Assembly: GCF_000011485.1 (NCBI RefSeq)
Contig: NC_005071.1
Coordinates: 1,677,347 to 1,741,346, forward strand
DNA: 64,000 nt
Source of the DNA: Prochlorococcus marinus str. MIT 9313
GTDB lineage: Bacteria; Cyanobacteriota; Cyanobacteriia; PCC-6307; Cyanobiaceae
Direction of reading: 5' to 3'
Shown here: one piece after another, positions 1-64,000 of the stretch
Position numbering within the stretch: the first letter of the stretch is position 1
Layout of the letters: each line of letters starts with the position of its first letter
Program-made: the position numbers and the translations under genes
The notes under the pieces: model-generated
Seen by the model: the letters and a program-made list of their open reading frames with translations, nothing else
Told to the model about the DNA's origin: nothing
Database searches by the model: none

Positions 1-284
1 CCGGCTTGGCATTAGTCAGCTGTTCCTTTCATTTGTTCTCGCTCTGATATGCATCAAACACCAGAGCACGGACTTGGATGCAGGATTTACGCATCCCGGC
101 TCAGTTCAGGACGCACAGCTGTAGTACAAGACGCCGCCGACGTTGAAGAACTCGCGCGGTTTGAGCTGGTCGTATTTGGAGAGCTCCGCAGATGGCGACT
201 AACGACAGTTTGTATGAACTTTTGCGTGTAGATCGATATGAAACTTCCTGCCCTAATTCAGAAACTCCTGTAAGGGCAATAGTT
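1..284. other. Stretch with no supported gene left of the tmRNA
   Basis: No convincing gene is seen here. An open frame at 49-231 (60 codons) and another starting with ATG at 192 can be translated, but neither resembles a family I recognise. The second would run through the tmRNA gene. The stretch is probably downstream flank of the leftward tmRNA transcript. Confidence 0.4.
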
Positions 285-306
285 AAAGGGGCCTCGCAGC
301 CCCCAT
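285..306 (-). terminator. Probable tmRNA terminator
   Basis: On the minus strand GGGGC, a short loop and GCCCC are followed by TTTAA, directly after the tmRNA coding piece. The stem is short (about 5 GC pairs), so this is a modest candidate, and it may instead be the last helix of the coding RNA. Confidence 0.45.
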
Positions 307-572
307 GGGTCATTTGGGTGATAAGGCTGACCTCACCCCATCTCCCTTATTAGGGTCAGGCAGCCACGAGGGCAGGCTGACGGGAGAAACGAACGATGTT
401 GTTCGCAGTTACGGATTTGCTCTTACCGAGCAGGCTTCAGTCACCCTCCTCATACCCCGTCGAAACCATTGCAGCCCCAAGACACCTAAAAGAGGAATGG
501 AGCTGAGCGGAATCGAACCGCTGTCCGAGACACTGGTGTGGATCACCTAGTCCGCCAAAAGGGGGACACTTC
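285..572 (-). ncRNA. ssrA: Circularly permuted two-piece tmRNA
   Basis: This tmRNA rescues stalled ribosomes together with SmpB and appends a degradation tag. Read on the minus strand, the acceptor piece comes first (about 572 to 498). It has a GTCC/GGAC hairpin (567-550), a T arm with TTCGATT loop, and the 3' strand CAGCTCC plus discriminator A ending at 498. CCA is not encoded. After a spacer of about 20 bases the coding piece starts at 478 with GGGGCTGCAATGGTTTCGAC, the classical tmRNA 5' end. GGGGCTG pairs with CAGCTCC to close the acceptor stem. The tag frame runs from GCG at 406 to TGA at 358-356 and encodes ANNIVRFSRQPALVAA. This permuted order is the known arrangement in marine alpha-cyanobacteria. 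The exact ends of both mature pieces are estimates. Confidence 0.93.
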
Positions 573-628
573 CATTCTGACAGGAATGCTGTTCTGTCGC
601 TCAACAACCCTTGGGGTGTAAAAGCTCA

Positions 629-1753
629 ATGCAAGCGATCGCCGTACTCCCCCAAGGATTAGAAGAAGAAGGCGCCAAAGAACTCAGCACTCTTGGGGCA
701 AAAGCCGTGCGCCCACTCAGACGCGCTGCGGCGTTTGAAGCCGACATGGCCTGCTTTTATCGGCTGCATCTACAAGCGCGCCTGCCATTTCGCCTGCTCA
801 GGGAGATTGCCCAATTCCCTTGCCAAGGGCCAAAAGAGCTCTACTCAGGTGTGCAATCAGCCTTCGACTGGGAACGCTGGCTGCATCCATCAATGAGCTT
901 TCGTGTCGATGTCACCGGCAGCGGCCCTGGCCTCACTCACAGCCACTTCACAGCCCTGCAGGTAAAAAACGCCCTCGTTGATCTGCAACGGCAGCTATGG
1001 GGTGAGCGATCTGATATCGATCTGCAAGACCCTGCTCTCTGCTTGCATCTCCATCTCAGTCGAGATTGTGCGGTCCTGAGCTTGGACGGTTCAGCTGGCA
1101 GCCTGCACCGCAGGGGCTACCGAGCTGCAGTTGGCGCTGCGCCTCTCAAAGAAAACCTTGCCGCCGGATTGATCAAACTCAGCGGCTGGGATGGCTGCGT
1201 GCCCTTAGTTGACCCCCTGTGCGGATCAGGCACCCTGCTGATCGAGGCAGCCAGTATGAAGCTTGGCCTTGCACCAGGGATACAGCGTTCCTTTCTCATG
1301 GAAGGTTGGGCAGATTTCAATCCTCAACTCTGGAGCGAGGAACAAGCACGAGCCAAGCAACGAGAACGCAGAGATCAATCGCTGCCAGTGATCATTGGTT
1401 GCGACCGAGACCCCAGCATCACAACACAAGCAAAAACCAATGTTGCCGAGGCAGGCCTCGACCATGTTGTAGGCATTCAAACCTGTGATTTTCGCGACCT
1501 AGAACTGCCAAAACAGCCAGGAGTAATGGTCTGCAACCCTCCCTATGGCATCCGAGTTGGCCAGGATGAAGACCTAACCGCTCTCTATGAAAGCCTCGGT
1601 CAATACGCCAAGCAATACGCATCAGGTTGGCAGCTATGGCTGCTGAACGGCAATCCCAGCCTCAGCCGATCACTACAGATGAAAGCGAGTCGGCGGATTC
1701 CAGTCAGCAATGGCGGCATCGAATGCCGCTGGCTGAACTACGCCATTCGCTGA
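629..1753 (+). CDS. THUMP-domain class I SAM-dependent rRNA methyltransferase (RlmL/Trm14-like)
   Basis: This protein is predicted to methylate a guanine N2 in RNA, most likely 23S rRNA, in the cytoplasm. The order is an N-terminal ferredoxin-like plus THUMP region (about residues 1-160), then a Rossmann methyltransferase domain. That domain has VDPLCGSGTLLIEAA as the SAM-binding loop, GCDRDP as the acidic motif II, and NPPYGIRVG as the catalytic NPPY motif of N-methyltransferases. Upstream in-frame TTG at 611 is possible, but ATG at 629 begins MQAIAVLPQGLEEEGAKEL, which matches where the family starts. The gene stands alone, divergent from the tmRNA. The family assignment (COG0116 type) is firm; the exact modified nucleotide is inferred. 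Confidence 0.9.
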   Translation: MQAIAVLPQGLEEEGAKELSTLGAKAVRPLRRAAAFEADMACFYRLHLQARLPFRLLREIAQFPCQGPKELYSGVQSAFDWERWLHPSMSFRVDVTGSGPGLTHSHFTALQVKNALVDLQRQLWGERSDIDLQDPALCLHLHLSRDCAVLSLDGSAGSLHRRGYRAAVGAAPLKENLAAGLIKLSGWDGCVPLVDPLCGSGTLLIEAASMKLGLAPGIQRSFLMEGWADFNPQLWSEEQARAKQRERRDQSLPVIIGCDRDPSITTQAKTNVAEAGLDHVVGIQTCDFRDLELPKQPGVMVCNPPYGIRVGQDEDLTALYESLGQYAKQYASGWQLWLLNGNPSLSRSLQMKASRRIPVSNGGIECRWLNYAIR

Positions 1754-1912
1754 ACCGCAGGGAAACTTGATCTATCAGCAGCAATCTTCGGATTCACGGC
1801 ACTTTTTACCGGCTCTAATCATCCAATAATAACCACGAAGTATCAAAGAAAACATCAATCTGCAATCTGCCAAGCTCTTGCCCTAAGATAAAAGACAAGC
1901 TCAACTGGAAAG

Positions 1913-2026
1913 ATGCTTAGCCACCTCTTAACTCCTACCAACCTAGTCATTTTTGCTGTTGCATTTACAATCAAACTCCTTGTAGCTGGCTACGTGATAT
2001 TGAAAGTACGCAAAAGAATTGCATAA
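1913..2026 (+). CDS. Tiny single-span membrane protein, unknown
   Basis: This frame encodes 37 residues with one predicted transmembrane helix (about residues 10-31, rich in Leu, Val, Ile, Ala) and a basic C-terminus (KVRKRIA). Charge placement suggests the C-terminus faces the cytoplasm. A purine-rich GGAAAG lies five bases before the ATG, a credible ribosome binding site. Picocyanobacteria carry many short single-helix proteins, but it does not match a photosystem subunit I recognise. It could be a chance ORF; the good ribosome site and the sensible membrane topology are the only support. Confidence 0.45.
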   Translation: MLSHLLTPTNLVIFAVAFTIKLLVAGYVILKVRKRIA

Positions 2027-2325
2027 TCACTTTCTACGATTAGAAATGATGGCGCGAGGTGATCTTAAAAACAAAGACTAGAGAACTGAAAAGCATGATT
2101 AGTTCAATCTATAGAATTAAGTCTAACTCTTTCTTTGACAGCCATCTCAGGGCTAGCTTCTGCCTATGCTTTTATTGATGGGCTTACTTCTAGATATTTA
2201 TTATAACTGCTTCCATAGTTACTTAACTCACTGGAACAAGCACTTTTAATTTCATTTACTTGCAATGCATTCACTTCGCATTGAAGCTTTGCATCTTCTA
2301 TTCCATATGGCTGGCTTAGCTCTAA

Positions 2326-2607
2326 TTACTTTGATGGACAAATACCTTGTCTAAACCAAGTGTAATTAAACTTACCCACTCTAAGCAAGCCTCTGCCCTT
2401 ATCTGCAACTGCTGCTCGATTAGGGCCTTTCATGTAAGCCTTGCATCTTTCCTTTTCCCATCCGAGACCTTCAAGCCAGCGAGACTGGTCATTCCCTAAA
2501 TCAATCAAGTAACCCTGAGGAAGTTTTTCTATTGATCTGGCTACATAATTCTTTCCTAAAAGATCCTTGACGCATCCCAGCAAGGCCACCTTATTGCATT
2601 CAAGCAA
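2326..2607 (-). CDS. Hypothetical protein, possibly N-terminally truncated
   Basis: I do not recognise a named family. The 93-residue frame opens only with a TTG and begins LECNKVALLGCVKDLLG. It contains LPQGYLIDLGNDQSRWLEG and a C-terminal WFRQGICPSK, with several cysteines, which reads like a small secreted or periplasmic protein. Just upstream in the same frame are SADAA, resembling the end of a signal peptide, and then a TAG stop. This suggests the signal peptide has been lost by mutation and the gene may be decaying. No good ribosome site precedes the TTG. Confidence 0.42.
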   Translation of the reverse strand: MLECNKVALLGCVKDLLGKNYVARSIEKLPQGYLIDLGNDQSRWLEGLGWEKERCKAYMKGPNRAAVADKGRGLLRVGKFNYTWFRQGICPSK

Positions 2608-2961
2608 TGCTGCGTCAGCAGAGATTCCCTATGATTTATTTTTCCTTATACAGCTAATCAGGGCTGTTTCATCAGCATGCAGAGCCCCTATCCGCTAACA
2701 GGAGCTCTTCTGACAAAGTTGGTTTTTCCTTTAGCAATTAACATCATACATCAAATCTTACTGTGCTTATTCATCCATATTGAATTAAAATCCTGAAAAG
2801 TAGAAGCGGTGACTCATTGAAGACTGATTAGATCTGTTCATGATGTTTTGATTTGATGCCATCTTTGCTGATTTTCGACTCTCATACCAAGAACTCCAGT
2901 CCAAGCAAGAGAGTGCATTGCTATGCAGATGTCTCGAATGACTACTTCGCCATTCGCTGAA

Positions 2962-3348
2962 TCACTTGCGACCGAGTACCGCCCGAGTGGTTTTCGACAA
3001 ACCCTCCAACGTCTGTGGCAAATACGGTCCTTTGGCGAGCTGACCCCCCATGCGCAGACTCACTCCTGCCAAAACAACATCAAGAACTGCTATAGCCAGC
3101 AAACCCTTCATCAGGCTCCAGCCCCAAACCTGCTGCATCCAAAGCACCAAAGCCACTTCCACTGCCAACAGCGCCAGAAGCATCAACGTGCCTCCCATGG
3201 CGAGGAAAACGCCTCCACTAATCAAACGGCGTTTCTCTCGATCCACCTCCTGCAAAGCAATACGCACATGCAGATCCATGACTGAAGCAGCAATCGCCGT
3301 CACGCGCGCACCCGCTCCTGATCCGCTTGAACGTTGCTCTTCGCTCAT
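2962..3348 (-). CDS. Phage holin superfamily III-like (YqjE-like) membrane protein
   Basis: This is a 128-residue inner-membrane protein of unknown function. It has a polar N-terminus, an amphipathic stretch (VMDLHVRIALQEVDREKRR) and two hydrophobic helices (about residues 42-70 and 78-98), the layout of the holin-X/YqjE family that several bacteria encode as ordinary membrane proteins. Despite the family name there is no phage gene nearby. Its ATG overlaps the stop codon of the upstream gene in TGATG, so the pair is translationally coupled. The pairing with a YqjD/ElaB-like protein mirrors the yqjD-yqjE order of enterobacteria. Confidence 0.75.
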   Translation of the reverse strand: MSEEQRSSGSGAGARVTAIAASVMDLHVRIALQEVDREKRRLISGGVFLAMGGTLMLLALLAVEVALVLWMQQVWGWSLMKGLLAIAVLDVVLAGVSLRMGGQLAKGPYLPQTLEGLSKTTRAVLGRK

Positions 3349-3812
3349 CAGGACCGGCGCCCTCCGGCGAAAATAACTCCAATCAGTACACCGATTCCAG
3401 CAGCCATTGCAACAGCAAGCAACGGTCGCTGCCGCACAGGACGTTCAATCCGCGGCCGCAGTGTGCTGTTCAGCTCATCGAGAAGCTGCTCGAGCTGCTT
3501 CTCCAATGGCTCCAGGCTGTCGGCCAGATTCCTGGTGCGGTCACCAGCAATCTGAAACAGGTCCTCTAGCTGATCACGCACACCATGGCTAGTCAATCCC
3601 GAATGCAGTGAAATCACACGAACCATTTCGTCAAGGCTGCCTCGTGTCGCTTCCAGTGTGTCCCAAGCCAAATCTGGCCAATACTCTTGGATCGTGGGCA
3701 ACAAGCTTTCAAATCGTTCACGGAACCTCAGTTCAGAGGGGTCTGCAGGACGCGAAGGATCAGTGTTGACTTGGGTCTGTTGATCGCCGGATGCGGAATT
3801 CTCTGATTCCAT
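3348..3812 (-). CDS. YqjD/ElaB-like (DUF883-type) membrane-anchored protein
   Basis: This 154-residue protein has a long acidic, helical N-terminal region with heptad-like leucines (EPLEKQLEQLLDELNSTL) and one C-terminal transmembrane helix rich in Gly/Ala (LLAVAMAAGIGVLIGVIFAGG). That is typical of the ElaB/YqjD/DUF883 group, tail-anchored proteins linked in enterobacteria to ribosome association in stationary phase. It is the first gene of a two-gene unit and overlaps the next start by one base. Family assignment rests on architecture and the C-terminal glycine helix; the precise role here is unknown. Confidence 0.7.
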   Translation of the reverse strand: MESENSASGDQQTQVNTDPSRPADPSELRFRERFESLLPTIQEYWPDLAWDTLEATRGSLDEMVRVISLHSGLTSHGVRDQLEDLFQIAGDRTRNLADSLEPLEKQLEQLLDELNSTLRPRIERPVRQRPLLAVAMAAGIGVLIGVIFAGGRRS

Positions 3813-4864
3813 GAATTCCAGACGGTTGATCTCAGCCTAGTTAGGCCTTTGCGAGAGCGAAACCCCCTGTAGCTGGAATGCATTCAAGCCTGCTGCCTGA
3901 ATACCAACTGCCACTGCAACCATCACCCACCTCCGAGCAGTGACATTGAACAAGCGTCATTGATTTGCAGAGGATCTGACCTGCTCAACAGTTGATCAAC
4001 AATCCTTGGGCATCTCAGAACTCAAAGGATCCTGAGCACGACCCCTTGAAACGAATCGCCCTTTCCAGAACGGCTCCTCTAACAAAGCTTTCGCTCAACT
4101 TGCCAGATATGGTGTAGTTGTCGCTACTACCATCTCTAGATCTAGTGCGTTACAACTCCTACATGATCACAACTCTGCATTGATGGAGTCTATGAGCAAT
4201 TCCGTAGCTGAACCTCTAGGGACTTTGCAGCCTATCGTTCCTCCTCGCCTAGAGCGCATCCGGCAGCAAATCAGCATCCAAGAGCTTGAACTAAGCCTGG
4301 CGCGCCTTGGCTTCACCCCACCAACCTCTAATGAGCTATCTGAAGGAATCGCGAGCTAAAATATCTACTCCACCAGCACGACAATCTTGCCTGCATCGAT
4401 GAGCAAGACTTGACTCGAATCAGCTCCAATATTGGCTTGCTGTCTATAACCACTGAATCAAGCGGATCGATAACCCTAGATCTTTTGCACCCCACAGCAA
4501 TCAGACTAAAACATCCTTGCTAGCTCTTGATCGTGTTCAAAGAACGTCTAGCCAATACACCAATTTGCTCAAGCTCATCAGCGAACCTCTGGCGAAATAA
4601 TAAAGATCTCCTTTAGGTCAGTCTGCATGGCTGACACTATCTCCAGAGAGCCTTCTGGAGCTTTGCCAAGTTTTAGCGGAAGCGAAGGAGATGCAAAAGG
4701 TAGTAGACAAAACAAAGAGATGTTAGGCCAAGCAAAGGAATGCCAAAGTTCAATCCCAAAATGATAATTCTAGAGCCTTATGTCAATGCAACTTCTCCCT
4801 AAACTTCTACTCTCTTTCTCAAATTTAGGCTTCGGATCAAATCAACAAGTCTTCCAAGAAAACA
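3813..4864. other. Intergenic region with one possible small gene
   Basis: About 1 kb holds a possible 55-codon gene (4192-4359) and otherwise no persuasive frame. A second frame at 4627 (about 45 codons) lacks a ribosome site and family features. I see no RNA gene or repeat. Confidence 0.45.
4192..4359 (+). CDS. Small hypothetical protein
   Basis: This frame encodes 55 residues and starts at ATG 4192, or nine bases earlier at ATG 4183. The central part (PRLERIRQQISIQELELSLA) looks like an amphipathic helix followed by RLGFTPPTSNEL, so the composition is that of a real soluble protein rather than random translation. I do not recognise the family. No strong ribosome binding site is visible, and it stands alone in a large intergenic region. 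Confidence 0.4.
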   Translation: MSNSVAEPLGTLQPIVPPRLERIRQQISIQELELSLARLGFTPPTSNELSEGIAS

Positions 4865-5080
4865 TTAATTATATTCTCCAGGCACGTCCTGCTTTCTAAC
4901 AGTCACTCGGTCCACCTTTTGTCCAGAGATACGCAGCAGCTCGTCACCTGAAAATTCATAACCAAAGCCAAAAGCAAGATTGGCCACCTCATCCGCCGTA
5001 GAAGCACTTAAGACCTGCTGGCGAAGGTCAGCATCATCCTGCATTTTGACAAGAAAGGCTCGGAGTTGCTCGAGGGACAA
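4865..5080 (-). CDS. Nif11-domain protein without a double-glycine core
   Basis: This is a 71-residue protein of the Nif11 family, small proteins that in picocyanobacteria include the leader parts of lanthipeptide precursors. The N-terminus SLEQLRAFLVKMQDDADLR and the segment VANLAFGFGYEFSGDELL are the two characteristic halves of the domain. Unlike true precursors it has no Gly-Gly cleavage site and no Cys-rich core; it ends QDVPGEYN. It is therefore more likely a stand-alone Nif11 protein of unknown function than a peptide precursor. The start is TTG at 5080, the only start in frame before the conserved beginning. Confidence 0.8.
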   Translation of the reverse strand: MSLEQLRAFLVKMQDDADLRQQVLSASTADEVANLAFGFGYEFSGDELLRISGQKVDRVTVRKQDVPGEYN

Positions 5081-5458
5081 AATTTAGAGAACAAAGGCTT
5101 CAAGCCATGATATTCAAAACCATCCTGCGATGCTGAAAAGATCACGTTTTACAGGACAAGTCAGCTTGCGCATCCTTTTCAAAGAGATCTTACTTAAATG
5201 TGCCCAAATCCCATGCCTAAACAAGGGCAGTCAATGTGATCACTGGTTAATATTGTGGATACCTTAGAGAATCTATATGCATATGCGCAGCCGCGAGTAC
5301 AACATAAATCATTAGTGCTGATCAATTGCACTTCTACTCCCACGAAGAACAGAGGGATGCGAGCCATTAAAGATCGCAAGCATCAATACAATGCTGATCA
5401 ATACTTGCTCTATTCCTATTACTGATTCAACTAAGCTATTGCAATTAGGTTTTTCTCT
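5081..5458. other. Intergenic stretch with no supported gene
   Basis: The stretch is AT-rich and separates the leftward Nif11 gene from the rightward smc unit. A 61-codon leftward frame at 5194-5379 has no ribosome site or recognisable features. The promoter for the downstream unit presumably lies here, but I cannot point to a specific -10/-35 pair. Confidence 0.4.
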
Positions 5459-5833
5459 CTGAATAGATTCGTCCTATTGGAACATCGAGGAGCGCCGAAC
5501 GATCCACTCGGATGTCATTTTGATTTGCTCTTGGAAGACGGCCCCTCATGTCGAACCTGGCGATTGCCGCAGATCCCACGATTAGATGGTCCAGCGGTAG
5601 AAGCCATTCCTATCAATGTCCATCGACTGGCTTGGCTGGACCATCATGACGCCGCCGTCTCAGGGGGACGCGGTTGGGCTAAACGCATCGTCGGCGGACT
5701 GTTCAGCGGCTCTCTGCCGATCAACTGCAAAGATCGCTTGAGTGTGCGCCTGCAAAGCACTGATCTAGAGGGGCACTTGGAGATAGAACACAGACTCTGC
5801 CGGATCAGATCCAAACCGGGTGCCAACCCTTGA
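5459..5833 (+). CDS. LigD 3'-phosphoesterase-like (DNA polymerase ligase N-terminal-like) protein
   Basis: This protein is about 125 residues. The early segment RFVLLEHRG, then HFDLLLEDG and TWRLP, resemble the phosphoesterase domain found at the N-terminus of LigD and as stand-alone proteins, in which a conserved H-x-D-L-x-L-E motif helps bind metal. Here the motif reads HFDLLLE. The start is odd. No ATG exists in frame after the TAA at 5432. The likely beginnings are CTG at 5459, where the residues read NRFVLLEH and AGG lies about ten bases upstream, or TTG at 5477, which would remove RFVL. It precedes smc by 51 bases. The family call is moderate and the function inferred. Confidence 0.6.
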   Translation: MNRFVLLEHRGAPNDPLGCHFDLLLEDGPSCRTWRLPQIPRLDGPAVEAIPINVHRLAWLDHHDAAVSGGRGWAKRIVGGLFSGSLPINCKDRLSVRLQSTDLEGHLEIEHRLCRIRSKPGANP

Positions 5834-5884
5834 GCTTCAAAGAAAATTCGGTAAACTTGGCTTGCAAAGAGCCCGTGCAACCTG

Positions 5885-8800
5885 TTGGTTCACATCAATC
5901 AGGTTGGGCTTACGCAGTTCAAGTCCTTCGGGGGGTCGATGACCATCCCCCTCGAAGAGGGCTTCACAGTCGTCACAGGCCCCAACGGTTCGGGCAAGAG
6001 CAACATCCTCGACGGCGTTCTCTTCTGCCTTGGTCTTGCCACAAGCAGGGGTATGCGAGCAGATCGACTGCCTGATCTTGTCAACAGCCGAATCCTTCGA
6101 GCAGGCAAGGCAGCTGAAACCGTGGTGAGTGTGCGCTTTGACCTCAGCGACTGGAAGCCCGATCCAGCCGAGGCAGGCCTGGAGCCACCAGAGGAAGGTC
6201 CTTGGATCAAAGCTGATCAACAAGAGTGGACCGTCACCCGCCGTCTGCGGGTCATGCCTGGCGGCTCCTACAGCACGAGCTACAGCGCCGATGGCGAACC
6301 CTGCAACCTGCAGCAACTTCAAACCCAGCTGCGCCGACTGAGGATCGACCCAGAAGGCAGCAATGTTGTGATGCAGGGTGATGTGACCCGCATCGTCTCG
6401 ATGAGTAACCGCGATCGCCGCGGCCTGATCGACGAACTGGCTGGTGTAGCACTCTTCGACAGCCGCATCGAACAAACTCGCGCCAAGCTCGATGATGTTC
6501 AAGAGCGGCAGGAACGCTGCCGGATCGTGGAACAGGAACTGCTGACCACACGGCAACGCCTGGAACGAGACTGCGCTAAAGCCCGCACCTACCAGGAACT
6601 CCGCCAGCAACTTCAATTGGGTCGGCAACAGGAACTGATGCTGGCCTTTGAAACAGCCCAGCAAGGTTTGCGTGATCTTCAAGCCCGACAGCAACAGCTT
6701 GACGAGCAAGAGGTACGCGACGCTGCGAACCTCCAAGAGGCCGAAGAAAAGCTGGCCAAGGCCGCCGCCAACCTGAAGACTCTGCAAGTGAACGTTAAGG
6801 CCCTCGGCGAAGACCAGTTGCTAGGGGTGCAAGCCGAACTGGCGGGATTGGAGACCCAGGCTCGTGAACTCGAGCGCCAAGCAGAGCAACACCAACATGA
6901 AGGTCAGCGCCTCCAAGGCGTTCGCCAAGACCTAAGCAACCGCCGCAAACAACTGCAACAGGAGGCTCACAGTCAGACCGAAGATCCCCATCGCACGGCC
7001 CTAGAAGATGCTGAAAAGAACTGCAGAGATGCCGAAGCCGCTGTAGAGGTCTCCCGTCGCCGCCTTGGAGACGTCGCCGGTCGCTCTGGTGCTTGGCTTG
7101 AGCAACAACGGCAGCGCAGCTCTCGCCGTCAGGAACTTCAATCCACCCTTACACCACTGCAGCAGGAGCAACAACAACTTCAAGAACGCCTGCGACAAGA
7201 CGAAGAGCGGCGCGTGGAACTCGAAGCAGAGCAGCAGCGTGACGGCACCGAAGACCAGCAGGTACAGAAACAACTTGATCAACTCGAACAGGAATGGCAA
7301 ACACTCCTCCAGAGCATCAGCGACAAGAAAGAGCAGGTTCAGCAAGCCGCTGAAGCCCTGGCAGTGCAGCAACGGACCCGCAGTCGACTCGAGCAAGAAC
7401 AAACCCGCTTGGAAAAAGAGATCGCCCGGCTAGAGAGTCGTCGCGAGACCCTGCAGGAGAGTCGTGGCACTGGAGCTCTAAGGCTGCTGCTTGAAGCCGG
7501 TCTGGAAGGGATCCACGGCCCCGTTGCCCAGCTTGGGGAGGTAGACGATCGCCACCGACTTGCTTTGGAAGTCGCTGCGGGTGCACGACTCGCTCAAGTT
7601 GTCGTAGACGACGATCGCATTGCCGCCAAAGCCATCGAACTGCTCAAAAGCAAGCGAGCCGGCCGGCTCACCTTCTTGCCTCTCAATCGCATCAAAGCAC
7701 CTGCAGCTAGCAGCAATAGCGCCCTCATGCGAGGGCGAAAGCCTGACAACGCTGATAGCAGCACTGGCATGATCGGCAAAGCCTTTGAGCTGGTTCGTTT
7801 TGAGCCCATTTATGCCGAGGTTTTTGCCTACGTCTTCGGCGAAACTTTGGTCTTTAGCAACCTGAAATCTGCTCGGCTGCAGTTGGGACGAACTCGAGCC
7901 GTAACTCTTGATGGAGAACTGCTAGAGAAGAGCGGTGCCATGACAGGCGGCAGTTTTTCCGGTCGTAGCAACAGCCTTAGCTTTGGTAGCAGCAACGAGG
8001 GAGATGAGGCCGAACCCCTACGCCGCAGGCTTCTTGAACTTGGAGAAACCTTGGTGGCCTGCCGCAGAGAGGAATCTCACCTCAGCCAAGTTCTCGAGGA
8101 AGCTCGCCCCTGCCTCAGAAATCTTGAACAGCGCCAAGCCGCTCTGGAAGCCGAACGCAGCGCAGCCCGCCGCTCCCATGGCCCCTTGATGGAAAGACGT
8201 CATCAACGCTCTCAAAAAGTGGAGGAGCTACAAGCTCATCAAGAACAACAGCAGCAACGACTGAACGCTCTCATCGAAAAGCTCTCTCCCCTCACCCTTG
8301 AACTGCAGCAACTTGAACAACATGAGCAGGAAGCCCAAGCGGATGGCGATGCAGAGACCTGGCAACGATTACAAGCGGATCTTGAAACCGCCGATGACGC
8401 ACTTGGGACAGCCAGAACGAATCGGGATCAATTGCTGACTGCCCAGCAGCATCGCCACCTCGCCCTCGAACGCCTAAGCGATCAACAAAAGGGCCTGGAG
8501 GCTGAGGAAAAAAGACTGCAGGAAGCTGTCCATGCTCTGGCAACTGCCCATGCTCAATGGCGTGACCAGCAGCAAGAACTGCAAGCGCGAAGACAAACAC
8601 TAGAAAGCCAACAACAAGACCTACAGACTCGCTTTGGCGAACAACGGCGCGCCAGGGATGCTGCTGAAGCAGAAGTAGCAAACCAGCGCCAAGGCCTACA
8701 AGAGGCCCAGTGGAACCTGGAACGCCTCCGACAGGATCGCCAAGCCCTTACCGAAGAGCTTCGCAGCGGCGGCCTCCGACTCAATGAACTCCAACAAGCC

Positions 8801-9493
8801 TTGCCAGACCCACCCCCGGAGATCCCCGCAGAGCTTCGCAGCGCAGGACTTGAGGCCCTTCAAGCCGATCTGCAAAAGCTTCAAAGCCGTATGGAAGCCC
8901 TAGAACCAGTGAACATGCTGGCCCTTGAAGAACTCGAACAACTCGAACAACGACTCGGGGATCTGGTCAAAAGGCTTGAGGTTCTCTCCCAGGAGCGAGA
9001 AGAACTCCTGCTCCGCATCGAGACCGTCGCCACTCTTCGTCAGGAAGCCTTCATGGAAGCTTTTGAAGCAGTTGATGGTCATTTTCGTGACATCTTCGCC
9101 AGCCTCTCTGAGGGCGATGGCCACCTTCAACTCGACAACCCTGACGACCCCCTCGAAGGCGGCCTAACCCTGGTAGCACATCCCAAAGGCAAAGCAGTGA
9201 GACGCCTTGCGGCTATGTCTGGTGGAGAAAAATCGCTTACGGCGCTCAGCTTTCTGTTTGCTCTTCAGCGCTTCCGCCCCTCTCCCTTCTATGCCCTCGA
9301 TGAAGTGGACAGTTTCCTTGATGGGGTGAATGTTGAACGCCTTGCAGCTTTGATCGCCCGCCAAGCAGAACAAGCCCAGTTCATGGTTGTGAGCCACCGC
9401 CGACCAATGATCGGCGCCTCCAACCGCACCATCGGGGTAACCCAGGCCCGTGGGGCTCACACTCAAGTCGTGGGATTACCCAATGCAGCGTGA
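5885..9493 (+). CDS. smc: Chromosome segregation ATPase SMC
   Basis: SMC compacts and organises the chromosome as a ring-shaped dimer with ScpA and ScpB. The 1202-residue length is normal. Walker A is GPNGSGKS at residues 32-39. Two long coiled coils rich in Gln, Glu, Leu and Arg flank the hinge at about residues 535-700 (GIHGPVAQLGEV to MTGGSFSGRS). The signature motif SGGEKS is at 1112-1117 and Walker B ends in DE at 1139-1140 (ALDEVDSFLDG). The start is TTG at 5885; MVHINQVGL is the usual beginning of cyanobacterial SMC. It follows the LigD-like gene closely and precedes a PRC-barrel gene by about 60 bases, so the three may be cotranscribed. Confidence 0.97.
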   Translation: MVHINQVGLTQFKSFGGSMTIPLEEGFTVVTGPNGSGKSNILDGVLFCLGLATSRGMRADRLPDLVNSRILRAGKAAETVVSVRFDLSDWKPDPAEAGLEPPEEGPWIKADQQEWTVTRRLRVMPGGSYSTSYSADGEPCNLQQLQTQLRRLRIDPEGSNVVMQGDVTRIVSMSNRDRRGLIDELAGVALFDSRIEQTRAKLDDVQERQERCRIVEQELLTTRQRLERDCAKARTYQELRQQLQLGRQQELMLAFETAQQGLRDLQARQQQLDEQEVRDAANLQEAEEKLAKAAANLKTLQVNVKALGEDQLLGVQAELAGLETQARELERQAEQHQHEGQRLQGVRQDLSNRRKQLQQEAHSQTEDPHRTALEDAEKNCRDAEAAVEVSRRRLGDVAGRSGAWLEQQRQRSSRRQELQSTLTPLQQEQQQLQERLRQDEERRVELEAEQQRDGTEDQQVQKQLDQLEQEWQTLLQSISDKKEQVQQAAEALAVQQRTRSRLEQEQTRLEKEIARLESRRETLQESRGTGALRLLLEAGLEGIHGPVAQLGEVDDRHRLALEVAAGARLAQVVVDDDRIAAKAIELLKSKRAGRLTFLPLNRIKAPAASSNSALMRGRKPDNADSSTGMIGKAFELVRFEPIYAEVFAYVFGETLVFSNLKSARLQLGRTRAVTLDGELLEKSGAMTGGSFSGRSNSLSFGSSNEGDEAEPLRRRLLELGETLVACRREESHLSQVLEEARPCLRNLEQRQAALEAERSAARRSHGPLMERRHQRSQKVEELQAHQEQQQQRLNALIEKLSPLTLELQQLEQHEQEAQADGDAETWQRLQADLETADDALGTARTNRDQLLTAQQHRHLALERLSDQQKGLEAEEKRLQEAVHALATAHAQWRDQQQELQARRQTLESQQQDLQTRFGEQRRARDAAEAEVANQRQGLQEAQWNLERLRQDRQALTEELRSGGLRLNELQQALPDPPPEIPAELRSAGLEALQADLQKLQSRMEALEPVNMLALEELEQLEQRLGDLVKRLEVLSQEREELLLRIETVATLRQEAFMEAFEAVDGHFRDIFASLSEGDGHLQLDNPDDPLEGGLTLVAHPKGKAVRRLAAMSGGEKSLTALSFLFALQRFRPSPFYALDEVDSFLDGVNVERLAALIARQAEQAQFMVVSHRRPMIGASNRTIGVTQARGAHTQVVGLPNAA

Positions 9494-9554
9494 GCTGTTT
9501 CCTCAAGCCCTTGAGTCAAAATAACTCGATTCGCCCCCTGTTGAGGGCCTGCGT

Positions 9555-10664
9555 TTGACGACAAACCCATCCCTGAACGATCCACTGGACAAAGTTCCTA
9601 GCGACCGCCTCTGGCTGCGCTCCGAGCTCATGGGGACCCACGTGATCACCCGTGATACCGGACGTCGTCTCGGCGTCGTGGGAGAAGTCGTGGTCGACAT
9701 TGATCGCCGCGAAGTGGTGGCCCTAGGCCTGCGAGACAATCCCCTAACGCGATACCTGCCCGGCCTCCCACGTTGGATGCCACTTGATCGGATCCGTCAG
9801 GTGGGGGACGTCATCCTCGTGGATTCCTCTGACTCACTCAAAGAGGGTTTCACCCCAGATCGCTACAGCCGAGTGATCAACTGCCAAGTGATCACAGAAT
9901 CTGGCCAGCAACTAGGCAGAGTCCTGGGGTTCTCCTTCGACATCGAAACAGGAGAACTCACCACCCTGGTGATTGGAGCAATCGGTGTGCCCTTATTGGG
10001 TGAAGGGGTCTTGAGTACCTGGGAGATGCCGGTAGACGAGGTGGTCAGCAGCGGCGCAGACAGGATCATTGTCTATGAAGGCGCAGAAGAGAAGCTCAAG
10101 CAACTGAATAGCGGCTTCCTCGAAAAACTCGGAGTTGGCGGCCCCAGCTGGGAAGAACAGGAGCGAGAGCGCTACAGGATGAATCTTGTGCCAGTGGAAA
10201 ACCAGCTCAACTCAGGACAGCCCACTGAGCAGGAACAGCGCCGGCTCCAACCTTCCACCACTCAAACCTTTGAGCCGGAAGAAGAACTTGAATACGTTGA
10301 ACTTGAAGAGCGTCAACAGGAAGTCATCCCCCAACAGCGCTATCTCGATGAAACGCCCTCAAGCTCCCCAACGCGCTACCGCAATGACAGAGAAGAAAGA
10401 ATGACCTTCGAAGAACCTTCTGCCTATGAACAAAGGCCAGTCTTCGAAGAATCAGCTGCCTATGAACCAAGACGAACCTTTGAAGATCAACAACCCCAGA
10501 GACCAAGACCAGCCTCACGTCGACCTGTTCAGAGCCTTGGTGATCCTCTTGATGTGGAGCCCCTCGACTTTTCAGGACGCGATCAAGCTGGCCGAGACCG
10601 AGATACAGAGATAGAGGAGACCCCACAGCGCCGTAATGGCACCGAACTGGACGACCCTTGGTGA
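9555..10664 (+). CDS. PRC-barrel domain protein
   Basis: This 369-residue protein has two N-terminal PRC-barrel repeats (about residues 20-105 and 108-195), recognisable by GTHVITRDTGRRLGVVGEV and the repeat-like VITESGQQLGRVLGFSFD. PRC-barrels occur in photosynthetic reaction centre H subunits and in the 16S rRNA maturation factor RimM. In cyanobacteria such proteins are of uncertain function. The C-terminal 170 residues are acidic and repetitive (FEEPSAYEQRP, FEESAAYEPRR, FEDQQPQRPR), probably disordered. The start is TTG at 9555. It lies downstream of smc in the same direction. Confidence 0.85.
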   Translation: MTTNPSLNDPLDKVPSDRLWLRSELMGTHVITRDTGRRLGVVGEVVVDIDRREVVALGLRDNPLTRYLPGLPRWMPLDRIRQVGDVILVDSSDSLKEGFTPDRYSRVINCQVITESGQQLGRVLGFSFDIETGELTTLVIGAIGVPLLGEGVLSTWEMPVDEVVSSGADRIIVYEGAEEKLKQLNSGFLEKLGVGGPSWEEQERERYRMNLVPVENQLNSGQPTEQEQRRLQPSTTQTFEPEEELEYVELEERQQEVIPQQRYLDETPSSSPTRYRNDREERMTFEEPSAYEQRPVFEESAAYEPRRTFEDQQPQRPRPASRRPVQSLGDPLDVEPLDFSGRDQAGRDRDTEIEETPQRRNGTELDDPW

Positions 10665-10677
10665 CCTTCGATTCAAA

Positions 10678-11112
10678 TCAAACCTCTGCCTCCTCGGAAA
10701 AATCAAGCGAAGCGCTGTTCACGCAGTACCTCTGACCTGTAGGCGCTGGTCCGTCGTTAAAGACATGGCCCAGATGAGCCCCACAACGAGCACAGTTGAT
10801 CTCAGTACGCTCCATTCCATGACTAGTGTCCCGATGGGTGGTAATCGCACCTGCCTTGACTCCATCCGAAAAGCTCGGCCAACCAGTGCCTGAATCGAAT
10901 TTTGTCGCTGAGCTGAAGAGTGGGGCTCCACAACAGACACAGCAATACATCCCTGCTGCCTTGTGGTTCCAATAAGCACCTGTAAATGCTCGCTCTGTGC
11001 CCCCCTTACGGGCAACCTGATACTGCTCACGAGTCAACCTGGCCTGCCACTCTTCTGGGCTGAGCTTGATCCAATCCACTGAATCGGAAGCGGAGGAATC
11101 AGACCTGGACAT
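10678..11112 (-). CDS. msrB: Peptide-methionine (R)-S-oxide reductase MsrB
   Basis: MsrB reduces methionine-R-sulfoxide in oxidised proteins using thioredoxin, protecting against photo-oxidative damage. The 144-residue length is that of a single MsrB domain. Zinc-binding CxxC pairs are C58/C61 and C107/C110. The catalytic cysteine is C130 in RYCVNSASL, and [11 protein letters not shown] and GHVFNDGP are hallmark motifs. The start is ATG at 11112. The gene is convergent with the PRC-barrel gene, with 13 bases between the stops. Confidence 0.96.
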
Positions 11113-11160
11113 GGAAGGGAAAAGAAAGAGGACCTGCCAGACCCTAAACAGCCTTCGAAT

Positions 11161-12462
11161 CTAAAAAGCACCGAGAGCTTTGGGCAGCAAACGACGCACC
11201 TGCCGAACCAGTGCAGAAACAGCCCCAGGTTGCCCACGCAGGCTGCGCAGATCCTCGCGCAGCCCCCTGAGCCGTTCAGGAGATTCCAGCCAAGCTGACG
11301 CCTCATGAGCAATGTCCTGTGGCGAAATTGAGCCCACTCGCTCCGGAACCACCATGCGTCCAGCAGAGATATTGGGCCAAGCCAGGAATCCATGACGACG
11401 CAGCCGCCATGCACTGAGCAAAACACCAATGCACCAACGCAATCCAGGGAGCCGAGCCAACAAACCAATCCAGCCATCCCATGCCTGCATCACAGCCAAA
11501 TGCTGGGTGGGCACGATCACAATCATTGGCAAACCAAGCGCCCCCAATTCGGCCGTATTGGCCCCCACAGTGGTAAGAGCTAAATCACATTGGCTCAAGG
11601 GACCATGCGCAGGATGATCCTCTTGGAGATAGATGACCGTGCCGGCCCTGGTGATCAATCTTCGCCAAGGCTGATCAAGCTCAGCTGGCCTGACCATGGC
11701 AATAGCTGAGCGATAGGCAGCAGCAATCGGATTGCTCGAACTCATAAAGCTTTCCAACTCCTTCACGCTTGTGGTAGGTGCAACAGGAAGCAAAAACCGA
11801 CATCCAGGTCGCAGCCGAGCCAATTGATCAGCCGCCTCCAAAAGGAAAGGAACCCCCACGCAGAGCTTGGCCCGTTTAGACCCAGGCAATAAAGCCACCC
11901 AGTCGCCTTGTGGCAGCGGGGCTTCAGCTCTTGCAAGACTAGACAAATCCGCCATCAGGTCTCCCACCACAGTGCAACGGTCCCGGAAACGACGTGGCAG
12001 CTGATCCCGCACTTTGGGAGACATCGCAGCAATGCAGTCATTCCAACGAGGCCAGCGGGCCACCCACTCGGCGTAGGTGAGATGGCGGTAGCCCAAGCGG
12101 CCTGAAAGAAGCACGCTCCAGAACTGATCTCCACCAAGGAAAACGACCACTCCTTGGCGAGGCCACGGCCCATAGCGTCGGGGAAAGAACAACAAATTCC
12201 AAAACTGATTTGCTGGTGTGATCTGCTCAAACTGAATCCATCGTCTAGCCGCATCAGCCTCCTGTCCTGTGGCATTCGGGCAAGGCACCAACACCAGCCT
12301 CAAGTCAATAGGCGAGCTTGCAGCGCGAGGACGCATCAAAATGCTGCGATGCAAGCTCTCAGCAATGGGCCTAACCCAAGTCGCTAGTTCCCCTGGGCCA
12401 TTGGAAACCAGAACAACCGCCAGCGAAGTGTCCGGAATGACAGCTGGAGGGAGTGAGGTCAA
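11161..12462 (-). CDS. Lipid-A-disaccharide-synthase-related protein, cyanobacterial type
   Basis: This protein belongs to a cyanobacterial family related to LpxB glycosyltransferases (TIGR03492-like), with a GT-B fold. VVLVSNGPGELATWVRPIAE near the N-terminus and TTVGANTAELGALGLPMIVI in the C-terminal half, which matches the nucleotide-sugar binding part, are the clearest signs. True lpxB neighbours such as lpxA or lpxD are absent, so the acceptor is unknown. The start is uncertain. An open frame continues through the tRNA-Leu gene, but real translation should begin after it; TTG at 12462 is the first usable codon. No strong ribosome site is seen. Confidence 0.82.
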   Translation of the reverse strand: MTSLPPAVIPDTSLAVVLVSNGPGELATWVRPIAESLHRSILMRPRAASSPIDLRLVLVPCPNATGQEADAARRWIQFEQITPANQFWNLLFFPRRYGPWPRQGVVVFLGGDQFWSVLLSGRLGYRHLTYAEWVARWPRWNDCIAAMSPKVRDQLPRRFRDRCTVVGDLMADLSSLARAEAPLPQGDWVALLPGSKRAKLCVGVPFLLEAADQLARLRPGCRFLLPVAPTTSVKELESFMSSSNPIAAAYRSAIAMVRPAELDQPWRRLITRAGTVIYLQEDHPAHGPLSQCDLALTTVGANTAELGALGLPMIVIVPTQHLAVMQAWDGWIGLLARLPGLRWCIGVLLSAWRLRRHGFLAWPNISAGRMVVPERVGSISPQDIAHEASAWLESPERLRGLREDLRSLRGQPGAVSALVRQVRRLLPKALGAF

Positions 12463-12477
12463 GTTGTAAGGAAAGAA

Positions 12478-12559
12478 TGCGGATGGCGAGACTTGAACTC
12501 GCAAGGCCGAAGCCACACGCCCCTCAAACGTGCGTGTCTACCAATTCCACCACATCCGC
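12478..12559 (-). tRNA. tRNA-Leu (GAG)
   Basis: The 82-base minus-strand sequence folds as a class II tRNA. Acceptor strands GCGGATG and CATCCGC pair, the D arm is GTGG...AATTGGTAGAC, and the anticodon stem CACGT/GCGTG holds loop TTGAGGG with anticodon GAG. A long variable arm and the T arm GCGAG-TTCAAGT-CTCGC follow. CCA is not encoded. It reads CUC/CUU leucine codons. The 3' end is 16 bases from the likely start of the lipid-A-synthase-related gene. Confidence 0.95.
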
Positions 12560-12682
12560 GTGGCCGACTCAACCTCGCGGGCTTCGTCGATCGAGGATCA
12601 TACCGGCCAATGGTCCAACGTTTTGCAAAGTGGCCTGGCAAGGAGCGCTGATACGATCCGCCCAAAGCCTGATTACTGCGGG

Positions 12683-14029
12683 ATGACCATCGGCAAAGTG
12701 CTGATCGCCAACCGCGGCGAAATTGCCCTCAGAATTCTGCGTAGCTGCAGAGAGCTGAATATCCCCACAGTGGCTGTTTACAGCACCGTGGATCGCAATG
12801 CGCTGCATGTTCAACTTGCTGATGAAGCCGTCTGCGTTGGCGAGGCCCCTAGCAGCAAGAGCTATCTCAATGTCCCCAATATCCTCGCGGCTGCAACCTC
12901 CCGCGGGGTCGATGCAATTCATCCTGGCTATGGATTTCTAGCCGAAAACGATCGATTCGCCGAAATCTGTCGTGACCATGGCATCACCTTTGTCGGTCCT
13001 TCACCCCATGCAATCCGCTCCATGGGAGACAAGTCGACCGCTAAGGCGACCATGCAACAAGTCGGTGTTCCGACTGTGCCAGGTAGCGAGGGCTTGCTCG
13101 CCAGTCCAGAAGCAGCAGCTGAGCTGGCGAAGGGAATGGGCTACCCAGTGATGATCAAAGCCACCGCAGGTGGGGGTGGCCGCGGCATGCGCCTGGTCAC
13201 CACGCCAGACCAACTGGAAAACCTCTTCAAGGCCGCCCAAGGAGAGGCCGAAGCGGCCTTCGGCAATCCTGGGCTCTACATGGAGAAATTCATTGACCGG
13301 CCCCGACACGTCGAAGTGCAGATCCTCTCGGATCGACACGGCAACGTCATCCACCTCGGCGAGCGTGACTGCTCCATTCAGCGACGTCATCAAAAACTGT
13401 TGGAAGAATCCCCCAGCCCAGCCCTCACCCCCGAATTACGCCTGCGAATGGGTGAGGCTGCGGTGGCCGCCGCAAGGAGCATCAACTACGAAGGCGCTGG
13501 AACCGTGGAATTCCTCCTTGATCGCAAGGGTGACTTTTACTTCATGGAAATGAACACCCGTATTCAGGTTGAGCATCCCGTCACAGAAATGGTGACAGGC
13601 ATCGATTTGATCGCAGAACAACTGCACATCGCCGGAGGCGATCCCATCAGCATCAAACAAGAGGACATCCAACTAAGAGGCCATGCCATCGAGTGTCGAA
13701 TCAATGCTGAAGACTCCACCCACAACTTCCGCCCCTCACCAGGGCAAATCACAGGCTGGTTACCACCAGGAGGACCAGGGGTACGCATCGACAGCCACGT
13801 CTATACCGGCTACGACATACCGCCTTTCTATGATTCATTGATTGGCAAGGTGATCGCCTGGGGGCATAACCGAGACGCGGCACTTAAACGCATGAAAAGA
13901 GCACTCAATGAATGTGCTGTCACAGGCATCCCCACCACAGTTGAATTCCATCTCGAACTGCTCAATCGGGAAGAATTTCTGAGAGGAGATGTTCACACCA
14001 AATTTGTCGAACAGGACATGCTCGACTGA
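12683..14029 (+). CDS. accC: Biotin carboxylase subunit of acetyl-CoA carboxylase
   Basis: AccC carboxylates the biotin of AccB using ATP and bicarbonate, the first step of fatty acid synthesis, in the cytoplasm. At 448 residues it has the standard length. It begins [17 protein letters not shown]. It carries the ATP-grasp glycine loop [12 protein letters not shown], the [10 protein letters not shown] motif and [14 protein letters not shown] with catalytic residues. The frame is open upstream to 12530, but ATG at 12683 gives the family start ([14 protein letters not shown]) and avoids the tRNA-Leu gene. It is divergent from that tRNA. Confidence 0.97.
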
Positions 14030-14046
14030 AATTCCTTCGTTCAATC

Positions 14047-14406
14047 TCAAGCAATGGCCTGGCTCTTAAGCAGCATCTGAGAGAGCAGTCCTTGCTGGCC
14101 AACCAACAACTCCCTCAACAAACTGATCAATCCAGCCCATATCACGGGAGTGACATCCACTCCACCAATGGGAGCCACCACACGGCGGGTCATCGCCAAA
14201 AGAGGCTCCGTGGGCCAACTCACCAAAGGCCAAAACCCCTCGCTGAGCTTTACCTGGGGATACCAAGAGAGCACGATCCGAAAGATAAATGTCAGCGTCC
14301 AAAACGCAAGCGCAAAGGCCAGAACCAGATGCAGCGTTGGCAGCGCTTGAATCAGAACTGGTGTCACAAAGCTCAAAGCATCAGCAATTCCATCGTAGAA
14401 AGTCAC
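14047..14406 (-). CDS. YggT family membrane protein
   Basis: This 119-residue integral membrane protein has two YggT-type hydrophobic segments. The hallmark FRIVLSWYPQ and the later PTEPLLAMTRRVVAPIGGVDVTPV are typical; the family is linked to osmotic or potassium stress and, in chloroplasts, to thylakoid nucleoid and cytochrome b6 maturation (YlmG). It starts with GTG at 14406 and is convergent with accC, with 17 bases between the stops. It is divergent from psbX, so the short gap 14407-14455 should hold both promoters. Confidence 0.88.
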   Translation of the reverse strand: MTFYDGIADALSFVTPVLIQALPTLHLVLAFALAFWTLTFIFRIVLSWYPQVKLSEGFWPLVSWPTEPLLAMTRRVVAPIGGVDVTPVIWAGLISLLRELLVGQQGLLSQMLLKSQAIA

Positions 14407-14455
14407 CCCTGATCATTAAGATCATGATGGCCTCGCCCAAGTCAGAACCACTGCT

Positions 14456-14575
14456 ATGACCGCTTCTCTCGCCAATTATCTAAGCAGCCTCGTTTGGGCC
14501 GCAGTAATCGTGGTAATACCAGCTGCCGTTGCCCTTGTGTTGATCAGTCAAAACGACCAGATGTATCGCAAGTGA
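14456..14575 (+). CDS. psbX: Photosystem II protein PsbX
   Basis: This 39-residue single-span subunit of photosystem II sits near cytochrome b559 and affects quinone exchange. The frame reads MTASLANYLSSLVWAAVIVV and continues with a hydrophobic helix to LISQNDQMYRK, matching PsbX of marine cyanobacteria in length and in the conserved SLVWAAVIVVIPA core. It lies between yggT (divergent) and ycf66 (same direction, 104 bases on). Confidence 0.93.
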   Translation: MTASLANYLSSLVWAAVIVVIPAAVALVLISQNDQMYRK

Positions 14576-14679
14576 TCGGGTTGACCGAAACCTCAAAGCA
14601 GCCTTGGCGCACTTCGTAGACTGAGCCCAACGAGGTTGGTTTTCAACCTCCTGTTCAGGCGTTTTCAGGGGGCGCAATT

Positions 14680-15660
14680 GTGGTCAATGCCAGTCTTAAC
14701 TGGGGCAGCATTGTTGGAATCGTGCTTGCAGTAGGCGGTGCTCTGCTGTATTTCATGCGATCGTTCAAGCCTGCCTTAGCACGCGACTACGACGTCTTTT
14801 TCGCAGCCATCGGCCTCCTTTGTGGAGGAGTTTTCTTTTTTCAGGGGTGGCGCCTGGATCCGATCCTGCAGTTCGGCGTGTTCCTGCTAGCCGGAACCAC
14901 AATGTTTTTCGCCTACGAAAGTGTCAGGTTGAGAGGCGTAGCTGTTGAGGGGGCTCGGCGTTCATCCTATTTCGATGATGCACCAGCCCCGCCTATCAAC
15001 CAGGGTCGAGGCGGTGGCCTAAGGGGTGACTGGGATGAACCCTACGACCGCTTTGAGGAACCCCAACCGGTTCGACGACGCTTCTCCAGTCGAGACAACG
15101 ACGATGCTGATCGCCCTCAAGAAGACTTATACCGGCCTCGCAGAACCACAAGAGCTGCAATACCAGAACAAGCAGCAAGCCGTCGCCGCAACAAGGAGGA
15201 AGAGTCCTGGGGCGAAGACTCAGAACGCTCTCGTCGCATGGCCCGATTCGGCCGCCAGGATGATGAACAAAACAATCGTCCTGACTTTGGAGAACGCCGC
15301 AATATTCGCCAAGATCAGCGCCGGGGCAGCCGTCCCTCAGCCAATCAACAAACCACCAATCGAACCCAATTAAGCAACGAGCCAAGGTCTACGACGAGAG
15401 GGGGCTACGGCTCATCAAGAAAACCTGGTGTACCTCAGGGGTCTCAGATTCGTCCCGAGGCTGAAGATGCGGCCTACTCTCCTGCAAAGTCCAGGTCGAC
15501 GGGATCCAGGCCCACAGCATCAAAGCCCTCCCGACCACAAGGCAATCCCTCAGCCACCAGAACAGAAGCGGCGCCTCCTTCATCATCAATGCCTGAGCCA
15601 AGACGCTCAGCTCCGCGAAGTTCAAGACCTCGCGACAACAGTTCCCGTTTTGACGACTGA
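14680..15660 (+). CDS. ycf66: Ycf66 family protein
   Basis: Ycf66 is a conserved cyanobacterial and plastid membrane protein of unknown function. The first 85 residues carry three hydrophobic segments with the family's pattern (SIVGIVLAVGGALLYFMRSF, FFQGWRLDPILQFG, FFAYESVRLRG). The remaining 240 residues are a basic, Arg/Pro/Ser-rich low-complexity tail that is probably disordered and is the part that varies between strains. The start is GTG at 14680 with a purine-rich AGGGGGCG upstream. Its neighbour psbX reinforces a thylakoid setting, but no role can be assigned. Confidence 0.9.
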   Translation: MVNASLNWGSIVGIVLAVGGALLYFMRSFKPALARDYDVFFAAIGLLCGGVFFFQGWRLDPILQFGVFLLAGTTMFFAYESVRLRGVAVEGARRSSYFDDAPAPPINQGRGGGLRGDWDEPYDRFEEPQPVRRRFSSRDNDDADRPQEDLYRPRRTTRAAIPEQAASRRRNKEEESWGEDSERSRRMARFGRQDDEQNNRPDFGERRNIRQDQRRGSRPSANQQTTNRTQLSNEPRSTTRGGYGSSRKPGVPQGSQIRPEAEDAAYSPAKSRSTGSRPTASKPSRPQGNPSATRTEAAPPSSSMPEPRRSAPRSSRPRDNSSRFDD

Positions 15661-15698
15661 AGCCCATTGCCAACAACCTGCAGCAACTGATCCTGCTT

Positions 15699-16205
15699 TT
15701 GGGGTGCCTGAGCCTTGGGAGCTGCATCAATTCGATTGAGAGAGCACCAGGTGGCCTGCTTCAACGCAGCCAGCAAGACCCTGCCCTCAGCGGCAATGGC
15801 GAAATGCTGGCAGTGATCGTCGATCAGCGAGGCCGGCCAACCGTTCAGCTCCGCGAGCTTAGAGACGGAAAGATCCTGCCACTACGCCATTTCTCCCGTC
15901 ACCAACCTCACAGTTCTCCCTCCCTGAGCTGGAATGGACGTTATCTGGCAGTGATCACACAAAAAGGCAATCGTCGCCTAACGATCATTGAAGATCGTCT
16001 AACCGGAAGAATCCACCCGCTTCCCCTACCGGGGGAGAGAGATCCTGTGAGCCTCAGCCTTGCACCAGATGCACGCCAGTTAGCTATGCAAGTAGCCGAT
16101 CAGGGGCATTGGCGCGTAGAGCTCTTCGATCTATCACACATCCTTGAGCCTGATCCAATCAGAGGGCTGAAGCGCTCAACTCCAACGAAAGAGGTTAGAC
16201 CGTGA
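15699..16205 (+). CDS. TolB/WD-like propeller lipoprotein, first of a tandem pair
   Basis: This protein of about 170 residues has repeated beta-propeller-like blades (SGNGEMLAVIVDQRG, SWNGRYLAVITQKGN, APDARQLAMQVADQG), as in TolB-type or WD-like proteins. The start is unclear. TTG at 15699 is the first standard start, yet in-frame codons from 15666 encode NNLQQLILLLGCLSLGSC, a good lipoprotein signal ending in LGSC. A start on ATT (15666) or CTG (15678) is therefore plausible. It overlaps the next gene by four bases (GTGA). Three blades are too few for a closed propeller, so the two products may assemble together. The function is unknown. Confidence 0.7.
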   Translation: MGCLSLGSCINSIERAPGGLLQRSQQDPALSGNGEMLAVIVDQRGRPTVQLRELRDGKILPLRHFSRHQPHSSPSLSWNGRYLAVITQKGNRRLTIIEDRLTGRIHPLPLPGERDPVSLSLAPDARQLAMQVADQGHWRVELFDLSHILEPDPIRGLKRSTPTKEVRP

Positions 16206-16708
16206 AATATGGGCTCTTACGAGATCTGCCGAGTTGGCTTGTAACTTTGTTTATTTGCTTTGGGCTGGTTGCTTGCGGAAGAGAAGCATTGAGGCCACTC
16301 CAAGGCATCAATCGCTCACTGCTCCAATCCGCTAGCAGTCGTCGCCAACCGGCCCTTGGCAAGCGTTGGTTGGCCACTCTGGCCAACCATCAAGGAAAAG
16401 AAAGAATTGAATTGATCGACCTACGAAGCCGCAGATCGGTACTACTTCCAGGCCTGAATCGACCTGATGCTCAGCCAATCAGTGTGAGCGTGAGTGCCAA
16501 TGGCGAACACCTGGCGCTGGTAAGACAGCGTGACGACCAAACGGAACTGTTGCTCTATCACCGCAGTATGGGTACTGTTCATCGGCTTGAGCTCAGCGCC
16601 AAAGGGATCCCTCGCCATGTGATTTTGGATGGATCTGGTCGGCTTCTAGCAGTTCAAGTCAGCCGAGAGGGTCGTTGGGATGTGGACCTGATCCGTTTGC
16701 CAAGCTGA
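16202..16708 (+). CDS. TolB/WD-like propeller lipoprotein, second of a tandem pair
   Basis: This 168-residue protein is paralogous in design to its upstream neighbour. It has a lipoprotein signal (LFICFGLVACG, lipobox LVAC), then blades SANGEHLALVRQRDD and DGSGRLLAVQVSREG. Start GTG at 16202 sits inside the stop region of the previous gene (GTGA), which indicates translational coupling. Like the first, it carries only about three blades, half of a six-bladed TolB-type propeller. It is convergent with the Hli gene. The family beyond the blade motif is not recognised. Confidence 0.7.
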   Translation: MKYGLLRDLPSWLVTLFICFGLVACGREALRPLQGINRSLLQSASSRRQPALGKRWLATLANHQGKERIELIDLRSRRSVLLPGLNRPDAQPISVSVSANGEHLALVRQRDDQTELLLYHRSMGTVHRLELSAKGIPRHVILDGSGRLLAVQVSREGRWDVDLIRLPS

Positions 16709-16734
16709 TTAGACAACGCAACCACTCAAACCAC

Positions 16735-17001
16735 TCAGGACACCAAACCGGCCCAATGCACGAAGGTGTCGCGACTCACCACTTCGATGAGCAGCACAGC
16801 GGCCAATCCAATCATCGCGAAACGTCCATTGACCCGTTCTGCATAGGCACTCCAACCAAAAGTGGGTGGATCTCCCGTCGTCGCACTATTGATGGGTGGC
16901 TGGACCTCTGAACTTTCAGAACCCTGCTCGGATCCCTCGAAGACAGCCTGTTCGCTTGGAAGGTCCTGATCGCCTGGAAGGTTTTGCTTTGGTGAGGTCA
17001 T
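16735..17001 (-). CDS. hli: High-light-inducible protein (Hli/Scp), N-terminally extended
   Basis: Hli proteins are one-helix relatives of plant light-harvesting proteins that bind chlorophyll and carotenoid in the thylakoid and dissipate excess energy or aid photosystem repair. The C-terminal 40 residues hold FGWSAYAERVNGRFAMIGL followed by the rest of the membrane helix. ExxNGRxAMIG is the diagnostic chlorophyll-binding motif. An acidic 45-residue N-terminus precedes it, longer than in minimal Hli proteins. ATG at 17001 shares a base with the stop of the upstream ABC transporter gene (TGATG), so the two are translationally coupled. Confidence 0.92.
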   Translation of the reverse strand: MTSPKQNLPGDQDLPSEQAVFEGSEQGSESSEVQPPINSATTGDPPTFGWSAYAERVNGRFAMIGLAAVLLIEVVSRDTFVHWAGLVS

Positions 17002-19004
17002 CAAACCAGGTCAGGATCTTGAGACAATAGATAGGTGGCGGTCGGGAGCAAACGCCATTTGCCATTCCCTAAAAGCTCAAGCACGGAATCGTGGAAGTCG
17101 ATCAGGGTCGAGCGATGACCGACGCTGATGACAGCCAAATCACGATCCTCGAGAAGCTTGTAGAGATGCTTCTCGATCTTGACATCCAAAGCACTCGTCG
17201 CTTCATCAAGAACAACAAAACGAGGCGCATTCAACAGCAAACGTCCAAAAGCCAAACGCTGCTGCTCTCCCAGCGAAAGGATCCGCGGCCAATCTTGCTT
17301 GACATCAAGATCTGGATATCGCTCAACGATCTGAAGAAGCCTGACTTCCTCCAAAACTGCTTTCAATTGATCGTCGCTAAAACGATCTTCATCAGCTGGA
17401 TAACAAAGCTGCTCGCGAAGAGAGCCCAAAATCATATAAGGCTTCTGAGGGATGAATAACAAGTCACCCGAGGCAGGTCGTTGAACACTCCCCTGACGTG
17501 GATTCCAAAGACCACTAATCATGCGGAGCAAAGAAGTTTTGCCACAGCCTGATGGACCAACCACAAGAAGCTTCTCTGACTCCTCAACATTCAAGCTCAG
17601 GTCATCAATAATCTGCTGACCTCCATTAGGAGGATATAAATCGGCGTGCTGAATCAAGATAGAATTTCCACTAGAGAAAGTCGGTGAATCAACAACAGCA
17701 CTCTGCCGACTAATCTTCTCAACCTTCGATTGAAAGCCTTCTAAGCGACTAACACCGGCCGTAAATTGAGCAAGCTCATCAATTCTATTGACAACAAAAA
17801 ATAACGAGCTCTCAACCATACTAAATGCGAACATTGCTTGAACAAAACTGCCATAATCAATTTCGCCCGCAAAGTACGGGACCGCCATAATCACATACGG
17901 AAAGAAATTCCCGGCATAATTCGACGAACGCCGCATAGCATCAATAATCACCTGCCAAACAATCAGCAGATTAAAGTTTTTCACCACCGATCCAAGCCTT
18001 CTTTGCGTCTCTTCCTGCTCAGGTTTTTCCCCTGAATAAAAGGCAATTGACTCTGCATTATTACGGATATGAACCAGTCCATACCTGAAATCAGCCTCAA
18101 ATCGCAACTGGTCAAAATTAATTTTGACCAGTTGCCTCCCAGCCACAATCAAAATAGCAGTGGCAAAGGTAGCATATCCAAATAAGGAAAATGTCAGCGT
18201 CCTGCTAATACCCCAAAGGATAAGTATATTCAGCGAAAATGTAAGAATCGCATCAAAGACCCCAATGGTAAATTGAAGACTTTGTGCCGTAAATGAGCGC
18301 GTATCATCTGTAATGCGCTGATCGGGGTTGTCAACGTCCGTAACCTGCTCATCATTGGGGTCTAACGTGTAATACGCACGATTGCTCATGAAGTCAGAAA
18401 TCAGGCTGCGCGAAAGCCAATCCCTCCAAATGATCCCGAGCTTGAATGTAAAAAAGATCTGAGAAACTCGTATTGGCAGTGCAACAACAAAGCAACAGGC
18501 ATAAATAATTAAAATCCGGTAAAAACCACTTTCCTCTCTTTCCACGAGAGCATTGGTGAGATCTCTAGCAATAAATCCAATGCCCGCATTAATGCCATTC
18601 ACAGCCAATAGCATCAGAACAATGACAGCAAGCATCAACCAATGCAGCCAGCGTTTGTGACGCAACTGCTGACGCATGCCAAAGAAACTGCCTGCTCCAA
18701 TCACGAACAGGCCAGAGAATGCCCAGCCCCACCAGCTTGACCAGATCGTCTCGATCGTGCGAGCAACGCCTCCGAAATAGTTCTCCGTTAGAATTGGCTG
18801 AAATCGTTCAAGAACTGCAATCAGCCCCGTAAGGGCAACTAGGACAAGTCCACCAACGCAAAAAATCAGCGCGACAAGCAGCCCAATGAATTGCCATCCT
18901 TTGGCTTGGTCGAGCGGCAGGAAGAAAGGCTGAGCAAGCCTCTGGAACTTACCGAGCTGATTAGACAGGCGCTGAAAAGCCTGTCTCCTGGTAGTGGTTG
19001 TCAT
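17001..19004 (-). CDS. BacA/SbmA-like ABC transporter, fused permease and ATPase (ABCD type)
   Basis: This 667-residue half-transporter probably works as a homodimer in a membrane. Six hydrophobic segments span residues 35-430. VDNPDQRITDDTR is the loop typical of the SbmA/BacA/YddA and peroxisomal ABCD group. The nucleotide-binding domain has Walker A VVGPSGCGKTSLL, signature LSLGEQQRLAFGR and Walker B FVVLDEATSALD. Substrates in this group include peptides, cobalamin and acyl-CoA; the substrate here is unknown. Its sequence is more AT-rich than adjacent genes. It is coupled to the Hli gene downstream, suggesting a photosynthetic or stress context. Confidence 0.88.
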   Translation of the reverse strand: MTTTTRRQAFQRLSNQLGKFQRLAQPFFLPLDQAKGWQFIGLLVALIFCVGGLVLVALTGLIAVLERFQPILTENYFGGVARTIETIWSSWWGWAFSGLFVIGAGSFFGMRQQLRHKRWLHWLMLAVIVLMLLAVNGINAGIGFIARDLTNALVEREESGFYRILIIYACCFVVALPIRVSQIFFTFKLGIIWRDWLSRSLISDFMSNRAYYTLDPNDEQVTDVDNPDQRITDDTRSFTAQSLQFTIGVFDAILTFSLNILILWGISRTLTFSLFGYATFATAILIVAGRQLVKINFDQLRFEADFRYGLVHIRNNAESIAFYSGEKPEQEETQRRLGSVVKNFNLLIVWQVIIDAMRRSSNYAGNFFPYVIMAVPYFAGEIDYGSFVQAMFAFSMVESSLFFVVNRIDELAQFTAGVSRLEGFQSKVEKISRQSAVVDSPTFSSGNSILIQHADLYPPNGGQQIIDDLSLNVEESEKLLVVGPSGCGKTSLLRMISGLWNPRQGSVQRPASGDLLFIPQKPYMILGSLREQLCYPADEDRFSDDQLKAVLEEVRLLQIVERYPDLDVKQDWPRILSLGEQQRLAFGRLLLNAPRFVVLDEATSALDVKIEKHLYKLLEDRDLAVISVGHRSTLIDFHDSVLELLGNGKWRLLPTATYLLSQDPDLV

Positions 19005-19029
19005 CGCTTCATTCTTGCCAGTTCAAGCC

Positions 19030-19371
19030 TCAACCGGGAGGCCAGGCCAGCGGACGGCCACCTATCACATGAACATGAAGGTGAAAAACGGTTTGTCCTG
19101 CCTCAAGACCACTATTGATCACGGTGCGAAAGTCATCAAGGCCCTCCTGCTTGGCAACCCTGGCTGCCACCAGCAGCAAATGCCCCAGCAACTCCGAGTC
19201 CGTGGAATCAGCGGCCCGCAGACTGTCCAGCGGTTTGCGGGGGATCACAAGCACATGAACCGGGGCCTGAGGCTGAATATCGCGAAAGGCCAGACATCTC
19301 TCATCGCTATAAACCTCATCAAAAGGAATCTCACCGCGAAGCATCTGGCCAAAAATGGTGTCACCAGCCAT
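19030..19371 (-). CDS. HIT family nucleotide hydrolase (HinT-like)
   Basis: This 113-residue histidine triad protein, related to HinT purine nucleoside phosphoramidases, has the catalytic motif HLHVHVIGG near the C-terminus (H-x-H-x-H) and the N-terminal IFGQMLRGEIP...DERCLAFRDI pattern. The frame extends upstream to 19470, but ATG at 19371 gives MAGDTIFG, the usual start and normal length. It lies upstream of the ABC transporter in the same direction with 25 bases between, so all three leftward genes may form one transcript. Confidence 0.93.
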   Translation of the reverse strand: MAGDTIFGQMLRGEIPFDEVYSDERCLAFRDIQPQAPVHVLVIPRKPLDSLRAADSTDSELLGHLLLVAARVAKQEGLDDFRTVINSGLEAGQTVFHLHVHVIGGRPLAWPPG

Positions 19372-19432
19372 TGAGTCACAGTCTGAGGATTGGACGGCTT
19401 GGGCATGAAATACATGCACCGTCTGATTACAA

Positions 19433-20992
19433 ATGCTGGCACGTTGCCTGAGTGGTTCTCTGCATGGCATTCAAGCCCAAGCCGTCACTGTGGAAGTGGA
19501 TCTAGTGCCTGGGCTGCCAGGGCTGCAACTGGTAGGGCTACGCCGCCATACAGGAATCTCGTGAGCGAGTGCGATCAGCACTCCGCAACAGTGGCTTTCG
19601 CGGGCCACTCGTGCGAGTCGTGGTGAACCTGGCTCCTGCCGATCTTCGTAAAGAGGGACCTTCTTTAGATCTCCCTATCGCCCTGGCTCTATTGGTAGCC
19701 AGTGGCGAGCTGGATGGTCCGTTGCTTGCCAATCTCTGCTGCGCTGGAGAACTCGGACTCGATGGCAGCTTGCGGCCCTACAGAGGAATCCTTGCCATCG
19801 CCAACCTGGCCGCCGCGCAAAACGTACGAGCGCTAGTGGTGCCATCAGCCAATGCCGCAGAAGCAAGCCTTGTACCTGGCTTAACAATACGAGCTGCTCA
19901 TTCCCTCAGCGAGGTTGTGGATCTATTGCACTAACCCCAACCACTAGCACCTAAACACATCTCCAAAGCGGCCGTCACGGCAAAAATCACGCGCAGACCA
20001 AACGATCAACTTCATCCACTGCTTGGTTGCGCCTTGGGCCATAAAGCCCTTGCCTTGGCTGCCGCCGGGGGCCATCACCTCCTGATGGTGGGGCCACCTG
20101 GCTGTGGGAAAACCCTTTTGGCTCAACATTTAGCCCAGCTGCTGCAGCCGCTCACGCGCCAAGAGGCCTTGGAAATCAACAGTATTAACTCTGTGGCAGG
20201 AATGCTGAAGAGCACTCCCCAGTCAATAGAACAGCGACCCTTCCGGGCTCCCCATCACAGTTGCACGATTGCTGCACTCGTTGGAGGCGGTGCAAACCCC
20301 AGGCCCGGAGAACTGAGCCTCGCCCATGGTGGTGTGTTGTTTCTCGATGAACTAGCTGAATTTCCATGCAAAGTTCTCGACCAACTTCGACAACCACTCG
20401 AGGAAGGAGTCATTCGTCTGAATCGAGCCAGCAGACATGTGCCTTCCCTGCTCAAATCACCCTTGTTGCAGCAACCAATCCCTGCCCATGCGGGTGGTTT
20501 GGAGATGAAGAGCATCCTTGCCGCTGTAGCCAATCCCAACGCCAGCGGTATTGGAGCCGCCTCTCTGGACCCTTATTGGATCGCCTGGATCTACACCTGC
20601 GTCTCAAGCACCTAGCCGCAGCTCAGCTGCGCAAATCGGTTACCGGCTTCACTCCCACTGATCTCAATGATCAAGAGTTAATAGACATCGAGTAGATCTT
20701 GCGCGCGCGCACGCGGATGCTTGTTCGCAATCCTGATGGAAAGCTCAATCGTGACCTCTCGGCCCAGGATTTAGGGCAAATCGGCCACCTGGATGAAAAG
20801 GCTCTAGAGCTCTGGGAGCAAGTTGTGAATCACCGCAGACTCAGTGTCAGCAGCGGTCTAAGGGTTCTTAGAGTCGCTAGGTCTCTGGCAGATCTTCATG
20901 ATCAAGACAAAGTCAATAAAAATGCGATAGTGGAAACAATGTGTTTCCGTAGTTTTGATTGTGGAGATGCCAAAGAAGATTTCGCCAGCTAA
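19433..20992 (+). pseudogene. comM: comM (YifB, Mg-chelatase-like AAA ATPase), broken by several lesions
   Basis: ComM is a branch-migration helicase used in natural transformation. All parts of the protein are present but not in one frame. The N-terminus starts at ATG 19433 (MLARCLSGSLHGIQAQAVTV). Near 19540 about five bases are missing after LVGL, shifting into the frame that continues with ESRERVRSALRNSGF and ends at 19934. A degenerate linker follows. The AAA core ([29 protein letters not shown]) occupies another frame from about 20034. A second shift follows RASRHV near 20440. An in-frame TAG at 20693-20695 interrupts the C-terminal part before RARTRMLVRNPDGKLNRDL. With four or more lesions it cannot make a functional protein. 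Confidence 0.92.
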
Positions 20993-21510
20993 TCCCCTTC
21001 GCCTTGAGGCAAGCATCCGTCTCAAGCTTATTCCTACAACGCTAAAATCGAATCAGACGGAGTTGATCATTAAGCTTCGCCAAGATCATTCAAGCTGTAT
21101 TCAAGCCCATAGGCAAACAACCATTTATTCACACAAGTCATTAACAATGTGCACCATAGCGAAGAGACTGTTGAACTGATTTTAGTTACTTCATAACAGC
21201 CAATCAGGATGCGAGTAATTTCAACAGGCAACCACACTGCCCAAGCAACTCTAAGAAAATTACTTAACCTACCAAAACTCACGCCAATGAAATGCACTTT
21301 GGCCAGCATATTTCTGATTCTTACGAATATCATTCTCTACAGAAGCTTTGTGACGAAAGGCACTCTTTAGGCCAGTAAAGACCATGCTCTTAGATGCTTA
21401 CCTCTAAAACAGCGCCGACAAGTTAACTTCGCCAATTCTCTCCAACAATGGCCTAGTTCATTGAGCAAGCAACAAATTTTTAGCCAGGCAGAGTAACAAG
21501 CTGAATCTAC
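20993..21510. other. Intergenic stretch behind the comM remnant
   Basis: No supported gene is seen. An AT-rich frame at 21209-21370 (53 codons, AGG just before the ATG, a hydrophobic stretch near the end) can be translated but resembles nothing I know. The region may be decayed DNA. Confidence 0.4.
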
Positions 21511-22224
21511 TTATCGATCAAGATATTCAACAGTTGAGGTATCAGGGGTTATTTCTTCAACAGTTGCCTCCTCAACAACTATTTCCTCAACATCTACCTC
21601 CTCAACGACTTCCTCAACTACGACTTCCTCTACCGTGACGCCTTCATCTGAACTTCCAGGCCAAGTTTCGCTGAACACATACAGATGGCCAAGCGTACGT
21701 TGCCCATATTGGCGACGCATCAATTGCCAACCAGGCTCGAAGTTCAACTTAAGGAAATCACTGCTAGAAACCCCTGCACCACCAGCCCTGGCCACGATCA
21801 GGGCTGGGCTAGAGGTATCCCTAGTGGGGATGGCTAGCAAATGCATATCCCCATCAGTCCTTACCACACTCAAGCGATAGTGAGTTCCTAGGTCATCGCC
21901 CCCTATCCGCAACGAATACCCATTGCCGTCAATGTATCGATTGCAAATCCCGGTGAAATCAAATCTCGCAAGCAAAGGATCAACAACAGCCGGCAAGCTT
22001 CCATCGACTGCAAAACAGGCTCGTTTGCTACTGCGTTGTTCGTAGATATTCAACTGCGACCTCTCACCCTTCCCAATCGGGGCACCCACCAAAATGAATC
22101 GGCTCTGCTCAACAGGGGCTGCTGTAAAGAGAGATCCCTGAGCCTGAACAGATGACGACCATCCAGCCAGGCCCGTCGCACCTACCAGGACCAGAGCAAC
22201 TGCAGAGGGGAAATAACGAGCCAT
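21511..22224 (-). CDS. DUF3747 secreted protein with acidic repeat tail
   Basis: This exported protein of about 237 residues has unknown function. A signal peptide (MARYFPSAVALVLVGATGLA, then cleavage around VQAQG) is followed by the DUF3747 domain, a cyanobacterial domain recognisable by FILVGAPIGKGERSQLNIYEQ, DFTGICNRYIDGNGYSLRIGG and LYVFSETWPG. The last 45 residues are a Val-Glu repeat (VEEVVVEEVVEEVDVEEI), strongly acidic and probably disordered. ATG at 22224 is preferred to the TTG at 22236 because it begins the signal peptide. It stands alone. Confidence 0.85.
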   Translation of the reverse strand: MARYFPSAVALVLVGATGLAGWSSSVQAQGSLFTAAPVEQSRFILVGAPIGKGERSQLNIYEQRSSKRACFAVDGSLPAVVDPLLARFDFTGICNRYIDGNGYSLRIGGDDLGTHYRLSVVRTDGDMHLLAIPTRDTSSPALIVARAGGAGVSSSDFLKLNFEPGWQLMRRQYGQRTLGHLYVFSETWPGSSDEGVTVEEVVVEEVVEEVDVEEIVVEEATVEEITPDTSTVEYLDR

Positions 22225-22307
22225 CAAGGCCTGCAAGATTCTGATCGAATCGTAAAAGTCTGCAGAGCAATCGGCTGCCCCCTCAGGCCGGTTTGTTGAG
22301 TCGAATC

Positions 22308-22523
22308 ATGACCAACAGTGAATCCACCATGCCTGAAGCTGCAACCAGCAGAAGCTTGCCAGTCGCTAAAGCCACAAGAGATGGATTTCAAGCGCTTCAA
22401 AGCAAGGCAAAGAAAGAACCAATCAAAGCGCGACGCCAAACACACAAGAAACCGTCAAGGAAAACATCCTCAAAGGCTTCAGCCAAAGCATTCAAACCAG
22501 CGGACGAACATCAGCCCGCTTGA
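22308..22523 (+). CDS. Small Lys-rich hypothetical protein
   Basis: This frame encodes 71 residues from ATG 22308. The C-terminal 45 residues are strongly basic and Ala/Ser/Lys-rich (KKPSRKTSSKASAKAF), reminiscent of histone-H1-like or nucleic-acid-binding tails. The N-terminal part SLPVAKATRDGFQALQSKAK looks helical. I do not recognise a family. It overlaps the 3' end of the convergent def gene by 32 bases, which weakens the case, and it could be a chance frame. Confidence 0.35.
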   Translation: MTNSESTMPEAATSRSLPVAKATRDGFQALQSKAKKEPIKARRQTHKKPSRKTSSKASAKAFKPADEHQPA

Positions 22524-23097
22524 AGCCATGCTCCTTTAACTCAAGGCTGAGCTCATTCTCATCGGTGACCCTGTCTACAAAAAGGACACCTTCAAGGTGA
22601 TCCATCTCGTGCTGGATGCAGCGAGCCATCAGGCCGTCGGCCTTCATTTTGCGTGGTCGTCCCATCTCATCGCGAAAACTGAGCACGATCTCACTAGGCC
22701 GCACCACATTGAGATAAACGCCTGGGATGCTCAGACAGCCTTCCTCATAGGTTTCAACAGTTGCACTGGAGCTAATGATCTCGGGATTAATCAACACCAC
22801 TGGCGGGGTTGTAGGGGTTTCCAGATCAAGGTCAAGGACCAAGAGCTGTTTATGAATTCCCACCTGCGGGGCAGCCAAACCAATCCCCTTAGCTGCGTAC
22901 ATGCTGCGAAGCATGTCCCTCACCAAGTCCCTCACAGATTCATCAACCTTGCCAATCCGACGAGTGGATTGCCGCAAAACCCCATTGCCCAAAGTGTGAA
23001 TTTGAAGAGGCGGATGATCAAGCGGCTCCTTCGGGACTGCAACAGACCCCTTGGTTTTTTCGGCCGTACGTGCCAGCTGAGCGAAGCTTCGAGCCAA
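22492..23097 (-). CDS. def: Peptide deformylase
   Basis: Deformylase removes the N-formyl group from nascent proteins in the cytoplasm, using Fe2+ or another metal. All three motifs are present: GIGLAAPQ at residues 71-78, EEGCLSIP with metal ligand C121, and QHEMDHLEG with metal ligands H163 and H167 and catalytic E164. At 201 residues it is the cyanobacterial/plastid PDF1B-like type with a 25-residue N-terminal extension. The only start in frame after an upstream stop is TTG at 23097. It is divergent from the S9 peptidase gene. Confidence 0.96.
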   Translation of the reverse strand: MARSFAQLARTAEKTKGSVAVPKEPLDHPPLQIHTLGNGVLRQSTRRIGKVDESVRDLVRDMLRSMYAAKGIGLAAPQVGIHKQLLVLDLDLETPTTPPVVLINPEIISSSATVETYEEGCLSIPGVYLNVVRPSEIVLSFRDEMGRPRKMKADGLMARCIQHEMDHLEGVLFVDRVTDENELSLELKEHGFKRADVRPLV

Positions 23098-23163
23098 AGA
23101 AAAGTCTCAGCATCAGTTGATTGAGTTTAGGCAACTCCACCGCACATCAGACCCCAAACCGCC

Positions 23164-25122
23164 ATGGAAAACACAAGCCATCACCAGCGAAACCCGAAGC
23201 AAGCCACTCAACCTCTTTCTGCCAAACGCACTCTCGGACAAACACCCACCCTCAAAGAACCGCGCCTGATTGATGACTGGGTGCTTTGGCTGGAGCAACG
23301 TCCTCAGGAGCATGGTCGCACCACTGCCCTTATCCGTCCCTGGGGTCAATCTGACCACCCCCCCCAAGAGCTGACACCTGCCCCAGCCAACCTGCGTAGT
23401 CGTATTCACGATTACGGAGGAGGGGTTCTAGCAACAGCCTGCAAAGACAACCAGCTACTGATGGCCTGGATCGATGATGCCGATGGCTGCCTCTGGTTCC
23501 AGCACTGGCAGGGCCTCAACCAGGCCACAAAAGGTAAGAAGGCATTATCTCCGCTCAAGCCGCCGCTTCGCCTCTCAAAACCAAACGATGCCCAACTTGC
23601 TGATGGTCTGATTGACCTCCCACGACAACGCTGGCTCGGAATCATGGAAGCAGACAAGCGGGACTGGCTGGTGACCTTCTCCCTCAACCATGAGAACCAG
23701 GCTGCCACGGTGTTGCATCGCCCTGCTGATTTTGCTGGTTACGCGATCCTCAGCCCCAATGGAGATCAACTGGCCTGGGTGGAATGGCAACAACCGGCCA
23801 TGCCCTGGGAGGCAAGCCAACTCTGGTGGGCCAGCCTCGACCCTGCGGGTTTGATCAAAAGCTCGGCTTGTCTAGCTGGTAGCAGACCACTTGATCAGAA
23901 ACAAACATCCGTCTTCCAGCCCCTTTGGCTACCCAATGGAGAGCTGGTTGTCAGCGAAGACAGCAGCGGCTGGTGGAATCTGATGGTGGCAAAGCTGACG
24001 ACTGACCCCACTGTCCAACCCACTTGGCGACGCCCCTGGCCGCTTTCAGCCGAAACCGGCATGCCGCAGTGGGTTTATGGCATGAGCAGCAGCGCATGGG
24101 ATGGAGAGCAAATTCTGACCGCCATCTGTGACCAAGGTTCTTGGAGGCTGAGCCGCTTGGCCGATGATGGACAGATCAGCACCATCAACCAACCTTTTGA
24201 TGATCTAAATGGTCTGCAGGCACAGGACGGTCGAGCCGTAGCCATTGCTAGCAATGCCACCACGAGCCCTGGGCTACTAGAGCTCAACCTCAACTGTGGC
24301 AGCTGGAAGCACACCCCAGCCAGTGAGCCTTTACTGAATGCTGATGCGATCAGCGTTGCGGAGCCTTTCTGGTTTGAAGGCTGCCATGGGCAGCCAACCC
24401 ATGCCTGGTATTACCCGCCAATCAATGGCAGCAAAGGCCCTGCACCACTGCTTGTCAAAAGCCATAGCGGCCCTACCAGCATGGCCAACCGCGGTCTAAG
24501 CCTCAGCATTCAGTTCTGGACATCCAGAGGCTGGGGAGTGGTGGATGTGAACTATGGCGGCTCCACTGGATTTGGCCGTGCATACCGCGAACGCCTCCGG
24601 GGAGGCTGGGGCGAGACAGATGTAACGGATTGCGCCGAAGCCGCACTGGCACTAGTGAAATGCAACAAGGCAAACTCAACACAAATCGCCATTGAAGGAG
24701 GCAGTGCCGGTGGATTTACCACCCTGGCCTGCCTTTGCTTCACCGAGGTCTTTCGCGCTGCTGCCTGCCGTTATGCAGTGAGTGATCTCACCGCCATGGC
24801 AGAGGACACCCATCGATTTGAAGCTCGATACCTCGATCACCTAGTAGGCCGTTGGCCCGACCAGAGACAACTTTACGAAAACCGCTCACCTCTCCTGCAT
24901 GCCAACAAGATCCAATGCCCAGTGATCTTCTTTCAGGGACTTCAAGACAAAGTGGTTCCTCCAGATCAAACAGAACGGATGGCCAATGCCTTAAAAGAAA
25001 ATGGCATACCCGTTGAACTGCACATTTTTGAGCAGGAAGGCCACGGCTTTCGCGACAGTGCTGTCAAGATCAAAGTCTTAGAAGCAACTGAGCAATTCTT
25101 CCGCCGCCACCTAAAGCTCTAG
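23164..25122 (+). CDS. S9 family serine peptidase (prolyl oligopeptidase/acylaminoacyl peptidase type)
   Basis: This 652-residue peptidase has an N-terminal beta-propeller (about residues 20-390) and a C-terminal alpha/beta-hydrolase domain. The catalytic serine lies in EGGSAGGFTTLA, the aspartate in QGLQDKVVPPDQT and the histidine in EGHGFRDS, in the right order. VDVNYGGSTGFGRAYRERL is a hallmark of the dipeptidyl/acylaminoacyl peptidase group. No signal peptide is seen, so it is likely cytoplasmic and degrades short peptides. It starts with ATG at 23164. Its stop overlaps the convergent sufS stop by four bases. Confidence 0.93.
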   Translation: MENTSHHQRNPKQATQPLSAKRTLGQTPTLKEPRLIDDWVLWLEQRPQEHGRTTALIRPWGQSDHPPQELTPAPANLRSRIHDYGGGVLATACKDNQLLMAWIDDADGCLWFQHWQGLNQATKGKKALSPLKPPLRLSKPNDAQLADGLIDLPRQRWLGIMEADKRDWLVTFSLNHENQAATVLHRPADFAGYAILSPNGDQLAWVEWQQPAMPWEASQLWWASLDPAGLIKSSACLAGSRPLDQKQTSVFQPLWLPNGELVVSEDSSGWWNLMVAKLTTDPTVQPTWRRPWPLSAETGMPQWVYGMSSSAWDGEQILTAICDQGSWRLSRLADDGQISTINQPFDDLNGLQAQDGRAVAIASNATTSPGLLELNLNCGSWKHTPASEPLLNADAISVAEPFWFEGCHGQPTHAWYYPPINGSKGPAPLLVKSHSGPTSMANRGLSLSIQFWTSRGWGVVDVNYGGSTGFGRAYRERLRGGWGETDVTDCAEAALALVKCNKANSTQIAIEGGSAGGFTTLACLCFTEVFRAAACRYAVSDLTAMAEDTHRFEARYLDHLVGRWPDQRQLYENRSPLLHANKIQCPVIFFQGLQDKVVPPDQTERMANALKENGIPVELHIFEQEGHGFRDSAVKIKVLEATEQFFRRHLKL

Positions 25123-26441
25123 CTGTGCTCTCTTAAGAAGCCAATCGTCGCAACCAATTCCTCAGCAAAACGATCGACTTCTTCTGGTGTGTTGGTGAAG
25201 CTCAAGCTGGCACGAGCTGATCCAGGGATCCCATAGTGACGATGCAAAGGCTGGGTGCAGTGGTGGCCACTACGAATACAGATCCCTGCTGAATCAAGCA
25301 GGGCACCAACATCATTGGGATGCAAGCCATCCACCGTGAAAGCCGCCAAGACCGCCCGATCAGGCTCCTGCTGAGGAGTTGGGCCCAGAATCGTCAACCC
25401 ATCAATGGCTTGGAGGCGATCAAACAATTGCAGCGTGAGCTGCTGCTCCCAAGCGTGAATACGATCTAAGCCAACCTGGTTCAGGTAGTCGAGAGCAACG
25501 CCCATACCAATCGCTTCCCCAATAGCAGGGGTACCTGCTTCAAACTTGTAGGGCAGATCAGCCCAGCTGCTGTGGTCGAGATAAACGTCCTGAATCATTT
25601 CGCCACCTCCGAGGAAAGGCGGCATGGCATCAAGTAACTCCTCTCGAGCCCAAAGAAAACCCATCCCGGTAGGACCGCATAATTTGTGGGAAGAACCCAC
25701 GAGAAAGTCACATCCAAGCCGAGAAACATCAACAGGCATATGTGGCAAGCTCTGGCAAGCATCCAGCAACACAAGAGCACCAAAGCGATGAGCCTCTGCA
25801 GTGACCTCAGAGATCGGGTTAAAACAGCCCAGCACATTGCTCAAATGAGCCAGGCTGATCAAACGAGTCCGCTCGGAGAGCTTGTGCCGAAGATCGTTTA
25901 AATCAAGCTCCCCGCAATCGGTGAGGTCGACAAAGCGCAGTACGCAACCTGTTCGCTTTGCAAGCATCTGCCAAGGAACAATGTTGCTGTGATGCTCCAT
26001 CAAGGTGAGCAGCACCTCGTCACCTTCATGCAGGTTGGCATCTCCCCAAGTGCGAGCCACCAGGTTGATCGCCTCACTCGCATTCCTTGTGAAAACGATT
26101 TCCCGCGCGCTTGAGGCAGCGATGAAATCAGCCACCTTCTGACGTGCTCGTTCAAAATCCTCAGTAGCCCGAACACTCAACTGATGGGCACCACGGTGCA
26201 CATTGGCGTTGTCATGGTCGTAGTAATGCTGTAATGCATCCAGCACCTGCCGTGGCTTCTGACTTGTCGCCGCATGGTCCATGTAAATCAAGGGCTGACC
26301 TAAGCAGGCGGTCTGGCCTAGTAGCGGGAAATCCGCTCGCGTGAGCTCTGCCAGGTTCGCTGAAGTTTCTACAGCTGCCATTTCCAACGGCATGCTCTGC
26401 TCTGAACTAACGGAAGAGGTCATGATCGACTCAAACCCCAT
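25119..26441 (-). CDS. sufS: Cysteine desulfurase SufS (group II)
   Basis: SufS is a PLP enzyme that takes sulfur from cysteine and, normally with SufE, supplies persulfide for Fe-S cluster assembly. The PLP lysine lies in FLVGSSHKLCGPTGMGFLW, and the catalytic cysteine loop is GICIRSGHHCTQPLH (RSGHHC is the group II signature). At 440 residues it has an N-terminal extension of about 25 residues. ATG at 26441 overlaps the 3' end of sufD by 11 bases; ATG at 26423 is an alternative. It is the last gene of sufBCDS. Confidence 0.97.
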   Translation of the reverse strand: MGFESIMTSSVSSEQSMPLEMAAVETSANLAELTRADFPLLGQTACLGQPLIYMDHAATSQKPRQVLDALQHYYDHDNANVHRGAHQLSVRATEDFERARQKVADFIAASSAREIVFTRNASEAINLVARTWGDANLHEGDEVLLTLMEHHSNIVPWQMLAKRTGCVLRFVDLTDCGELDLNDLRHKLSERTRLISLAHLSNVLGCFNPISEVTAEAHRFGALVLLDACQSLPHMPVDVSRLGCDFLVGSSHKLCGPTGMGFLWAREELLDAMPPFLGGGEMIQDVYLDHSSWADLPYKFEAGTPAIGEAIGMGVALDYLNQVGLDRIHAWEQQLTLQLFDRLQAIDGLTILGPTPQQEPDRAVLAAFTVDGLHPNDVGALLDSAGICIRSGHHCTQPLHRHYGIPGSARASLSFTNTPEEVDRFAEELVATIGFLREHS

Positions 26442-27681
26442 CCAACAATCGAGCCAAAGGCCGCCAGGCCTTTGCAGTAGATGGGAGCATGCAAATCACC
26501 TCATCACAAAACGCACGCAGTAAAAGCTGTGCGGCTTGATCAGGTGAAATTCCGCGACTTTGAAGATAAAAAAGTGCCTCCGGCTGAAGCCGACTCACTG
26601 TGGCCCCATGAGCGCATTTCACATCGTCAGCAACAATTTCCAACTCAGGCTTGGTGTCAATTCGGGCCCGATCTGAGAGCAACAAGCTACGACTTAGCTG
26701 CGCGGCATCGGTACGCTGCCCCTCACGAGGCACCTGCACCACCCCGTTAAAAACACTGCGGCCATGACCGGCTGCAACTACCTTGTGAAGTTGATCCAAG
26801 GTTCCTTCCGGGCCATTAAAACGCACACAGGAATGAGTATCAGCAAGCTGATTAGCCTGCACCAGTTGAAGGGCCCGCAATTGACTCTTGGCACCACCAT
26901 TCAACTGAATCAATTGGGGCTCATGACGAATCACACCCCAACCTTGACAGACACTCACCAGGGAAACATCACTGCTTGGTTCCTGCTCAACAGCAAGATG
27001 AGCCAATAATGCAGCTTGAGGATGGCCGAAAGCTAGAAGGCCATGATGAAACTTGGCCTCACTTTGCAAGTGAGCTTCCACCAAAACGCTGGTGAGATTG
27101 GCACCTGAACTCAGCTGAACTTGTAGCAACTCAAGCTTGGCCTTTTCCTCAAGGAGCAAGAGCACCCGCACGGCAAAAACACCCCGATCGACGCCGGCAT
27201 CACACACCAATTCAAGAGGGCTATCCACTATCCCGCGAACCCTCAAGCCAATGACTTGTGAAGCGATGGCCTGATTCAACGCCACAGGCCATTGGCCTTT
27301 GGATGTCGCCAGGTTCAAAGTGTGCCCGAGAGAATGCTTGAGTTCCGCATCGCTAAGCGGCGACAGGCCCTTCGGGAGAGTCACTCCAGCGAAAGGATCC
27401 TGCCCCGTCCCTAAGACCAGACGTGTCACCTGATCAGAAACACCAGGAGCCGATGGCTCACCTAGAGAGCAAATCTGTCGAGGCTCAAGTTCAGCGATGG
27501 GTGCAAGATCACAAAAACGCCATGCCTCCTGTCGACGATGAGGAGCAGAGAGGGTTTCAAGGTGATTGCGCGACTGAGCCTGGCAGGCAGCCATCGGACC
27601 TGATGGGGCTTCAAGACTGTGCAAGAGCCGCTCACACCAGTCATCGAGAGCTGAGGAGTTCTTGATGGGGGCTTCCACCAT
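26431..27681 (-). CDS. sufD: Fe-S cluster assembly protein SufD
   Basis: SufD is the scaffold partner of SufB in the SufBC2D complex that builds Fe-S clusters in the cytoplasm. The C-terminal beta-helix region holds [26 protein letters not shown], split here only by the field limit at DDVKCAHGATVSRL and FYLQSRGI, the shared SufB/SufD signature. At 416 residues it is of normal length with a divergent N-terminus. Its ATG shares one base with the sufC stop (TGATG), and its end overlaps sufS, so the three genes are tightly coupled. Confidence 0.95.
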   Translation of the reverse strand: MVEAPIKNSSALDDWCERLLHSLEAPSGPMAACQAQSRNHLETLSAPHRRQEAWRFCDLAPIAELEPRQICSLGEPSAPGVSDQVTRLVLGTGQDPFAGVTLPKGLSPLSDAELKHSLGHTLNLATSKGQWPVALNQAIASQVIGLRVRGIVDSPLELVCDAGVDRGVFAVRVLLLLEEKAKLELLQVQLSSGANLTSVLVEAHLQSEAKFHHGLLAFGHPQAALLAHLAVEQEPSSDVSLVSVCQGWGVIRHEPQLIQLNGGAKSQLRALQLVQANQLADTHSCVRFNGPEGTLDQLHKVVAAGHGRSVFNGVVQVPREGQRTDAAQLSRSLLLSDRARIDTKPELEIVADDVKCAHGATVSRLQPEALFYLQSRGISPDQAAQLLLRAFCDEVICMLPSTAKAWRPLARLLDGV

Positions 27682-28469
27682 CAGGTCATCTCCAGTGCAT
27701 CCAATTCACGATCCACCCATTCATAACCTCGTTGCTCCAACTCAAGTGCCAGCGCCTTGTCACCGGAGCGCACAATCCTCCCCGCGGCCATCACATGCAC
27801 ATAGTCGGGTTGGATGAGATCAAGTAGACGCTGATAATGAGTAATCAAGAGAGTGGCATTGTCAACATTTGCGAGTTGATTGACACCCCCAGCAACGATG
27901 CGCAAAGCATCGATATCCAAACCGGAATCAGTCTCATCGAGAATTGCTACAAGAGGTTCTAGTAACGCCATTTGCAAAATCTCATTGCGCTTCTTCTCTC
28001 CACCACTGAAGCCCTCATTCACCGAACGGTCTAGAAAAGCTGGGTCCATCTGCACCAAACCGAGACGCTCACGCACAAAGTCTTCGAACGCAAAGGTATC
28101 CAATTCCTCCATGCCTTGTTCTAGGCGACGGGCATTCGTGGATACCCGCAGGAACTCAAGATTACTCACTCCAGGAATCTCAACCGGGTACTGAAAACCG
28201 AGAAAGAGCCCAATTCGAGAGCGCTCATCTGGCTCAAGAGGGAGTAAATCCTCACCGCGATAAAGAACACTGCCCTCGGTGACTTTGTAAGCAGGATGCC
28301 CTGCCAAGACCTTAGACAAAGTGCTTTTACCGCTACCATTACGACCCATCAAGGCATGAATCTCGCCTGCACGGATGGTGAGATTTACTCCATTAAGAAT
28401 AGGCTGATCATCAACGCAAGCAGACAAGTCGCGTATCTCTATCAGTACTGGAGCATCGAGAGAAATCAC
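27681..28469 (-). CDS. sufC: Fe-S cluster assembly ATPase SufC
   Basis: SufC is an ABC-type ATPase that powers the SufBD scaffold. Walker A is [20 protein letters not shown], the signature is [18 protein letters not shown] (SGGEKKRNE is specific to SufC), and Walker B is [17 protein letters not shown]. It has 262 residues and starts with GTG at 28469, about 50 bases after the end of sufB. Confidence 0.97.
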
Positions 28470-28518
28470 TATAAGAAACGAAAAGAATTAGGAGAGGGTA
28501 AGCCAACGCAGCAATTCA

Positions 28519-29961
28519 TTATCCAACCGAACCCTCCAATTTAAGAGCCAATAGCTTATCAGCCTCAGCAGCAAACTCCATTGGCAACTGACTAAAAACA
28601 TCTCGACAAAATCCACTAACAATCATCGAAATTGCAGCTTCAAAATCTATGCCCCGGCTCTGAAGATAAAAAAGCTGATCTTCTGAGATTCTGCAGGTAC
28701 TGGCCTCGTGCTCAATACTGGCATCAGGCTGCTGACTGCGTATATAAGGATAGGTGTTGGCTCCAGCCTGGTCACCAATCAACATGGAATCGCACTGGCT
28801 GTAATTCTTCGCATTGACAGCCTTTGGACCCATCTGCACCAGACCGCGATAGCTGTTCGCCGAATGGCCTGCGCTGATGCCCTTGCTCACAATTGTAGAG
28901 CGAGTACGAGGCCCTAGATGGATCATTTTTGTGCCAGTATCTGCCTGCTGACGATGATTTGTGAGAGCAACCGAATAAAACTCACCTACGGAATCAGCAC
29001 CTTGCAAGATGCAACTTGGATACTTCCAAGTAATCGCTGAGCCTGTTTCTACTTGTGACCAGCTAATTTTACTGCGCGCGCCACAGCAATGCCCCCGCTT
29101 GGTGACAAAGTTGTAAATACCTCCAACACCATTCTCATCACCAGCATACCAGTTTTGCACCGTGGAATACTTGATCGAAGCATCATCAAGTGCCACCAAC
29201 TCCACAACAGCAGCATGGAGTGTATTGGTATCAAACATCGGAGCTGTACAACCCTCAAGATAGCTCACAGATGCCCCCTCTTCTGCAACAATCAAAGTCC
29301 GCTCAAATTGTCCAATATCGCCCGAATTAATACGAAAATAAGAAGATAATTCCATCGGGCATTCCACACCCCTAGGAATAAAAACAAAAGAGCCATCGCT
29401 GAACACAGCTGAGTTCAACGCTGCAAAATAATTATCATTCGAAGGCACAACTGTACCAAGGTATCTGCGAACCAATTCTGGATGCTCATTCACAGCATCA
29501 GTAATCGAACAAAAGACCACTCCATGCTCGGCAAGCTTTTCTTTATAGGTGGTTGCAATCGAAACGCTGTCAAATACTGCATCAACAGCCACATTTGACA
29601 AGCGCTTTTGTTCACTAAGTGGGATACCAAGCTTATCAAAAGTTTCCAACAAAGTCGGATCAACCTCTTCAAGGCTATTTTTTTTCTCCTTCTGTTTAGG
29701 GGCCGCGTAATAAACAATATCTTGATAATCTATCGGTGGATAACCAAGGCCTGCCCAATCAGGCGTCTGCAATTTAAGCCAGTGTCGATAGGCCCTGATC
29801 CGAAAATCAAGCAGGAATTGCGGCTCATTTTTCTTCTCCGAAATCAAGCGAACCACATCTTCATCAAGACCCTTAGGGATCTTTTCAGTTTCGATGTCAG
29901 TTACGAACCCATACTTATAAGGCTCTGAAACAAGCTGCCCAACGTGGCTTTGGCTGGTCAT
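28519..29961 (-). CDS. sufB: Fe-S cluster assembly scaffold SufB
   Basis: SufB is the main scaffold subunit on which clusters assemble. The 480-residue protein begins [20 protein letters not shown], the cyanobacterial/plastid form, with [11 protein letters not shown] and the C-terminal [16 protein letters not shown] signature including the functionally important cysteine. It is the first gene of the operon. Codon use is more AT-rich than in sufCDS. The upstream region shared with sufR (29962-30335) is the expected site of SufR control. Confidence 0.97.
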
Positions 29962-30335
29962 AATTGATAGCCGATCAGAAGGGAGTGAAGGTTTTGAAAC
30001 CCTCTAGACAAAGGCCTTTGCTTGTGAAATATGGAGGACCGCATCTGGCATGACATCGAGAAGGAGGATGGGCCGATCAACGTAGGCACGAAGACATGAA
30101 TAAACAAGAAGCCGTTGAAGGCTCTCAGAAGAAACGAAACCTATTGGTTTCGTTTCCAGAAGCCTAAGGCAAAAGGCCTTGAGGTGACTGGCCGCTTGGT
30201 GAAGCAATGTTCAAGACGCAACCAGATTGTGTCCATAGGATTGCGGCTTGAACCCTGCGTTGAACCTGATCTAAGGCAACCTATGCCGCCACCTTCTGTT
30301 TCTGCGTGGCATGGTTATAGGAGCACTGACTATCC
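29962..30335. promoter_or_regulatory. Divergent sufB-sufR control region
   Basis: This 374-base gap separates the divergent sufB operon and sufR and must hold both promoters. It contains a perfect 12-base palindrome, CAAAGGCCTTTG (30009-30020), and a perfect 11-bp inverted repeat with loop TATT at 30131-30156 (arms GAAACGAAACC and GGTTTCGTTTC). The SufR operator described in Synechocystis (CAAC-N6-GTTG) is not obvious. A 67-codon leftward frame inside is probably not a gene. Confidence 0.6.
30131..30156. repeat. Perfect 11-bp inverted repeat in suf control region
   Basis: Left arm 30131-30141 (GAAACGAAACC), loop TATT, right arm 30146-30156 (GGTTTCGTTTC). It is fully symmetric. It could be an operator for a dimeric regulator such as SufR, or an RNA hairpin acting as an attenuator or terminator. 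On the minus strand the stem is followed by TTCTTCTG, which is only weakly terminator-like. Confidence 0.85.
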
Positions 30336-30983
30336 ATGACCACAGAGGCGCAGGCACCTACCCGCGAAGCAACCCTAACTCTGCTATTGCGGCAGGGTGA
30401 GAGGAGTGCGGCAAACCTGGCTGCTTCGTTGGGCATCTCAGTCCAAGCAATGCGACGCCATCTACGCAGCCTCGAAGACGATGGTCTGGTCGAGGCCAGC
30501 CCAACTCCCACAGGCCCAGGGCGTCCCTCGAACCTCTGGCAATTGACAGAGCAGGGACATCATCACTTCCCTGATGGCAGTGAGAATTTCGCCCTCGGCC
30601 TGATGGAGTCCATGAAAGCCGCCCTGTCTCCCGAGACATTTACGTCACTACTAAGTCAACAAGCACTCAAAAAAGCCAACCTCTACCGCCATCAGCTCGG
30701 CTCAGGGTCAATCCAGGATCGCCTTGAGAAACTGGTGGAATTACGTCGCCAAGAGGGCTATGAAACGGAATGGCAGCCAGCTCCAGATGGTGTTGGCTGG
30801 TTCATCAAAGACTTTCACTGTTCCCTGCAAAGAATTGCAGAGGAGCATCCATCGGTTTGCGAGCAGGAATTACTGCTCATGAGACAAACATTCCCCGACT
30901 GCTTGATTGATCGAGTGAACTGGCGTCTGGAATACGGCAATTGCTGCGGCTTCCAAATCAAGCCAACTCAAGGTCATGACTGA
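30336..30983 (+). CDS. sufR: SufR, Fe-S-sensing repressor of the suf operon
   Basis: SufR is a DeoR-type winged-helix repressor that binds a [4Fe-4S] cluster and represses sufBCDS when clusters are sufficient. The N-terminal helix-turn-helix covers about residues 14-60 (SAANLAASLGISVQAMRRHL). Cysteines C162, C175, C189 and C204 are spaced C-X12-C-X13-C-X14-C, exactly the SufR signature, within FHCSLQ, PSVCEQ, FPDCLI and GNCCGF. It starts with ATG at 30336 and is divergent from sufB, the expected genetic arrangement for self and operon control. Confidence 0.96.
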   Translation: MTTEAQAPTREATLTLLLRQGERSAANLAASLGISVQAMRRHLRSLEDDGLVEASPTPTGPGRPSNLWQLTEQGHHHFPDGSENFALGLMESMKAALSPETFTSLLSQQALKKANLYRHQLGSGSIQDRLEKLVELRRQEGYETEWQPAPDGVGWFIKDFHCSLQRIAEEHPSVCEQELLLMRQTFPDCLIDRVNWRLEYGNCCGFQIKPTQGHD

Positions 30984-31515
30984 TCAGGAGACGTAGTAGG
31001 TGCATCCTCTCAGCCTGGAAGTCCCTTGGGCAGATCCAAGCCAGGCTCAATCAAATCCGCGACAGCAAAAACCTGCAAGCTGGACCTTTGCCTTCCTGAT
31101 CGAGGTTTAGACCACTGCCATCGGCAGTGCCCCAGGTCATATCTGCTACCAATCCCGTGGAGGCAGACCAGCGGAGTCCTTGCCCTGGATGCACTCACAA
31201 ATACCTATGCATCTGATTAAGGGGGCGTTCCCGCCCCCTTAATCAGATGCATAGCAAAGATGCATTTAGCAGTGTGGAGCTCTGATCCATCCCAACTCGA
31301 GAACAAATCAACAGAAGCTTCCATTCACGGAGAAGAGGAAAGGCTGAGTTGTTGCTTTGTAGGTGCACTCAATTGAGCGTCACCTGCAGATCCCAGTGCG
31401 GTCAGTAGATGCTGACCACCAGAGCTCTAACCACCCGTAAACGACCAATTGCCCACAGAATGTGATCCCAAACAAAAACGGAGTGTTTTTAGACGTGACC
31501 CAAGCCTTATCTTCT
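30984..31515. other. Intergenic stretch with a long hairpin, no supported gene
   Basis: About 530 bases follow sufR. The main feature is the 23-bp perfect hairpin at 31205-31254. A leftward 62-codon frame (31010-31198), with the readable segment YDLGHCRWQWSK, may be the remnant of a gene but matches nothing I know. Part of the promoter for the DUF4912 gene should be near the right end. Confidence 0.5.
31205..31254. repeat. 23-bp perfect inverted repeat with 4-base loop
   Basis: The left arm 31205-31227 begins CTATGCATCTGATTAAGG and ends GGGCG. The loop is TTCC and the right arm 31232-31254 is its exact complement. There are no mismatches, which is unusual for an ordinary terminator. No T-tract follows on either strand. 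It may be a bidirectional terminator, an RNA processing or stability element, or the trace of a mobile miniature repeat. Confidence 0.92.
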
Positions 31516-32592
31516 ATGGCACGTCTCACCATCCGTCAGCTCCGCCAAGTAGCCAGCGATTTGGGCGTAACCCTTTACAGCCGCAAGACCAAGGAACAAT
31601 TGCTCAACGCTATTACTGTTCGTCAGGAAAAAGAAGAAAGCAAACGACTGGGGCTAGACGGTGAACTCAACTCCCCATCCAGACTCAAGTCCGATACTCG
31701 AGTGGTTTTCCTACCCCGAGATCCTCAATGGGCTTATGTCTTCTGGGAAATCTCCGAAACTGATCGCAAGCGAGCCCTATCGAAAGGGGCCAACCGGCTC
31801 TGCCTACGCTTAACCGACGTAACCGGCATCGATGACGACAAAGCACATCCCCACACACTCCAGGAAGTCTCTGTAGACAGCCACAGCAACGAATGGTACC
31901 TACCTGTTCCAATGCCTGATAGGGACTATCGAGTTGAACTCGGCTATCGCGTCGGTACTCTCTGGATGTCCCTGGCCTTTTCCTCTATAGCCAAAGTCCC
32001 AACACTCCACCCCAGCGAGCAAATCCTCGATCAGTTTGTTCCCTTCAGCCTTGAGGGCATCACAAGCAGTCCTGCACCCACCGCTACACAAGCACCAGAG
32101 CTAGAGGATGATCCCATTGGCGACTCAATCGATAGCGGGCTACACGAGCGGCTCTATCAGAGCGCCACACAACACTTCCGCAGCAGCAGGGTCGGTTCGG
32201 AAGTCTTCCAAGAACACAACGGCTTGGATAGCGATCAACGTGGTCTGAACGATTCAGGCATCGGCCTTTGGGCCAGTGGGCGTAATGAGTCCGGACTGGG
32301 TGGAGTACCACCACGCCCAAAAACCTTCTGGCTTATTGCCGACGCTGAGCTGATGATCTACGGCGCAACAGATCCTTCTGCCCGCCTAACCATCGGCGGC
32401 GAAGACATTCCTCTCTCCAATGATGGAACCTTCCGAATCCAAGTTCCCTTCCGCGACGGAGAGCAGGTGTATGCGATTGAGGCGACTGCGGCCGACGGTG
32501 AGCAGAAACGCAATATCACCTTGAACTTCCAACGGAGAACACCCACCGATAACACAAACCCAGAAGACCAGGCAGTCGCAGAATGGTTTTAA
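31516..32592 (+). CDS. DUF4912 domain protein with SAP/Rho-N-like N-terminus
   Basis: This protein of 358 residues starts at ATG 31516 (MARLTIRQLRQVASDLGVTL); an upstream in-frame extension to 31462 is not needed. Residues 1-40 resemble the small helical Rho-N/SAP fold that binds nucleic acid (LRQVASDLGVTLYSRKTKEQ). The DUF4912 domain follows at about 55-190 (LPRDPQWAYVFWEISETDR, DREYR-like PDRDYRVELGYRVG), a domain of unknown function common in cyanobacteria. A C-terminal beta-rich segment (ADAELMIYGATDPSARLTIGG) looks like an immunoglobulin-like fold. The function is unknown. Confidence 0.85.
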   Translation: MARLTIRQLRQVASDLGVTLYSRKTKEQLLNAITVRQEKEESKRLGLDGELNSPSRLKSDTRVVFLPRDPQWAYVFWEISETDRKRALSKGANRLCLRLTDVTGIDDDKAHPHTLQEVSVDSHSNEWYLPVPMPDRDYRVELGYRVGTLWMSLAFSSIAKVPTLHPSEQILDQFVPFSLEGITSSPAPTATQAPELEDDPIGDSIDSGLHERLYQSATQHFRSSRVGSEVFQEHNGLDSDQRGLNDSGIGLWASGRNESGLGGVPPRPKTFWLIADAELMIYGATDPSARLTIGGEDIPLSNDGTFRIQVPFRDGEQVYAIEATAADGEQKRNITLNFQRRTPTDNTNPEDQAVAEWF

Positions 32593-32608
32593 ATGAGCTC
32601 CCCAGATC

Positions 32609-32785
32609 ATGACGACGTTGCGTAGGTTTGTCGCCATCACTCCCCTCGCTGGGGCGATCATCCTCCCTCTCGTTGTACCCCTCAGCATGGCCCGTCTTGG
32701 TGTCGGTGCAGGAGTCCTCATGACGCTGATGGTGTCCACTATCTGGTTCGTCGCCATGCTGCGCACTGCAGAAATGCCCCATTAA
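32609..32785 (+). CDS. Small two-helix membrane protein
   Basis: This frame encodes 58 residues, beginning MTTLRRFVAITPLAGAIILP with a first hydrophobic helix, then MARLGVGAGVLMTLMVSTIW as the second, and ending RTAEMPH. Only 16 bases separate it from the DUF4912 gene, so the two are probably cotranscribed. The clean hydrophobic pattern and the tight spacing argue that it is real. I believe related short proteins exist in other marine picocyanobacteria, but I cannot name the family. Confidence 0.7.
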   Translation: MTTLRRFVAITPLAGAIILPLVVPLSMARLGVGAGVLMTLMVSTIWFVAMLRTAEMPH

Positions 32786-33142
32786 CAAACTGGGGCGAAG
32801 TCAAGGTGGAACCCTATTAGCGGCTGGTTGAGGTCAAAAGGTGTGCAAGCAAGCCTGGAAGTGGATGCTCCCTGTACTTCTAGGGTGTGCAGAGTTGCAG
32901 CAAAGTTGGATCTGTACAGGGCAATGCCCCTACGGAACTGCCCTTACCTGAAAGGATCCAGGTGGTTATCAACCATCGCGATGGTGCACGATACCGCAGT
33001 CTTCTTGATGATCACTGGCGCGGTGCGGAGCTGGGGATCACCACACGAATTCGCCACAAGCTGGAGCGGCAACTTGAAAAATGCGGAAGCGGGGTTGAAA
33101 GGAGTTGAGAGGAAGCGAATTAGCTGCGGTAGTGGGGCTGCC
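32786..33142. other. Gap at the left edge of the accessory islet
   Basis: No gene is supported. A rightward frame at 32887-33108 (GTG start, 73 codons, containing RIQVVINHRDGARYRSLLDD) is protein-like but unrecognised. The region should contain the missing C-terminal half of mpg on the minus strand; I could not find it in any frame. Confidence 0.4.
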
Positions 33143-33457
33143 TCAATTAGTCAACAAGAGAGCGGAAGGGATGGCATACACATAAAACCGCGCAGGCTCT
33201 CCAAACAGGGTTTCGTTTTGCGGTGAGCGGTGCCGGTAGCCGTGGCAGGCAGGCTCATCCTGTGAATACGCCTCCGTTTCTACAATCACGCCCCAGAGCA
33301 AACGTCCATCTGCTTGGCGTTTGACCAAACGGCAGCCCACCAATTCAGGTCCCACCATCTCGGCAGGAAGGCAGAAGAAGGTCTTGGGTAGAGCGGGGAA
33401 ATCCTTGGCGATGAGCTGGCTGGCTATGGGAGTGGCTGAAGCAACAACCTTCTTCAA
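33143..33457 (-). pseudogene. mpg: Truncated 3-methyladenine DNA glycosylase (Mpg/AAG)
   Basis: Mpg removes alkylated purines from DNA. Here only the N-terminal half remains: [27 protein letters not shown] is visible as [16 protein letters not shown], then [20 protein letters not shown], which includes the catalytic-site TEAY, and [10 protein letters not shown] family member would continue with SYGIHHCVNVV and about 100 more residues, but the frame turns into unrelated ALLLTN and stops. At 104 residues against about 190-200, it lacks half of the active site. The start is also uncertain (TTG 33457). It lies divergent from the prochlorosin gene. Confidence 0.85.
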
Positions 33458-33517
33458 CCAAGGCTGACAATGCTGCTTGCAGAAGAGACAATTGAATTAT
33501 CTATTCCCTTCTTTCAG

Positions 33518-33796
33518 ATGTCAGAAGAGCAACTCAAAGCGTTCCTCGAAAAAGTCAAAGCAGACACCAGCCTGCAGGAGAAGCTGAAAGCAGCTGCTGA
33601 TTCAGACGCAGTTCTTGTGATTGCGAAAGACGCTGGCTTTAGCATCTCTGCTGATGACTTGAAGAACGCTCAATCAGAGATTTCTGAAGAAGAGCTTGAA
33701 AGCGTCGCTGGCGGGGCCCAATCGGCTGGCGGCTGCGGAATTTGTGAGTGCGACAACAGGCAGTCAACATCATGTCATTATCCGAGTCATGGATAA
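33518..33796 (+). CDS. procA: Prochlorosin-type lanthipeptide precursor (ProcA family)
   Basis: This 92-residue precursor has a Nif11-type leader and a short Cys-rich core. Leader residues 1-66 start MSEEQLKAFLEKVKADTSLQ and include AKDAGFSISADDLKNA, ending ISEEELESVAGG, the classical double-glycine site. The core (67-92) begins AQSAGGCGICECDNRQ and ends STSCHYPSHG. It has four Cys (73, 76, 78, 86) and five Ser/Thr (69, 83, 84, 85, 90), allowing up to four (methyl)lanthionine rings. In Prochlorococcus MIT9313 one promiscuous synthetase, ProcM, dehydrates and cyclises many scattered ProcA peptides, and a LanT-type protease-exporter removes the leader. No such enzymes are encoded here, so this is an orphan precursor. 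ATG at 33518 is chosen because it matches the leader start; an upstream TTG is possible. A strong terminator follows. Confidence 0.93.
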   Translation: MSEEQLKAFLEKVKADTSLQEKLKAAADSDAVLVIAKDAGFSISADDLKNAQSEISEEELESVAGGAQSAGGCGICECDNRQSTSCHYPSHG

Positions 33797-33827
33797 AATA
33801 ATTAATTAAATCGTAAGTTTACTCATC

Positions 33828-33858
33828 AAAGCCCCTGCCACCGCAGGGGCTTTTTACT
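33828..33858 (+). terminator. Intrinsic terminator of the prochlorosin gene
   Basis: AAAGCCCCTGC (33828-33838), loop CACC and GCAGGGGCTTT form a perfect 11-bp stem continuing into TTTTTACTT. It lies 32 bases after the procA stop. The A-tract on the left arm means it could also act on the minus strand. Confidence 0.9.
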
Positions 33859-34027
33859 TCTTCAATCTCGCCAATAAGCCAACAAATCAGCCTCCGATAC
33901 CTGGCACCACTGACAACAAAATAGTCATAGCTTTCACCCATCTAGTCGCCTAATCCATCCACAAAAAATACAAGGCAGAGCAAACAAAGCCTCAGCTTTC
34001 TTTAGTCCTACATCTATTCATATCCCC

Positions 34028-34537
34028 TCAACGCAACTGCCAAATACTTCGCTCCCTATCACCATCACGGATGCCATTTGCCCTTCTAAATCTCACCGCA
34101 ACTTGATGCCACTCCTCTGGAATTTGATTGAGCCGAACATCAAATGCAAATGGGAGTTGCTGTTGACCTGGTGAGACCCGTTTCTTCTTGCTTCTGTTGC
34201 TCCTAGCGCTCTGAAGCAATCGCTTCAGCATCCTTGAGCCCCAATGGCACTTAGCCCCTCCCTTGGAGTGATGGCGATACTTCTGGCAAAACCGCTCATA
34301 TCGCCTGGAGCATCCCTTCAGGCTTGATGCCAGTTGCAGGAAACTGGGGTGCCATTCGCTGATGCCATCACACGCCAACCTGCCGTAGTGCCCGTAGTTG
34401 GAATAGGGATCATAGAAACCCTTTCGCACTCCAGCTGCTTTGGGATTGGCGTGGATGTAGCGCAAAGTATTCAGCACTCGTCTGTGGTCTTTGGTGGCAA
34501 TCGCATTCGAATGGGCAGAAGATTTGGGAGCAAAAGA
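34028..34537 (-). pseudogene. Remnant of a REP-associated tyrosine transposase (Y1/IS200-like)
   Basis: The readable part (34477-34028, 149 residues) is the C-terminal half of a Y1-type HUH transposase. VLNTLRYIHANPKAAGVRKG followed by DPYSNYGHYGRL is the segment found after the catalytic tyrosine region in RAYT-like proteins. The frame continues back to a stop at about 34537 (ATKDHRR), but the N-terminal HUH motif is missing. No flanking terminal repeats are visible. It is therefore a decayed mobile gene, not an active element. A basic tail (SNRSKKKRVSP) follows the domain. Confidence 0.75.
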
Positions 34538-34637
34538 TTAATTTATCTACAAATAATCTTGCAAGATCCAGACAACAACCCATGCACCGATCGGAAAGCC
34601 TGAGCCACAATCAACTCATCCAGGGCAGAATGCCCAC

Positions 34638-35045
34638 ATGAGCCCGATCAAAATCCATCCTGCCTTGGCCATACTCAGCCTGGTTGCCATGTCTGCACCT
34701 GCTGCACGCAGCGAGGTGGAATACATTCCGTTCCCAACCAGAGAGGAGCTGCGCAGCATCCAGCTTCAGGCCTATGCCTGCTCTCGAGACAATGATGCGG
34801 AAGCCTGCAGCACCACCCGAGAATTGATCGATCCTTTACTAGACCACCCCCGTTTGCCATCTTCTTGCAAGGATGTGGTCTGGGGTTTGCTTCAGGTGGT
34901 CAACAAAGTCCCTAAAAACAGCTTCCAACGCAGGGATGCTATCGATCAGCCCGCTAAACGACTCTCCATCATTTGCATCAATCCAGCAAAACAAACAGCA
35001 CCTAAGCCTTCCCAACAAGGTGGTCTAGTCCCCCAACAAAGCTGA
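34638..35045 (+). CDS. Secreted hypothetical protein
   Basis: This 135-residue protein has a clear signal peptide (IHPALAILSLVAMSAPAARS, cleavage near ARS-EV) and a mature helical part with four cysteines (YACSRDND, EACSTTREL, SSCKDVVW, IICINPAK), probably paired by disulfides in the periplasm. The family is not recognised, although small Cys-containing exported proteins of this kind are common in marine picocyanobacteria. It starts with ATG at 34638. It lies at the edge of the accessory islet. Confidence 0.7.
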   Translation: MSPIKIHPALAILSLVAMSAPAARSEVEYIPFPTREELRSIQLQAYACSRDNDAEACSTTRELIDPLLDHPRLPSSCKDVVWGLLQVVNKVPKNSFQRRDAIDQPAKRLSIICINPAKQTAPKPSQQGGLVPQQS

Positions 35046-35206
35046 ACCAGCAAGCAATTGATGTGGAGATCATCTTGATCACCTAGGCCCTCAATGAAAT
35101 GCTGTTCTGCTGGCCTGTTTCAGGGTGTGTAAGAGCAACCTCAAATCCTGAACATCCAGGAAATGGCTCCCATTCATGACCCTGAAGTAATCAATAGGCT
35201 CAACAA

Positions 35207-35560
35207 TCAAGGTTGGACAGAATCAGTGTCGAGTAAATCCAACAAGGTCTCTGCTGTCGTTGTCATCTGAGCAAGACTAAACTCTCCTTCTTGAGAGGAA
35301 ACTTGAGCCGCCAATTTGCACAATGAGGACGACCGACCTGTTGCGCTGCAGCTCATGGTGAGATCGAGTAGGGCATTTGTTAGCTTACCGCGCAAGCAAC
35401 TTTCACTGCCGGACCTCACAATCACAGCCTCAGCAGCTGTACGCGTGACCTGTTCGGCTTGCGGATAAGGGATCTGACGAATTCCTTTAAACGCCATCGA
35501 CGGAGTTGTTAAAAACAGCATGGCACCAGCGAAAGCCAGCCCATAGGCTTGGCCGCCCAT
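35207..35560 (-). CDS. Secreted hypothetical protein
   Basis: This protein of about 117 residues starts at ATG 35560 (MGGQAYGLAFAGAMLFLTTP), giving a signal peptide with cleavage near SMA-FKG. The mature part has IPYPQAEQVTRTAAEAVIV and three cysteines. The layout resembles the convergent secreted protein at 34638: short signal, then an IPYP/IPFP motif followed by helices with Cys. They may be distant members of one family, which is an inference from layout alone. The frame extends to a TTG at 35596. Confidence 0.65.
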   Translation of the reverse strand: MGGQAYGLAFAGAMLFLTTPSMAFKGIRQIPYPQAEQVTRTAAEAVIVRSGSESCLRGKLTNALLDLTMSCSATGRSSSLCKLAAQVSSQEGEFSLAQMTTTAETLLDLLDTDSVQP

Positions 35561-35652
35561 TCCCCAACAACTGAGCTGCACCTCAGATCCTCTCAATGAT
35601 CTTTGCGAACACTAGCCGCGAGAACTGGAGGGGGCCAAAACAGGATCGATGA

Positions 35653-37353
<1,701 letters not shown>

Positions 37354-37355
37354 TC

Positions 37356-37640
37356 TCAGCGCAGCCACCACTCCCGTGGGCGGCGGTGATACTCCGCCTC
37401 GGTGCTGCTTTGTTGCAGCTGGCGCATGCTTTCAATGACCACTGCTCCAAGCGCTCCAGATAGCGTGACCATGATGAAAAAAAGGTTCAGCCTCTGACTG
37501 TTAATGTCTACAGGAGTGTTTGAGATCACCGTACGCAAAAAGAGGGCAACAAAACCTCCGAGCAAGAACCCCACCAGCAGCGCTATCAATACCCTTGTAC
37601 CGCTGAAGGCCTTATTTCTTATTGAGCGAGAGCGGTTCAT
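37356..37640 (-). CDS. Small membrane protein downstream of the RND pump
   Basis: This 94-residue protein starts at ATG 37640 (MNRSRSIRNKAFSGTRVLI). Two hydrophobic helices (about 17-38 and 50-72) are followed by a charged tail ending HRRPREWWLR. Its start lies four bases after the RND pump stop, so it is in the same transcript. It is convergent with pgm, with two bases between the stops. The function is unknown. It could be a small accessory protein of the pump or an unrelated gene in the same transcript. Confidence 0.65.
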   Translation of the reverse strand: MNRSRSIRNKAFSGTRVLIALLVGFLLGGFVALFLRTVISNTPVDINSQRLNLFFIMVTLSGALGAVVIESMRQLQQSSTEAEYHRRPREWWLR

Positions 37641-37644
37641 TGGT

Positions 37645-40600
37645 TTATCCCTGCCCAAAGGGGTCTCCCGAATTAAGTAAATTGGTGTTGCCTTGTTCCG
37701 TATCACTAAAGGTTCCTACAAGAGCTTTAACAGCGACGTAAAAGACAGGCACAACAAACAGCGAAAGGAAAGTAGCAACCAAAAGGCCACCGAATACAAC
37801 CGTGCCAAGAGAAGCTTGGCTGCGGGCTCCTGCTCCGCTAGCCAAGACCAACGGCATAAAGCCAAAAAGAGACGAAATAGCAGTCATAATGATGGGCCTA
37901 AGTCTCGACTTGGCTGCCTGCCTTGCTGCTTCAAGGGCCGAAACTCCCTCAGCCATGCGTTGATTAGCCAAATCAACAATCAAGATCCCATTTTTAGCAG
38001 CTAGACCAATCAACATCACAAGGCCAACCTGTGCATAAATGTTGAGAACCTCTCCACGCAATGCCAGAAAAAACAAGGCTCCAAGCATTGCAGTAGGAAC
38101 TGTCATTAAAATAATCAGAGGGTCTGTATAACTCTCGTATTGAGCTGCAAGCACGAGATAAACCACCAAAATTCCCAATGCAAAAATCACAACAGCTAGT
38201 GCACCAGCTTTTACTTCCTCTCGAGATATCCCTGTCCAATCAAATCCGAGGCTCTTAAGATTCTGAGCTGCAAAAAGCTCCTTCATACCATTAATTGCCT
38301 GCCCCGAGCTCTTACCAGCAGCAGGTGATCCTTCTATTTTTATCGATCTGTAAAGGTTAAAGTGAGAGATCACACTTGGCCCAACAGAAGGTTCAACTGT
38401 TAAAAATTCCGAGAGCTGAATCTGCTCACCCACCCGATTCTTAACGTAAATTGAAGATAGCTTTTCAGGTGCAGACCGACCCAATTCATCGGCCTGAACA
38501 TAAACACGACGAACCTTACCTTCCTGGAAGGTATCATTAACATAGGCGCCTGCAAAATTAGCGCTAAACACACGCATTGCAGAGCTGAAGTCAACATCAA
38601 GAGAGGCCATAATGTCCCTATCGACCTCAACTCGTAGCTGCGGAGATTCAGGCGAGAATAAAGTCCTTACACTGCTCAACATTGGATTTGCTTTCGCCTG
38701 CTGAATAATTTGACCAGCTGAGGCAAAGAAGTTGTTTAAGCCATAAGCACCTCCACTCTTGTCAAGTAATTGGAACTCAAATCCACTGCCAATGCCGTAT
38801 CCAGGAATCGCAGGTGGCTCTACAACAAAAATCCTCGCGCCATCAATAGCCCCAAAGAACTTCTGGTTGAGCCGTCCAACAATTGCATCGGCGGATTGAT
38901 CACGATTTTTCCTCTCATCCCAATTACGCATCCCAATAAAAAATAATCCTTTATTAGGGCTATTGCCATCAAAACTTGCTCCACTAAAAATTGCTGCTGA
39001 AGTGATATCGGATTCGCTGCGCAATATCTCAGCAACTTGCTGATTAATCTTCTCGGTGACCTGAGTCGACACGCCTTCTGGGGCCTGCAACACGCCGATG
39101 GCATAGCCCTGATCTTCAATAGGAACAAATCCACTTGGAATCGCAGTAAAAGCAACACCGGTCAGCAGAACCCCTACCGCAAGAATTCCCATCACAAGAG
39201 AACGGCGGCCAAGAACCCACTCGAGCAGATCGGCATAGCGCAGCTCAAAGACGGAATAAATGCGATTGAAATGACTAAAAATCCATGGTGTATACCAACC
39301 CAAGGTCAAGCCAAGCCCAGCGAATAAAACGACTGGCAAGGGACTTGAAACTCCTGCGATGAAAAGACCAATCACAGCCCCTGCAACAGAGAATGGCAGC
39401 CTCAACGAACGGCCAGTCAAGCGAGACAGCACAAAGCCAAGAATTGCAGCCATTGCTGTAAGGATCAAGGCCAGCGCCGCACCACCGCCAACAACTAATA
39501 GTCCGTATATAAACCCAATGACTGCACCAGAAATTGCATATGCATTGCGGCCCGGAGCTGTGCCTTCCCGGCCCAAAAGCAAGGCAGAAAGCATGGGGGA
39601 AAAAGTTAAAGCATTAAAGGTAGAAATCGCGATAGCGAAAATAATCGTTGCTGCAAACTGCTTGTAGATCGAACCCGTAGCGCCAGGAAAAAATAACACT
39701 GGCAAAAATACTGAGAAAAGAACCAAGGATGTAGCAATAACTGCAGAGAAAAGCTCATCCATTGTTGACTTCGCAGCTTCCAAAGCAGTCATCCCTAATG
39801 ACTGCTTGGTTGAGGTATCTTCAATCACTGTGATTGCATCATCAACCACTAACCCTGTAGCGAGAACCAATCCAAATAAAGTAAGCTGGTTGAGCGAGAA
39901 GCCAAACCATAAAACCAGAGAGAATGTGCCTAGAAGTGCAACAGGGATGGCAATACCAGGCACCAAAGTAGCTTTCCAATTCTGTAAAAATACAAACAGA
40001 ATAAGAACCACCAAAATGATCGCATCTCTAAGTGAATTGGTCACTCCATTAATTGATGCATTAATAAAGTCTGTATTATCATAGATTTTTTCAATCTTCA
40101 TGCCGACAGGCATTTTGGCGGTAAATTCTTCGAGAACATCTTTGACTCCATTGGATACCTCTAGAGCATTACTGCCACTCAATTGATAAACAGCCATACT
40201 CACAGAAGGTACTCCCTGCAAATCTGTAGCGCTGTTGGAATAGCTTTCACCACCAAGCACAACATGACCGACATCGCTGAACCTCACTAATCCGCCATCC
40301 TCTGTAGTCCTAACGACCATATTTTCAAAGTCTCCAATGCTCACAAGGCGGCCATTTAATTGCACAGGAAAAGTAAATATCTGGCCTTCTGCAGATGGTT
40401 CACCTCCTACATTCCCAGCAGGAACCAAACGGTTCTGGCTTTCAATCGCCCCCATTACATCCGCTGAAGTCAGGCCAAAAACCTCAAGCTTTTCATTGTC
40501 CAGCCAAAGCCTAAAAGCAACCTTACGGTTACCAAAGTAGGTCACTTCACCGACTCCCTTAACCCGCTTAACTTCGTCCGTTAGGCCCAGATCTAGCAGC

Positions 40601-41082
40601 CCACTAATCGTTTCTACACTATATTCAATATTGCTTGGATCTTCGCTAACAAAATTATAAAGAAGCAAGATGGAATTGGAAGCCTTGTTAACACTCACCC
40701 CTGCCTTGCGCACTGCTTCCGGCAACTGTGGCTCTGCCAGCGCAACCCTGTTCTGAACATTAACTTGATTAATGTCGCTATTACTACCACTTTCGAACGC
40801 AACAGCAATCGAGCTAACCCCATCAGCCGAGCTTGAGGAAGTTAAATAGTCCATATTCTCCACACCATTAATCTGCTGCTCCAGCACACTGGTCACACCC
40901 TGTTCAACCGATTCAGCATCGGCACCGGTGTAAATTGAATTTACTTTTACTGTTGGCGGAGCTATATCCGGAAGCATTTCAACTGGCAAAATAGGGATCG
41001 ATATCAGTCCCGCAATGACAATCAACAAACTGCAAACAGTTGCTAAAACAGGTCGAGTAATAAAGCTATTTGATGCTGACAT
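37645..41082 (-). CDS. RND efflux pump, HAE1/AcrB family, with extra hydrophobic insertion
   Basis: This proton-driven inner-membrane pump exports hydrophobic compounds and works with an adaptor and an outer-membrane channel. It has 1145 residues. The proton-relay pair is in GLATGLVVDDAITVIED, and PSGFVPIEDQGY marks the start of the second porter half. About 100 residues longer than AcrB, it has an insertion at residues 510-600 of about four hydrophobic segments (SGAVIGFIYGLLVVGG, VLFAGLGLTLGWYTPWIF) where AcrB has a short amphipathic helix. Its sequence is more AT-rich than pgm and rarA. It is preceded by its adaptor gene with nine bases between. Confidence 0.95.
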   Translation of the reverse strand: MSASNSFITRPVLATVCSLLIVIAGLISIPILPVEMLPDIAPPTVKVNSIYTGADAESVEQGVTSVLEQQINGVENMDYLTSSSSADGVSSIAVAFESGSNSDINQVNVQNRVALAEPQLPEAVRKAGVSVNKASNSILLLYNFVSEDPSNIEYSVETISGLLDLGLTDEVKRVKGVGEVTYFGNRKVAFRLWLDNEKLEVFGLTSADVMGAIESQNRLVPAGNVGGEPSAEGQIFTFPVQLNGRLVSIGDFENMVVRTTEDGGLVRFSDVGHVVLGGESYSNSATDLQGVPSVSMAVYQLSGSNALEVSNGVKDVLEEFTAKMPVGMKIEKIYDNTDFINASINGVTNSLRDAIILVVLILFVFLQNWKATLVPGIAIPVALLGTFSLVLWFGFSLNQLTLFGLVLATGLVVDDAITVIEDTSTKQSLGMTALEAAKSTMDELFSAVIATSLVLFSVFLPVLFFPGATGSIYKQFAATIIFAIAISTFNALTFSPMLSALLLGREGTAPGRNAYAISGAVIGFIYGLLVVGGGAALALILTAMAAILGFVLSRLTGRSLRLPFSVAGAVIGLFIAGVSSPLPVVLFAGLGLTLGWYTPWIFSHFNRIYSVFELRYADLLEWVLGRRSLVMGILAVGVLLTGVAFTAIPSGFVPIEDQGYAIGVLQAPEGVSTQVTEKINQQVAEILRSESDITSAAIFSGASFDGNSPNKGLFFIGMRNWDERKNRDQSADAIVGRLNQKFFGAIDGARIFVVEPPAIPGYGIGSGFEFQLLDKSGGAYGLNNFFASAGQIIQQAKANPMLSSVRTLFSPESPQLRVEVDRDIMASLDVDFSSAMRVFSANFAGAYVNDTFQEGKVRRVYVQADELGRSAPEKLSSIYVKNRVGEQIQLSEFLTVEPSVGPSVISHFNLYRSIKIEGSPAAGKSSGQAINGMKELFAAQNLKSLGFDWTGISREEVKAGALAVVIFALGILVVYLVLAAQYESYTDPLIILMTVPTAMLGALFFLALRGEVLNIYAQVGLVMLIGLAAKNGILIVDLANQRMAEGVSALEAARQAAKSRLRPIIMTAISSLFGFMPLVLASGAGARSQASLGTVVFGGLLVATFLSLFVVPVFYVAVKALVGTFSDTEQGNTNLLNSGDPFGQG

Positions 41083-41091
41083 CTATTCGCC

Positions 41092-42219
41092 TCAATTTTT
41101 AACAGAAATAGGCATACCATGTCTCAACTTCAAAAGATTTGTTGTGATCACCTGCTCGCCAAGCTTGAGCCCTTTTGTAACTGCATAGCGCTGCTTCTGT
41201 AATTTTCCCAACGTCACAGGGGTCTGCAAAGCAAAACGTGTGGAGGGGGGTAACTTACGAAGTTTATCAAGAGAAATATTGCCAGAAAAATCTTCAAGCT
41301 CTTGGAAACTTCCCACTCGATAAACAAAGCTCTGGCCGGAAGTTTGTGTTACCGCAGCAAACGGAACAGACAACTCCTCTCTAGTATCCAATTGAACCCG
41401 CGTTCGCAAGCGCTGGCCATTTCGCAGCGATCCATTAGCATTCTCAAAGGCTGCCTTCACTAGTAAGCCCTGGGTAGTTCTATTTACAGTCGGGCCCACA
41501 GAATTAATTTCACCAGTCGCCATCACATCTGACGATCCAGTCTTGTTGAGAAAGACAGGCAAGCCAATCTTGATCCGATCAGAGAATGTGGCAGGCACCT
41601 CAACTCGAGCAAAAAGCCTGTTATTTCTGATCAATTTAGTGAATGGATCACCAGAACGGATAACATCTCCAACCTTGACATCAACATCAGCCACAATCCC
41701 TGAAATTGGAGAACGCAAATTGCTATATGCAAGCGTTGCTTCTGTGGCTTTTACCTTTTCTCGAGAGGCGATGTACTGGGCCTTGTATTCATCTCGATCC
41801 AATGCCGAAGCAGCTCCTTGAGGGACCAAAAATTCATATCGCTGCCAATTGAGTTTGTTCTTCTGCTCCTGAGCTTTGAAATCTGCCAATTCCGCACGGA
41901 TCTGAGCTTGATCGAGCACAACCAACATCTGACCAGGCTGAACCTGATCACCCTGATCAATCTTTAACTCAATAATTCGACCAGAAGCTTGTGCAGCAAG
42001 ATGCACCTCCTCCTTAGCCTCCAAGGTGCTCACCGTATCGATATCGTCCGTGAATTGAGCCGTCGTTACAGGAGTCTGGCTGACGGTAATCGGCGAGAAA
42101 GGTATTTTCGCCTTACCACAGGCGCAAAGTAACAACACCGTAAAAACGACAAGAGCGCGCTGCTGATTCGGCACTAACGACTTGTTCAACAGCCTGATTA
42201 TGGAAAGTTTCCAGCTCAC
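41092..42219 (-). CDS. Membrane fusion protein (AcrA-like adaptor) lipoprotein
   Basis: This periplasmic adaptor bridges the RND pump to an outer-membrane channel. The 375-residue protein has a lipoprotein signal ending LLLCACGK. The lipoyl half-motifs VHLAAQASGRIIELKIDQGD and SPISGIVADVDVKVGDVIR flank a short coiled-coil hairpin, followed by beta-barrel and membrane-proximal domains. The start is GTG at 42219. It is the first gene of the pump operon and divergent from rarA. No TolC-like gene is in the window. Confidence 0.93.
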   Translation of the reverse strand: MSWKLSIIRLLNKSLVPNQQRALVVFTVLLLCACGKAKIPFSPITVSQTPVTTAQFTDDIDTVSTLEAKEEVHLAAQASGRIIELKIDQGDQVQPGQMLVVLDQAQIRAELADFKAQEQKNKLNWQRYEFLVPQGAASALDRDEYKAQYIASREKVKATEATLAYSNLRSPISGIVADVDVKVGDVIRSGDPFTKLIRNNRLFARVEVPATFSDRIKIGLPVFLNKTGSSDVMATGEINSVGPTVNRTTQGLLVKAAFENANGSLRNGQRLRTRVQLDTREELSVPFAAVTQTSGQSFVYRVGSFQELEDFSGNISLDKLRKLPPSTRFALQTPVTLGKLQKQRYAVTKGLKLGEQVITTNLLKLRHGMPISVKN

Positions 42220-42270
42220 AACAACAAGTCACCCCCTAGCGCAAGAATTGTCTACCAGTGCCAGAGCTCA

Positions 42271-44478
42271 TTGGATCAAAATCTGTTCACATATCAGGGA
42301 GATCAGGAGCTAAAGCGCCATGCACCACTAGCTGATCGCCTGCGCCCTAGAACCCTGGAGGAATTTGTTGGCCAGGGTTCGATCCTGGCGGAAGGACGTC
42401 TCCTACGCCGAGCCATTGCTGCCGATCGTGTAGGCAACTTGCTGCTACATGGTCCTCCAGGTGTTGGTAAAACCACCCTGGCCAGGATTATCGCTGGCCA
42501 CACCCGTGCCAACTTCAGCAGCCTCAATGCTGTTCTGGCAGGGGTTAAAGAACTTCGCCAAGAAGTAGATGCAGCCAAGCAGCGACTAGAGCGACATGGC
42601 TTACGCACCATTCTGTTCATCGACGAAGTACACCGCTTTAACAGTGCCCAACAAGATGCCCTGCTGCCCTGGGTAGAGAACGGCACCGTGACACTGATCG
42701 GTGCCACCACGGAAAACCCCTATTTCGAAGTCAACAAAGCGCTGGTAAGCCGCTCCCGGCTGTTCCGACTACAGGCCCTCGAGAATGCAGATCTTCATCG
42801 CCTCCTGAAACACGCTCTTCAAGATTGCGAGCGGGGCTATGGCGATCGTCAGGTGATGCTCAGCACAGCAGCTGCAAACCATCTCGTCAATGTCGCCAAC
42901 GGCGATGCTCGCAGTCTGCTCAATGCTCTCGAACTCGCTGTGGAGAGCAGCCGTCCCAATGAACAGGGCTCAATCCATATCAACCTTGCCATCGCTGAAG
43001 AATCAATTCAGGAGCGGGCAGTTCTCTACGACAAGCATGGGGATGCCCATTTCGACACCATTAGTGCCTTCATCAAATCCCTACGAGGCTCAGATGCCGA
43101 TGCAGCTCTGTTCTGGCTAGCGCGCATGGTGGAGGCTGGTGAAAACCCACGCTTCATCTTCAGACGCATGCTCATTGCCGCTGGAGAGGACATTGGCCTC
43201 GCTGATCCCCAGGCGATCGTGGTTGTAGAAGCCTGTGCTGCAGCCTTCGAGCGAATCGGCCTACCGGAGGGTCTCTACCCCCTGGCACAAGCCACCCTTT
43301 ACTTGGCCTGCGCCGAAAAAAGCAACAGTGTGCTGGGTTTCTTCGAAGCCCTACGCACGGTGCGGGAGGCCCAGCATCAAGACGTCCCCAGCCATCTCCG
43401 CGATTCCCATCGTGACGGAGCAGCATTTGGAGATGGTGTCGGCTACCGCTACCCCCATGCTTTTGCGGAACACTGGGTTTCACAGCAATACCTACCCACC
43501 TCCCTGCAAGGAGAAGTCTTCTGGCAACCGAGCCAAACAGGCTGGGAAGGGCACCGGCGCCTGCTCATGCTGGAACGAAGGGCAGCACAGCTCGCCGCAG
43601 CAAGCGAATCAGCTCAGGAGAACCCATTGCTCGTTAGCAGTGGTCCAGAAACCCCTGAACTAGAGAGATGGGTGCAACGCCAGCTCCGCCAAGATGGAGA
43701 ACGCCTAAACCACCTGCGCGAACGCCTCTGGTCTGGAGTGACTTGCCAACGCCACCATCGAGTTCTGATGATCGGCGGACGCTCCTTGCTCTGGGCACTC
43801 GATCCGCTTCAAGCAGTGCCTGAAGGCGGTGTCACAATCCTCTGCGCAACAGCGCAGGATCAGGCGCGCCTAATAGCTCAGCTCGATCTGCTCGACCCAA
43901 TCATCCGCCCTGAACTGATCGATGGAGGCAGCGATGCACTCCAAGACTTACCAGCAGAACATCAGTTCGAATGGATTGGGGGACGTCTCTCCAGCCAAGA
44001 CATTGCAGGAACAGAACAGAAGAAACTTTGGAGTCTGATCAGCCAGCGATGCACCAATGAAACCGGTCTAAGGCTCCTGATCAGCCATGCAGACATCGGG
44101 CCGGCCGAGGCCCTAATGCAATTACTAGAGAGCAAAGGAGCCAATCCCGCGGAGAGAAACCTGCTAGCACCACTCATCACTCGCGAAAAGATCTGGCTTG
44201 AAAGCCAGCGCCTCGATTCCCTCCTTGCACAAAACCTTAAGGAGTGCGGCTGGCAGCTGACCTGGGAGAGATGGGAGGAACTCCTGACATTGCAGGTGGA
44301 TGAGGGCCTTGAGCATCGCTGGCTCAGCGAAGGGCGACCCTACCGAGACCTAGTAGCGACCAATGCATCGTTAGAGGTTCTGGAAAACCTAAAGCTCATA
44401 CTCAAGCGCACGCGAGGACAACAACTACCCCAACGCCTGATCCATCAACGCATCATCGGCAGCCGCAGACTCCACTAA
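42271..44478 (+). CDS. rarA: RarA/MgsA replication-recombination ATPase fused to a C-terminal methyltransferase-like domain
   Basis: RarA is a clamp-loader-like AAA+ ATPase acting at stalled replication forks. Residues 1-430 are typical, with Walker A LLHGPPGVGKTTLARII, Walker B ILFIDEVHRF, sensor 1 IGATTENPYF, and the C-terminal RarA oligomerisation region ending near FWQPSQTGWEGHRR. A further domain of about 290 residues (VLMIGGRSLLWALDPLQAVP, RLNHLRERL) resembles a class I methyltransferase fold lacking clear catalytic motifs. Such fusions occur in cyanobacteria. The start is TTG at 42271. It is divergent from the efflux operon. Confidence 0.92.
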   Translation: MDQNLFTYQGDQELKRHAPLADRLRPRTLEEFVGQGSILAEGRLLRRAIAADRVGNLLLHGPPGVGKTTLARIIAGHTRANFSSLNAVLAGVKELRQEVDAAKQRLERHGLRTILFIDEVHRFNSAQQDALLPWVENGTVTLIGATTENPYFEVNKALVSRSRLFRLQALENADLHRLLKHALQDCERGYGDRQVMLSTAAANHLVNVANGDARSLLNALELAVESSRPNEQGSIHINLAIAEESIQERAVLYDKHGDAHFDTISAFIKSLRGSDADAALFWLARMVEAGENPRFIFRRMLIAAGEDIGLADPQAIVVVEACAAAFERIGLPEGLYPLAQATLYLACAEKSNSVLGFFEALRTVREAQHQDVPSHLRDSHRDGAAFGDGVGYRYPHAFAEHWVSQQYLPTSLQGEVFWQPSQTGWEGHRRLLMLERRAAQLAAASESAQENPLLVSSGPETPELERWVQRQLRQDGERLNHLRERLWSGVTCQRHHRVLMIGGRSLLWALDPLQAVPEGGVTILCATAQDQARLIAQLDLLDPIIRPELIDGGSDALQDLPAEHQFEWIGGRLSSQDIAGTEQKKLWSLISQRCTNETGLRLLISHADIGPAEALMQLLESKGANPAERNLLAPLITREKIWLESQRLDSLLAQNLKECGWQLTWERWEELLTLQVDEGLEHRWLSEGRPYRDLVATNASLEVLENLKLILKRTRGQQLPQRLIHQRIIGSRRLH

Positions 44479-44508
44479 CACTGCCAAGCCATCGGGAAGA
44501 CCAACAGC

Positions 44509-44540
44509 AATAAAAAAAGCCCCGGCGATGCCAGGGCTTG
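44509..44540 (-). terminator. Intrinsic terminator of the DUF1400-like gene
   Basis: On the minus strand AAGCCCTGGC, loop ATC and GCCGGGGCTT form a nearly perfect stem with one mismatch, followed by TTTTTT. It lies 21 bases after the stop of the leftward gene and also sits between convergent genes, so it may serve rarA too. Confidence 0.88.
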
Positions 44541-44561
44541 AGAGTTGTGATCAAAAACGGA

Positions 44562-45269
44562 TCACCAAAGACCACGAATGGGAGACGAGCTGTAGGACGA
44601 CAAATCGTTAGAAGAAGTCTGACCTGTTGTCTTGCCGCCATAAATCCATCTGGGAGCAAGCTGATTGGCCTGCACACAAGCAGGAAGAAATACGTACCAA
44701 GACAACAGTGAGGTGCACTGAGCGTCGCCCTGGCACTTGCCATCTGCACAAACATTCTGGCTGCCGTCATAAGTGCTACAGGTGTCGGCAAGACGGAAAG
44801 CAACAGGCAGGTTTGCCATAATCCCCTGTGAAGAGATGCTGCCATCAGCAGAATCAGCAATGATGGCTGCACGAAGGCCCTGCACAGCCGTATCGGTCAT
44901 TTTCCAGTAAGGGAAGTAGCTCTTGGTCTGATTCTTAAGGAAGACAACCCCATCATCTGAGTAGAGGAAACGAGTCACGTCAATCACGTCGACGTCATAA
45001 GTTTTGGTCATGCCCTGCTGAATTTCATCAGCAGACCAACCTGAACGGTCAATTCCTTGATCAAGAGCCCGATCAAGATTAGTCTCACCAGTGCTTAAGA
45101 AAGTTTCAAAGTCGTTGGAGGACGTGGTCCAAACAGCACCACCGGAATTCCAGCGAACGGGTGAATTGGTACCTGCCTGCGCAGGGATGGCTAGGACCGA
45201 CAAAGAAGTAGCGGCAAGCAAGCCGGCAGCAAGACGATTGAACACGGACGATTGAGAATAAGTATCCAA
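44562..45269 (-). CDS. Secreted DUF1400-like protein
   Basis: This exported protein is about 235 residues. A signal peptide (RLAAGLLAATSLSVLAIPAQ, cleavage after AQA) precedes a region resembling the cyanobacterial DUF1400 module often joined to an alpha/beta-hydrolase: FETFLSTGE, then VIDVTRFLYSDDGVVFLKNQ. The hydrolase domain is absent, so this is a stand-alone module. A Cys-rich stretch (DTCSTYDGSQNVCADGKC) suggests disulfides. Start TTG at 45269 or GTG at 45245. The DUF assignment is a moderate-confidence inference. A strong terminator follows. Confidence 0.7.
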   Translation of the reverse strand: MDTYSQSSVFNRLAAGLLAATSLSVLAIPAQAGTNSPVRWNSGGAVWTTSSNDFETFLSTGETNLDRALDQGIDRSGWSADEIQQGMTKTYDVDVIDVTRFLYSDDGVVFLKNQTKSYFPYWKMTDTAVQGLRAAIIADSADGSISSQGIMANLPVAFRLADTCSTYDGSQNVCADGKCQGDAQCTSLLSWYVFLPACVQANQLAPRWIYGGKTTGQTSSNDLSSYSSSPIRGLW

Positions 45270-45445
45270 TTTAAACTAGCTGCTCAAGATCGATTCGCCA
45301 ACACATCGTGTTGCCCTTTCTCAAAATCAAACTTTTGGCAGCACTTCAGGCCGTAATCAAACTGGTCTTGCACCAAGGCTGAAAGATCGCGAATCTCATC
45401 GTGCCCCAATAATCAAGAGGCCTAATCAAGTTGATGTCGCAATAT

Positions 45446-45949
45446 TCAAATGTTTTTTAAAGGCAAAAATGCACTCCATCCATCTGGGCATCGACCCAAA
45501 AAGGGTTGCTTCAATCTGGAAACATTGCCTCTGCAATGAAGTCTCTCGAGCCTAGTCCCGCTGCTGTCACGACGAACAATGGATAAATAGGCTTCCTCAC
45601 CATGTTGAGGAGCCAGCCACAACATGGTGAGGTTTTTTGATCGTTGCACATGTGCGATGAGAGGTTCTCCGACAGTCAGGCCCAGCTCATCCAACGACGA
45701 GGCAAACTCACCCCAATAGAAACGTGTCATCTGAGCTCGGGTGAAAGACAACAACAACGCTTCGGCCTCGCTGCGCAGGTTGAGAGTGGCCTCCCGTTCC
45801 GCTAAACGAGACGTCACATCTTCACCACTCGACCAAGTTCCAGAAACCATGAGCGCCTGCTCCTGATGCATCCCCAACAAACCCATCACTGCCAAAAGGG
45901 CTGCGGCTACAAGCGATGGGGCTTTCTGTGAGCTCAGCATGCCGAGCAT
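45446..45949 (-). CDS. Type IV pilin-like (GspH/general-secretion) hypothetical protein
   Basis: This protein of about 167 residues starts at ATG 45949 (or TTG 45973, which overlaps the previous stop). One N-terminal membrane helix (SLVAAALLAVMGLLGMH) is followed by RAQMTRFYWGEFASSLDELG, a pattern common in cyanobacterial pilin-like G/H proteins (RAQxxxYxExGxFAxSLDELG). The pre-pilin peptidase site is not clear, so the pilin link is an inference from this motif. It is downstream of the phosphopantetheinyl transferase gene and probably cotranscribed with it. Confidence 0.65.
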   Translation of the reverse strand: MLGMLSSQKAPSLVAAALLAVMGLLGMHQEQALMVSGTWSSGEDVTSRLAEREATLNLRSEAEALLLSFTRAQMTRFYWGEFASSLDELGLTVGEPLIAHVQRSKNLTMLWLAPQHGEEAYLSIVRRDSSGTRLERLHCRGNVSRLKQPFLGRCPDGWSAFLPLKNI

Positions 45950-45969
45950 GAGCGTCTCAACAATGACCC

Positions 45970-46623
45970 TCAAACTAAGCAGAGCATTGGTGCATTAGAC
46001 ATCGCACTGAAATCACTCACCACCGCCATGCTCCAAAGATTGTGATGAATTCGATGCACATCGACCTGATGCCCCAATACCTCATGAACAGCAAACACAG
46101 AGTCGACCCCACAACGCCAATGAATCAGATCCGCCGCCAGGCTGCCCCGCTGCCATTTAATCGCTGCTTCTTTACTTAGCCATTGCTCAAGCACGGCATC
46201 CCGCAAAGCTGCACCCCTCAAATGGCAGAGAGCTGACTGATCGTCAGCACAGAAATAACGACGTGCAAGCAACTCAGCAGCAATAGGACGGTCACTACGC
46301 TCCAAATCCACCCCGACCCGTTGCGGCGACCAACCCACCAGCAATGCATCTTGGCAGTGACTGAAGCTGATGTATCCCCAGCCATTTGCCAGCTCTGGAG
46401 GCTTGCCTGGAGGTGCCTGCAATGGAATCTCAAGTGCAGACACTTGCCACAGGTCAGCGAGGGCATCACGTACATAGCCACGAGACTGTCTGAACTGCCT
46501 TGATCTCCGCGCAGACAATCGCCCAGCCCATTGCTCCTCCTCCGGACTGATAGGCATCAAAGGGGCCTGCATCGGAAATAACCACAACGCCAGTACGCTT
46601 CGGCTATTGAGTGGAAGCGGCAT
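45970..46623 (-). CDS. 4'-phosphopantetheinyl transferase (Sfp/HetI type)
   Basis: This enzyme transfers phosphopantetheine from CoA to acyl carrier proteins. It has 217 residues from ATG 46623. RVGVDLERSDRP carries the magnesium-binding acidic motif, and LEQWLSKEAAIKW carries the WxxKEA motif of the Sfp family. YISFSHCQDALLVGW is the preceding family block. In cyanobacteria a single Sfp-type enzyme generally serves fatty acid synthesis. Its start codon lies two bases from the start of the divergent prxQ gene. Confidence 0.93.
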   Translation of the reverse strand: MPLPLNSRSVLALWLFPMQAPLMPISPEEEQWAGRLSARRSRQFRQSRGYVRDALADLWQVSALEIPLQAPPGKPPELANGWGYISFSHCQDALLVGWSPQRVGVDLERSDRPIAAELLARRYFCADDQSALCHLRGAALRDAVLEQWLSKEAAIKWQRGSLAADLIHWRCGVDSVFAVHEVLGHQVDVHRIHHNLWSMAVVSDFSAMSNAPMLCLV

Positions 46624-46625
46624 CA

Positions 46626-47093
46626 ATGACCCTGAAGATTGGTGATCCAGCACCTGATTTCAATCTCCCCAATCAGGACGGCACCCTCGTTCAGCTGGCA
46701 TCACTAAGAGGTCAACGAGTTGTGATCTACTTCTATCCGAAGGACGACACCCCTGGGTGCACGAAGGAAGCCTGCAATTTCCGCGACCAATGGGAACGCT
46801 TCGAGGCCAATGACATCAAGGTGCTTGGTATCAGCAAAGACGGTGCTACATCCCACACCAAATTCATCAAAAAGTATCAGATTCCTTTCACCCTTCTTAG
46901 CGACGCGGAACCCTGCCCAGTGGCCAGCTCCTACGAAAGCTATGGGCTCAAAAAATTTATGGGACGCGAATACATGGGCATGATGCGCCATAGCTTTGTC
47001 GTAGATCCAAAGGGCAATCTGGAACTGATTTATCTAAAGGTGAAAGCCGCAACGATGGCCGATCAAATCCTCAAAGACTTGGGGCTCGACTAA
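46626..47093 (+). CDS. bcp: Peroxiredoxin Q (bacterioferritin comigratory protein)
   Basis: This thiol peroxidase removes hydrogen peroxide and organic peroxides with thioredoxin. It has 155 residues. The peroxidatic C45 and resolving C50 are in DDTPGCTKEAC, the C-x4-C arrangement of alpha-type PrxQ. IGDPAPDFNLPNQDG and FYPKDDTPG are further family marks. ATG at 46626 is preferred over GTG at 46611. It is divergent from the phosphopantetheinyl transferase and its 3' end overlaps coaX by 23 bases. Confidence 0.95.
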   Translation: MTLKIGDPAPDFNLPNQDGTLVQLASLRGQRVVIYFYPKDDTPGCTKEACNFRDQWERFEANDIKVLGISKDGATSHTKFIKKYQIPFTLLSDAEPCPVASSYESYGLKKFMGREYMGMMRHSFVVDPKGNLELIYLKVKAATMADQILKDLGLD

Positions 47094-47781
47094 TCCGATC
47101 GTGCACGTCAACCATCCCCTCCAAGACAAGATTCGGATGATGCACCACATCAAGACCCCTCTGACTGAGTGCTTCCTGAAGAACCGAGGCATCACCTCCA
47201 CATAACCAAAGCGGTAGTGCAGCCTCACGCTGAGCCTCTAGAAGAGTGCCAAGCAGTGCCTGGAGGCTGCCCCGACGCATGGCCTCGGCCGTGGCGAAAG
47301 GAAATGGTTCAGCACTAACTGAGCCAATGCCTGGATCAATCAGACCTTGGGTCCCCTGCTCCATGGCACGTAGCTGCAGACGTAAACCCGGCACCAACTG
47401 TCCACCAGCGAAATCACCAGCGGCCGTCACTCGCGTCAAGCTCAACACTGTGCCTGCATCGGCCACAAGCAGGCCTGAAGACGACATCCCGCTGGTGTGA
47501 GCTCTTCTCAACGCACCCCAGGCCGCCAAAGCTCGATCAATGCCGAGCCATACAGGCATTCGGGTTAAGGGCACATCCCCCAACCCCAAGCGCCGGTTCG
47601 GATCCAAGGCAACTCCCGCAGGGATCGGACCAACAGCAGCCCATGCCAAAAGAGGAGCCTCAAGCGTTTGAAGCTTGAGCGGATTGGGAACGCTATGGCA
47701 AAACTGCCATTCATCAGCCTGATACTCGGCCCAATGCCAGCGACTGTTGCCAATCAAGAGGCAATGCCTAACAACCTCCAC
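47071..47781 (-). CDS. coaX: Type III pantothenate kinase CoaX
   Basis: CoaX phosphorylates pantothenate in coenzyme A synthesis. It has about 236 residues. The N-terminal phosphate-binding loop reads IGNSRWHWA, where most relatives have DxGNT/SR; GIDRALAAWGA and VADAGTVLSLTRV supply the catalytic aspartates; GGQLVPGLRLQLRAM follows. Start GTG at 47781, three bases after the cysH stop, is likely; a longer frame to 47826 overlaps cysH, and TTG just before IGNSR is possible. It is convergent with prxQ. Confidence 0.88.
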   Translation of the reverse strand: MEVVRHCLLIGNSRWHWAEYQADEWQFCHSVPNPLKLQTLEAPLLAWAAVGPIPAGVALDPNRRLGLGDVPLTRMPVWLGIDRALAAWGALRRAHTSGMSSSGLLVADAGTVLSLTRVTAAGDFAGGQLVPGLRLQLRAMEQGTQGLIDPGIGSVSAEPFPFATAEAMRRGSLQALLGTLLEAQREAALPLWLCGGDASVLQEALSQRGLDVVHHPNLVLEGMVDVHDRISRAPSL

Positions 47782-47783
47782 CT

Positions 47784-48599
47784 TTAGATGCCTTCGCCCA
47801 ACACACCTGGGAGGTGAAGGCCGCATTCCTGCTTAAGACCTCCAAAGCGTGTCTCCCGTCCAGAAGCCCCCCCCCCATCGGGAGCACTGGAATGCCAATC
47901 GCCGACCGTGGAGTAACCCTTTTCAAACAGAGGATGCTGCGGCAACTGATGCTCCTGCATGTAATAGAAAACCTCCTTGGGAGTCCAGTCGAGTAAAGGC
48001 CTCAATGAAAGGCGATCACGAATCAGGTCCAAAAAAGCCATTGAGCGCCGATAGTCGGTCTGATCACTGCGCACCCCACTGGCCCAGCAATGCACACGGA
48101 GATCATCCAGAGCCTGCTCGAGGGGCTCCACCTTGCGAATACGGTGATATGTCTCCAGATCCTTCACCGAACCTGTCTCCCAGAGCCGGCCATAGATAGC
48201 CTCCATCCGAGCGGGAGACATTGTGCTTTGAACCACCTTTAAATCCAACCCAAGCTGACGCGTGAGCTGATCCGCATAGAAATAGGTCTCTGCTGGTAGA
48301 TAGCCCGTATCCACCCAGACCACAGGGACCACCGAACCACCATCAAGACCATGGAGCATGTGCAGCAGAACAGCTGATTGAATGCCGAAGCTCGTTGTCA
48401 GAACAAAGCCTTGACCAAACTGTTTCAGTGCCCACTCAAGACGCTTCTGGGCAGAAAGATTGGCAAGGTGTATCCGTGCATCCTCCAGAGGCATCTCGAG
48501 AGTCGAGGCAACCTGCACACTCGGAGATTGGCCTGCCGCAGTAGACGTGGCAGTGGAAACCGTATCAATGGAGCCATCAGTCATCTCCCCATTCTCCAA
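47784..48599 (-). CDS. cysH: Phosphoadenylyl-sulfate (PAPS) reductase
   Basis: CysH reduces PAPS to sulfite with thioredoxin in sulfate assimilation. It has 271 residues. VLTTSFGIQSAVLLHML is the PP-loop, VVWVDTGYLPAET and CWASGVRSDQTDYRR bind substrate, and the catalytic cysteine is in GGLKQECGLHLPG near the end. The Cys-Cys pairs that hold a 4Fe-4S cluster in APS reductases are absent, so PAPS is the expected substrate. It is the first gene of a cysH-coaX unit and divergent from the NDH-2 gene. Confidence 0.95.
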   Translation of the reverse strand: MENGEMTDGSIDTVSTATSTAAGQSPSVQVASTLEMPLEDARIHLANLSAQKRLEWALKQFGQGFVLTTSFGIQSAVLLHMLHGLDGGSVVPVVWVDTGYLPAETYFYADQLTRQLGLDLKVVQSTMSPARMEAIYGRLWETGSVKDLETYHRIRKVEPLEQALDDLRVHCWASGVRSDQTDYRRSMAFLDLIRDRLSLRPLLDWTPKEVFYYMQEHQLPQHPLFEKGYSTVGDWHSSAPDGGGASGRETRFGGLKQECGLHLPGVLGEGI

Positions 48600-48656
48600 T
48601 GTCGCCGTTCACAACAGAGTGTTTAAGGTTCGAGAACCATCCCAGGCTCATCGCGC

Positions 48657-49826
48657 ATGATCCCCAACCCGTCAAACGCCAATGCCGTGGTGGTTGTCGG
48701 AGGCGGATTTGCAGGGCTAACTACCGCGCTCGCTCTCAGCCACTGCCAACCTCGCCCCCCCATTGTGTTGATTGAACCGCGCCAGCGGTTCGTCTTTCTC
48801 CCCTTGCTTTACGAACTCTTGAGTGGAGAGCTTCAGGCTTGGGAAGTCGCACCTCCTTATCACTCTCTACTCAGTCAACGCGGTATTGCCCTTCTCGAAG
48901 ACCGGGTTGACAGCATCGACACCAAAGCAAAAACGGTAACCACCAGCTCAGGGCTCAAGCTCAACTACGCACAACTAGTACTCAGCACTGGCTCAACTCC
49001 AACAGATTTCGACATTCCCGGGGTCCGTAAACACGCCCTGATGTTTCACCATCTAAACGACGTTGACGTGCTGCGACAACGAATTAAAGAACTTCAATTG
49101 CGTAGAAATCCTCGTCAGGACCTTGTGATTGTTGGAGCGGGGCCAACTGGCGTGGAACTGGCCTGCAAGCTGGCAGATCTCCTTGAAGGTGCTGCTCAAC
49201 TCCACCTCATTGAGCTTGGCGAAAGGGTTCTGCCCAGTGCGAAAGCCTTCAACCAAGAACAAGCCGAGCGAGCCCTCAGCGAACGTGGTGTTCACGTTCA
49301 TTTGCTCACGCAAGTTCGAGCCATCTCAACAGACCAGGTTGAACTCCTAAGCAAACAAAAAGAACCTGCCATAAGTTCAGCAATAACTCACAGTGGTCTT
49401 GTTTGGACAGCCGGCACAAGACCAGTCATACCAGCACTCAGCCCCGACTTTGTCCTTACCGAAGCAAGACTGCCTATCGATTCGTGCCTACAAGTGATCG
49501 GACTCAGTGATGTGCTTGGCCTTGGCGATGCCACTTACAACAAAGATCACTCCTGGCCGCCCACAGCCCAGGTCGCACTTCAACAAGGGGAGCTCGCGGC
49601 TCGAAACGTGATGGCACTACGAACAAGCAGTCCTCTCCAACCTTTTGAATTTAAGGATTTTGGCGAAATGCTCAGCCTGGGAGTAGGAGAAGCCTCCATC
49701 ACCGGCATGGGTTTCACACTCGCAGGTCCTCTGGCTTTCCAAATTCGCCGGGGTGCCTATCTAACAAAACTACCTGGATTGTCTCTAGGCCTGCGCTCAG
49801 GCGGGGCCTGGCTGCTCGGACATTGA
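48657..49826 (+). CDS. Type II NAD(P)H dehydrogenase (NDH-2)
   Basis: This single-subunit, non-proton-pumping flavoprotein passes electrons from NAD(P)H to quinone at the membrane surface. It has 389 residues with two Rossmann motifs: VVVVGGGFAGLTTALAL for FAD and LVIVGAGPTGVELACKLADL for NAD(P)H. PLLYELLSGEL is typical of the NDH-2 group, and VLGLGDATYNK is the FAD-contacting GD motif. The C-terminus ends with a possible membrane-contact helix. The stop overlaps the hflX TTG start (ATTGA). Confidence 0.92.
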   Translation: MIPNPSNANAVVVVGGGFAGLTTALALSHCQPRPPIVLIEPRQRFVFLPLLYELLSGELQAWEVAPPYHSLLSQRGIALLEDRVDSIDTKAKTVTTSSGLKLNYAQLVLSTGSTPTDFDIPGVRKHALMFHHLNDVDVLRQRIKELQLRRNPRQDLVIVGAGPTGVELACKLADLLEGAAQLHLIELGERVLPSAKAFNQEQAERALSERGVHVHLLTQVRAISTDQVELLSKQKEPAISSAITHSGLVWTAGTRPVIPALSPDFVLTEARLPIDSCLQVIGLSDVLGLGDATYNKDHSWPPTAQVALQQGELAARNVMALRTSSPLQPFEFKDFGEMLSLGVGEASITGMGFTLAGPLAFQIRRGAYLTKLPGLSLGLRSGGAWLLGH

Positions 49827-51499
49827 AACAAGCCCACCTCGCTGGCCGCACCAAGGGACTACGCCCTTCACAACAAAGACAATTAGAACGCCTCAGCCAC
49901 CGCCGGCATCCCGAAAGGGAAGGCGCCGATCAGCTAACTCTAGAACGGCTAGCTGAAAAGGTGATTGAGCTATGCCAACCACTCCATTTAGTGCTGGATA
50001 GCCGTGGATTGTGCCGCCTTCTTTGGGTCGGTCCTCTCGATGGATCCGGCCAACTTCTCGCCCATCTTCCTGAATCACCCCGTCGCAAGAGCGCTGGATG
50101 GCGCTTAATCAGCTGCTCTCTAACGCTTCAGCGAAACAACCTCAGGCCAGAACAACATGATGCAATCGTGGCACTCGATCTAGCACCGAACTCCTGGCTA
50201 CGTTTTGCCCCCACATCAGATCGAGGAGGTCGCAGGATTGCGGCCCTCTGGCAACCAGATCCAAAGGAGATCTCGGGATGGAGCTTGATCGAAGCCAACG
50301 GACTAAGCGAGCTCTGCCAACACAGCCAAGGATCAACCGTCAAGCCAGAAGTCACCCCCCTACCGTCAAAGGACAGTAGGGAACGGGTCCTACTACTGAC
50401 CCTTACGGGACCAGAGCAAAGCCGCAGCGAACGCGACCTTGCTGAGCTCGAGGGGTTGGTACGCAGTGCAGGGGGGCATCCTGTAGCAGTTGTGCGACAA
50501 AAGCAGGGGGCGCCTAATCCTCAGACCCTCTGGGGCAAGGGGAAACTACAAGAGACCGCCTTGGAAGTTCGGCGTCATAGCGCTTCTCTAGTGATCACAG
50601 ACCGTGAGCTCAATCCTGTTCAAGTCAGGAATCTGGAGCGCTATCTCGACTGCCCTGTCATGGATCGCAGTGAATTAATCCTAGACATCTTTGCCCAGCG
50701 CGCCTCTAGTGCAGCAGGCCGCCTTCAAGTGGAACTAGCCCAACTTCGCTATCGCATGCCAAGGCTAATGGGGCGAGGTCGCAGCCTATCCCGTCAGGGA
50801 GGTGGCATCGGCACACGCGGGCCCGGCGAGACCCAACTCGAGAAAGACCGGCGTGCGATTACACGACGCATCGAGCACTTGTTACGTGAGGTACGGCAAC
50901 TGCAAAACCATCGCGCCCGACTACGAAACCGCAGGGAAGGTCTACCAAGGGTTGCACTCGTGGGTTATACCAATGCGGGGAAATCATCCCTACTCAATGC
51001 TCTCTGCAGTCGAAACGAGCACAACAAAGTGCTGGCAGAGAACAAACTGTTTGCAACCTTGGATCCAACCACCCGACGATTGTTGATTCCTCAGACAGGT
51101 GGAAAACCCCTTGAGCTTCTTATCACAGACACTGTGGGCTTCATCCGTGAACTGCCAGCGCCATTAGTGGAAGCCTTTCGGGCCACTCTGGAGGAAACTC
51201 TTGAAGCCGATCTCCTCCTAGTGGTTGTGGACTTGTCAGACACAGACTGGCAAGCCCAACTGGACACAGTGCATCAGTTGCTTAATTCCCTTGGCTCAGA
51301 ATCAATCCGGCAGGTGATAGCCAATCAAATTGATCGCTGTGATAGCAGTGCACTTGAGACAATCCGCAGCATCGACCCGAAGGTGATTTATCTCTCCGCG
51401 GCCTCAGGTGCCGGGCTGCAAGGACTCAAACACTGGCTGAAGGACCAATTCTGGGGTCACAGAGCAGAATCGGCCCCTCTGCATTCTGTAAATACCTAA
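49823..51499 (+). CDS. hflX: Ribosome-associated GTPase HflX
   Basis: HflX is a GTPase that binds ribosomes and splits stalled or hibernating ones under stress. It has 558 residues, longer than typical because of an N-terminal extension of about 190 residues. The HflX domain has GAPNPQTLWGKGKLQE and GRGRSLSRQGGGIGTRGPGE, followed by a coiled coil. The G domain has P-loop GYTNAGKSSLLNAL and G3 DTVGFIRELP. In place of NKxD it has NQIDRCD, a conservative change. The TTG start at 49823 overlaps the NDH-2 stop. Confidence 0.94.
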   Translation: MKQAHLAGRTKGLRPSQQRQLERLSHRRHPEREGADQLTLERLAEKVIELCQPLHLVLDSRGLCRLLWVGPLDGSGQLLAHLPESPRRKSAGWRLISCSLTLQRNNLRPEQHDAIVALDLAPNSWLRFAPTSDRGGRRIAALWQPDPKEISGWSLIEANGLSELCQHSQGSTVKPEVTPLPSKDSRERVLLLTLTGPEQSRSERDLAELEGLVRSAGGHPVAVVRQKQGAPNPQTLWGKGKLQETALEVRRHSASLVITDRELNPVQVRNLERYLDCPVMDRSELILDIFAQRASSAAGRLQVELAQLRYRMPRLMGRGRSLSRQGGGIGTRGPGETQLEKDRRAITRRIEHLLREVRQLQNHRARLRNRREGLPRVALVGYTNAGKSSLLNALCSRNEHNKVLAENKLFATLDPTTRRLLIPQTGGKPLELLITDTVGFIRELPAPLVEAFRATLEETLEADLLLVVVDLSDTDWQAQLDTVHQLLNSLGSESIRQVIANQIDRCDSSALETIRSIDPKVIYLSAASGAGLQGLKHWLKDQFWGHRAESAPLHSVNT

Positions 51500-51501
51500 C
51501 T

Positions 51502-53322
51502 ATGGCTGTGCTGAGCACCGCTATTCAAAACCCCCAAGCCCTCATCACCCTGGCGGTGTTGTTGCTGGCGGTGGTGCTCTTCATCAGCGGTGCCCTTGCA
51601 CCTGAACTCACTGGCCTGCTGAGCATGGCAATGCTGATGGCCACAGGTGTTCTAACTCCCCAACAAGCCCTGGCTGGATTTGGCAGGCCTGCCCTGATTA
51701 CGCTAATGGGCCTGTTCGCCGTCTCTGCAGCCTTATTCCGCAGTGGTGCCCTGGATCGCGTGCGCGAACTGATCGCATCCGAGCGCATTCGCAGCCCACG
51801 CCGGTTGATTGCCTTGTTAGGCCTAGTGGTCGCTCCCATTTCGAGTGTCCTCCCAAACACACCCGTCGTCGCCTCGTTGCTACCTGTCATCGAAGCCTGG
51901 TGTCATCGACGCCGTATCTCTCCGTCTAAGGTCCTGCTGCCACTATCATTCGCAGCGCTTTTCGGGAGCACACTCACACTGCTGGGGAGTTCAGTGAATT
52001 TGCTGGTCAGTGACATCAGCGAGCAACTGGGCAATGGATCTCTAGAACTGTTTAGCTTCACAGCCATCGGCGTGCCGATCTGGCTCGCCGGAACCACCTA
52101 TCTCATGCTTGCCCCTCAGGCCCTGTTGCCAGACCGTGGCAGCAACAGCGATGAACTAGGAGACAACAAAGACCAGACCGGTTACTTCACAGAGGTCACC
52201 ATCCCTCAGAACTCGCAACTGGTAGGACAATCCCTACACAACAGTCGTTTACAACGTCGTTTTGATGTAGACGTGCTGGAACTGCAAAGAGGTCGAGAAC
52301 GACTCCTACCGCCCCTGGCTGATCGCAGACTGGAACCTGGCGACCGACTTCTTCTCAGGGTCACCCGCGCAGACCTACTTCGTCTCCAACAAGAACACAA
52401 CGTACAGCTAGCAACAAGAGAGTCGATCGCTCCGTCCTCACTGTCCCCATCTAGCCTGGGCGAAGGGCAAAGAACTGTGGAAGTCCTCCTACCGGCGGGC
52501 TCAACTTTGGCTGGTGCAAGTCTGCGTGAACTGCGATTTCGGCAACGCCACAACGCCACAGTTCTTGCTCTCAGGCGTGGTCAGCAAACAGTGCAAGAGC
52601 GCCTTGGACAAGCTGTCCTACGCGAAGGCGATGTTTTACTGCTGCAAGCCCCACTGGACTCCATTCGCGGCCTGCAAGCCAGCAATGATTTGCTGGTCCT
52701 TGATCAGCTGGAAAACGACCTGCCCACAGTGCGCCGCAAACCACTGACCATCGCCATTGCTTTGGCCATGCTGATCATGCCGACAGTGACTGCCCTGCCA
52801 CTGGTGGCAGCGGTCCTCCTTGCTGCAGTCGCGATGGTGGCAGGAGGATGCCTTCGCCCAGGGGAACTTCAGCGATCAATTCGTCTCGATGTGATTCTGC
52901 TGCTGGGGTCGCTCTCCAGCTTCAGCGTGGCAATGCAGAAAACCGGCCTGGCAGATGCTCTGGCAAGCAGCTTTGAAACCTTGCTGAATGACTGGTCCAA
53001 TTACTTAGCCTTACTAGTCATCTTTCTGGTCACCACGCTCCTCACCCAGGTGATGAGCCCAGCCGCATCCGTTGCACTACTTGTCCCAGTGGCCATCCAA
53101 CTCGCACCTGGACTAGACCTTGTACCCAATGCACTGCTCTTCACCGTGCTATTTGGTGCAAGCCAGTCTTTTCTGACACCAATGGGGCATCAGACAAACC
53201 TGATGGTGTTCGGTCCTGGGCGTTATCGATTTCTGGATGTAACCCGTTACGGAGCTGGCCTAACAGCCCTGATGACCGTGATGGTTCCTGGGCTGATCCT
53301 TTGGCATTTCGGCGGATCTTGA
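51502..53322 (+). CDS. SLC13/DASS-family anion transporter with two RCK-C (TrkA-C) domains
   Basis: This sodium-coupled anion transporter sits in the inner membrane. It has 606 residues. Hydrophobic halves lie at 5-205 and 410-606, and two cytoplasmic TrkA-C domains lie between (about 225-305 and 325-400; EVTIPQNSQLVGQSLHNSRL). SNLPNTPVVA-like SVLPNTPVVASLLP and FGSTLTLLGSSVNLLVSD are re-entrant hairpin motifs of the family. Relatives transport sulfate, dicarboxylates or citrate; sulfate is plausible given cysH 3 kb upstream, but this is inference. It starts two bases after hflX. Confidence 0.9.
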   Translation: MAVLSTAIQNPQALITLAVLLLAVVLFISGALAPELTGLLSMAMLMATGVLTPQQALAGFGRPALITLMGLFAVSAALFRSGALDRVRELIASERIRSPRRLIALLGLVVAPISSVLPNTPVVASLLPVIEAWCHRRRISPSKVLLPLSFAALFGSTLTLLGSSVNLLVSDISEQLGNGSLELFSFTAIGVPIWLAGTTYLMLAPQALLPDRGSNSDELGDNKDQTGYFTEVTIPQNSQLVGQSLHNSRLQRRFDVDVLELQRGRERLLPPLADRRLEPGDRLLLRVTRADLLRLQQEHNVQLATRESIAPSSLSPSSLGEGQRTVEVLLPAGSTLAGASLRELRFRQRHNATVLALRRGQQTVQERLGQAVLREGDVLLLQAPLDSIRGLQASNDLLVLDQLENDLPTVRRKPLTIAIALAMLIMPTVTALPLVAAVLLAAVAMVAGGCLRPGELQRSIRLDVILLLGSLSSFSVAMQKTGLADALASSFETLLNDWSNYLALLVIFLVTTLLTQVMSPAASVALLVPVAIQLAPGLDLVPNALLFTVLFGASQSFLTPMGHQTNLMVFGPGRYRFLDVTRYGAGLTALMTVMVPGLILWHFGGS

Positions 53323-53427
53323 ATACAGCAGAACTGTGCCAGCATTTGCAGAATCTGGTTCTATCCATCTGGGGAGAATCCTCAGGACAACCTTTGACTC
53401 TCGTCGCGATAAAGCGGAAACCCATCG

Positions 53428-54831
53428 GTGCCATTTCCTAAAGCCGTCCATCGCACTCAGGATTTGTACCGTCGCCTAACGGTTCCTCAATTCACTGTGG
53501 TCACAGGTTTGCTGGTGATCATCGCTGGGACTCTGATTCTCGCCACTCCGGTCTGCTCTAACGCCAAGGTGGGATTGTGGGAAGCATTGTTCACGGCGAC
53601 CTCAGCAGTGACCGTGACTGGACTTTGCATTATTGATATCGGCCAAGATCTAACCAACGTCGGCCAGGGGGTTCTTGCAGCGATGATCCTTGCAGGTGGC
53701 CTTGGGCTGATGGCTATCACCACCTTCTTACAAGGTTTTGTGGTTCGCGGAACTGAACTGAGATGCAGGCTTGATCGAGGCAAAACCCTCGATGAATTCG
53801 GGGTTGGCGGCGTAGGCACGACTTTTCGAGGCATTGCCCTCACCGCAACAGTGCTGATCCTGATTGGCGCGATCGTGCTCTACATCTTTGGCTTCAATGA
53901 CATCACCAACCATGGAGAACGACTGTGGGCTGCACTTTTTCACAGCATCTCTGCATACAACAACGCCGGCTTCGGCCTCTGGTCTGACAGCCTGGAGCAC
54001 TACCGCAGCAATGCGGTAGTCAATATCGTGATCATCGTCCTGATCGTTCTCGGTGGACTGGGATGGAGAGTTACCAGCGATCTCTGGAGCAATCGCAAAC
54101 AGCTACAACGCCGCAACCTCAGTCTGCATACCCGTCTGGTCATTCGCACATCCCTGATCCTGATCCTGATCGGAACCGTGGGGCTAGTGATCACTGAATC
54201 ACTAAGCCAAGACCACTTCCTCTCAAGCATCGGTTGGTCTGAGCGACTGATGAGCTCGCTATTCGGCTCTATCAGTGCCAGAACCGCTGGCTTTACCACC
54301 GTGAACCTCTCTCTCGAGAGCATTTCCGATTCAGGGCTACTTCTGCTAATGGCACTGATGTTCATTGGAGCTAGTCCCGGAGGTACTGGCGGTGGCATCA
54401 AAACAACCACCCTGGCCGCCTTAATGGCCGCCACCCGTTCAACCCTGCGTGGCCAGGACGATGTCGTCATCCGTAATCGTCAGATTTCCGACAAGGTGGT
54501 CTTGAAAGCCGTCGGCATCACAGTGGCATCCCTGCTTTTCGTGCTTGTGATGGCCTTATTGCTGGGTATGTCCAGCAGCCTGAATGGAGAGCAAGCCTTC
54601 ACCTTTCTAGAGATGTTATTCACATGCATTTCAGCCTTTGCCACTGTGGGGTTCGATGTTGGCGTCACCCAGAACTTGAGTCATTTCGGACAACTCGTGC
54701 TGATCGTCGGCATGTTTGTCGGACGACTCGGCATCCTTCTTCTACTCAGCGCAATCTGGGAAGCCGTCAACAAAGATCGGCTCCACCGTCAAAATCGCAT
54801 CGGCTATCCGCGAGAAGATCTTTATGTCTGA
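53428..54831 (+). CDS. ktrB: Potassium transporter KtrB (TrkH family)
   Basis: KtrB is the membrane subunit of the sodium-dependent Ktr potassium uptake system, important for osmotic adaptation. It has 467 residues with the four-fold MPM repeat. The selectivity-filter regions have glycines in TSAVTVTGLCIIDIG, AYNNAGFGLWSD, SARTAGFTTVNLSL and FATVGFDVG. SPGGTGGGIKTTT is the gating loop. It starts with GTG at 53428, about 105 bases after the SLC13 gene, and is followed by ktrA. Confidence 0.94.
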   Translation: MPFPKAVHRTQDLYRRLTVPQFTVVTGLLVIIAGTLILATPVCSNAKVGLWEALFTATSAVTVTGLCIIDIGQDLTNVGQGVLAAMILAGGLGLMAITTFLQGFVVRGTELRCRLDRGKTLDEFGVGGVGTTFRGIALTATVLILIGAIVLYIFGFNDITNHGERLWAALFHSISAYNNAGFGLWSDSLEHYRSNAVVNIVIIVLIVLGGLGWRVTSDLWSNRKQLQRRNLSLHTRLVIRTSLILILIGTVGLVITESLSQDHFLSSIGWSERLMSSLFGSISARTAGFTTVNLSLESISDSGLLLLMALMFIGASPGGTGGGIKTTTLAALMAATRSTLRGQDDVVIRNRQISDKVVLKAVGITVASLLFVLVMALLLGMSSSLNGEQAFTFLEMLFTCISAFATVGFDVGVTQNLSHFGQLVLIVGMFVGRLGILLLLSAIWEAVNKDRLHRQNRIGYPREDLYV

Positions 54832-54855
54832 ACTTTGGTTTGCTGAGAAAACACA

Positions 54856-55560
54856 ATGAAAGAGTGGTGGAACTGGTCACCCCAACAAGACACCCCTCAG
54901 CTTGGCTTTGCGGTAGTGGGAGTAGGGCGCTTCGGGAGCGCCGTCTGTCGTGAACTCATGCAAAACGGTGCAGACGTGCTGGCGGTTGACCGTTCAGAAC
55001 GATCTATCGAAGAGCTACGACAACTGGAGCCGTCGATCGAAGCAAGAGTTGTGGACTGCACTGACGAGGAATCGATGCGAGAAGCAGGTGTGCTCGAAAT
55101 GGGAACCGTTGTCGTGGGCATCAGCGAACCGATCGAAGCAAGCATCACAACCACGCTGATTGCCAAGGACAGCGAGGGCAGCAAAGTGCAACAGGTGATT
55201 GCCCGAGCCACCAGTGACCTACACGAAAAGATGTTGAAGCGCGTTGGCGCTGATCGGGTGGTATTCCCCTCGAGGATGCAGGGGGAGCGGCTAGGTCTTG
55301 AATTAGTGCGGCCCAACCTGATGGAACGCTTGGAACTTGATGACCAAACCTGCATCGAAGAAATCAAAGTTCCCGATCTGTTTGTTGGACATTCCCTACG
55401 AGACCTCAACCTACGCAAGAACTACCTAGTAAACGTTCTGGCAGCTGGCCCAACCAAGGGACTGCACGTCAACCCTCCCGCAACGTATGTGCTCGAAAAA
55501 GAGCATGTGCTTGTCGTCATGGGATTGGTTGACGACCTCAAGAAACTTCCCAAAACCTGA
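54856..55560 (+). CDS. ktrA: Potassium uptake regulatory subunit KtrA (TrkA family)
   Basis: KtrA is the cytoplasmic RCK ring that gates KtrB in response to nucleotides. It has 234 residues. The Rossmann motif is FAVVGVGRFGSAVCRELMQN with the acidic VLAVDRSERS, then an RCK-C domain (about 145-225, CIEEIKVPDLFVGHSLRDLN). ATG at 54856 lies 24 bases after ktrB, so both are cotranscribed. Confidence 0.95.
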   Translation: MKEWWNWSPQQDTPQLGFAVVGVGRFGSAVCRELMQNGADVLAVDRSERSIEELRQLEPSIEARVVDCTDEESMREAGVLEMGTVVVGISEPIEASITTTLIAKDSEGSKVQQVIARATSDLHEKMLKRVGADRVVFPSRMQGERLGLELVRPNLMERLELDDQTCIEEIKVPDLFVGHSLRDLNLRKNYLVNVLAAGPTKGLHVNPPATYVLEKEHVLVVMGLVDDLKKLPKT

Positions 55561-55565
55561 CTTCA

Positions 55566-56705
55566 ATGCGCGTACTGGGGCTGATGAGCGGCACCAGTGC
55601 TGATGGTGTTGATGCAGTACTCGCTGAGTTCAGCGGTTCACCATCTGAACCAAAATGGTCGCTACTAAATCTTGTCTGCATCCCCTACCCCGAGGATCTT
55701 CGCCAAACAGTTGTCAACGCAGGACAAGGCATCAAACTCAATAGCTGTGAATGGCTCGAGCTATCTGAGTCCATCACCGAGGTTCATGCTCAAGCAGCTC
55801 TGGCCTGTGACCCCAGAGCACAAGCTGAGCTCGTGGGTTCTCATGGTCAGACTGTTTGGCATCGTCCTCCTCAGAAGAATCATCGCGGCGCCAGCTGGCA
55901 AATCCTGCAAGCCCCTCTACTGGCTGAACTGCTCAAGCGCCCTGTTGTTCATGACTTCCGAGCCGCAGACCTGGCACTAGGAGGCCAGGGAGCACCTTTG
56001 GTACCTATGGCTGATGCCGCACTGCTAGGTCGAGTAGGGGGCTGGCGTGGGGTGCTCAATCTTGGAGGAATTGCCAATCTCACCCTGATTCCTCCCCGCA
56101 GCGGTCCGGATCGCCTTGCTTCAGTTATGGGCTGGGATTGCGGCCCAGCCAACAGCCTGATAGATCTTGCTGTTGAACAGATCAGCAAAGGCAAGCTTGC
56201 CTTTGATCATGATGGAATCATCGCTGCCAGTGGGCATCCGCATACGACCACGATCGAACGCTGGCTGAAGGAAACCTTCTTCCAACTCCCTCCTCCCAAA
56301 TCAACAGGCCGGGAGCAATTTGGGCTTGCCGATCTAGAGCAGCGCCTCAAGGAACTCCCCAAGATGTCGAGGGCCAATCGTGTCGCCACATTGACCGCTT
56401 TCAGCGCAGCCGTTGTGGCACAGGATCTGGACAATCTTCACCTTAGAAATCTGGTTCGCCCCCTGGAACTCATTGTTGCTGGTGGAGGAAGCCGAAATCC
56501 TGTGCTGATGAACGAACTAAGACAACGCTGCCGTGGCATGCGACTCCTCAATAGCGATGAGCTGGGCCTCAGCGCTGAAGCCCGAGAAGGTCTTGCCTTT
56601 GCATTACTTGCCTGGTGGCATTGCCTCCAGTATCCAGGCAACGCTCCGGCCATAACAGGGGCCAAGCGTGCGGCAGTTCTTGGTGTGAGAGCTGATCCAG
56701 CTTGA
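55566..56705 (+). CDS. anmK: Anhydro-N-acetylmuramic acid kinase
   Basis: AnmK phosphorylates anhydro-MurNAc while opening its ring, recycling peptidoglycan. It has 379 residues. VLGLMSGTSADGVDAVLAEF is the N-terminal phosphate loop, and SHGQTVWHRPP, VHDFRAADLALGGQGAPLVP and GWDCGPANSLIDL with catalytic Asp residues are diagnostic. ELIVAGGGSRNPVLM is the C-terminal ATP-binding part. It starts six bases after ktrA. Confidence 0.96.
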   Translation: MRVLGLMSGTSADGVDAVLAEFSGSPSEPKWSLLNLVCIPYPEDLRQTVVNAGQGIKLNSCEWLELSESITEVHAQAALACDPRAQAELVGSHGQTVWHRPPQKNHRGASWQILQAPLLAELLKRPVVHDFRAADLALGGQGAPLVPMADAALLGRVGGWRGVLNLGGIANLTLIPPRSGPDRLASVMGWDCGPANSLIDLAVEQISKGKLAFDHDGIIAASGHPHTTTIERWLKETFFQLPPPKSTGREQFGLADLEQRLKELPKMSRANRVATLTAFSAAVVAQDLDNLHLRNLVRPLELIVAGGGSRNPVLMNELRQRCRGMRLLNSDELGLSAEAREGLAFALLAWWHCLQYPGNAPAITGAKRAAVLGVRADPA

Positions 56706-56747
56706 TTCGCCAAGCAGTTCATTGAAGAACTACGAAGACCACCAAAC

Positions 56748-57047
56748 TCAAGAGGGACGATAGAGGCGGAGACGGCGCGGAGCGCCTCTTAAACGCCTGG
56801 GCTGTTGAGCTTCAAGAGCCGATCGAAAGCCTTCTGTACTCGCTAACGATGGGGCTGAAACGACCGAACTCTGCTCCTGCTCGTAACGCTGAATACCCTG
56901 CTGAATAAGCACTTTGGCCATATTGCTAACGGTGCGGGACTCAAGCTCGGCAAGAGCTGTTAGGCGCACACAAAGCTCTTCAGGCAACACAACCTGGACT
57001 CTCGGAGACTTGGGCTTCCCACTGGATGAGGTTTGACGGGTAGCCAC
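56748..57047 (-). CDS. Ribbon-helix-helix (CopG-like) DNA-binding protein
   Basis: This 99-residue protein starts at GTG 57047 with AGGG just upstream; the frame runs back to 57110. Residues 15-50 (RVQVVLPEELCVRLTALAEL, then SNMAKVLIQQGIQRY) form a beta strand and two helices, the ribbon-helix-helix fold of CopG/Arc-type repressors and antitoxins. The C-terminus is basic (RRLRGAPRRLRLYRPS). No toxin gene is adjacent. A palindrome sits just upstream of the start, suggesting autoregulation. It is convergent with anmK. Confidence 0.8.
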   Translation of the reverse strand: MATRQTSSSGKPKSPRVQVVLPEELCVRLTALAELESRTVSNMAKVLIQQGIQRYEQEQSSVVSAPSLASTEGFRSALEAQQPRRLRGAPRRLRLYRPS

Positions 57048-57057
57048 GACCCTAAAA

Positions 57058-57072
57058 AAGTAAGTCTTACTT
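57058..57072. promoter_or_regulatory. Candidate operator for the ribbon-helix-helix protein
   Basis: AAGTAAG-T-CTTACTT is a perfect 7-bp inverted repeat around one central base, 11 bases upstream of the GTG start of the ribbon-helix-helix gene. Size and position suit a dimeric RHH repressor controlling its own gene. Assignment is by position and symmetry only. Confidence 0.5.
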
Positions 57073-57255
57073 ACAAGTGTACAGAGGTGTGCAAGGATAG
57101 TATCCAGCACTATGCTGAGACCACAGTTCGGAATGGTCTATTCCGATGACCCAGTTCAACAATTCCATGGCCCGTCGAAATACCCAATGCTTTTTCAGCC
57201 CTAAAGCTCAAGTACCCCCCTCATTCGACTAACAACCAGACATCAGGATTGCCCC

Positions 57256-57633
57256 ATGGACAAACCCACACTTCCAACTTCAACTCGCTTCAATCCACCT
57301 CAACAGGCCAACAGCCCTAGCCAATCCAACAGCCCTGTCAAGCAAAACAGCCCTATCAAGCCAAACAGCCGTATCAAATCAAGCAAGGGTCGGCGTTTAA
57401 GCCGAAGCCAAGAGAATAGCGATGTGCTGGTATCAGCTGTAATTAGCAGCTATCTGCTCACACATCTCCATCAAGTCTTGCAAAGGGCGGAATACGGCGC
57501 CGCTCAGGACGGACGCGAATCCCAGGCCAAAAATTTCGCCCAACTGCGCAAAGTCCTCTGCATGGATGCCCGCAGCATGAAAGACGCATCAGCAACAGGC
57601 ATGACAGAAGTTGATATAGAGCAAGCAGCATGA
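57256..57633 (+). CDS. Hypothetical protein with N-terminal NSP repeats
   Basis: This 125-residue protein has a disordered N-terminus with a six-residue repeat (NSPSQS, NSPVKQ, NSPIKP, NSRIKS) encoded by an 18-base tandem repeat. It is followed by a basic segment (KGRRLSRSQ) and a helical C-terminal part (ISSYLLTHLHQVLQRAEYGA, then NFAQLRKVLCMDARSM). The C-terminal half looks conserved in character and is probably the functional domain, but I do not recognise it. ATG at 57256 follows GATTGCCCC with no strong ribosome site. Confidence 0.65.
   Translation: MDKPTLPTSTRFNPPQQANSPSQSNSPVKQNSPIKPNSRIKSSKGRRLSRSQENSDVLVSAVISSYLLTHLHQVLQRAEYGAAQDGRESQAKNFAQLRKVLCMDARSMKDASATGMTEVDIEQAA
57308..57379 (+). 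repeat. 18-base tandem repeat, four units
   Basis: The core AACAGCC recurs at 57310, 57328, 57346 and 57364, exactly 18 bases apart, with partly conserved flanks (TATCAAGCC). It lies in frame in the gene at 57256 and encodes six-residue units, so copy number can change without a frameshift. Confidence 0.9.
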
Positions 57634-57694
57634 ACCAAGAATCAGGTCAAATCACTTCAGGCTGAATACAGTTGCAACAGACACTTCCCTCCTG

Positions 57695-57925
57695 ATGAGC
57701 AGCAACGCTGCAGTGCTCTACGAACGTATTCAGAACGATCCCGAACACACCAAAGCCCTATTTCGCCAGGCACTCCAAGATCCTCAGGGAGCCTTGAAGG
57801 CAATCTGCGATCTAGGGCACAGCATGGGACTCCCTGTCACGCTTGACGAAGTAAAAGCGCACTTGGCCAGCCTCGATGACGCTGACACCAAGCAATGGCT
57901 CATCAAGGCTCGGGGGGGGCTTTAA
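57695..57925 (+). CDS. Nif11-like small protein ending in Gly-Gly
   Basis: This 76-residue protein starts at ATG 57695. FRQALQDPQGALKAICDLGH and GLPVTLDEVKAHLASLDD follow the two-part Nif11 pattern, although it departs from the classical start. It ends KARGGL, so a double glycine comes one residue before the stop, exactly where a leader would be cut, but no core peptide follows. It may be a stand-alone Nif11 relative or a precursor that has lost its core. The Nif11 assignment is a moderate inference. It overlaps the convergent gene by 23 bases. Confidence 0.6.
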   Translation: MSSNAAVLYERIQNDPEHTKALFRQALQDPQGALKAICDLGHSMGLPVTLDEVKAHLASLDDADTKQWLIKARGGL

Positions 57926-58097
57926 GACCAGGATCTAATTCACGCGAGCGACTTTCTTCTACTTGTGAGGGATTGACGTTTTGCATGCCTCGACGGTCGT
58001 AACCGCCACCCCCTGCCAAACTCCAAAAAAACCAGTAACTAGGGATCGCTAGGCCAGCAGCAAGCACAACAGCCGTAATTTGTTCGAATTTCACCAT
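57903..58097 (-). CDS. Small single-span membrane protein
   Basis: This 64-residue protein starts at ATG 58097 (MVKFEQITAVVLAAGLAIPS). One hydrophobic helix ends YWFFWSLAGGGGYDRR, and a polar tail ends ELDPGLKAPPEP. The frame extends upstream to 58202, but the shorter start gives a proper membrane anchor. Similar short proteins seem widespread in picocyanobacteria, though I cannot name the family. It is divergent from the ABC-F gene. Confidence 0.65.
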   Translation of the reverse strand: MVKFEQITAVVLAAGLAIPSYWFFWSLAGGGGYDRRGMQNVNPSQVEESRSRELDPGLKAPPEP

Positions 58098-58176
58098 GGC
58101 CGGTGATCCGGAATGGATATCCTCCAGTCTGCCCGTATACGAAGCGGGATGATGTTCTTGCGGTTGCTTTCCCTCG

Positions 58177-59901
58177 GTGCTGCGACTTGAGCACGTCAAC
58201 AAGGTCTACCCCACGCATGAAGTCCTCAAGGATGTCACCTGGGAAATCAAGCCCGGAGACCGAATCGGACTGGTAGGTGTCAATGGGGCTGGCAAATCCA
58301 CACAGCTCAAATTAATCGCGGGACTCGAAGAAGCCAGCAGTGGCCAGATTGTGCGCCAGGGGAACCCACGCATCGCCTACTTACAGCAAGAGTTTGATGT
58401 TGATCCCTGCCGCACAGTGCGAGAAGAGCTCTTTCAAGCCTTTGGTGAGGCCGCTGCCGTTGTCCATCAACAGCGACTCGTAGAAACCGCCATGGCTACA
58501 AAGCGGGCTGCAGAAGACAGCGTTTTTCTCGACAGCCTGATCAAAGACCTAAGCCGTTTACAGAATTGCTTTGAAGCCCTACACGGCTATGAGCTTGAGG
58601 CTCGAATCGAAAAACTACTGCCAACACTCCATTTCACATCAGATGGGGCCGATAAACGGGTAGGGGACTATTCCGGGGGATGGCAAATGCGAATTGCTCT
58701 CGGCAAGATCCTTCTTCAAGATCCTGATCTGCTCCTGCTCGACGAGCCCACAAACCATCTGGACGTAGACACCATCCAGTGGTTGGAGGACTATCTGCTC
58801 AAACAGACCGCCGCCATGGTTGTAATCAGCCACGACCGGACGTTCCTCGATCGGATCTGTACCCAAATCGTGATTACTGAGAGAGGCATTTCGCGCACCT
58901 ATCTCGGTAACTACACAGCACATCTTGAACAGAAGGCACTCGAAGAGGAAGCAACTCAAGCTGCGTTTGAACGCCAGCAGAAAGATCTCGCCGCCCAACA
59001 GGCCTATGTCGATCGATTCAGGGCAAGTGCCACGCGCAGCACCCAAGCCAAAAGCCGAGAGAAACTCCTCGAGAAAGTAGAGCGAATCGAAGCTCCAGTT
59101 AAGAGTGTCAGCGGCCCCAGCTTTCGCTTCCCAGACGCTCCACGATCCGGCCGACAGGTGGCTGTGATCGAAGACCTCAGCCACAGCTACGGAGACAAGA
59201 TTCTCTTCCTAGGCGCCCATCTGGAGGTGGAACCCGGCGATCGGATTGCTTTCATAGGCCCCAACGGCGCAGGCAAATCCACTCTGCTGCGTCTGATCAT
59301 GGGCTTGGAAGCTGCCGATGACGGCAGGGCTTCCCTCGGAGAACACAACGTGATAGCTGGCTATTTCGAACAGAACCAAGCAGAAGCTCTGGACCTGCAG
59401 AAAACCGTCATCGACACAATGTTTGAAGCCGTCCCGGACTGGACCCAAACCCAGGTGCGCTCTCTACTCGGCAGTTTCTGCTTGAGTAATGATGCTGTTT
59501 TCAAAAACGTCGAAAATCTCAGTGGTGGAGAAAAGGCTCGCTTAGCCCTAGCCCTAATGCTGGTCAAACCCTGCAATTTGCTGTTACTCGACGAACCAAC
59601 AAACCACCTCGACATCCCTGCCAAACAGATGCTGGAGGACGCACTGCAGGCTTACGAAGGCGCCGTCCTGCTGGTCTCTCATGATCGCTACTTCATTTCC
59701 CGTGTAGCCAATCGCATCGTGGAATTACGCGATGGCGAACTGATTCTTTACCGAGGCAACTACGCTTATTTCCAGGAAAAAAAATCAGAGGAACAAGCCG
59801 CAGCCGCTGCAGCATTGGCCCTGGCAGAAAAAGAAGTCAAGCGCTTAGCCAATCGCGATCGCCAAAGAAAGCGTCAAGCCAGAAAAAAAGGCGCGGCTTA
59901 A
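58177..59901 (+). CDS. ABC-F family ATPase
   Basis: This soluble tandem ABC ATPase belongs to the ABC-F group, which acts on ribosomes rather than in transport. It has 574 residues. The first domain has Walker A GLVGVNGAGKST, signature VGDYSGGWQMRIAL and DEPTNHLDVDTIQ. The second has GPNGAGKSTLL, NLSGGEKARLALA and DEPTNHLDIPAKQ. A charged linker (EEEATQAAFERQQKDLAAQQ) separates them. The C-terminal tail is basic (RQRKRQARKKGAA), as in Uup-like members. There are no membrane segments. Start GTG at 58177. Confidence 0.93.
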   Translation: MLRLEHVNKVYPTHEVLKDVTWEIKPGDRIGLVGVNGAGKSTQLKLIAGLEEASSGQIVRQGNPRIAYLQQEFDVDPCRTVREELFQAFGEAAAVVHQQRLVETAMATKRAAEDSVFLDSLIKDLSRLQNCFEALHGYELEARIEKLLPTLHFTSDGADKRVGDYSGGWQMRIALGKILLQDPDLLLLDEPTNHLDVDTIQWLEDYLLKQTAAMVVISHDRTFLDRICTQIVITERGISRTYLGNYTAHLEQKALEEEATQAAFERQQKDLAAQQAYVDRFRASATRSTQAKSREKLLEKVERIEAPVKSVSGPSFRFPDAPRSGRQVAVIEDLSHSYGDKILFLGAHLEVEPGDRIAFIGPNGAGKSTLLRLIMGLEAADDGRASLGEHNVIAGYFEQNQAEALDLQKTVIDTMFEAVPDWTQTQVRSLLGSFCLSNDAVFKNVENLSGGEKARLALALMLVKPCNLLLLDEPTNHLDIPAKQMLEDALQAYEGAVLLVSHDRYFISRVANRIVELRDGELILYRGNYAYFQEKKSEEQAAAAAALALAEKEVKRLANRDRQRKRQARKKGAA

Positions 59902-60017
59902 ACCCAAAATCTATCCGTTTGGCAAAAAAACTTTAAAGAAGGTTAGGCAGGAAGACTCATTTTCCTTTGAGCACAGCAAATATGTGCATAAGCTAACTTC
60001 ACAGCCATGTGTACTTG

Positions 60018-60206
60018 ATGACAAGCGTCCCTACCCAACGTGCCGAAGACCTTCATATCTCCAACTCGACTAGCTACGCAAACCATGAGCACGAGCAAAC
60101 TTGGGATGCCGTTGAGACCTACTTCGAATGCATCACCACCTGCTCGCTGGATGACGGTGAATGCATCACCCGTTGCGTGGAGCAGTTACGAGACACTGAC
60201 GCATGA
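60018..60206 (+). CDS. Small conserved protein with two CxxxC motifs
   Basis: This 62-residue protein starts at ATG 60018 (MTSVPTQRAEDLH). The C-terminal half TWDAVETYFECITTC, then SLDDGECITRCVEQLRD, has two C-x3-C motifs separated by six residues. Such a helical CxxxC...CxxxC pair suits disulfide-paired helices or metal binding. I believe this small protein is conserved among marine picocyanobacteria but cannot name it. An in-frame ATG lies nine bases upstream at 60009. Confidence 0.72.
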   Translation: MTSVPTQRAEDLHISNSTSYANHEHEQTWDAVETYFECITTCSLDDGECITRCVEQLRDTDA

Positions 60207-60331
60207 ATAGCTTCTAGCCGCAGCCGCAAAATGAGATTGCATCACTACCCGCTCATGGGCTGAACATGTCTTAGATCCTTTTGTAGAGCCTGAGACTGGA
60301 CTAGTCGGGAGTAGTGCACATAACAACAGGG

Positions 60332-61519
60332 TCAAGGCGCCTGCATCGCCGTCAGCTCCACTGGTGTAACCGCCAACTCAATCCGACTGTCGCCCCGGAT
60401 TAATCCAAAAGTGATTGGTCGCCCAACTCCATGACGATCAATCGCGCTCACGACCTCAGCAGGCCCATCAATCGGTAACCCTTCCACCGAAATGATCACA
60501 TCATCAACCTTCAACCCGGCACGCGCTGCAGGCCCATCCGGCACCACGGAACGAATCACAGCACCAGGAGAGTTGGCTTCCCCAGAACGAGCAGATGGCA
60601 CCGGCGAGAGACCTACACCCACCATCGGATGACTGGCCCGTCCTCGCTCCACCAGCTGCTGGGCGATGGTCCTAGCCCGATTAATAGGAATAGCAAAACC
60701 CAGCCCAGCTCCTGGTCCAGAGCGAACGAGTGTATTGATACCCACCACATTGCCCTCAGAATTCAACAGCGGTCCTCCTGAGTTACCTGGATTGATAGCA
60801 GCATCGGTCTGAATTAAATCCAACCGCTTGCCAGAGATCCCTAGCTGAGAGACGTTGCGGTTGAGGTTGCTGACGATTCCCAACGTCACCGTATTTTCAA
60901 GGCCAAAGGGGTTGCCAACAGCTATGGCCCAATCCCCGACCCGAAGCTGGTCCGAGTCTCCCAATGGGGCTGTGGGCCAAGGCCCCGAGCCATCCAACTG
61001 CACTACAGCCAGATCCGTAATCTTGTCCTGACCAACCAGTCGCCCAGGCACCCTTCGACCATCTGGCAATCCCACCATCAGCTGATCGGTCTTCTCCACG
61101 ACATGAGCATTGGTGAGAACCAATCCTTCCGCCGAAAAAATCACACCACTTCCCTGCCCTCGTTCTATCCGCGAGCGGGGAGCGACTCTGCCAGGCAAAC
61201 CAAAGAAATGTTGGAACAGCGGGTCGGCTAATAGCCCCTGAGGCAGACCAGCCATGCCCATAGAACGGACCGTCCGACTCGTCTCAAGAGTCACCACAGC
61301 AGGGCCGCTGCGAGCCACGGCATCCGCTACAAACGACTGCTTGGATAAGGCTGTCGCGGCTGATGCCGCCTGCAGCGGTTGAGGGGAAAGACCCGACAAC
61401 ACAGGCAGACAAACCAATCCAGTGCCAAGCAGAAGACCACCACGGAAAACCCTGCTCAAACCAGAAGATTGGCTGGATAACCGCAGCTCTGCGGAGGATT
61501 CCTCAACTAACGCAGACAT
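60332..61519 (-). CDS. HtrA/Deg-type periplasmic serine protease
   Basis: This protease removes damaged proteins in the periplasm or lumen. It has about 395 residues from ATG 61519 (TTG 61537 upstream). A hydrophobic export segment ([19 protein letters not shown]) is followed by a trypsin-like domain with the catalytic triad His in LTNAHVVEK, Asp in [12 protein letters not shown] and Ser in [12 protein letters not shown]. One PDZ domain follows ([20 protein letters not shown]). This single-PDZ form matches the cyanobacterial HhoA/HhoB/HtrA group; which paralogue is unclear. Confidence 0.95.
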
Positions 61520-61849
61520 TGGCCAAACGACAATCAATTCATGACTTTGACCGTAGACAGAGCTCTCTCAAACAACAGTGTCAATCCTTGACAGAGCTGT
61601 GACCAAATACGCCTGAGCTCGTCTTCATGAAGCTTCATTCCCCCACGGAACAGCTCAACAAGCTCCAAACTGAATGAACTGTTGCAACAAATCCTGGGCG
61701 CTAATCAGCCCTTAGCCTGAGTTTCGTGAAGTTTGAAAGGCCTGAGCTTTGCCAGAGCCTCGTGATTAGCACGATCATTCAAAGGCAAGCAATGATGAAC
61801 GCAACGTGGCGACCACCCAATCGCCTTTATCGCAAACCATGAAGCCATC
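61520..61849. other. Intergenic stretch, no supported gene
   Basis: About 330 bases separate the divergent htrA and DUF2973 genes. Only very short frames occur. It presumably contains both promoters. I see no repeat or RNA. Confidence 0.45.
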
Positions 61850-62125
61850 ATGGAGAACCCCTTGTTCCCGATCCTTTACGGCGCTGCCTTCCTGATCCTG
61901 CTGTGGCAAGCCTTCCGCGTGATGGGGAAGGGTTTCGGCGCCGCCCAGCAACCCATACGTAGCCAACCAATTAGGAAGAACTCACAAGGTGATCGCACCG
62001 GTTTGGTGACCGTTCACCCTGAATTACTAGACCAGGAAGGCCGCCTCACAGAAGAAGAGCTCCTCACAGTTCGTTTCTCAGGAGACAACGAGCCACCCCA
62101 GTCAACAGAAACTCCTGCTGAATAA
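61850..62125 (+). CDS. DUF2973 family membrane-anchored protein
   Basis: This 91-residue protein has an N-terminal membrane helix (LFPILYGAAFLILLWQAFRV) and a cytoplasmic tail with DRTGLVTVHPELLDQEGRLT, then EELLTVRFSGD, the conserved block of the cyanobacterial DUF2973 family. The function is unknown. It starts with ATG at 61850 and is followed in the same direction by another conserved gene. Confidence 0.85.
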   Translation: MENPLFPILYGAAFLILLWQAFRVMGKGFGAAQQPIRSQPIRKNSQGDRTGLVTVHPELLDQEGRLTEEELLTVRFSGDNEPPQSTETPAE

Positions 62126-62157
62126 ATTAGAAAGTCAGTGTCAAAGCTGGCACTGGA

Positions 62158-62565
62158 TTGGACTCGATTGGGGAAGCCCTGGTGGATCAAAGAACGCGCA
62201 TCGTGGCTGCAGTCATCAAAGCAGTGAAGTTGCCTCCGCGGTTTCGACTGCGGCTGGTCAAAGAAGATCCCGTTCGGCTTGAACTAAGCCTCACCCCTGC
62301 TTACGGCAAACAGCCGATCCAAGTGGGATTGGTCGAGTCTCTTGACCTGGTAGCTCGACGCGATCGAGAAGGACGCATCCCTAGAGACTTGCAGGGGACA
62401 TGGGATTGGACGGTCCGACACGGCGAGGTAAGCACCGGGGGATGGAATCCCTTTCTCAAGGAAGCACTACAAACCATGTTTGAAACAGGGCTACCAGCCA
62501 TCGTTTACGAAGAACTGACAGGCGAGGACTATCACCCCGTTGACGGCACCCGCCACGTGCGCTGA
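62158..62565 (+). CDS. Conserved hypothetical protein
   Basis: This soluble protein has up to 135 residues. The start is TTG at 62158 or GTG at 62182, giving MDQRTRIVAAVIKAVKLPPR. Readable segments are FRLRLVKEDPVRLELSLTP and WDWTVRHGEVSTGGWNPFLK. It lacks membrane segments and known motifs. It follows the DUF2973 gene by 32 bases and is probably in the same transcript. I do not recognise a named family. Confidence 0.75.
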   Translation: MDSIGEALVDQRTRIVAAVIKAVKLPPRFRLRLVKEDPVRLELSLTPAYGKQPIQVGLVESLDLVARRDREGRIPRDLQGTWDWTVRHGEVSTGGWNPFLKEALQTMFETGLPAIVYEELTGEDYHPVDGTRHVR

Positions 62566-62657
62566 CTGTGAAGGATGTGAAGCCCTGCGAACTACCAGGG
62601 CTACAAACAAGGACAAGGGGCTAGACCAGTACAGTTCCGGCTCTTAAGGTTTTCTTC

Positions 62658-62762
62658 ATGAGTAGCCTGCAGCTTTCGACGGCGCCTTTAGTGAGGCTTC
62701 TCTTTGCGATAGGAGCCCTAAGCAGTCTGATGCTGCTAGCTCTTCTCAATCTGATCAGCTAA
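62658..62762 (+). CDS. Tiny single-span membrane protein, tentative
   Basis: This frame encodes 34 residues beginning MSSLQLSTAPLVRLLF and continuing as one hydrophobic helix rich in Leu, Ala and Ser. TTAAGG lies about ten bases upstream as a possible ribosome site. It does not match the short photosystem or cytochrome subunits I know. Its stop is just before hrpB. It could be chance. Confidence 0.38.
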   Translation: MSSLQLSTAPLVRLLFAIGALSSLMLLALLNLIS

Positions 62763-62777
62763 CTCTTTCTTTGCAGC

Positions 62778-64000
62778 TTGGGAGATCTCCCGATCGACTC
62801 GCTGCTAACGCAGCTCTGCCACAGCCTTACTGCAAGTGCCACAGTGCTGCTGCAAGCGCCACCAGGGGCAGGGAAAACCACCAGAGTGCCGCTTGCCCTT
62901 TTGGGTGCCCTTGATGGTCACACCCCTCTTCCAGGCAGAATCTGGATGCTGGAACCACGACGATTAGCTGTCAAAGCAGCAGCCTCGCGACTAGCCGCAA
63001 GCTTGAAAGAGCCATTAGGAGAGCGCGTGGGCTTCGCTATAAGACATGAACAGCTGCGCTCAAAACGAACTCAATTAGAGGTCATTACAGACGGCTTGTT
63101 TCTACGTCGCCTTCAGCGTGATCCAAGCCTAAACGGCATTGATTGCGTGATCTTTGATGAATTTCACGAACGACGGCGAGACAGCGACCTCGCCCTGGCC
63201 CTTTTGCTTGAAGCCCGACCGCTGCTCCATCCAGAGCTACGGCTTCTGCTCATGTCTGCAACGCTCAATCTTGGCGAATTACAAGATCGCCTACCAGAAG
63301 CAACCCTTCTACAGAGCGAGGGGAAAGCCTTCCCCGTCGCGACCCATCATCAGACACCCCGCCCAGACGAACCGTTACCCCATCAGGTGATGCGGGCCAT
63401 TACGGCCCATGCCCTACCTTTGAGCGAAGCAAGCGATCGCACCAGTTCACGCCCCACCGTGCTGGTGTTCCTGCCTGGACAACGTGAAATCAAACGCACC
63501 CAAGAACTACTGGCGGCTCAAGAAAGTCTTACGCATTGGAATCTTGCCTATCTTCACGGGCAACAGCCTCTGCATGTGCAAGCGCGGGCATTGCTTAGGG
63601 CTGAATCGCCTTGGATAGGCAAGATCGTCTTAGCAAGTTCTATCGCGGAGAGCTCACTCACCCTCGAAGGGGTTCGACTGGTCATCGACAGCGGCCTGAG
63701 TCGGCAAAGTCGCTTTGACCCCAACACTGGCATGGAAGGACTTGAGACAGTGCCCTCCAGCCTGGCAAGCGCCAATCAACGCCAAGGGCGAGCCGGACGC
63801 CAAGGTCCAGGCCAATGCGTTCGACTTTGGTCGCTAGCAGAACAACTGCGCAAGCCCGAACATGCACCTCCAGAAATACTTGTTGCCGATCCCATGCCCG
63901 TGGTGCTTGAGCTAGCGGCCTGGGGCGCTGGCTTAGGGGAAACCCTGCCATGGATCGACCCCCCACCTCAATCAACGTTGCAGAAGGGAAGGCAACAACT
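62778..64000 (+). CDS. hrpB: ATP-dependent helicase HrpB (5' part, runs off the window)
   Basis: HrpB is a DEAH-box helicase of uncertain cellular role. The window holds about 407 residues; the gene continues past 64000. LLQAPPGAGKTTRVP is motif I, EPRRLAVKAAASRLA motif Ia, VIFDEFHERR motif II (DEFH), LLMSATLN motif III, VLVFLPGQREIKRT motif IV, ASSIAESSLTLEGV motif V and QRQGRAGRQGPG motif VI. The start is probably TTG at 62778, since relatives begin a few residues before the LPID-like segment. The C-terminal HrpB-specific domain is not in the window. Confidence 0.93.
   Translation, partial: MGDLPIDSLLTQLCHSLTASATVLLQAPPGAGKTTRVPLALLGALDGHTPLPGRIWMLEPRRLAVKAAASRLAASLKEPLGERVGFAIRHEQLRSKRTQLEVITDGLFLRRLQRDPSLNGIDCVIFDEFHERRRDSDLALALLLEARPLLHPELRLLLMSATLNLGELQDRLPEATLLQSEGKAFPVATHHQTPRPDEPLPHQVMRAITAHALPLSEASDRTSSRPTVLVFLPGQREIKRTQELLAAQESLTHWNLAYLHGQQPLHVQARALLRAESPWIGKIVLASSIAESSLTLEGVRLVIDSGLSRQSRFDPNTGMEGLETVPSSLASANQRQGRAGRQGPGQCVRLWSLAEQLRKPEHAPPEILVADPMPVVLELAAWGAGLGETLPWIDPPPQSTLQKGRQQ

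Follow-up and report, generated by a model that had tools for sequence, protein, structure and literature searches.

The precursor gene and its flanks

The window, a stretch of 64,000 nucleotides from the genome of Prochlorococcus marinus MIT9313, contains a gene cassette whose features are compiled in Table 1. The open reading frame at its centre (33518-33796, forward strand) encodes 92 amino acids, which are divided into the leader MSEEQLKAFLEKVKADTSLQEKLKAAADSDAVLVIAKDAGFSISADDLKNAQSEISEEELESVAGG and the core AQSAGGCGICECDNRQSTSCHYPSHG. The leader exceeds the curated cut-offs of TIGR03798 (32.3 bits) and of the Pfam Nif11 profile (23.8 bits) by a wide margin, thus the match is not due to chance. 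An earlier reading made from the sequence alone (the sequence-only reading) had described a clean Nif11 leader ending in a double glycine, which the translation and both profile scores confirmed.

Table 1: Features of the cassette and its flanks, in window positions.
Feature	Position	Strand	Basis
Broken PLD-like gene left of the cassette	32850..33110	+	Comparison with the intact 467-aa gene of MIT 0701
5' remnant of a 3-methyladenine glycosylase gene (mpg), carried with the cassette	33164..33457	-	PF02245, profile positions 2-71 of 181
448-bp tract shared at 100% identity with sister procA L003 (genome 914194)	33264..33711	+	Base-by-base comparison; permutation 0/200000
Nif11-type ProcA leader, 66 residues, ending in VAGG	33518..33715	+	TIGR03798, 94.4 bits; PF07862, 64.9 bits
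26-residue core AQSAGGCGICECDNRQSTSCHYPSHG plus stop	33716..33796	+	ORF translation; own-genome search with 33708-33815
Terminator-like hairpin, 11-pair stem and T-rich tail	33828..33853	+	Hairpin scan
Segment 97.7% identical (169/173) to a MIT 0701 procA cassette; match to L003 23 bp only	33885..34057	+	
Remnant similar to Y1-type (IS200/RAYT-like) transposase genes in their C-terminal part	34028..34500	-	Sequence match

A further in-frame ATG is present at 33470, 16 codons before 33518, and the frame is open there. The start MSEEQLK is common to 26 of the 30 precursors of this genome, a GTG followed by SEEQLK is found in 3/30, and the precursor L030 has no ATG, GTG or TTG at this place. Based on this common pattern 33518 and not 33470 is the conserved start. 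In L030 (genome 2180114) the precursor frame enters at EEQLKAF after ATC.

The residues at positions -4, -7 and -12 of the first GG are V, L and I, as read from the sequence, and those of the second GG inside the core (core positions 5-6) are S, G and E. According to an excerpt of PMC6363468, the double-glycine protease LahT possesses a groove for Val-4, Leu-7 and Leu-12. Since the first GG fits this groove with V/L/I while the second offers S/G/E, the core-internal GG is an unlikely cleavage site. Several features by which a ProcA is recognized were found: a Nif11 leader, a GG with hydrophobic residues at -4/-7/-12, a core containing Cys and Ser/Thr, and a LanM with the CCG motif in the same genome. 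A second Nif11-domain gene of the window (4934-5077, reverse strand; 48.2 bits on TIGR03798) lacks GG and core and is not a ProcA.

The hairpin scan revealed three sites in the region, which is not clearly above the 1.8 ± 1.3 sites of shuffled sequences; of these the hairpin listed in Table 1 has the longest stem. In 25 of the 30 procA genes, the window gene included, a block related to 33826-33915 occurs less than 150 bp 3' of the stop codon. Upstream of the gene the promoter scan yielded no clear promoter (3 sites versus 1.3 ± 1.2 in shuffles). A match inside the leader to Rfam SCARNA18 reached 22.4 bits, below the threshold of 40, and was taken as chance.

The cassette is situated between the broken PLD-like gene and a 135-aa ORF at 34638. 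In comparison with MIT 0701 the PLD-like remnant is 95% identical at its start and 70.5% identical at its end; the reading frame is disrupted close to the start, and the middle is absent. The gene is intact as a 467-aa ORF in MIT 0701 and in the comparison genome G003, and PLD domains were seen in the MIT 0701 protein. The 73-aa remnant itself gave no Pfam match at E <= 1. At 31462-32592 (forward strand) a DUF4912 protein with a Rho_N domain is encoded, and this DNA is kept at the same place in the genomes G001, G003 and G004. An intact mpg copy of 235 amino acids is located in the MIT9313 genome at 1909 kb (L104 795-1502).

No Pfam match at E <= 0.001 was obtained for the transposase remnant. 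Sequence related to it follows 14 of the 30 procA genes at a distance of no more than 700 bp, a count that includes the window gene and in which a single element serves for both L006 and L015. Y1 transposase frames of full length (244-282 aa, at genome positions 907354, 910121 and 2179048) follow the precursors L011, L028 and L030, and Y1_Tnp matches (E <= 0.01) were found near no other procA. Transposases near procA genes were reported in 2023 (PMC10783134, in part). For a genomic island of MIT9313, part of PMC2784084 describes a putative integration site of phage P-SS2 (912,261-912,313) and five transposases bordered by nif11-domain genes, together with the proposal of 2009 that such transposases may carry these genes as cargo. 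Five precursors are found between genome positions 905,453 and 914,391. As to carriage by phages, the search of 50,697 phage records gave no match, and among viral contigs 60 stretches fitted a pattern and none was confirmed.

Core peptide and modification machinery

The sequence-only reading gave the core four Cys and five Ser/Thr. Counting in the translation verified this composition: the Cys residues occupy core positions 7, 10, 12 and 20, the Ser/Thr residues positions 3, 17, 18, 19 and 24. Because S3 is the single Ser ahead of Cys7, Cys10 and Cys12 and can pair with one of them at most, the use of all thiols takes at least two rings in which Cys precedes Ser/Thr. The sequence-only reading was therefore right that rings must mix directions or leave Cys free. 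A ring with Cys ahead of Ser is already known from ring A of ProcA2.8 (Cys3/Ser9; PMC10306099, in part).

Neither the number nor the order of these residues is unusual in this genome. Four Cys are present in 4/30 precursors (an earlier tally of 4/29 had used a pattern that left out L030), and the first Cys has no preceding Ser/Thr in 12 of the 28 Cys-bearing cores tallied. The automatic separation of leader and core cuts L013 and L023 at GA, two residues before GG, which leaves the Cys counts unchanged. The core of precursor L026 (genome 1017189) has no Cys and six Ser/Thr.

The genome of MIT9313 contains one LanC-domain gene. This ORF of 1074 amino acids carries a DUF4135 and a LANC_like domain and shows the motifs CHGAPG at 930 and CCG at 976, which we take to be the Cys-rich zinc motif of ProcM, whose numbering is six lower. 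Hence the precursor and a gene for its LanM-type synthetase are present in the same genome. The earlier reading had named the absence of any LanM gene as a ground for rejecting it, and with this gene that ground falls away. The C39 peptidase domain was matched twice, by open frames 738 and 746 amino acids long, which were identified by this domain alone. The term "orphan" that had been applied to the precursor holds insofar as the gene is unlinked from its enzyme gene. It does not hold in the sense of a missing enzyme, since one LanM-type gene with CCG and two C39 open frames are available in the genome.

For the maturation of the peptide we propose that the Nif11 leader recruits ProcM, the single LanM of the genome, which would dehydrate Ser and Thr of the core and subsequently add Cys to them. 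A C39-protease exporter would then probably cut after the first GG. In the expected product as many as five Ser/Thr may be dehydrated and as many as four thioether rings formed. On its left side S3-C7 would be the sole small ring with Ser before Cys, and Cys10 and Cys12 would use the downstream S17, T18 and S19 unless they are left free. It is very unlikely that the peptide stays unmodified, being either another Nif11 protein or a decaying precursor that has kept GG and Cys from its ancestor. The position of the cassette among gene remnants (mpg, PLD-like, transposase) would agree with decay, as would the first procA at the mpg site of MIT 0701, which has no GG (VAGS). However, the full family score of the leader, the GG with V-4/L-7/I-12, the four Cys and the hairpin terminator argue against it, and all 18 ProcAs tested were modified by ProcM (PMC11667668, in part).

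A search of the genome with the Nif11 profile yielded 38 matches at E <= 0.01. Thirty of these (L002-L031) have a core and a junction of the GG (28) or GA (2) type and are counted as precursors, and the remaining eight lack such a junction. In print, the number of ProcAs is given as 29 (excerpts of PMC10783134 and PMC9298688) or as 30 and, by a later count, possibly up to 40 (excerpt of PMC11667668). As the 30 precursors counted here equal the 30 ProcAs in print, the gene is very probably one of the approximately 30 already catalogued ProcAs of MIT9313, an assignment that is based on strain and count. For the same reason the expectation that novelty would most likely lie in the core was not borne out; MIT9313 is the very strain that the sequence-only reading had cited as its precedent. 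Four fragments of the core did not occur in the literature searched, a body of text that did not include Cubillos-Ruiz 2017. Sister cores with C3/S9/S13/C19 and with C3/C16 are present in the genome; these positions correspond to ProcA2.8 and ProcA1.1 as discussed in part of PMC10306099. Several prochlorosins were detected in MIT9313 vesicles, and the excerpt of PMC9298688 does not give their names.

No related core was found. When AQSAGGCGICECDNRQSTSCHYPSHG was compared with the other harvested cores (71 precursors in all), the best local score of 29 remained below the mean best score of shuffled sequences (32.2, n=200). At the DNA level (33708-33815), the own-genome search gave no other match better than E 2.74, and four other genomes of the genus gave none. 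Across the family (400 genomes, E <= 0.01 per genome) matches of at most 39 bases were obtained in 12 other genomes, with at most two candidates scored per listed genome, so that weak matches may escape. One of these genomes contains a 35-bp match of 89% identity in two copies, where a different frame is open. This could indicate that the core DNA stems from a different gene, read in another frame. Such a capture is extremely unlikely, as no Pfam domain was matched by the alternative frame at E <= 1, the own genome offers no source for the core DNA, and chance alone would be expected to give matches in about 4 genomes against the 12 observed, with several of the matches at other parts of the query.

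Mosaic structure of the cassette

Comparison with the sister gene L003, which lies 797 kb away and encodes the core AGVTEATIDAGGGCTFNPCCR, revealed that the locus is a mosaic of blocks. Both genes have the same 448 bp of upstream DNA and leader. The identity breaks off within the GG codons at two silent differences (33712 and 33715), and the cores beyond are unrelated. Left of the tract the mpg-related DNA (33184-33263) has 12 mismatches in 80 bp. Downstream of the core the sequences have diverged as well: what they have in common there is a weakly matching terminator (26/34), a stretch of 23 bp and, after these, the transposase remnant with 79-88% identity. When the 14 mismatches were scattered at random over the 532-bp block, a run of 448 bp was obtained in 0/200,000 trials.

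The pair with L003 is the most extreme of the 435 precursor pairs examined. Among these the four longest identical runs (448, 214, 119 and 119 bp) end 1-10 bases past the start of the GG codons. Both 119-bp runs represent the same stretch of one gene compared with two near-identical genes, which leaves three cases at most. Shorter identical runs end anywhere. Since homology ends at the GG codons, an exchange would end there too, and loss of homology alone would partly account for the position of the run ends. In a second procA pair, L010 and L011 (genome 905453 and 906436), an identical 214-bp run of start and leader precedes different cores.

The right flank and the mpg piece lead to strain MIT 0701. 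Its mpg locus consists of an intact 235-aa mpg frame followed by two procA genes (L111 and L114), the first of which has lost the GG of its leader. Their cassettes resemble the window cassette in the mpg end, in the leader (86-90%) and in the right flank (97.7% and 92.5%). They differ from it in their cores, in the one precursor without GG and in adjoining an intact mpg frame. The flanks of the MIT 0701 locus match the MIT9313 genome at 1906793-1909531 (94%) and 1917336-1920973 (92%). Between these flanks MIT9313 has about 7.8 kb of other DNA, in which no Nif11 match was found at E <= 0.01; a match to the transposase remnant is left at 1917265-1917649. As the cassette carries an mpg 5' piece and the procA genes of MIT 0701 still stand at the mpg locus, these data suggest that the window cassette derives from this locus.

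We therefore considered whether L003 and the window gene are simply recent copies of which only the core has changed since, through indels. Cubillos-Ruiz and co-workers reportedly described indel-driven core diversification of prochlorosins in 2017. The identity of the 448-bp tract speaks for recent copying, and cores are hypervariable across the set in general. Nevertheless, plain duplication is unlikely. Identity falls to 86% (68/79) in the left part of the shared block, the similarity past the core is restricted to the weak terminator match, the 23 bp and the diverged transposase remnant, and the right flank is nearly identical to the cassette of another strain, MIT 0701. Such unequal block identities point to different ages, which one uniform duplication would not give.

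The block pattern instead supports leader-sparing recombination between procA cassettes. A cassette of mpg 5' end, leader, core, terminator and transposase remnant, related to the cassettes of the mpg locus, would have moved from the mpg site to its present place beside the broken PLD-like gene. Its upstream-plus-leader tract would have been exchanged with another procA or copied from one, which left a different core in place. We give about an even chance to the general form of this proposal, namely that homologous recombination (gene conversion) lets procA genes swap the whole tract of upstream DNA and leader and that cassettes move too, so that leaders stay alike for one enzyme while cores remain private. 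None of the literature matches listed, which do not cover the main evolutionary study, mentions leader-tract exchange between procA genes, and the term gene conversion is absent from one group of these matches.

If true, a single recombination process would account both for the homogeneous leaders and for the diverse cores. The locus represents a clean test case for the evolution of the set, with identical leaders 797 kb apart and unrelated cores. Moreover, its apparent former site is now without a procA and a relative has procA genes there, which raises the direct question of whether recombination keeps leaders uniform.

Comparison with known systems

The prochlorosin family was first described in MIT9313, and the gene very probably belongs to the set behind the idea of one lanthipeptide enzyme with many substrates. 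We are highly confident that it encodes a ProcA with a mosaic cassette history, which ProcM would modify and a C39-protease exporter would probably release. The peptide is very probably an ordinary member of the known family and nothing new in kind; the mosaic, likewise, is of interest as a detail within a known system and does not amount to a new kind.

With the other ProcAs of MIT9313 the gene has in common the Nif11 leader, the GG, the hypervariable core with Cys and Ser/Thr, and the scattered location away from procM. It does not differ from them in kind, and it has its own core sequence as do the other 29. The SyncA peptides (synechococsins) of marine Synechococcus likewise combine the Nif11 leader family with a promiscuous LanM and scattered genes, as described in part of PMC10783134, but they belong to other strains and carry other cores.
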